IMG/VR virus record: IMGVR_UViG_3300025305_000129
Span: 1-24,939 of that record
DNA length: 24,939 nucleotides
Reading direction: 5' to 3' (one strand)
DNA from: a virus
Shown here: in pieces, positions 1 to 24,939 of the stretch
How the letters are laid out: every line of letters begins with the position of its first letter
Position numbering within the stretch: the first letter of the stretch is position 1
Notes under the pieces: model-generated
What the model saw: only the letters and a program-made list of their open reading frames with translations
The model's database searches: none
Told to the model about the DNA's origin: nothing
Position numbers and translations under genes: made by a program

Positions 1-2307
1 GTCTACTTCCGGGTCTAATTCCTTAAATAAATCAACCACTTCCTTAATAGCTTCAGTCTCTGTAATCTTCTTCTCCAAGGTAATACCCTTGGTCTTGGCT
101 TCCAGCTCAAGGTCTTCAAGTCTTTTAGTTGTTTGTTCAAAGCTCTGCTCTAACTGTTGTTTTTGCATACCAGCTAAATCTTCACGCATTAAATTAACTT
201 GAGCTGAAGACTGTGCATCTAATAAATCAGAATATTGCTTGTTTAATGCTGTTGCCTGTTCTGTTTGGACTGCTTCGGTTGTTGGCTTTGTTTTTTTAGA
301 AATAACTACATTAACTTTTAAATCTTTAATTCCTATTTCATTTGCTGACAATAAACGATGTAACCCATCACTAAGAAACCAACCTTTATCTGTTTTTACT
401 ATTTCTATAGGTTCTTTTATACCTTCTTTTTCTATTTCCTTAGTAAATTGTCTCCATGCTGCTCCCTTATTAGGCTCTTCGGTAGTCGGCTTTGGAATTT
501 CTTCTACTTGTCTATTAACATTTTTCATTACCCAATCAGTTGATAATGTTTGAATCCCAGCTTTTGTAGGGGCTTCTACTGGGACTTCAGGTTTTACTTC
601 AGGCGTTATTTCAGGCGATACGGGGGTAACCTCGACTGGAGTTACAGGTTCCTTGGGTACTTCTACAGGCTCGATTTTCGGCTCTTTTACGATTTCTGTG
701 GGTTTTACGGGTTCTACGGGTTTTTCTGGCTTAACTTTAATTGGGACTGGTTTGACAGGTTTTTCTGGCTTTACAATAGGTTCTGTTTTTACATCTACTC
801 CTCTTGCTTTCATTGCCGTTTCAAGCTCTACTGGTATTTCCTTGCCATGCATCAATTTCTGCGCCCATTCCATCTGTCTCCTGATAACCTGCTGTGCGCC
901 TTCGAGTGTATTTGGTGCTTTAATAGGCTTTGCTACATTAGTAGCTGGGTCAATATCAATCATATTCTTAGCAGCATCTCTCGCCCATTTTATCTGCTTG
1001 TCATATATTACAGCTTTTTGTTTTCCACTTAGACTATCAAACCATTCTTTATTAAATGCTGTTTTATTTTTACCTTTCGGGTCATAGACGACTATAGCAG
1101 TTTCTTTTGTCCCTTTTTTGGCAGGCAAGAAACGAGTATAAGTTCCTGCTGCGTGCATGGCAGCCATCATTAAAAATGACTGACCTAACTGCGCCCAATT
1201 TAATTCACCGCCTACAGCAGTCAATCCTTCTAATGCTGTCATCTCAGGATTATCTCCCAATACCCGTACCCAATCTTCAGTGAACTGAGTTGCTGTAATT
1301 CCCGTTGTCATAACACCAGTCTGAAGTAGGTATTTACTAAATGCAGCTAAAGTATTTGGAGTCCTTATAACTTCACCGCCAATTCTCCCCATCCAAGGGA
1401 AAGCAGCACCTAACATAGTATCTAAACCAGTTCCTACAACCCATCTTGTTGGTGTCATTTCTTCATATTGTTCTGGGTCACCAAGTCTTTCTAATCCACC
1501 CTTAGTTCCAAACGATAAACCACCGATAAGTGCTGGTGTTGCTTTTGATAAATATTTACCCCATCCAAGTTCGGCAATGGCTATAAGTTGAAATAAATCA
1601 CCAGACGTTTCACCTATACCACTAAATATCCTTGATGTTTTTCCCATTGGAGTATCTTCGCTAAATGCTATCTCTTGAGTTCTTTGTTCTAATAACTCCG
1701 TTAATGCTGGCTTATCCATAATGTCGCCAGTGAAAGGAACTAAATCAGTTATTAATTTGGTACTTTTAAGACCAGCGTGCTTCATAACCTGCCATAAAGG
1801 AGTTTTACCAACAAGAGGTACATCAACTAATAATGGGTCTTCTTCTAATATTTTTTCTAAATTATGTTTTTCTGTAATTTTAGAAAGCTCATTACTATGA
1901 AACACATCTAATGCTGTAAATTGGTCAGTCAAGGAACGAATACCTTGTTGTTCAGGTTCAGCCGCTGGCTGTTCCTGTTGCATCATTTGTTCTCTTATTT
2001 CAGGTCTTATAGCAAGCGATGGGGGGGCAGTGGCTCTTAGAATCGCTGTTTCTTCTGTGATGGCACTGGTGCGAAAATAATTGTTGATATTATCTTCGAT
2101 TTTCTTATTCAAATTATCAAGCTCTTTATCTTGATAAACTATATTAGATTGGAATGTCTGTGTTTCTACAGTGGGCTTTTGTTTTTCAACAAGTGGGTCT
2201 GCTTCCCAAGGGTTTGTCCCTTCTTCACCGATTAATGGGTCTGCTTCCCAAGGATTAGTTGATAAAGGTTCTTCGCTGGTAACTAAAGGGTCGTCTTCCC
2301 ATCCCAT
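1..2307 (-). CDS. Large ejection-locus protein with ParB-like domain (partial; C-terminus beyond window)
   Basis: An uninterrupted frame runs from ATG at 2307 to the left edge (769 codons, no stop), so the true protein is longer. The start overlaps the preceding stop as TAATG. Visible parts are: three Trp-Glu-x-Asp-Pro-Leu motifs (about residues 3-8, 20-25, 34-39); a Gly/Ala-rich region with hydrophobic helices (about 230-395), the sort of segment seen in phage internal proteins; a Pro/Lys/Glu/Val-rich stalk (about 508-582); a ParB/Srx-fold-like segment (about 626-669) with the signature DGLHRL (D647, H650, R651) followed by SANEIGI; and a charged, probably coiled-coil region from about 685 on. 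DGxHR motifs are the hallmark of ParB-like domains. The position after the tail and two internal-protein genes suggests a virion protein injected with the DNA. A polyvalent protein is the best class-level call; exact function is unknown. Confidence 0.75.
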   Translation of the reverse strand, partial: MGWEDDPLVTSEEPLSTNPWEADPLIGEEGTNPWEADPLVEKQKPTVETQTFQSNIVYQDKELDNLNKKIEDNINNYFRTSAITEETAILRATAPPSLAIRPEIREQMMQQEQPAAEPEQQGIRSLTDQFTALDVFHSNELSKITEKHNLEKILEEDPLLVDVPLVGKTPLWQVMKHAGLKSTKLITDLVPFTGDIMDKPALTELLEQRTQEIAFSEDTPMGKTSRIFSGIGETSGDLFQLIAIAELGWGKYLSKATPALIGGLSFGTKGGLERLGDPEQYEEMTPTRWVVGTGLDTMLGAAFPWMGRIGGEVIRTPNTLAAFSKYLLQTGVMTTGITATQFTEDWVRVLGDNPEMTALEGLTAVGGELNWAQLGQSFLMMAAMHAAGTYTRFLPAKKGTKETAIVVYDPKGKNKTAFNKEWFDSLSGKQKAVIYDKQIKWARDAAKNMIDIDPATNVAKPIKAPNTLEGAQQVIRRQMEWAQKLMHGKEIPVELETAMKARGVDVKTEPIVKPEKPVKPVPIKVKPEKPVEPVKPTEIVKEPKIEPVEVPKEPVTPVEVTPVSPEITPEVKPEVPVEAPTKAGIQTLSTDWVMKNVNRQVEEIPKPTTEEPNKGAAWRQFTKEIEKEGIKEPIEIVKTDKGWFLSDGLHRLLSANEIGIKDLKVNVVISKKTKPTTEAVQTEQATALNKQYSDLLDAQSSAQVNLMREDLAGMQKQQLEQSFEQTTKRLEDLELEAKTKGITLEKKITETEAIKEVVDLFKELDPEVD

Positions 2308-3599
2308 TATTGCTTAGTCCTTTGTTTACCATTTGGGTCTATATAGGTCGCCCCCTTAGGTAAATTGTTATAATCTGCCGCTGAACTGACTGTTGGTATT
2401 TCTGGTGCTTGTTGTGTCTCGGCTTGTTGAGGCTGTTCCTGATTAGCAGACATTAACCCCCTTGGGTCTGGGTCTGCCAACCCTGATATGTGGTTTTTTG
2501 CTTTTAAATATTTTCTCCTAAGTTCTTCAGCAAACATTCTTCTAAGCGAAGGCATATCCACCTCCAAATATGGTATTGAAACAAATGCGTCATTGACTCC
2601 TATGTAATAGCCTTTTTTACCTCTTATAAAATCCTTTGGAACTAATTTGGCTATGATATTAATATTTTCATTGATAAGCTGTTCGTTTCCAGTTCCACGG
2701 GTCTCTGGACTTTCTGTTAGTTTGCCGTCTACAAAAGTCCTACCTAAATCTCTATTCATCTCTTCTTTTACTACATTGATGGCATTGCTTAATACTTTGT
2801 TATCTTCATCTGATATAGCTGGTTTTTTCGTTGTTTTTTCTGTACGCACCCCATCTTTTACAACTATTTCTTTTTCTTCCTTTTGTCCTATTATTTTACT
2901 TTGTGTTTTAGTTTCTGGGTCTGTAAAATATAACAGTCGCCCATATTTATCTTGTTTATATAAAGGATTTATAGCATTATCAATAGAGTTGAATACCGTC
3001 CTCATATCATTATTATAATTTCTTAACATCGTTACATTCTTTGCTTCATTCTCTGTAATTTTACCGAGCTGTACATCCCTTGCATTCTCTTTTGATAACA
3101 CTGCAGTAATTCGTGTATCATATCTTCGTTGCTCTGCTTCACCAAAACCTATCTTATTTTTATTAGCTTCATACCATTGTGATAATTGAGCAGAACTAAC
3201 TGTTGGTCTTCCTTTAGAATCTTTATTATAATATATATTATCTAAACTTCTTGAGACAGGAGACAAATCTTTCTTTGATATTGCAATAGCTTGATTCCAT
3301 GTCATGTTTCCAGCTTCAATCTCAGATTCATATTCTTCTAATCTCGCATCTCCTGAATTTATCAGCACTTCATTTTTTTGTTTTAGTCTATGGTAATTTG
3401 CTTGAAAATCTCTTAATTGCGCTGGACTCATGCTCATAAAATTTTCATACACAGTGGGCTGTTGTGTTTGCTGTTGTGGTTGTTGCTGGGATTGTCCAGC
3501 CAAAGCCCTTTTCTCTGCTAATAATTGGTCAGTTTTATTTATCATATCTGCCGACATGGTAGGTAGACCTGATTGTTGTTCTTGTTGTCCGTTAGCCAT
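2307..3599 (-). CDS. Putative internal virion / ejection protein (430 aa)
   Basis: I do not recognise a named family. The protein is hydrophilic with no membrane segment. Its N-terminus is Gln-rich (QQQPQQQTQQ near residue 40), followed by a charged, largely helical body. A second Gln-rich stretch near residue 390 precedes a C-terminal tail reading LPKGATYIDPNGKQRTKQ. From memory, tails of the form LPxGAxYxDPxGxxRxK are recurrent at the ends of phage internal or lysis-associated proteins. The gene sits between a 441-aa Ala-rich protein and the giant ParB-containing protein, the position where P22- and T7-like phages encode proteins ejected with DNA. The ATG at 3599 follows a TAAGG-type ribosome site, and the stop overlaps the next start as TAATG. 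The ejection role is inferred from context. Confidence 0.6.
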   Translation of the reverse strand: MANGQQEQQSGLPTMSADMINKTDQLLAEKRALAGQSQQQPQQQTQQPTVYENFMSMSPAQLRDFQANYHRLKQKNEVLINSGDARLEEYESEIEAGNMTWNQAIAISKKDLSPVSRSLDNIYYNKDSKGRPTVSSAQLSQWYEANKNKIGFGEAEQRRYDTRITAVLSKENARDVQLGKITENEAKNVTMLRNYNNDMRTVFNSIDNAINPLYKQDKYGRLLYFTDPETKTQSKIIGQKEEKEIVVKDGVRTEKTTKKPAISDEDNKVLSNAINVVKEEMNRDLGRTFVDGKLTESPETRGTGNEQLINENINIIAKLVPKDFIRGKKGYYIGVNDAFVSIPYLEVDMPSLRRMFAEELRRKYLKAKNHISGLADPDPRGLMSANQEQPQQAETQQAPEIPTVSSAADYNNLPKGATYIDPNGKQRTKQ

Positions 3600-3607
3600 T
3601 GTAAACC

Positions 3608-4933
3608 TTATAAGGATGCTAAATTATTATTGATGAATAATTCTTCATATCTCTTTATTCTCTCTTCAGGAGACTTACCCCTCATCTCTGGTTCTTCTGC
3701 ATATAATTGATTATTAGCTGCCGCAGTTAATCCTTTTCCTTGCTTATAATTTATAACATCTGATGTTTCTATTTTATTTCCATCTTTGTCAATTTTACCC
3801 GAAAGGTAATCTTTCCATTCCTGACTTTTTATATGTTCTTCATACTCTGGTGTTCCTTTCTCGATTCTTTGCCCCTTGTATTTACCAAAAGTAGGCTTCA
3901 TACTAACTTTGCTTTCGTCACCTTTTTTAGTAGTTTTTTCTTTAATGTCTTTCAAAATGTTTTGCTCTGGGGCAGGGTCAAAACCTATATCGCTTTCTGG
4001 CACGCTACCTACAGTTTGAGAACCAAACCCAACTTGCTGCATTGCTTGGTTCACTAATACTGGGTCTGCTCCGCTACCGACTTGGCTAAGATACATTGAT
4101 TGCATTCTTTGTGCATTAGAAATAATATCAGCATCACTAATTCCAGAAGCCCGTAATTGCCTAATTTTGTCTGCGCTACCATATACGCCTTCAGCTAATT
4201 TCAAACCAGATATTTGTTGTTTTGATGCTCCAGAATATTGAGCATATTCAGCAGGGGACATACTACCTAACTCAGCCTTCTGAATACCAAGCTCTGGTGC
4301 GCCTTCTATGACTCCACCTTTTGCCATACCCTTGAATTGGCTGTAAGTAGTTCCTGCTGGAACGCTTCCATCCATTACTGCTTGCCTGAACCCAGCGATA
4401 TTCTCACCATATTGAGATATACCAGCAGACGCTAAAGATGCAGCACCTCCAATCACATCTGATGCTAACTGACGTTTCCACTGAGACTCAGCCGTTTTAA
4501 ACGCTTGGTCTGCCCGTGCTTCTTCTGCTCCTATTTGTGCCGTTATACCAGCCGCCTGTTGACCTATCCGTGCAGTCTCAGCAGTCTGTGCAGCCACCGC
4601 TTTATCAGTAGCCGTCGCAAGTGCTTCTTGGGTCTGTTGACCGGCAGATAATCTCATTTGAGCTTCTATGCCACTTCCACCAAGACCCGATTTTGCGACA
4701 TCGTAACCAACCTGTCGCTGCATTTGTCGTCCTTGTTTCCCTGCTACTCTTAACGCTGGCTGCATAGCCTGATGCATTACTTCTCTATCAGAAGAGCGAC
4801 CACGAATGTAACTCAAATATTTCTTCATATAATCGGTCTGGGGAGCATAATCTTCTTGTCGTGGTTTCGAAAGTGCAGTCCCTGCTACCTTTGCTGCTGC
4901 TGGTAATGCTGCTGCTAATAATTGCCAAGCCAT
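3608..4933 (-). CDS. Putative internal virion / DNA-ejection protein (441 aa)
   Basis: The N-terminus is hydrophobic and Ala-rich (LLAAALPAAAKVAG, residues 5-18). A long, Ala/Gln/Thr-rich predicted amphipathic helix follows (about residues 65-190), rich in AQTAETARIGQQAAG-like heptads, then a hydrophobic stretch (GGAASLASAGIS). The C-terminal part is charged and hydrophilic (about residues 320-441). This composition is typical of podoviral ejection proteins such as T7 gp14 and P22 gp7/gp20, which form a transenvelope conduit; that assignment is by composition and gene order, not by a recognised motif. The start overlaps the stop of the tail propeller gene by one base (TAATG), so translation is probably coupled. 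It is followed closely by another candidate internal protein. Confidence 0.6.
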   Translation of the reverse strand: MAWQLLAAALPAAAKVAGTALSKPRQEDYAPQTDYMKKYLSYIRGRSSDREVMHQAMQPALRVAGKQGRQMQRQVGYDVAKSGLGGSGIEAQMRLSAGQQTQEALATATDKAVAAQTAETARIGQQAAGITAQIGAEEARADQAFKTAESQWKRQLASDVIGGAASLASAGISQYGENIAGFRQAVMDGSVPAGTTYSQFKGMAKGGVIEGAPELGIQKAELGSMSPAEYAQYSGASKQQISGLKLAEGVYGSADKIRQLRASGISDADIISNAQRMQSMYLSQVGSGADPVLVNQAMQQVGFGSQTVGSVPESDIGFDPAPEQNILKDIKEKTTKKGDESKVSMKPTFGKYKGQRIEKGTPEYEEHIKSQEWKDYLSGKIDKDGNKIETSDVINYKQGKGLTAAANNQLYAEEPEMRGKSPEERIKRYEELFINNNLASL

Positions 4934-7900
4934 TATACTATTACCTCTGATTCTATATCTAATTCATACATGATTGATGAAATAGTGTCTGCGTTATTGA
5001 TTTGGAAAGTTACTGATTTTCCCCTATTACTACCTAATGGAACACCTCTCCATTCATTTGAGTCCGCTGAAACCGTGTGTGTCTTCTCTGCACCGACTAA
5101 ATTCTCTATGATAGATTCAAATTCTTTACTGTCTCCAGTATAATCAGCCTTGATTCTTTTTAGAGTTCCTTTTTCGAAGAACATACTTTTTGTTTTAATG
5201 TTTGAATCATCTGTTGTATAGGTATCAGTCGGATAAGAAAATATTTGTATATCAGAACCTTCAAAATCAGGATTTATATTTGTTCTGTCTTTCAAAAATA
5301 AATTTATATTTTCCAACTCAGAACCACCTGTTAAGGTTATAGATTGTTTTACATCCAACCCTAAAAACTTAGTCCAAACATTTCTTTCAATGTGATATAC
5401 ATAACTTGTCCCTTGATTAAGTGTGTCATGCAGTATGTATTGGTTGTTTAAAGGCACAAAATAACCTATTAACGACGACTTTATCGGAACATCGATGATA
5501 TTCTTGGTTATGAGACCAAGACCGTCTCTGTCCCATTTTACCACGCCTACTTCACTTAACCAGAATAATGCATCTCCAGCTCTGACCAATGACTTCTCAG
5601 CCAATAAACCATATTGCTTCTTTTCTTCAATCAGCGAACTCGATGAACCACTCCACCCACTCGCTGAACCTTGCAATACAAATCTGTTAATGCTGTTCCT
5701 TGTGAAAATAATGAATGTGTTCTGATACTCAAATTGTAGAAAAGAAGGGGCTGGCATTATCTTTATAATCGGTTCTCTGACCTTCTTGAAATATAAATCT
5801 GGAAATGCCTTACCATTTACATCTGTCCATTTGACCATGTTTCTGTTTGACTTGTACTTTATTTCTTTGGTCTCATCAAAATCAATATTGTTGTTATATG
5901 TATTATCAAGCCAGCCTTCACCAATCATATCCTCATACATTGGTTGGAAATTCCACAATTGTAATATTCCTTGTGTAGTATTAAGATATGTTCCTTTTTC
6001 AATGATAAGATTATCAATATAAGTATTCGCAGGTACTTCTGCTCTATCGTTTGAATATTCTGATTTGCCAATAATAATCCCATCCATTATCGGTTCTCTA
6101 TAATCATAGGTACTTGCATGGTATTGACCTTCTGGTAAATCAGTTATCTCAGAGCCATCAATCCCTCCTGTAAATGAAAAATCTTGAGAATCTGTATCAT
6201 AAAGCACAAGTGTAGTCTCCAATTCATGGAAATCCCAACTCCAAAATAGATTGTATGATTTAGTGCCACTTCCATTTTCATTATAAGTCGGCATATTTTC
6301 AAATGTCTTAGTTCGGTTTTGACTTCCAGTATAATTATAATAAAAGTTGGTTATAACCCATGTAAAATTGCCACCAATATTGTCTAATCCAAGAGTGACT
6401 CTTGGATTGCCATCAGCTTCCTGTACTAATACAAAAAAATAAGCATTTCCAGCAGCGTTACCATTACTTATGCCTTTTAATTCACTTATATCAAATGTGA
6501 TAGTGGCAGAAATAAATCCTTTAGATAAGTCTAATGCACTTGCTGTTTGAGATGCTGAATCGGTATACAAAAAATCATATTTTATTTTACCAATGTTGTT
6601 ATTTGTCGCATAGCTACTACTACCCATTTTAAAATCTGCAAACGACTCAAGTTGTGGTATAGATGATAGTCCACCCGTACTTGAATAGAAATCAGTCAAT
6701 TCACCATTGATATTCGTATTCGCTTTATTTAATGCACCACTATCATTACTAAATTCTTGTGGAGACACTATAAATGATGTGTCACGGACTCGACTATTAT
6801 TCCATACTTGTTGTCTGTGCCAACTCCAAACTCCAGTTCTATGAAACCTTCCATAATGAACACCGATATTGCCTTCCCAACTAAAATCATTTTCAATTAT
6901 TTCATTATAAGTGTCTGGAACACCATCATAGTCGTCTATATTAGCTTCATTAGTCCAACATAGATAAACCACATGGGAAGACCCAGCGACCAACAATGGA
7001 ATCTTTATGTATAAATCTACATACCGCTGAGGAGAATGTTGCCCATGTTTATAACTGACCATTATTGGTGTTGTAGCATCTTCGTCGTATAATCTTATAT
7101 GTTTTGCCCTTGAATCATTTATATGACCTGTACCAAAATCAAAAAAATCATCTACATTAAAATGTTCAATTGCAGTACCCATAGGTTCACCGGTGTAATA
7201 ATTGGTCTGAGGGGTAGTACTACTATCCCATAGACGTATTTTAACAACAGCATCTACATAGTGCTTATTATCTTTATTGCTAATAGTTATTGGATGATAA
7301 TATTTAAACTCATGTGGAAAATTAATCTTTGTCTGGACATTACCCAACATTGTAATACCACCAAGTGATGCTGCTGTTCTTGCTATTGGCGCAACATCAT
7401 TCTCGTAATTGACGGTATTACCTGCTGATACTTCAACAGTCAATGAATAACTATTACCAGTAGTTCCAGTTTTACTTGATTTATCTATTATCTCAAATTG
7501 TTCCGTAAGGTCTAATGTCTGTATCGTGTCCCCTTCGGAATAACGCATAACACGCATATAAACTTTAAAATATTTTAAATCTTCTAAATCATTTTCAGGA
7601 ATATCTGGTACTGATAAACCAGTAATAGATACTTTATCAATCCACCTTTCATCTGCACCATTAGCATCAATCTTAAAAAATTGCATATCCAGTGTATCAG
7701 ATATGGGTGATGGATTACTCTCATCACCAGATTTTGTGACGGCAGTATATGTGCATTGGAATAAACCAATCTGTGATAACCTTGCATCTGTGGATGTTTC
7801 TTCAAATAATGAATCGTCCCACTCAGTGATATGGGATACCCTTGCCTTATTCTTAGGAGCTGGCATCCCTAATTTCCCAGCCCTGAATAAACCATCTATA

Positions 7901-8436
7901 TCTATGGTTACAAAATGGGCGTTATTAACATTGTCGGTAATAATAATCCTGTCGTCTGACACAACAAATTGAACATCAGAGTCAGCAGTATATGCAATGC
8001 CAGCATCGGTCAATAAGGTATTTAAATTTGTTTCTACACCACCTACAGCATATTGAGCGGCATTAGTCCATGTATCACCAACCTTATACAATGTATGCAT
8101 CTCATATGTTTCATTCGTTATCTCACCACTTTCTAATGTATAACCAAACGCAAGTATAATATAATCAGAGTTTAATGTGTATCCGTCGGAATTAGTAAGG
8201 TCAATATCGGTTACAAAATAATACGGTTCTGAAATAACTTTGACAGTATTGAATAACTCAGAAAGTTTATCGTTTAAATTATCATCAAACGTCTCTTGCT
8301 CTGTCCTTCTTTTCAGTAAACCATCACCAGAAATCTCGTAATTCAGGCATTCCTGAAGTTGACTATTGTCTATCAGGTCAGAACGGGCTACGTCGTTAAG
8401 CCCACCCGTGAGGAGAGGTAATGCCCTTTTAGCCAT
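4933..8436 (-). CDS. Podoviral tail (stabilisation/nozzle-type) protein with DUF2341 and lectin-like insertion
   Basis: The first about 60 residues (ALPLLTGGLNDVARSDLID, LQECLNYEISGDGLLKRR) match the usual opening of podoviral tail stabilisation / nozzle proteins: a Gly-Gly-Leu-Asn segment, then 'NYEISGDGxLxxR'. The C-terminal third (about 825-1167) resumes that theme with VKWTDVNGKAFPDLY and IIFTRNSINRFVLQG, typical of the beta-propeller blades of such proteins. Between them, residues about 375-505 read like DUF2341 (YHPITISN, KHIRLYDEDATTPIMVSY, LYIKIPLLVAGSSHVVYLCW). Residues about 515-815 look like an all-beta lectin/LamG-type domain, the usual partner of DUF2341. Expected role: the tail tube/nozzle below the neck adaptors, with an added surface-binding module. 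The ATG at 8436 has a strong AGGAGT site. The stop overlaps the next start. Confidence 0.75.
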   Translation of the reverse strand: MAKRALPLLTGGLNDVARSDLIDNSQLQECLNYEISGDGLLKRRTEQETFDDNLNDKLSELFNTVKVISEPYYFVTDIDLTNSDGYTLNSDYIILAFGYTLESGEITNETYEMHTLYKVGDTWTNAAQYAVGGVETNLNTLLTDAGIAYTADSDVQFVVSDDRIIITDNVNNAHFVTIDIDGLFRAGKLGMPAPKNKARVSHITEWDDSLFEETSTDARLSQIGLFQCTYTAVTKSGDESNPSPISDTLDMQFFKIDANGADERWIDKVSITGLSVPDIPENDLEDLKYFKVYMRVMRYSEGDTIQTLDLTEQFEIIDKSSKTGTTGNSYSLTVEVSAGNTVNYENDVAPIARTAASLGGITMLGNVQTKINFPHEFKYYHPITISNKDNKHYVDAVVKIRLWDSSTTPQTNYYTGEPMGTAIEHFNVDDFFDFGTGHINDSRAKHIRLYDEDATTPIMVSYKHGQHSPQRYVDLYIKIPLLVAGSSHVVYLCWTNEANIDDYDGVPDTYNEIIENDFSWEGNIGVHYGRFHRTGVWSWHRQQVWNNSRVRDTSFIVSPQEFSNDSGALNKANTNINGELTDFYSSTGGLSSIPQLESFADFKMGSSSYATNNNIGKIKYDFLYTDSASQTASALDLSKGFISATITFDISELKGISNGNAAGNAYFFVLVQEADGNPRVTLGLDNIGGNFTWVITNFYYNYTGSQNRTKTFENMPTYNENGSGTKSYNLFWSWDFHELETTLVLYDTDSQDFSFTGGIDGSEITDLPEGQYHASTYDYREPIMDGIIIGKSEYSNDRAEVPANTYIDNLIIEKGTYLNTTQGILQLWNFQPMYEDMIGEGWLDNTYNNNIDFDETKEIKYKSNRNMVKWTDVNGKAFPDLYFKKVREPIIKIMPAPSFLQFEYQNTFIIFTRNSINRFVLQGSASGWSGSSSSLIEEKKQYGLLAEKSLVRAGDALFWLSEVGVVKWDRDGLGLITKNIIDVPIKSSLIGYFVPLNNQYILHDTLNQGTSYVYHIERNVWTKFLGLDVKQSITLTGGSELENINLFLKDRTNINPDFEGSDIQIFSYPTDTYTTDDSNIKTKSMFFEKGTLKRIKADYTGDSKEFESIIENLVGAEKTHTVSADSNEWRGVPLGSNRGKSVTFQINNADTISSIMYELDIESEVIV

Positions 8437-8449
8437 TTACCTACTCCTG

Positions 8450-11080
8450 TTACCAGTTATGTTGAACTAATGTAGTGCTTACTGACCATTGCATCGAGGT
8501 TGTTATGGAAGCATCTGTAACTTGAGCTACAATCTTATCGGAACTTATAGCCATCTGGGCATTTATAGATGTATCTTCGCTGTCCAAAGATGTTAAACTT
8601 TGTTGGACAATCGCATATGTGCCACCATCATTTTCTGCAAGCCAATCAATTTTAAAGCCAATTGTCAAGGCTGCACCAGTAGATGAACCAACAATTAGTG
8701 TTGTACCCATAGCCACTCCGTCTGAAGGAAGTGTAATACCACCCTGCAAAGAATCTATATTTTGCCACGAACTTGATATTGCATGGCGGTCATAATCATG
8801 GAACATTGAAACTCTTGTGTCACCAACGGCAGATGCATATCCTGCGGCAAAACTTAATTCACGTTTTCGGTCTGCCTTTGAACGATACCCTAAAGCTATA
8901 GCACCTGTTTCTGATGCTGTGTTTGACTGCCCAATCGCTATAGTATCCTGCCCCGATGCTGTATTAGTATTTCCGATGGCTATACTATTAGTAGAAGAAG
9001 CTCTGTTTGTATCCCCAAGAGCAACACTATCATTTCCATCAGCCCTTGCATCTCTACCTACTGCAAATGAATAATCTCCATCAGCATTTGCACCATTACC
9101 AATTGACGTAGAATAAAGACCGGGAGCGTTGGTGTTCAACATCATTATCCCACCAGTACCATTGGCGGTTAAAGTAATATCACCATTAGTATCTGTCGAA
9201 CTCAGTACATTACCATCAAGTGTTAAGTTATCTGCATTTAATTGTCCACAAGTAATCGCATTTGTACCAGCCGCAATTGCACCACCAAATGTCGCTGTTT
9301 TATCGTAGGTGAGTTTTAATACATCATCTGCCCCATCAATTGCAGCCAGAGAAGCACCTGCAGATGAGTCATTAAGCCTAAAATGCATCTGACCATGCAT
9401 ATCAGCAGAACTACCTTGGTGAGATACAGTAATAGCTGCTAACTCATGTACTGTTCCAGCCCCAAGTTCACCTTTAAATAATAATTCAGAGTCACGACCA
9501 CCAGCCGTATTCTGTTCATCAGTATTGCTTAATGTTATTCTTGATATTGTACCAGCCGATACAGCTAATGCGGCATAACTTATTGAACCACTAACTGATA
9601 AATCACCAGTTACCGTTAAATTATCGCCTACCGTTACCTCAGATGTGCTATGACCAATTACAACTGGAGCTGCACTTACATTCGTGTTTATTCTTACACC
9701 GTGGTCTGTGTCTCCATCTATCGTAATCCCACCAACGTCAGATAATAATTGTATAGACCTTGCATCCGTTCCTTGGTCTGAATGTATTATAATTGTTTCA
9801 CTTGTGCCACCGTTGGCATGAAGATGTATTGAACTTGAGGCATCTTCAGTAGACGTAAGATTAATAGATGAAGAAGTTGATATATCAATATCTTCTCCTG
9901 CACTACCAGATGATGTAATATCTATACCACCAGCACTTGCACTTAATACAATCGCATCAGCGGCATTTTCGGTTGATGTAATGTTTACAGAAGAACCTGT
10001 TGCAGTAATATCAATATCTTCACCTGATGCTGCTCCGCTTGCTGTTATATTTATTCCACCAGCCTGAGAGTTTATTTGGATTGCATTTTCTCCCGTTCCA
10101 GCACTATGTATAGTTAATACTTGTGTTCCTCCACCAGTAGCCGACATAGATATGTCTTTTCCTGAACCAGTAACTGTGAAATTTGAATCATCTGTACCGT
10201 CAATAGAAATCGCACCTCCATCTAAATTAAATGCACCAGAATTAATATCGACTTCACCAGATGTCGTAATATCGACTTCTGCGGCATTTCCTACGATATT
10301 GACACCACTATGACCATCTATTTCAACGGTTGATGCTTCTGAATCTATGTTTATTGAACCAGATGTTGTTTTCCAAGTTGAATTTGCTGCACCAGTGAGT
10401 TCCAATGCACCACTACTCATAATATCTAATTTAGTACCATTCCCTTCAATCTTTTCTCCATCATCACCAAAAGTAAGACCTACATTAGCAGGGATATTAA
10501 TATCCGTAGTTGCAGTTAAATTAATGTCAACCGAAGCACCAAGGGTTAAATTAGAACTGTCACCAGATAAATATTCATTACCATCAACAAATTGCATCTT
10601 AACACCACTTGCCATCGTTACAACACCCGTGTGTGCAGTTGTTCCAGTAACAGTCAAGTTATCCGCTACTGTAGTTTCTGAAGTTGAATGACCAAGTGTA
10701 ATAGGCATCCCACTGACACCAGTACCAATTTGAACACCATTTGAAGTATTGGTATTGTCAATAGTACAAGATGTGGTAGCGTTAACATCAACAGTCGCAG
10801 TGGCTAAATCAATCTCTCCATCAGCAACAAGATTTAAAATCGTATCCCCAGAACTATATATATATATAGCATCATCACGGAATCGTAACTGATTTGATGA
10901 TTCAACCCTTAACGCAGTTGTAGATATTTTTAATGACGAAGCGTTGCTACCTCCAGCTCCATCATCTGTAAATACAGATTTTAACGATGCCGTTAACCCA
11001 GCATGGTCTGCTGCTCCCCCTACACCCAATAATTGCTGGTAGATTGCCGATGGCGTGTTACCCTTTAGAAAATCAGTCAT
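8450..11080 (-). CDS. Second YadA-type tail fibre (876 aa)
   Basis: The N-terminus (TDFLKGNTPSAIYQQLLG) resembles the virion-attachment ends of phage fibres. Residues about 60-500 are a Ser/Thr/Gly/Asp-rich beta-strand repeat region (INITASG, DIDITATGSS, GGIDITSSG), probably a trimeric beta-helical or beta-prism shaft. A module of about 32 residues containing GHSTSE-TV-DNLTVTG occurs twice (about 115-146 and 461-492). Residues about 656-735 carry YadA-head repeats (FAVGRDARA, VALGDTNRA, AIGNTNTA, AIGQSNTA, ALGYRSKA). The final about 110 residues form a beta-rich tip ending in MQWSVSTTLVQHNW, the likely receptor-binding end. The gene lies between the neck adaptors and the tail propeller gene, with an AGGGG-like ribosome site before ATG at 11080. 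There is no sign of an enzymatic domain. Confidence 0.8.
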   Translation of the reverse strand: MTDFLKGNTPSAIYQQLLGVGGAADHAGLTASLKSVFTDDGAGGSNASSLKISTTALRVESSNQLRFRDDAIYIYSSGDTILNLVADGEIDLATATVDVNATTSCTIDNTNTSNGVQIGTGVSGMPITLGHSTSETTVADNLTVTGTTAHTGVVTMASGVKMQFVDGNEYLSGDSSNLTLGASVDINLTATTDINIPANVGLTFGDDGEKIEGNGTKLDIMSSGALELTGAANSTWKTTSGSINIDSEASTVEIDGHSGVNIVGNAAEVDITTSGEVDINSGAFNLDGGAISIDGTDDSNFTVTGSGKDISMSATGGGTQVLTIHSAGTGENAIQINSQAGGINITASGAASGEDIDITATGSSVNITSTENAADAIVLSASAGGIDITSSGSAGEDIDISTSSSINLTSTEDASSSIHLHANGGTSETIIIHSDQGTDARSIQLLSDVGGITIDGDTDHGVRINTNVSAAPVVIGHSTSEVTVGDNLTVTGDLSVSGSISYAALAVSAGTISRITLSNTDEQNTAGGRDSELLFKGELGAGTVHELAAITVSHQGSSADMHGQMHFRLNDSSAGASLAAIDGADDVLKLTYDKTATFGGAIAAGTNAITCGQLNADNLTLDGNVLSSTDTNGDITLTANGTGGIMMLNTNAPGLYSTSIGNGANADGDYSFAVGRDARADGNDSVALGDTNRASSTNSIAIGNTNTASGQDTIAIGQSNTASETGAIALGYRSKADRKRELSFAAGYASAVGDTRVSMFHDYDRHAISSSWQNIDSLQGGITLPSDGVAMGTTLIVGSSTGAALTIGFKIDWLAENDGGTYAIVQQSLTSLDSEDTSINAQMAISSDKIVAQVTDASITTSMQWSVSTTLVQHNW
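8876..9115 (-). repeat. YadA-head-type repeats in fibre 2
   Basis: Five or six 14-residue repeats of the form x-(S/T)-(I/V)-A-(I/L/V)-G-xx-xx-A encode a short left-handed beta-roll, such as that of the YadA adhesin head. The repeat units have drifted at the DNA level, consistent with old, selected protein repeats. Confidence 0.75.
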
Positions 11081-11092
11081 ATTGAACCCCTA

Positions 11093-11902
11093 CTAATATT
11101 TGTATGTCATGTCTCTTGACATATATGTTGCTTCTAAGTTTGCATATTGCCTCTTTAATGAACTTAATTCCATATCGAAAATCTCTTTATTTACTCCAAA
11201 TATATCTGGGTCTTTATATTTCGGTCTTGCCGTCAATGAGTATAAAACCCCTGATATTAATAATTGCCTATAACTTTCTGGCAAATCTATTATAGCATCC
11301 TTTCCTACTACATTTTCAATAAAAGAATACGATTTTTTTACTCGTAATCTAATGATTTCTGATGATGTAGATAAGTCTTTTGGAAAGAAAATAAATCGAC
11401 CGATTTGCGCCCAATATTTTTCTGTTGAATTATTACTATCTTTAACTTTAGCGTATGTAACCTGTTCCCATTCTTCATTATCAAGATATACTTCTTCCAC
11501 TTCTATAACTGTGTCATCAAGGCGTAATCTATTATCAGTAGAAAAATAGTCCCAACCATGATTAAATCTGCCATAATCTTCTATTTCATCAGTTGTTTCT
11601 GATTGAATCACAGTTGTTGCCATTAAATCGATTGAAGTTGAAAAAGTCGATGGAGAAACTGTAATTAACTGTCTCCACAAACCGATTTCATCGTTAACTC
11701 TTCTGATTACTTTGTTTACTTCTGCCTTAACAATTGAGATATTCGGCTGTTCAGGCAGTTCTAAAGCAATATCCTGATATACATCATAAAATAATAATGG
11801 AACTATTTGAGTCGCTTTACCTTCTTCAATATTCGCAAGATGAACTGGGTCGTTTACGGCTGGAGTCTTTTGTAGTGTCGGTAGTTCTGGAAATAAACCC
11901 AT
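11093..11902 (-). CDS. Neck/tail adaptor-like protein (269 aa)
   Basis: No named family is certain. The protein is acidic, with mixed alpha and beta segments. Residues about 40-75 (LLFYDVYQDIALELPEQPN) look like the amphipathic helices that open phage head-tail adaptors. A central strand-rich part contains EKYWAQIGRFIFFPKD, which has the same 'readout of Y/F-rich strand' character as the two preceding paralogues. The C-terminal part (DLPESYRQLLISGVLYSLTARPKYKDP, shown here in part) resembles the helical end of connector proteins, where a 'lpe-y...l..ga...l' pattern is common. The start overlaps the stop of the 206-aa gene (TAATG), making it the third member of a translationally coupled neck set. 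The role is inferred from order and pattern. Confidence 0.6.
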   Translation of the reverse strand: MGLFPELPTLQKTPAVNDPVHLANIEEGKATQIVPLLFYDVYQDIALELPEQPNISIVKAEVNKVIRRVNDEIGLWRQLITVSPSTFSTSIDLMATTVIQSETTDEIEDYGRFNHGWDYFSTDNRLRLDDTVIEVEEVYLDNEEWEQVTYAKVKDSNNSTEKYWAQIGRFIFFPKDLSTSSEIIRLRVKKSYSFIENVVGKDAIIDLPESYRQLLISGVLYSLTARPKYKDPDIFGVNKEIFDMELSSLKRQYANLEATYMSRDMTYKY

Positions 11903-12522
11903 TAACTATAAGCCCCTTCTTGAGCTGGTTGACCAGCATATGCCGGTAAATTGGATATGTTAACTACTGTTTCAGATATTATTCTGTAAATAAAATTCCT
12001 TGAATAATTCAAATCAGTAATTAAATCTTTACTATCCCAATCATCTGGATTTGGGTTTTCAATGAATTGAAATACAACACTAATCCCTACCTCATCATCC
12101 GCTATTTGACCAGAAACAAAATAGATATTATTTCCACGCCTGAAATAGAATACTTCTTCAGATGTTGGTCTAAATGCCACTTCAAGAGCCATACGCTTAT
12201 ACTCTTCTTTCGGTATTTCTTTCAGCGTTAAGGCAGATGTGAAATTTTCGTCTGGTTTTTGAAATACATCTAAAAACCTTATTACACTACCCGATGCAGC
12301 AAGTGACGGCAACGATACTGTATATTGAGAATTTTGCAAATCTAATGTGTGGTCTATCTCTTGTATTAAATCTGGTATCTCAACCATATTGTAACCTTCT
12401 TCCTTAGCAAGAACCGAACACATACTATCTACAAAGCACTGGCTTATAAGACCACGAAATCTTTTAAGGTCTGGGTCTCCAAGCCTTTTACCAATTTCTC
12501 TTTGTATGTCTCTGTAAATCAT
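11902..12522 (-). CDS. Neck adaptor-like protein, paralogue 2 (206 aa)
   Basis: The protein is clearly related to the product of the gene directly upstream: IYRDIQREIGKRLGDPD matches YYDVVQEILKRVNDADG at the N-terminus, EEVFYFRRGNNIYF matches DEIFYYQRGDYIYF in the middle, and both end in a helix with NF(L/I)YKxI-type spacing. The arrangement is N-terminal helices, central beta strands and a C-terminal helix, like phage head-to-tail connector rings. The gene begins immediately after the TAA of its paralogue and ends in a TAATG overlap with the 269-aa gene. I infer that the two paralogues form neighbouring or hetero-oligomeric rings of the neck, but no direct motif proves this. Confidence 0.6.
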   Translation of the reverse strand: MIYRDIQREIGKRLGDPDLKRFRGLISQCFVDSMCSVLAKEEGYNMVEIPDLIQEIDHTLDLQNSQYTVSLPSLAASGSVIRFLDVFQKPDENFTSALTLKEIPKEEYKRMALEVAFRPTSEEVFYFRRGNNIYFVSGQIADDEVGISVVFQFIENPNPDDWDSKDLITDLNYSRNFIYRIISETVVNISNLPAYAGQPAQEGAYS

Positions 12523-13149
12523 TTATTCTCCGCTTTGCTGTTCCCTTATTCTGCCGACACCATAGTCTATGGTTTTATATAGAAAATTTAATGAAAAATC
12601 CCTTTCCAGTTGAGGGGAACCAGTCCCGTCACCATAAGAATATGGGTCATAGGAATACGAATCAGGCTCTGCAATATAAGTTATAACAAGTTTTTGAGTC
12701 TCCATTCTATCTTGTGGGTAAAAATATATATAATCTCCTCGCTGATAATAAAATATTTCGTCATCAAATGGTGAATAATCTTCGTCATTCAAACGATTTA
12801 ATTCTGATAACGATATTTCAATATAGCGATACTCTGTTTCTGAATCAGTCAAGTCGTTAACAATGGTTATAATTTTAGCTGGATTATCTTCAATTAAATC
12901 TCTACCACTGCCCTTAACTTTTATTCTCCATTCAGGGGAACCAGAGAATTTGTCTGCAACATCAATTACATCGGATTTTAATATACCTCTTATATCATCA
13001 CGGGAAACACCTTCACTAATTGCTAAAGAAGATATGCCTTCATACACCAGTTCTTTCGCCCTCTCGAGATATATGTCACCATCTGCATCGTTTACTCTTT
13101 TTAGTATCTCCTGCACGACATCGTAGTATGTTATTGTCTTGTCAGCCAT
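12523..13149 (-). CDS. Neck adaptor-like protein, paralogue 1 (208 aa)
   Basis: This is the first of the two tandem paralogues. N-terminal helices (about residues 8-55) include EILKRVNDADGDIYLERAK. A beta-rich middle contains DEIFYYQRGDYIYFYPQD, and a Tyr/Ser/Asp/Gly-rich loop (SYSYDPYSYGDG, about residues 163-174) precedes the final helix. That loop is absent from the second paralogue. The ATG at 13149 lies within the last codons of the 111-aa gene (8-base overlap), implying coupling. Context (after lysis, before the tail fibre and propeller genes) supports a head-tail connector role in a short-tailed phage. Confidence 0.6.
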   Translation of the reverse strand: MADKTITYYDVVQEILKRVNDADGDIYLERAKELVYEGISSLAISEGVSRDDIRGILKSDVIDVADKFSGSPEWRIKVKGSGRDLIEDNPAKIITIVNDLTDSETEYRYIEISLSELNRLNDEDYSPFDDEIFYYQRGDYIYFYPQDRMETQKLVITYIAEPDSYSYDPYSYGDGTGSPQLERDFSLNFLYKTIDYGVGRIREQQSGE

Positions 13150-13477
13150 CTAATTCTATGATTTTTTCTATTAATAATTCTTTTTTAATAAAAGTCTCTT
13201 TATAAGGGAGTCCCTTAGATTTTGCGAGCTTCTTTAAATCATTATATTTGATTTTACTGTAATCATCTTTTTTATCATAAAAATGCACCGATTCATATTT
13301 GTTAACAAGAACTTCTGCTGCATTTCTTTCAACCATCAAAGGTATGTTGTATTTAAAAATGAAACTCTGACGATTCCATATCCATTCTGAATCAAACTTC
13401 TGTATCTCACCCTTAGTAAGAAACTTAGATGTTGGTGCATTTGGTACGGTTTCTCTGTCCAATATCCCTATTTTCAT
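13142..13477 (-). CDS. Small protein with C-terminal HeH/SAP-like helical motif (111 aa)
   Basis: The N-terminal two thirds are mixed, with a segment IPLMVERNAAEVLVNKYESVHF in which a strand leads into an 'A..LL..Y' helix. The last about 35 residues (KIKYNDLKKLAKSKGLPYK, then KKELLIEKIIEL) have the spacing of a HeH/LEM or SAP-like helix-loop-helix, a small fold that often binds nucleic acid. The start shares ATGA with the stop of the lysozyme-like gene, and the end overlaps the first adaptor gene by 8 bases. A structural or DNA-end-binding role at the neck is possible; function is unknown. Confidence 0.6.
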   Translation of the reverse strand: MKIGILDRETVPNAPTSKFLTKGEIQKFDSEWIWNRQSFIFKYNIPLMVERNAAEVLVNKYESVHFYDKKDDYSKIKYNDLKKLAKSKGLPYKETFIKKELLIEKIIELDG

Positions 13478-13956
13478 TTGTCTTTCCTCTTCTCTATCAT
13501 TGATAAAAAATGCTTTACTGTCCCGGCTCCAGATTTTGTATTATATACGTTTTTCCAATAATGTGCGATTTCATTGATGTCTGTTGGTATCGGGTTCGGG
13601 TCTCTTCTGTATTTTAATCGACAAAAAACTATACCTGCCGACATATCATGCCAAAGTAATTCTTGCAATTCGTCTTGACTCATATCAAGAATTGATTGTG
13701 GTTTCCTCTGCATTGCGCTGCAACATTTTTTTAATGACCTTTCACGAAAAGAAAGATAATTATCTACACAATCTTTTGCCGTGAAACTCTCTACTTGCCA
13801 AAAACTTCTCGCTATTCCAGAACCAATTTGTGATATATACTTATAACCAGACTCAACAAGACCAGTCAAAAAGACTAATTCAACAGCATCATCTGAATGC
13901 ATTCCCATCTTCCAAAGAACATCATCTATTAATTTATATATCTGTCTTTGATTCAT
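13474..13956 (-). CDS. Lysozyme/transglycosylase-like endolysin candidate (160 aa)
   Basis: The central stretch TGLVESGYKYISQIGSG followed by IARSFWQVE has the layout of lysozyme-superfamily sites: a catalytic Glu (E36) in an 'ESG' turn, then a Gly-rich loop and an aromatic-Gln 'FWQVE' segment, as in the 'ES...GL.Q' of soluble lytic transglycosylases. From memory, phage proteins with 'AESGY...GPA.GFWQMEP' are common and treated as murein-cleaving. There is no signal peptide or transmembrane segment, so export would need a holin. Two adjacent upstream genes encode single-pass membrane proteins, supporting a lysis cassette. The stop overlaps the next start (ATGA). A tail-associated murein hydrolase is the alternative. 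Confidence 0.6.
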   Translation of the reverse strand: MNQRQIYKLIDDVLWKMGMHSDDAVELVFLTGLVESGYKYISQIGSGIARSFWQVESFTAKDCVDNYLSFRERSLKKCCSAMQRKPQSILDMSQDELQELLWHDMSAGIVFCRLKYRRDPNPIPTDINEIAHYWKNVYNTKSGAGTVKHFLSMIEKRKDK

Positions 13957-13961
13957 AAAAT

Positions 13962-14225
13962 TTATTTACCTTTTAAAAGTCTGGACAAAACAACAGCAAC
14001 AAGGTCTGTCCCCTTATCAACTAATTCTTCAAAAACTTTCTGTTCTTGTTCTTCATTTAAAACTGGCAAATTAACTTTGTCGTTAATGGCGGTTGCCCAT
14101 TCTTTTTCAAATTCTTCTGATTGAATTTTTTCAATAATAAAAGATTCAATGCCAGCTTGTAATTGAGGCACAGATGCTTCTACTTGTTTTGTTAATTCTT
14201 GAAGAACTATTCCTTTAATATCCAT
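13962..14225 (-). CDS. Small acidic helical protein in lysis region (87 aa)
   Basis: I do not recognise a family. The sequence is helical and acidic in the middle (EKIQSEEFEKEWATAIND) and ends in a short amphipathic helix with basic end (VAVVLSRLLKGK). It starts at ATG 14225 just after the stop of the 48-aa membrane gene, whose 3' end carries AAGGAG as ribosome site. It lies directly upstream of the lysozyme-like gene, so a part in lysis or its timing is conceivable but rests on position only. Confidence 0.6.
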   Translation of the reverse strand: MDIKGIVLQELTKQVEASVPQLQAGIESFIIEKIQSEEFEKEWATAINDKVNLPVLNEEQEQKVFEELVDKGTDLVAVVLSRLLKGK

Positions 14226-14372
14226 TTAAGACTCCTTCATTTTCTTGGATTTTAAAACCAGATAATAAATATTGATTGCAAACATTACACACATTAATAC
14301 TCCTGATATAATATCTGTCCAGTAAACTAATCCCAAACTTGTACTGATACCACTAACTTTTAAACTATCCAT
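14226..14372 (-). CDS. 48-aa single-pass membrane protein, holin candidate
   Basis: This short frame starts with an ATG sharing a base with the stop of the preceding gene (TAATG) and ends three bases from the next start. Translated by hand it opens MDSLKVSGISTSLGLVYW, has one hydrophobic span (about residues 14-41, including SGVLMCVMFAINIYYLVL) and ends in the basic tail KSKKMKES. A single membrane span with a short charged C-terminal tail, placed between another membrane protein and a lysozyme-like gene, fits a small holin or a holin partner. No family assignment is possible from so short a protein. Confidence 0.55.
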   Translation of the reverse strand: MDSLKVSGISTSLGLVYWTDIISGVLMCVMFAINIYYLVLKSKKMKES

Positions 14373-14689
14373 TATCGTGTCCCATTGATTCGGCTGACAG
14401 CACCCTTAACTTCCATTAAAACATCACTCATGTCATTAACTTCCTTAACCAAATCTTCATGTCTTCTGTCTCTTACTTCGTCAGACCTGTTCCAACGGTC
14501 TAAAAATTTAAGTAGAATAGACTCAATGTTTTCAATGTTTTTAGATTGACCTTCATTTTCTATTTGCAATGAATTTAATGATTGCGCCTGTGTCTCAGTC
14601 ACTTTACTTTGTTTTATAAATGTGATAGCAAATAAAATTATTACAACTCCTACCGCACCATATTCTGCGTATAATTCTATAAATTCCAT
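14372..14689 (-). CDS. BhlA-like membrane protein with coiled coil (105 aa), holin candidate
   Basis: An N-terminal membrane segment (about residues 10-27: YGAVGVVIILFAITFI) is followed by a Lys-containing hinge and a long charged coiled coil to the C-terminus (QSLNSLQIENEGQSKNIEN, then HEDLVKEVNDMSDVLMEVKG). This topology, one N-terminal span plus a hydrophilic helical tail in about 100 residues, is that of BhlA/XhlA-type phage holins and haemolysin-like accessory proteins. It is coupled to the 48-aa membrane gene by TAATG and lies two genes upstream of the lysozyme-like gene. A structural membrane-anchored coiled coil is an alternative. Confidence 0.6.
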   Translation of the reverse strand: MEFIELYAEYGAVGVVIILFAITFIKQSKVTETQAQSLNSLQIENEGQSKNIENIESILLKFLDRWNRSDEVRDRRHEDLVKEVNDMSDVLMEVKGAVSRINGTR

Positions 14690-14692
14690 AAT

Positions 14693-15136
14693 TCATTTTC
14701 TCATATGCTTTGTGTTACTTGCTTCAATATTTATGACGATTCTTGATAACAGCTCAGATTTATTTTCACTGCTGCTATAAGAAATACCACGTTTATCGTA
14801 AAAATCTTTAATTTTTGCTTTAGTCAATGACATAGTTGGATACTCTGCTTGAGTCGTGGCAACACCATTAACAAGATTATGTTTACCTACTATCAATCTA
14901 CCATGACCATCACCGTGCTTCTTAGAACATTCATCAACATAAAACTCTTCAATTACTTTAAAGCTGTTGCTTCTCTTTTTTATGTCGCCATCTACATCAA
15001 CAAAATATTTATAAGACGAAGGGTACGTCAGAGTCTCTGTAGACTCATCTGCGTATGTTTTTGTGCGAGTAGCACCGGGAGTAGTATTTCTATGAATCCT
15101 AACTCGATGACCCTGACTACACCTTCTTACAATCAT
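14693..15136 (-). CDS. Protein with C-terminal HeH/LEM-like domain (147 aa from preferred start)
   Basis: The frame also allows a start at 15157 (154 aa), but I prefer ATG 15136: it shares ATGA with the stop of the membrane-protein gene, the standard junction here, and leaves a GGTGGG sequence just upstream as a possible ribosome site. The N-terminus is basic with strand-like segments (MIVRRCSQGHRVRIHRNTTP); the middle contains two Cys and a Gly/His turn (HGDGHGRLIVG). The end, SLTKAKIKDFYDKRGISYS plus NKSELLSRIVI, matches the pattern of HeH/LEM helix-extended-loop-helix domains found in many phage proteins. Function is unknown. Confidence 0.6.
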   Translation of the reverse strand: MIVRRCSQGHRVRIHRNTTPGATRTKTYADESTETLTYPSSYKYFVDVDGDIKKRSNSFKVIEEFYVDECSKKHGDGHGRLIVGKHNLVNGVATTQAEYPTMSLTKAKIKDFYDKRGISYSSSENKSELLSRIVINIEASNTKHMRK

Positions 15137-15411
15137 AACATCACCCACCATGCACAAGCAGTAGCAATGAATATATCAAGGAATGAATCTTCAGCCCATG
15201 CTCTCACAGAGCCATAAGGCTTCCAATTTTCCACATAATATTCAATGATTTCCCATAGGATTGCCATAGCAAACACTAATCCAATATTCTGTAAGCCTGC
15301 AAATCCAAACCAGTAGAATACCTTTGTTAAGAATAGTCCACCTAAGAGATGCCAGAAACTCCAGACATTTAACTTAGAATTAACCCATGAGAAGTACTTG
15401 CTTATTTTCAT
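15133..15411 (-). CDS. Multi-pass membrane protein (92 aa)
   Basis: Three hydrophobic segments are visible: about residues 17-36 (SFWHLLGGLFLTKVFYWFGF), 41-58 (NIGLVFAMAILWEIIEYY) and 75-91 (SFLDIFIATACAWWVML). Conserved-looking polar residues occur in WEIIEY and EDSFLDI; the pattern of an Asp/Glu-containing last helix vaguely recalls small VanZ-like proteins, but I would not assign it. It starts on an ATGA overlap with the stop of the 79-aa gene. Sitting at the head of the membrane/lysis block, it could be a holin, antiholin or an envelope-modifying protein. Confidence 0.6.
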   Translation of the reverse strand: MKISKYFSWVNSKLNVWSFWHLLGGLFLTKVFYWFGFAGLQNIGLVFAMAILWEIIEYYVENWKPYGSVRAWAEDSFLDIFIATACAWWVML

Positions 15412-15647
15412 GCTTCTGCTTCAACCTCTTCTGCTTCTTCTTCAGGTTCAAGAGATGAACGTAGCATATTAATGAACGCTTCTTTACCAACGGATAACTG
15501 GTCAGCCATAAACTGATTAGTATTCTGTTTGTTCTGCAAATCATTAATGTGATTTACCATCATCTTCTGCTCGTCAGTCATGTCCTCAATAACATACTCT
15601 TTGTCATCTAAGTTCAAAACTGGCTTATCTTTTTTTGTTTTAGCCAT
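15408..15647 (-). CDS. Small acidic-tailed phage protein (79 aa)
   Basis: A Lys-rich start (AKTKKDKPVLNLDDKEYVI) leads to a helical body (MTDEQKMMVNHINDLQNKQN, then FMADQLSVGKEAFINMLRSSL) and an acidic Glu/Ala tail. Small proteins with 'LN..EY.iedLsdeq...v..i.dl' near a fibre gene are, from memory, frequent in aquatic phages, with no known function. An AAGGAGT ribosome site lies just before ATG 15647. It may assist the neighbouring fibre, but that is only positional. Confidence 0.65.
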   Translation of the reverse strand: MAKTKKDKPVLNLDDKEYVIEDMTDEQKMMVNHINDLQNKQNTNQFMADQLSVGKEAFINMLRSSLEPEEEAEEVEAEA

Positions 15648-15672
15648 TATTGACTCCTTGTTTGTTAGTTAA

Positions 15673-15912
15673 TTATTCTGCTTGTTTAGCCGCCCATGCC
15701 GCTTTCACTTCATCTGTCCATAGTGCAGATGCCATACCTTTCACTTCATCAGATTCACCGCTTACATCTGCATCTGGCATAAATGAAGTCCGATGATATG
15801 AGAATGATATTTCTGCACCATCTTCTACAATCGCAGTTCTTGTTCGTTGTTGAATTGTTTTAAACTCACCACGAACTTCGTAGTCGTATGTTACTTTTTT
15901 TTCTAAAGCCAT
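15673..15912 (-). CDS. Small fibre-adjacent protein (79 aa)
   Basis: The pattern 'VTYDYEVRGEFKTIQQRTRTAIVEDG...ISFSYHRTSFMPDADVS' followed by 'WTDEVKAAWAAK' is, from memory, typical of a small family found directly after tail-fibre genes in many marine and freshwater phages. Function is unknown; a fibre-assembly helper is possible. A very good AAGGAGT site precedes ATG 15912. The gap to the fibre stop (48 bases) contains a short perfect hairpin. Confidence 0.65.
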   Translation of the reverse strand: MALEKKVTYDYEVRGEFKTIQQRTRTAIVEDGAEISFSYHRTSFMPDADVSGESDEVKGMASALWTDEVKAAWAAKQAE

Positions 15913-15940
15913 TTTTTACTCCTTGTTGTTATTTGTTCCA

Positions 15941-15958
15941 CTTAATTATCCAATTAAG
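15941..15958 (-). other. Short hairpin after fibre 1 gene
   Basis: CTTAATT and AATTAAG form a perfect 7-base stem with a 4-base loop, starting 2 bases after the fibre-1 stop and upstream of the 79-aa gene. There is no T-run after it on the minus strand and the stem is AT-rich, so it is at most a weak terminator or mRNA-processing/stability element. Confidence 0.3.
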
Positions 15959-15960
15959 AA

Positions 15961-18900
15961 TTAAACCCAGTATGTCATTGTAAATCCACCATAAGTACCT
16001 GAACCCACAGCATCAACTTCTACACCAGCATAAGTAGTAGCTGACTGTGTGGCTAAAAATACCGAAGCAGTACCCGTTTCTACTCTGGTAAAATGTGCTA
16101 TTGCTGAAAAACTCGTATTCCCATAAATACTAAATACAGAGCCAACAGCATATTTTGGGTCTCCAGCAGTAAACGGCAATCCTGTAATATTTGTAGACGC
16201 ATTTTCAAAAGAACCAGCGGTTGTGATATCTCTAAAAGACCATTGAACAGTAACTTGATTTCCAATTTTAGTATATGTTGCATTTTCATTACCACCTGAA
16301 CGAGTAATAGTAGTTGAACCACTTACTAATACTGGTGTCCAAGTACCTTCTTCATAATCGTCAAGAATATTTGCCCCACCACTTGCAGATTGAGTTGGTG
16401 GGAAACTCACACCATTAGCTGATACTACACTACAATGAACAGTAGCACCTTTATCATAACCCATATAAATATCATCTACGTCTGCATTACCAAGCACTAC
16501 TGAATTATCATAATCAGCTACTACACCATAGCCTATTGCCGTTCTATTTGTTGCAGCAACATCATCTACGTCTGTATCACAACCTACTAATGTATTATTA
16601 TTTCCATTGTCAATTACTGTACCAGATTGATAGCCGATGAGAACATTATTATCCTCATCTCCATCCATATTTAGACCAGCTTGATAACCGAGTAAGGTAT
16701 TGTGTTCTCCAGTTGTCACCTCTTGACCTACCTGATACCCCACAGCAGTATTCCCAGCACCAGATGTGAGGGCGGCAAGGGCAGATTTTCCGATGGCGAC
16801 CGTGCCGTCAGCCGCATCTGTCATTACAGAACCTCCAGCAGAGTATCCTATAATTACTGTATTATCTACATCAACAGTCGCATCACCAGCATCAGCCCCA
16901 ATAACAACATTCTGGTCACCAGTTTTAATACTTTCTAAAGCATCCTTGCCTATGGCAACATTTAAATTACAAGAACTACCGCCAGTAGTTCCTACCATTG
17001 CATTAAAACCTAATGCAGTATTGTGAGTACCATCATCTAAATTCTTACCAGAATAAGAACCTACATAAGTGCATCCAGCAACACCAAAACCAGTATCGTT
17101 AATATCTTCGCCAGCTTGATAGCCTATAAGAGTACAATCATTTGAGGTAACTAATTCAAGTCCAGCATTATACCCCACTGCGACGTTTCTTGCACCCGTT
17201 GTGAGGGCTGTGAGGGAATTTGAGCCGATTGCAACAGTGCCTGTTTGAGCGTTTGCGGCTGTAGAATTCATAGCTAAATAGCCAATAGCAACACATTCTG
17301 CCATAGCCGCCGCTCCACCAATACCAGCACTTGTACCAATAATTACATTGTTATCTGCTGTTGAACTATCTATCTCACTACCTGCGGCGTAACCAATAGC
17401 AACATTACCACCTTCTCCTGCATCACAAGAATTTAAAGCGTAAGCACCAACCGCAACATTATCACCTGAATTTGTTAATTCATCAAGAGCTAAATAACCA
17501 ATAGCTACATTATTACTACCAGTTGTGACAGCATACAAGGAACGATAACCCACTGATACATTATTTGAGTGAGCGTTATCTGTAACGCCTTTTGCAGACT
17601 CATATCCAATCGCTGTATTATAATCTCCAGTATGATTTCCAGTTAAAGCACCATAACCTAAAGCAGTAGTACCAATACCACTTGTGAGTTTTTCACCAGC
17701 ATCACGACCTACAATAGTTGTGCCATTGGCATCATCATGGTTAATCGCTGTTCCAGCATTCATCCCTATTAAAACACAATTGGATTGTGATGTCATAGCG
17801 TCGCCAGCCGCCCTACCGATTGCGACGTTCTGAGAGCCAGACGTTATTGCCCAAAGAGCCTCACTTCCGACAGCAGTATTTGAATCTCCATCTGTGATAC
17901 TATATAGTGCGGCATGTCCGAATGCGGCATTACGCTCTGCACCAGCAACAGCACCACCTTTAAAACATTGATGACCAAATAATGTATTATAATCTGAACC
18001 ATTGTTACTTGAATTATTCCAACAATCAAAACCAAATATTGTGTTTTCGGTATTAGAACTATCATTATTCGATAGGCTGATTCGGGAATTGTTGTCTATA
18101 ACAAATTGTTTAGATGATGAAGAACCAGCATAAAATTCAAACTTGTCACCACTATGTTGATATTTAATATACCCAATAGCCGTGCCTTCATCTTTAAAAC
18201 CTATTATCGCTGTTCTATTAGATGCTCCAGTATCAAATATGAGTTGTGGGTCACCACCACTTGCTGAATCAATTAATACAGTTGGGTCAGCAACCGAACC
18301 TCCTCCAACATCAAGTAATGCCGCTGGAGCCGTAGTTCCAATTCCGACATTGCCATTATGGTCAATTCTGAGTCTCTCTGAGACAGCTGAACCTACCATT
18401 GATTCGGGACTTGTACTAAAAACAAGAGCAGTTCCTTCTGCTGTATTATTTGCCCACGTTTGTGTTGCTTCTCCATGAATTTTTGCACCTAATCCCCAAG
18501 TGGAGCCATCTTCTGTACCCATAAAGACAATAGTACCCAATTTATTACCATCTACTATAGTACTATCATAAATACCAAGTCCAAGAGTTCCACCCTCAGT
18601 CGTGCTTTCCGCAGCAACGACCAATGTATTGTTAGGACTCGCAGTTCCAATTCCCACTTTGCCATCTGAACCTTGTACGAATAAAGCGTTAGCTTCACCA
18701 CTCGCTTCTACTCTGAAATCAGAATCAATACCAGCTTCATTTATTACTACTGCACAAGCAGTTCCATTGGCAACGTCTTCACCCCCAATCGAAAATAATT
18801 CTTTGTCAGCCGCAGTTCCAGCAGTTCCACCAGCGTGGACATAAAATTGTATTTTACCACCCTCATCACCATTAGTAATATCTGTTGATGATGCTCGGAT

Positions 18901-19641
18901 TAAACCATATCTTGTTTCATTGTTCCCACTATCATAACCATACCAGCCAATATCACCAAGTTCGTCATCATCTGCTTCTGAAGCTGAAATTTTTGAAAAT
19001 TTAAGCATCCCTCCATGATTACCAGCATGAGTTGTCTTTATTTGAAGAATTGGCTCATTGTCATCGGTTGACTCTAAATGAAGCAATGTAGCGGGAGCCG
19101 CAGTTCCAATTCCGACATTGCCACCTTTTTTAACAGTTAAACCAACACCGCCATCACCATCGTCACCAATGACACTTAACCATGCTCTTGAATTAGATGA
19201 CTCTAAAGTAAAACCAAGAATCCCAGCCTCATCAGATTCTGTTGATTTTCCAAAAGTTAAATACGTATAATTGCCATCACCTTGGCTTGGATTAAAAAAT
19301 CTTGCCATAGTTCCATTAAGATTACCAGCCAAAGTCTGTACTACGTGCAATGCATTTCCTGTACCATCTTGCTGAATATAAAGTGCAGTTTGGTCATCAG
19401 AAGCACTATCATTAACAAACTTTACAAGAGGACTATTGGTTGCAGAAGCCGCTAAATCTCTACTAACATAAAGACCAATACCTGTAGCTTGGTCAGCAGT
19501 TTGAGTAATAGATACATTGCCTTCTAATACTTCTGAATATGCAAATCCACCTTCACCACTTACAGTTAAATCACCTGAGATGGTCAGGTCGCCAGTTATT
19601 GTTCCACCACCAGTTAAATGTGCCGCACTTACGAATTTCAT
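15961..19641 (-). CDS. Large YadA-type repeat tail fibre (1226 aa)
   Basis: The N-terminus has short beta repeats (TITGDLTISGDLTVSGEGG, residues 14-32). Residues about 45-520 contain phage-fibre modules with three (N/K)VGIGT turns (175, 328, 431). Residues about 530-1053 hold over 20 repeats of the type N-(T/V)-A-(I/V)-G-x-x-A-(L/G), about 20-25 residues each, the signature of the YadA-type left-handed beta-roll. After a link at VLGNADVDDIYMG comes the C-terminal domain from about 1093 (DDYEEGTWTPVL to MTYWV), a beta-rich tip seen on many phage fibres. It probably forms a trimer that binds the cell surface. An AAGGAGT site precedes ATG 19641. The gene is unusually far from the other tail genes, lying next to the head module. 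Confidence 0.85.
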   Translation of the reverse strand: MKFVSAAHLTGGGTITGDLTISGDLTVSGEGGFAYSEVLEGNVSITQTADQATGIGLYVSRDLAASATNSPLVKFVNDSASDDQTALYIQQDGTGNALHVVQTLAGNLNGTMARFFNPSQGDGNYTYLTFGKSTESDEAGILGFTLESSNSRAWLSVIGDDGDGGVGLTVKKGGNVGIGTAAPATLLHLESTDDNEPILQIKTTHAGNHGGMLKFSKISASEADDDELGDIGWYGYDSGNNETRYGLIRASSTDITNGDEGGKIQFYVHAGGTAGTAADKELFSIGGEDVANGTACAVVINEAGIDSDFRVEASGEANALFVQGSDGKVGIGTASPNNTLVVAAESTTEGGTLGLGIYDSTIVDGNKLGTIVFMGTEDGSTWGLGAKIHGEATQTWANNTAEGTALVFSTSPESMVGSAVSERLRIDHNGNVGIGTTAPAALLDVGGGSVADPTVLIDSASGGDPQLIFDTGASNRTAIIGFKDEGTAIGYIKYQHSGDKFEFYAGSSSSKQFVIDNNSRISLSNNDSSNTENTIFGFDCWNNSSNNGSDYNTLFGHQCFKGGAVAGAERNAAFGHAALYSITDGDSNTAVGSEALWAITSGSQNVAIGRAAGDAMTSQSNCVLIGMNAGTAINHDDANGTTIVGRDAGEKLTSGIGTTALGYGALTGNHTGDYNTAIGYESAKGVTDNAHSNNVSVGYRSLYAVTTGSNNVAIGYLALDELTNSGDNVAVGAYALNSCDAGEGGNVAIGYAAGSEIDSSTADNNVIIGTSAGIGGAAAMAECVAIGYLAMNSTAANAQTGTVAIGSNSLTALTTGARNVAVGYNAGLELVTSNDCTLIGYQAGEDINDTGFGVAGCTYVGSYSGKNLDDGTHNTALGFNAMVGTTGGSSCNLNVAIGKDALESIKTGDQNVVIGADAGDATVDVDNTVIIGYSAGGSVMTDAADGTVAIGKSALAALTSGAGNTAVGYQVGQEVTTGEHNTLLGYQAGLNMDGDEDNNVLIGYQSGTVIDNGNNNTLVGCDTDVDDVAATNRTAIGYGVVADYDNSVVLGNADVDDIYMGYDKGATVHCSVVSANGVSFPPTQSASGGANILDDYEEGTWTPVLVSGSTTITRSGGNENATYTKIGNQVTVQWSFRDITTAGSFENASTNITGLPFTAGDPKYAVGSVFSIYGNTSFSAIAHFTRVETGTASVFLATQSATTYAGVEVDAVGSGTYGGFTMTYWV
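16483..18054 (-). repeat. Over 20 YadA-head-type repeats in fibre 1
   Basis: Serial units such as NTAVGSEALWAIT, NVAIGRAAGDAM, NTAIGYESAKGV, NVAIGYLALDEL and NTAVGYQVGQEV encode a long beta-roll, each turn about 20-25 residues. DNA copies are diverged but keep phase. Repeat number is a likely site of length variation between relatives. Confidence 0.85.
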
Positions 19642-19651
19642 AATTTACTCC

Positions 19652-19987
19652 TTAGAACATTGCCATTAAAGCAAAGGCAGTCTCAGCAGAATCAAACTGC
19701 CACTTTTTGATTGCCAATGGAAGAATTGCACCTTTTAAAAAAATATTTTTTGCCTGAGCGTTTGTCATTGTTGATGTAACATCGTCACCGAATGTTAACG
19801 TAAGGTCTCCACTACCACCGATTTCTGCAGCAACAACCACACCTCTTGGGACACCATTAGCCCCTGTTGCAAATGTACCAGAAGGTGTTGCATCTGCCGA
19901 TGTAACGTATTCTACCTTAAACGCTGGAGAAAGGTTTTCTTGGACGGAATATCTATGTAGTTTGGGGGATTTGTTCATATCAGCCAT
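19652..19987 (-). CDS. Spike-base-like small structural protein (111 aa)
   Basis: A short leader (ADMNKSPKLHRYSVQENLSP) is followed by beta-rich sequence with a Gly-Ser-Gly turn (EIGGSGDLTLTFGDD) and an ending FLKGAILPLAIKKWQFDSAETAFALMAMF (given in two parts: strand to IKKW, strand to the end). The pattern 'G..l.l.....kGaflPlaikk......ta....' is reminiscent of small phage spike-base proteins, which hold fibres. Location directly upstream of the giant fibre gene fits that idea. An AAGGAGTG ribosome site precedes ATG 19987. The family call is from memory and tentative. Confidence 0.6.
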   Translation of the reverse strand: MADMNKSPKLHRYSVQENLSPAFKVEYVTSADATPSGTFATGANGVPRGVVVAAEIGGSGDLTLTFGDDVTSTMTNAQAKNIFLKGAILPLAIKKWQFDSAETAFALMAMF

Positions 19988-20149
19988 TTATTCACTCCTT
20001 TGAAGTCGGGCTTAAAGGTCGGGCGAGACCGTGAATACCCTGTTAAATGATTAGGGGGGCTAAAAAGCCCCCCTTAACATACTCAACACAAAATGTTTGA
20101 GTCAATCCTTATATGGGGCTATTACCTCCCCAGTTTTAGATTTTAGTTT
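19988..20149 (-). promoter_or_regulatory. Only sizeable intergenic region: hairpins between head and fibre genes
   Basis: This 162-base gap is the only long non-coding stretch. On the minus strand it holds three inverted repeats in a row: TGGGG/CCCCA (20114-20132), ACTCAACA/TGTTTGAGT with one bulge (20081-20102) and the strong GC hairpin listed separately. A TTGACT (20105-20100) stands 18 bases from TATGTT (20081-20076), a weak sigma70-like pair that overlaps the second inverted repeat. The gap probably separates abundant coat/decoration transcripts from fibre transcripts; whether it contains a promoter is uncertain. Confidence 0.45.
20053..20074 (-). terminator. GC-rich hairpin after coat/decoration genes
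   Basis: A perfect 9-base stem (AGGGGGGCT / AGCCCCCCT) closes on a 4-base or shorter T loop on the minus strand. It lies 76 bases after the stop of the 142-aa gene. A downstream U-run is missing on the minus strand (AATCATTT follows), so it may act as a leaky terminator, an RNase stop or an mRNA-stabilising end for the coat transcript. Confidence 0.5.
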
Positions 20150-20578
20150 TTACAATGGTAAAATGTCGATTACTATCATCCCTGCGAATACAGCAGTAGC
20201 AACATGAACTTTTAAGTCATCGTCGCCAGCAGTGAACTCCCAGTTCGCATCATCTATTTCGGTTGCTCTGATAACATCAGTATCACCAGCCATAGTTAAT
20301 GTTGCACCACCAAGTACAGATGAACTACCATTATCAATATCTAATACTGCAGCAGTTCCTGCCGTTGATATAGCATATACATCTACTACTCTAAATGAAA
20401 TGGGTGTAGTGATGGTCATGGCAGGGTCATTGACCGCAACATCAGCAACATCAAATATAATTTGATTGCCTTGAATTACAGCCGTTCCCGTGCCTGCACC
20501 AGCCTGAGTCAATGTCAGTTCTGTTGCACCACCTTGAGTTCTCCACCAATTGCTCGACTTTTGCTTTTTAAATGCCAT
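20150..20578 (-). CDS. Candidate head decoration / minor structural protein (142 aa)
   Basis: A basic start (AFKKQKSSNWWRTQGG) is followed by almost entirely beta-type sequence: IIFDVADVAVNDPAMTITT, ISFRVVDVYAIST, AAVLDIDNGSSSVLGG, and a closing hydrophobic strand (MIVIDILPL). Such single-domain beta sandwiches directly downstream of a coat gene are often capsid decoration proteins. The AGGAGAT site before ATG 20578 is like that of the coat gene, and the two genes are 13 bases apart, so they are probably made together in large amounts. The decoration role is inferred from fold character and order. Confidence 0.55.
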   Translation of the reverse strand: MAFKKQKSSNWWRTQGGATELTLTQAGAGTGTAVIQGNQIIFDVADVAVNDPAMTITTPISFRVVDVYAISTAGTAAVLDIDNGSSSVLGGATLTMAGDTDVIRATEIDDANWEFTAGDDDLKVHVATAVFAGMIVIDILPL

Positions 20579-20591
20579 TACTTATCTCCTG

Positions 20592-21875
20592 TTACTCATC
20601 GGTCGTTGAAAAAATCAACGAACTTTGATTAACACAAGACAACTCAGCGGCAACATGAGCAGCGGATTGGTTCTTATAGAACGCATCGCCACTTGCTTCA
20701 CCACCATCATCTTCAGCAAAAAAGTCTGCACGGTTATAGCCGTTGATTACCGCACCACCGAGTTCGATGGTGTTGGCATGGTCATCCACTTCAGAAGTGA
20801 AGTGAAGGTCATTAGCAACAGCTTTGCCCATTGCATTCTTACCGAACACAACTGCATTGTATACCCGTACACCACCAGCATCAGAGTGAAGTGTAACTTC
20901 AGAAGCGTCGAATCGTGCGGATGTAGTGGCTCCAAAAAAGTAGCCAGCTTCGTCCCATTCACGGACTCCAACGATATCTTCATAAATAGCAAAACCAGAA
21001 TAATACCCAGCCATTCCATGAAGTTCTGGCATTTTAGCACCACCAGAACCCATAAAACCGTAGCGTTGGGCATTTTTATAGTCGCTATCTGCCTGTAATC
21101 CAGCAAGTTGTGCAGGATGAACTACCATACACCAAAACCTGTGACCATCAGCAGTTTCCATTTGCGGAATTTTTAATGCCATACATTTAGTACGCAAATC
21201 CCTTAAAATTGCAGCGGTTAAACCAGTATCACAAGTAGGTGCAGTAGCGGCAGTCGTGCCAACAGCAGCATCAAGCTGTGCATTGGTTTTGAGTGTCTTT
21301 GCTGTACCAACAGTAGTTAAAACAGCACCGTCGTTAATGTACCAGTTCGGGTGATATCTGTAAGGGAGACCAAGCCCATCGGATGCCGTACCGGTGGAAA
21401 GGTTAGGCGATACACCTTCATAGAAGGATTGAAATACAGCCTGATTTTCCCACTTGGTGAACCATCGTGCAAGTTGTGGTCTCGCTTCGTCCATCAGTTT
21501 AAAGACTTTCTGGCGTTGTTCGCTCATAGAACCAGACTTTTTCATAACCGCTTTACGAGACTGATTACAGTACGCACGCAGCCACTTCATAGCTTGGTCT
21601 TCACCAGTGCCTTTCAGAACTGTATCACCATATACGGGTGAACCAGATAATTCAGAAAGGAAAGGAATGAGCATATTATCCCGACCCTGAGCGACATAGT
21701 CGTTCAGAACTTCAATGGGATTCCCAGAAGGAGTGTAAACGGGGTTGCCGTTATCGTCCTGTGAGATGTCCACATTACCGGAGAACTTAGCCCAGAAAGT
21801 ATTGAACCAACTTTCTTTGCGGAGCAGAGAGTTTAGAATTTCAACATTTGCAATCCAAGTTTGTGAGGATTCCAT
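20592..21875 (-). CDS. Major capsid protein, N4 gp56 / DUF4043-like (427 aa)
   Basis: Length and position (after scaffold) fit a major coat. Family-type signatures include the N-terminal SSQTWIANVEILNSLLRKESWF, a central ALKIPQMETADGHRFWCMVVHPAQLAGL (given in part), then NAQRYGFMGSGGAKMPELHGMAG and YSGFAIYEDI; the 'hPxqlxgLxxd..y..aqr....g......G..G.y.g..i.e' pattern is that of the N4-gp56 / DUF4043 (Phage_capsid_3) coat family with the HK97 fold. A strong AGGAGAT site precedes ATG 21875. It assembles the capsid shell around the scaffold. G+C content and codon use look richer than in the tail genes. The family name is from memory, so the class (coat) is surer than the subfamily. Confidence 0.8.
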   Translation of the reverse strand: MESSQTWIANVEILNSLLRKESWFNTFWAKFSGNVDISQDDNGNPVYTPSGNPIEVLNDYVAQGRDNMLIPFLSELSGSPVYGDTVLKGTGEDQAMKWLRAYCNQSRKAVMKKSGSMSEQRQKVFKLMDEARPQLARWFTKWENQAVFQSFYEGVSPNLSTGTASDGLGLPYRYHPNWYINDGAVLTTVGTAKTLKTNAQLDAAVGTTAATAPTCDTGLTAAILRDLRTKCMALKIPQMETADGHRFWCMVVHPAQLAGLQADSDYKNAQRYGFMGSGGAKMPELHGMAGYYSGFAIYEDIVGVREWDEAGYFFGATTSARFDASEVTLHSDAGGVRVYNAVVFGKNAMGKAVANDLHFTSEVDDHANTIELGGAVINGYNRADFFAEDDGGEASGDAFYKNQSAAHVAAELSCVNQSSLIFSTTDE

Positions 21876-21898
21876 TTGTTAATCTCCTGTGTTTTTAG

Positions 21899-22870
21899 TT
21901 AACTGTTAAGCTGTCCATAGAGCTTCTGAAGTTCATCCACTGAAAGATTATCGAGAGTGCTGCGGAGTTCTTTCTGGCTCAGGTCAGCGACCCTTACCAG
22001 TTTAGCGTTCTTGCCTGTACCACGAACATCGACCTTTTCAACTTGCTTGGCTGAAGCATTTTGAATGTCTTGTCTGGCTTTACGCTCTCCTGACATCTGG
22101 TAGTTTTTTGCTACCTTGTCTACCCCAAATTCATCAATCATGGCTTTGTGGTAGGCTCTCTCGGTTAACAGCCCATTTTCAGTGTATTCCTTCGCTCGCT
22201 CATTGACAGCATTGAACTCATCATCAGATACCTCAATTCCATCGTCGTTAAAGCGTTGCTTCATTGTAGAAACAAACGCTTCATTATCACGACCATTCAG
22301 CCGTGATTCGAGATGTTCCTGCGTCCGTTTGTTAATCAGGTCGTTTTCCATCTCCCGAATAAGGCTGCGCTGTTCAGAAACAGCATCAGCATCATAAGGG
22401 TCGATTTCATCCAATTTAGCCTTTTCCGTAGAAAGGGCTTCCTGAACATCGTTCGCAGAGAGTCGTTCCAAAAGCTCGGTTTCAGACAAATCCTCGTCTT
22501 CTGCCGTTAGCTTGCGAAGTTCGCCAATTTCGTTGGACTGTTCCCCAATCATTTTTTGGGCATCAACAACCATATTGACAAGGTCATCCTTCGACTTGTC
22601 GTGGAACGGTGATGGTTCATTTCCATCGGTGGTGTACTCATCTGACTCTGCAGTTTCCTGACTCGATTCTCCACTTTCATGGTCTGCGTCGGCTACCGCT
22701 TCATCCGATTCGCTGTTTATATACAGCTCACCGTCTTTTTCAATAAGATTTACAGTAGGCTCTTTAGCTTCCTGTTCTTCTGTCTTCGGTTCAAATTTAT
22801 TTTCAAGTTGCTGAAGCTCTTGTGTAAGAGCAGTATCTGTCTGCACTTCGCTATTTTGGTTTTCTGCCAT
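21899..22870 (-). CDS. Capsid scaffolding protein (323 aa)
   Basis: The protein is very acidic and largely helical. The N-terminal about 100 residues are Glu/Gln/Ser-rich (ESGESSQETAESDEYTTDG), a coiled-coil central part follows (DLVNMVVDAQKMIGEQSNEIGELRKL), and the C-terminal end is shorter and more basic (SGERKARQDIQNASAKQVEK), matching the coat-binding end usual in scaffolds. Position between portal and coat, with AAAGGAAA before ATG 22870, is the classic place. Its first 20 bases overlap the end of the preceding small gene. No protease motif is seen, so it may leave the capsid by exit or by host/phage protease. Confidence 0.8.
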   Translation of the reverse strand: MAENQNSEVQTDTALTQELQQLENKFEPKTEEQEAKEPTVNLIEKDGELYINSESDEAVADADHESGESSQETAESDEYTTDGNEPSPFHDKSKDDLVNMVVDAQKMIGEQSNEIGELRKLTAEDEDLSETELLERLSANDVQEALSTEKAKLDEIDPYDADAVSEQRSLIREMENDLINKRTQEHLESRLNGRDNEAFVSTMKQRFNDDGIEVSDDEFNAVNERAKEYTENGLLTERAYHKAMIDEFGVDKVAKNYQMSGERKARQDIQNASAKQVEKVDVRGTGKNAKLVRVADLSQKELRSTLDNLSVDELQKLYGQLNS

Positions 22871-23024
22871 TTTGTTTTCCTTTGTTGATTATATTACTTC
22901 TCTTTGCTCTGAATACATTTCGCAATGCATCTTTCTTTGTATACGGTATTCTACCCTCGTATTCATTTTCAACAACTTTTTCAGGTCGAATAATAGGTAT
23001 ATCTATAATATCATTAAAAGGCAT
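22851..23024 (-). CDS. Small basic protein between portal and scaffold (57 aa)
   Basis: Hand translation from ATG 23024, which overlaps the preceding stop as TAATG, gives MPFNDIIDIPIIRPEKVVEN, then EYEGRIPYTKKDALRNVFRA and a basic end KRSNIINKGKQNGRKPK, stopping at TAG 22851. It overlaps the scaffold start by 20 bases in another frame. A GGAAG ribosome site lies upstream. I do not recognise a family; the Ile/Pro/Arg-rich start (IDIPIIRPE) suggests a peptide that binds a partner in extended form. Support is coupling, ribosome site and an AT-rich base content shared with its two neighbours. Confidence 0.5.
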   Translation of the reverse strand: MPFNDIIDIPIIRPEKVVENEYEGRIPYTKKDALRNVFRAKRSNIINKGKQNGRKPK

Positions 23025-23347
23025 TATTTCTTTTTCTTCCGTTTACCCCAAGAAAGGGGGTTAATATTAAATTCTTTTTCGTAGAAGGAGACTTTCTCTG
23101 CCAGCTCTTCTCTCTCAATCCTCTCGTCCACGATGTGTTTATCAAGTAAATCCCCAATCTGCTCATTTGCAGCAAGCATTTTATCTTCAAGTTCCCCCAA
23201 CCTGCTTTCCACACGCCAATAACCATACACAAGCATACCGACCAAAACACATAACTGCCCCAGCCATTTGAGGTTAAGGCTAATAACAGCATTATCGTCA
23301 ATAATAGTGCTATTATAACTTCGTGCTGTTTTAACTTTTTCACCCAC
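23024..23347 (-). CDS. Single-pass membrane coiled-coil protein (107 aa)
   Basis: The frame begins at a GTG codon (23347). One hydrophobic span is seen (about residues 28-44: WLGQLCVLVGMLVYGYW), then a long charged coiled coil (RVESRLGELEDKMLAANEQ, then DERIEREELAEKVSFYEKEF) and a Lys-rich end (WGKRKKKK). A competing frame (23014-23352) also has hydrophobic runs, but its second half lacks heptads, so it is rejected. The start lies close to the stop of the 56-aa gene and the stop forms TAATG with the 57-aa gene. Topology resembles the 105-aa protein of the lysis block; role unknown, membrane-anchored spanin/holin-like or head-associated. Confidence 0.6.
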   Translation of the reverse strand: MGEKVKTARSYNSTIIDDNAVISLNLKWLGQLCVLVGMLVYGYWRVESRLGELEDKMLAANEQIGDLLDKHIVDERIEREELAEKVSFYEKEFNINPLSWGKRKKKK

Positions 23348-23352
23348 TTCAC

Positions 23353-23523
23353 TTATGATTTTTTTCTAAGTAATTTTACTTTTTTATATTTTTTGTATTT
23401 AGGGGATTTTTCTTCTCTTGTCTTTTTTACTTTAACCTTATACATACCATGCGGCATACTTTCTCTTGCGGTCTGTTTTTTCTTTTTCTTTTTCTTGGCG
23501 TACTTTTCGTATCTACCAGCCAT
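23353..23523 (-). CDS. Very Lys-rich 56-aa protein after portal
   Basis: Starting at ATG 23523, which shares a base with the portal stop (TAATG) and has a GGGAG site 7 bases upstream, this short frame encodes 21 Lys and 4 Arg among 56 residues. It opens MAGRYEKYAK followed by a run of Lys and ends KVKLLRKKS. The composition fits a nucleic-acid- or membrane-binding peptide, or a basic tail that neutralises DNA inside the capsid. It is too small for family assignment. AT content is very high (the 3' row has 12 G+C in 60). Confidence 0.55.
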   Translation of the reverse strand: MAGRYEKYAKKKKKKKQTARESMPHGMYKVKVKKTREEKSPKYKKYKKVKLLRKKS

Positions 23524-24939
23524 TATTCAGCTCCCTGTTTTGCCCTGTCCTGCCCAATCTTCTGGGCTTCCAGCCTTAGTTTCTCTTCATCGGTCACCAT
23601 GCCACGCTCGGTTTTCATGTTGTCCAATGTCTGTTTTGTTGAATCCAGCTCTGACTGACGCTGTGCAGCTTCTGACTGCATTTGCATAGTCTGGTCAATA
23701 TATTCCACAAATTTCTCTGAGCCTGAGATGGGTGCATTCTCCACAAGCGTCCTGATATCCACGAGCTGCGGGTTGATGGAGCCTATCAAATTAGCGAGGG
23801 CTACCATACGGTTGAAGTTCTCTTCCTTCTGGGTGATATTGCTTTCACCTTCATCAAGCTCTACATAGAGTGATGGGTTCCTCACATCGTTAAAGACCTG
23901 TGCGCCAACGCTTAAATTCATAATCGTTTCAGCAAATACATCGTTTTCCTTGACCCGTATAACCCTGTCCATCTCGGAGTATACATGGCTGAAATTGTCT
24001 ACAAAATCCTTGGCAAGCACCTTTCTCAGTCGGCTTAAATTTTTAAAGTAGGGATTAATGGCTGCAGCAGCACGCTGTACTTTCTGTTCGAAAAGAACCC
24101 CAGACTCTCCACTGCGTGCAGTCTCACCTTTCATAGCTTCAGAAATAAGCGAAACACGCTGTGCGAATGCAACGCTGTTCTCAGCATTTAGCATGATATC
24201 TGGCGGCAGCGAAGAAGGAGAAAGTCTCTGGGGTAAAATGGAAGGGTTATTCAGTTCATAAACCATGTTAGGCTGATTGCCTTTCTCCTTGAGAGCTTTT
24301 ATTGTTTCTTTCTCACGCTTATCAATAAATACACCGCCTGAGAGTATCTGGGTCACATAGTCCCTGACCTGAGATTTAGCCTTATTGACATCGTCCTGAA
24401 TGTCAAGCAGGTGGTCAACAAGCGACGTTTGTTCGTTTATCTGGACATTGTAGTTGTAACTCCAGACCGGGAAGCAGTCAAAATTTGATGTGGGCTGTTC
24501 CATATCGTCGTCCTTGACGATAAGGTTCTTGAAATAGGGTATAATTGTTGTCACATGAATCTGGTCTTTATTGAACTCATTGACCATCATCAGGCTGGGA
24601 TTCTCTTTTCTCAGCTTACGGTACTCGTTTCTCGGCAGAATCATGTAATCATTACCATCGAATACATTCACCATCTTGGTCGTGACCCGTTCCTGCATCT
24701 CAAGCACCCGATAGCGGTCATTTATCTTGTCATAGTTCTCCAGATTGGATGAGTAGGTCTTATCGGTCATGCGACGGATTGTTTCAGAGAGTGTCTGATA
24801 CCACGCCTTTGACCGTTCCACTTTCACATCGTAGGGGTCAATGCTGTATTTTTCTGATATGACATCCAGCGGCTCCCAGCCTTCCTTGACCAGCCAACGG
24901 CAGTGTTTCAAGTCATAGTCGTTTGCCCGTGTCTCCGGG
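23523..24939 (-). CDS. Portal protein, P22-like (partial; N-terminus beyond window)
   Basis: The frame is open to the right edge, so the start lies outside the window; 471 residues are visible. It begins ETRANDYDLKHCRWLVKEGW, a pattern usual in the wing region of P22-type portals, followed by FDCFPVWSYNYNVQINEQTS and NPSILPQRLSPSSLPPDIM. A GETARSGESGVLFEQKVQRA segment precedes the clip/crown part. The last about 60 residues form a Gln/Glu/Lys coiled coil (EYIDQTMQMQSEAAQRQ), like portal barrel ends. Portals form the dodecameric DNA gate at the capsid vertex. The scaffold and coat follow. The 3' end carries the ribosome site of the next gene and shares TAATG with it. The terminase is expected to the right of the window but is not seen. 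Confidence 0.85.
   Translation of the reverse strand, partial: PETRANDYDLKHCRWLVKEGWEPLDVISEKYSIDPYDVKVERSKAWYQTLSETIRRMTDKTYSSNLENYDKINDRYRVLEMQERVTTKMVNVFDGNDYMILPRNEYRKLRKENPSLMMVNEFNKDQIHVTTIIPYFKNLIVKDDDMEQPTSNFDCFPVWSYNYNVQINEQTSLVDHLLDIQDDVNKAKSQVRDYVTQILSGGVFIDKREKETIKALKEKGNQPNMVYELNNPSILPQRLSPSSLPPDIMLNAENSVAFAQRVSLISEAMKGETARSGESGVLFEQKVQRAAAAINPYFKNLSRLRKVLAKDFVDNFSHVYSEMDRVIRVKENDVFAETIMNLSVGAQVFNDVRNPSLYVELDEGESNITQKEENFNRMVALANLIGSINPQLVDIRTLVENAPISGSEKFVEYIDQTMQMQSEAAQRQSELDSTKQTLDNMKTERGMVTDEEKLRLEAQKIGQDRAKQGAE

What the first reader, a model, noticed from the sequence alone, without database searches (positions are those of the whole stretch)
1..2307. Large ejection-locus protein with a ParB-like DGxHR domain: candidate polyvalent protein
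A frame of at least 769 codons, open at the window edge, combines hydrophobic, Gly/Ala-rich segments, a Pro-rich stalk and a ParB/Srx-like motif (D647, H650, R651) followed by a coiled coil. It sits at the end of the tail and internal-protein genes. ParB-like domains are known in 'polyvalent' proteins of phages and conjugative elements, which are thought to enter the host with the DNA and carry several effector domains. The ParB call rests on the sequence; the co-injection role is inference. The unseen C-terminus may carry more domains.
Basis: partly seen in the sequence, partly recalled or inferred. Interest (0 to 1): 0.75.

Follow-up and report, generated by a model that had tools for sequence, protein, structure and literature searches.

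The report
Phage ejection protein with swappable cargo
This is the front part of a giant protein that a virus of bacteria probably squirts into its host with its DNA; in this virus it carries a ParB-type nucleotide-binding domain at a spot where close relatives carry a different enzyme or nothing, so the spot looks like a socket for exchangeable cargo.

Summary
Window 1-2307 (-) is the first 769 codons of an ORF cut by the contig edge. Residues 611-671 are a real ParB/sulfiredoxin-fold domain: profile 42.7 bits against at most 24.7 for motif-preserving shuffles; the AlphaFold model's 50 best PDB hits were all ParB, Srx, SerK/SbnI or 1vk1.

The new result is comparative. Complete relatives run to about 1800-2400 aa. 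The ParB segment is a 99-codon in-frame insertion relative to the closest one, with 81% and 90.5% identical DNA on either side. At the same place L002 has nothing, L004 a GNAT acetyltransferase, L006 a kinase-like segment and L015 an ART-like segment (the last two unconfirmed). A second region further on is also exchanged. In three relatives the C-terminal half is homologous to the T7 gp16-type "internal virion protein D", and the gene sits where gp16 would.

Best reading: a gp16-type ejection protein enlarged into a polyvalent effector carrier with a swappable cargo slot. The fold, the insertion and the domain exchange are shown. Injection and catalytic activity are inferred. The window's own C-terminus is unseen. 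This is a new variant of a known kind (polyvalent proteins).

The parts
1..2307 (-). N-terminal 769 aa of a giant virion protein ORF, cut by the contig edge
   Evidence: open frame; complete relatives of 2372, 2240, 1797 and 2313 aa
796..2307 (-). N-terminal region, residues 1-504
   Evidence: 78% identical to L002 over 1-505; almost unrelated in L004, L006, L013, L015
598..795 (-). Pro/Lys/Glu-rich linker, residues ~505-570, left border of slot 1
   Evidence: shared with L002; 113 bp at 91% identity with L015, diverging abruptly after '...ITPE'
290..596 (-). slot 1: inserted ParB cassette (about residues 571-673)
   Evidence: 307 bases facing 10 bases in L002, net 297 = 99 codons; DNA flanks 81% and 90.5% identical; GC3 0.146 against 0.281 for the rest of the ORF
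295..477 (-). ParB/Srx-fold core, residues 611-671
   Evidence: profile 42.7 bits; AlphaFold pLDDT ~90 in this part; Foldseek and VIA-align hits to ParB, Srx, SerK
355..369 (-). DGLHR motif (residues 647-651), holding the GxxR phosphate motif
   Evidence: D, G, H, R invariant in 61 aligned phage domains, which were themselves selected by this motif
1..288 (-). conserved helix-like block, residues 674-769, right border of slot 1
   Evidence: 94% identical to L002, 84% to L015, 53% to L006
1..105 (-). end overlap with contig of L016
   Evidence: 105/105 identical to the first 105 bases of L016, which continues into a gp16-like C-terminus
2307..3599 (-). 430 aa protein in the place of T7 gp15 (internal virion protein C)
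   Evidence: position only; 59% to L002, 21-28% to others
3608..4933 (-). 441 aa protein in the place of T7 gp14 (internal virion protein B); conserved N-terminal ~300 aa, variable C-terminus
   Evidence: position; 54-79% identity to relatives
4933..8436 (-). large structural protein in the tubular-B place
   Evidence: position; 60-72% identity to the nearer relatives, 48% to L013

Best explanation
The gene encodes a giant internal virion (ejection) protein of a short-tailed phage. Its C-terminal part is a T7 gp16-type ejectosome module. Its N-terminal and middle parts form a carrier whose cargo domains are exchanged between phages at two fixed places. In this phage slot 1, between a proline-rich linker and a conserved helical block, holds a ParB/Srx-fold domain. 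The protein would be packed inside the head, ejected after adsorption with its gp14- and gp15-position partners, and inserted in the envelope. The cargo would reach the cytoplasm, where the ParB domain binds a nucleotide through its GxxR/DGLHR pocket and acts on a host or nucleic-acid target early in infection, most likely as an NTP-dependent hydrolase or nuclease. SHOWN: ParB/Srx fold, in-frame insertion, alternative slot contents, homology of relatives' C-termini to internal virion protein D. INFERRED: that this copy has the gp16-like C-terminus, injection, delivery to the cytoplasm, catalysis and target.
For: ParB fold. Insertion against the empty allele in L002. Other slot contents: GNAT in L004 (PF13508 2.2e-5, phrog_10691 6.5e-29; 42-49% identical domains in DarB-like/PLxRFG giant proteins of cultured phages). 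Kinase-like segment in L006 and GNAT in L004 both recur inside L052, a 4517 aa frame with ART-PolyVal, GNAT, NTP-transferase and ParB domains. A second giant, L034, has a ParB domain 38% identical to the window's. Ejection role: C-terminus of L002 hits 'internal virion protein D' of Autographiviridae phages at 1e-17 to 1e-4; phrog_6651 'internal virion protein' in L002, L006 and L016; synteny. The window ends in a 105-base exact overlap with L016, which has that C-terminus. All proposed slot enzymes would use cytosolic small molecules (NTP, acetyl-CoA; NAD+ and ATP if the by-eye calls hold), which argues for delivery to the cytoplasm (inference). Polyvalent proteins with ART, kinase, GNAT and ParB domains are described in PMC5512222; ejection-protein mosaicism in PMC8954989.
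Against: The C-terminus of this copy is not in the window, and L015, whose slot-flanking block is 84-89% identical, has an unrelated C-terminus with no match in phage records. No virion proteomics. T7 gp16 itself is not detected by a profile of the relatives' C-termini in the PDB. In T7 the region N-terminal to gp16-C ends up in the periplasm (PMC8954989), so cytoplasmic delivery of an N-terminal cargo is not a given. ART and kinase identities were not confirmed (kinase model pLDDT 45). The activity of the ParB domain cannot be read from sequence (PMC12704722).
Confidence: 0.6

Rival explanations
1. The ParB domain is a non-enzymatic nucleotide or DNA clamp that helps the ejectosome grip and pull in the phage genome, as gp16-C is thought to do in T7.
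For: ParB proteins are nucleotide-switched DNA clamps; gp16-C binds DNA and is proposed to clamp it (PMC8954989).
Against: The closest relative lacks the domain altogether and others have unrelated domains there, so it is not a core ejection function. No HTH follows it as in partition ParB.
Confidence: 0.2
2. The giant protein is a structural or assembly protein that is not ejected, or is trimmed before packaging.
For: No proteomics; P1 DdrB is cut before packaging (PMC5512222).
Against: C-terminal homology of relatives to internal virion protein D and gp16-like gene position. No MPTase-PolyVal profile match in the giant ORFs themselves.
Confidence: 0.12
3. Slot variation is near-neutral accretion in a tolerant linker; the domains have no role in infection.
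For: The empty allele exists (L002); mosaicism is pervasive in ejection proteins (PMC8954989).
Against: The contents are intact enzyme-type domains with motifs kept (DGLHR; GNAT hit), and the same domain types recur in unrelated giants.
Confidence: 0.12
4. The ParB segment is an assembly chimera.
For: Metagenomic contig; the window edge is an assembly break.
Against: Net 99 codons in frame within one open frame; sharp, conserved flanks; other relatives independently carry different in-frame contents at the same place.
Confidence: 0.03

Closest known systems
Polyvalent proteins of phages and conjugative elements (Iyer et al. 2017, PMC5512222)
   Same: Very large late-gene protein with an effector-type domain; ParB, GNAT, ART and kinase domains are all on that paper's list; predicted injection with DNA
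   Different: Here the same point of one conserved chassis holds different domains, or none, in close relatives; the ParB domain is not detectably DdrB-type; no MPTase-PolyVal domain detected in the giant ORF
Internal virion protein D of Autographiviridae (T7 gp16-type ejectosome protein)
   Same: Gene order after tubular B and two further internal-protein-like genes; C-terminal ~600-800 aa homologous in L002, L006, L016
   Different: About 1800-2400 aa against 609-1337 aa quoted for gp16-like proteins (PMC8954989); large cargo-bearing N-terminal part; no transglycosylase domain detected
ParB/sulfiredoxin (ParB-CTPase) fold, DGxHR class: SerK, SbnI, Srx, ParB toxins of polymorphic systems (PMC3482391, PMC12704722)
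   Same: Fold, GxxR/DGxHR pocket
   Different: Embedded in a virion protein; no partner ParA or HTH seen; activity unknown
DarB-like / PLxRFG giant proteins of cultured phages (e.g. Serratia phage Parlo, Klebsiella phage vB_KpnP_ZX1)
   Same: Carry a GNAT domain 42-49% identical to the one in L004's slot
   Different: Only that domain was compared; no relation of the ParB cassette was shown

Membership tests
[quoted passage not shown]
   pLDDT 77.8 overall, ~90 in core; best PDB matches ParB and Srx, Foldseek 1.1e-5, VIA Z 9.8-8.0. The MSA was made of motif-selected ParB-like sequences, which could favour this fold.
ParB/Srx-fold superfamily | conserved Arg of the GxxR phosphate motif | tested here: met
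   G648-L-H-R651
DdrB-like ParB (PF18763) | profile match | tested here: not met
   no match at E <= 10
DdrB-like ParB (PF18763) | extra helix between last helix and last strand, with conserved Tyr | tested here: not met
   model has H80-89 followed directly by E93-100
Partition ParB (PF02195 plus HTH, ParA partner) | ParB_N profile match | tested here: not met
   no match at E <= 10
Polyvalent proteins | several biochemically disparate domains in one polypeptide | tested here: inconclusive
   one enzyme-type domain seen in the truncated window copy; relatives add an internal virion protein D module or a GNAT domain
Polyvalent proteins | late structural gene context | tested here: met
   after portal, capsid and connector-region genes
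Polyvalent proteins | MPTase domain (common, not universal) | tested here: not met
   PF18818 found only in separate 320-336 aa ORFs of the L002, L004 and L016 records
Polyvalent proteins | injected with DNA | not testable with these tools
   needs virion proteomics and a translocation assay
gp16-type internal virion protein D | homologous C-terminal module | tested here: inconclusive
   met in L002, L006, L016; window copy truncated; 105-base exact end overlap with L016 suggests it
gp16-type internal virion protein D | gene order tubular B - IVP B - IVP C - IVP D | tested here: met
   same positions in the window as in CRP-804 and ProddE; upstream genes matched by position only
gp16-type internal virion protein D | N-terminal transglycosylase (T7; not in all phages) | tested here: not met
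   no Pfam hit in the window protein or in P0001-P0003

The most novel reading that the evidence does not exclude
The phage ejectosome is a general delivery chassis: a gp16-type protein with two fixed cargo sockets into which unrelated phages' effector domains (ParB, GNAT, kinase-like, ART-like, others) are shuffled, so that the cytoplasmic effector delivered at the moment of DNA entry is swapped by recombination without disturbing ejection.
Probability: 0.45. Interest if true: 0.75.

Novelty: new variant of a known kind. Interest (0 to 1): 0.55.

Why it matters
Polyvalent proteins were defined by comparing very different elements. Here close relatives differ at one point of one gene, including an allele with nothing there. 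That is a natural insertion series that makes 'does the cargo matter, and where does it go?' directly testable. It also links polyvalent proteins to a structurally understood machine, the T7-type ejectosome, and suggests a natural carrier that accepts foreign domains at a known site.

Tried and rejected
Pfam scans of the window protein and segment, and the PF02195 and PF18763 profiles: no ParB match, so the ParB call rests on a custom profile and fold. No relative of the ParB segment in 50,697 phage records or by peptide patterns in viral contigs. ART identity of L015's slot (read by eye: 'KVYHGGDLKKL...LYVSENKKEAINYI...KEKGYGAIRF'): not confirmed by Pfam, PDB, PF18760 or relatives. Kinase identity of L006's slot: homologous to segments of L052 and L142 with glycine-loop-like and lysine motifs, but no Pfam or PF18762 match and a poor model. 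LPD38 profile: nothing rang, controls included, so uninformative. Host search through genome contigs: no relative. PADLOC: none. Low GC as proof of recent acquisition: rejected as weak, since the ParB insert lies in the lowest 2% (GC3) to 7% (GC) of windows of its own gene but 10% of coding windows in the contig have GC as low, and the inserts of L004 and L006 do not stand out.

Full report
WHAT IS THERE. Window 1-2307 (minus strand) is an ATG-started frame of 769 codons that runs off the contig. The window is itself a virus record of 24,939 bases. Upstream on the same strand lie portal (phrog_156, 1.2e-36), major capsid protein (PF13252, 1e-20), connector-region genes, a large tubular-B-position protein and two further genes. 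The gene therefore sits in the place of T7 gene 16.

IS THE PARB DOMAIN REAL. Pfam finds no ParB family, nor does the ParB_N profile alone. The isolated segment hits six PHROGs annotated as ParB-like partition proteins at E 0.001-0.1, and weakly SbnI and sulfiredoxin in the PDB, E 0.13-0.2. I scanned viral contigs for a DGxHRLxAA DNA pattern, built a profile from 78 domains without the window, and obtained 42.7 bits, E 1.8e-11; the best of 7000 shuffles was 9.5 bits. Because the set was chosen by the motif, I repeated the test with the motif fixed and the rest shuffled: best 24.7 bits in 5000. With the motif masked the window scores 11.2. AlphaFold on an alignment of 61 gives beta-alpha...alpha-beta-beta-alpha-beta; the 50 best PDB matches are ParB, Noc, KorB, Srx, SerK/SbnI, PadC and 1vk1, and VIA-align gives Z 9.8 to sulfiredoxin and 9.0-8.9 to M. 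xanthus ParB. The fold call is solid, with the caveat that the alignment was motif-selected.

THE INSERTION. The only close relative by whole protein is L002, a complete 2372 aa ORF. Window and L002 align at 81% DNA identity up to the linker and at 90.5% after it; between these the window has 307 bases where L002 has 10, a net 99 codons. L015 shares the linker (91% over 113 bp), diverges abruptly after the codons for ITPE, and rejoins at the helical block.

OTHER CONTENTS OF THE SAME PLACE. L004 has a GNAT domain, 42-49% identical to domains inside DarB-like and PLxRFG giants of cultured phages. L006 has a segment with kinase-like motifs, homologous to segments in L052 and L142; the fold model failed. 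L015 has about 290 residues that I read as ART-like, unconfirmed. L013 has a segment without matches. L052 is a 4517 aa frame that holds ART-PolyVal, GNAT, NTP-transferase, kinase-like and ParB segments together: the same cargo types circulate elsewhere.

A MOSAIC CHASSIS. Pairwise comparison shows: an N-terminal region shared only by window and L002; slot 1; a conserved block plus central module shared by all relatives that reach it; a second variable region (L002 = L016, 89%; L004 = L015, 75%; L013 different; L006 nearly empty); and two unrelated C-terminal types, A (L002, L006, L016) and B (L004, L013, L015). Relatives' tail genes are more uniformly related (60-72% for the nearer ones, 48% for L013), so the giant gene appears to recombine faster than its neighbours. 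The gp15-position gene shows the same pairing: window with L002 59%, L004 with L015 48%, others 20-33%. In T7, gp15 and gp16-N touch (PMC8954989), so co-inheritance is what one would expect; this is suggestive only.

EJECTION. Type-A C-termini match phrog_6651 'internal virion protein', and tblastn finds internal virion protein D of Roseobacter CRP phages, Desulfovibrio phage ProddE, Syn5, P60 and Pelagibacter HTVC119P, 1e-17 to 1e-4, with the T7-like order around it. The window's own C-terminus is unseen. Its last 105 bases are identical to the first 105 of the L016 contig, whose ORF continues into type A: two contigs that stop in the same conserved block. Together with the L002-like N-terminus and gp15-position gene this makes type A the likelier, not the proven, continuation.

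HOW IT PROBABLY WORKS. In T7, gp14, gp15 and gp16 leave the head and build a conduit; gp16 crosses the inner membrane and its C-terminal part reaches the cytoplasm (PMC8954989). A giant gp16 with cargo would put the cargo into the cell at DNA entry. GNAT and ParB (and ART and kinase, if confirmed) need acetyl-CoA, NTP, NAD+ and ATP, which are cytosolic, so I infer cytoplasmic delivery. ParB-fold domains bind ATP, CTP or GTP through GxxR, with specificity not predictable from sequence (PMC12704722); DGHHR-type ParB domains of toxin systems are predicted nucleases (PMC3482391); polyvalent ParB domains are proposed to be NTP-regulated DNases (PMC5512222). I commit to an NTP-dependent early effector, without choosing a target.

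NOVELTY. ParB, GNAT, ART and kinase domains in injected giant proteins, and mosaic ejection proteins, are both published. In the literature searched I found no description of a fixed exchangeable cargo slot in a gp16-type protein with an empty allele (open-access library only). Hence a new variant of a known kind.

Noticed in passing
window 1-105; L016 1-105: The contig edge is a 105-base exact overlap with the start of another viral contig, so both assemblies break inside a conserved block of the giant gene.
   Followed up: partly
L002 giant residues ~575-880 and equivalents in L004, L006, L013, L015, L016: The central module reads GTVVEERAEVWY...EWFSDRAK, laid out like a zincin (HExxH) metallopeptidase but with EERAE in place of HExxH: perhaps a dead or altered self-processing peptidase. 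Profile PF18818 does not match it.
   Followed up: partly
records of L002, L004, L016 (G001:C1:41751-42098, G003:C1:10566-10949, G008:C1:14841-15194): A separate 320-336 aa ORF matches MPTase-PolyVal at E about 1e-30; possibly a solo ArdC-like anti-restriction protein.
   Followed up: no
L052 (G009, contig of 54,069 bases): A 4517 aa open frame carrying NTP-transferase, GNAT, ART-PolyVal, kinase-like and ParB segments.
   Followed up: partly
window 3608-4933; L002:6598-8730: The gp14-position protein also has a conserved N-terminal ~300 aa and a variable C-terminus (441 aa here, 625-710 aa in several relatives, with a shared extra C-terminal domain in L002 and L015).
   Followed up: partly
window 2307-3599: The gp15-position gene varies in step with the giant protein's N-terminal and second variable regions across relatives, as if the two proteins must match.
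   Followed up: partly
window 15961-19641: A 1226 aa repeat-rich protein matching phage virion structural and tail-spike families (phrog_6002, phrog_4636), lying between the capsid genes and the connector-region genes.
   Followed up: no
L034:7018-13680: A 2221 aa giant in an unrelated-looking phage has a ParB domain 38% identical to the window's, after a Gly/Ala-rich region resembling L004's N-terminal region.
   Followed up: partly
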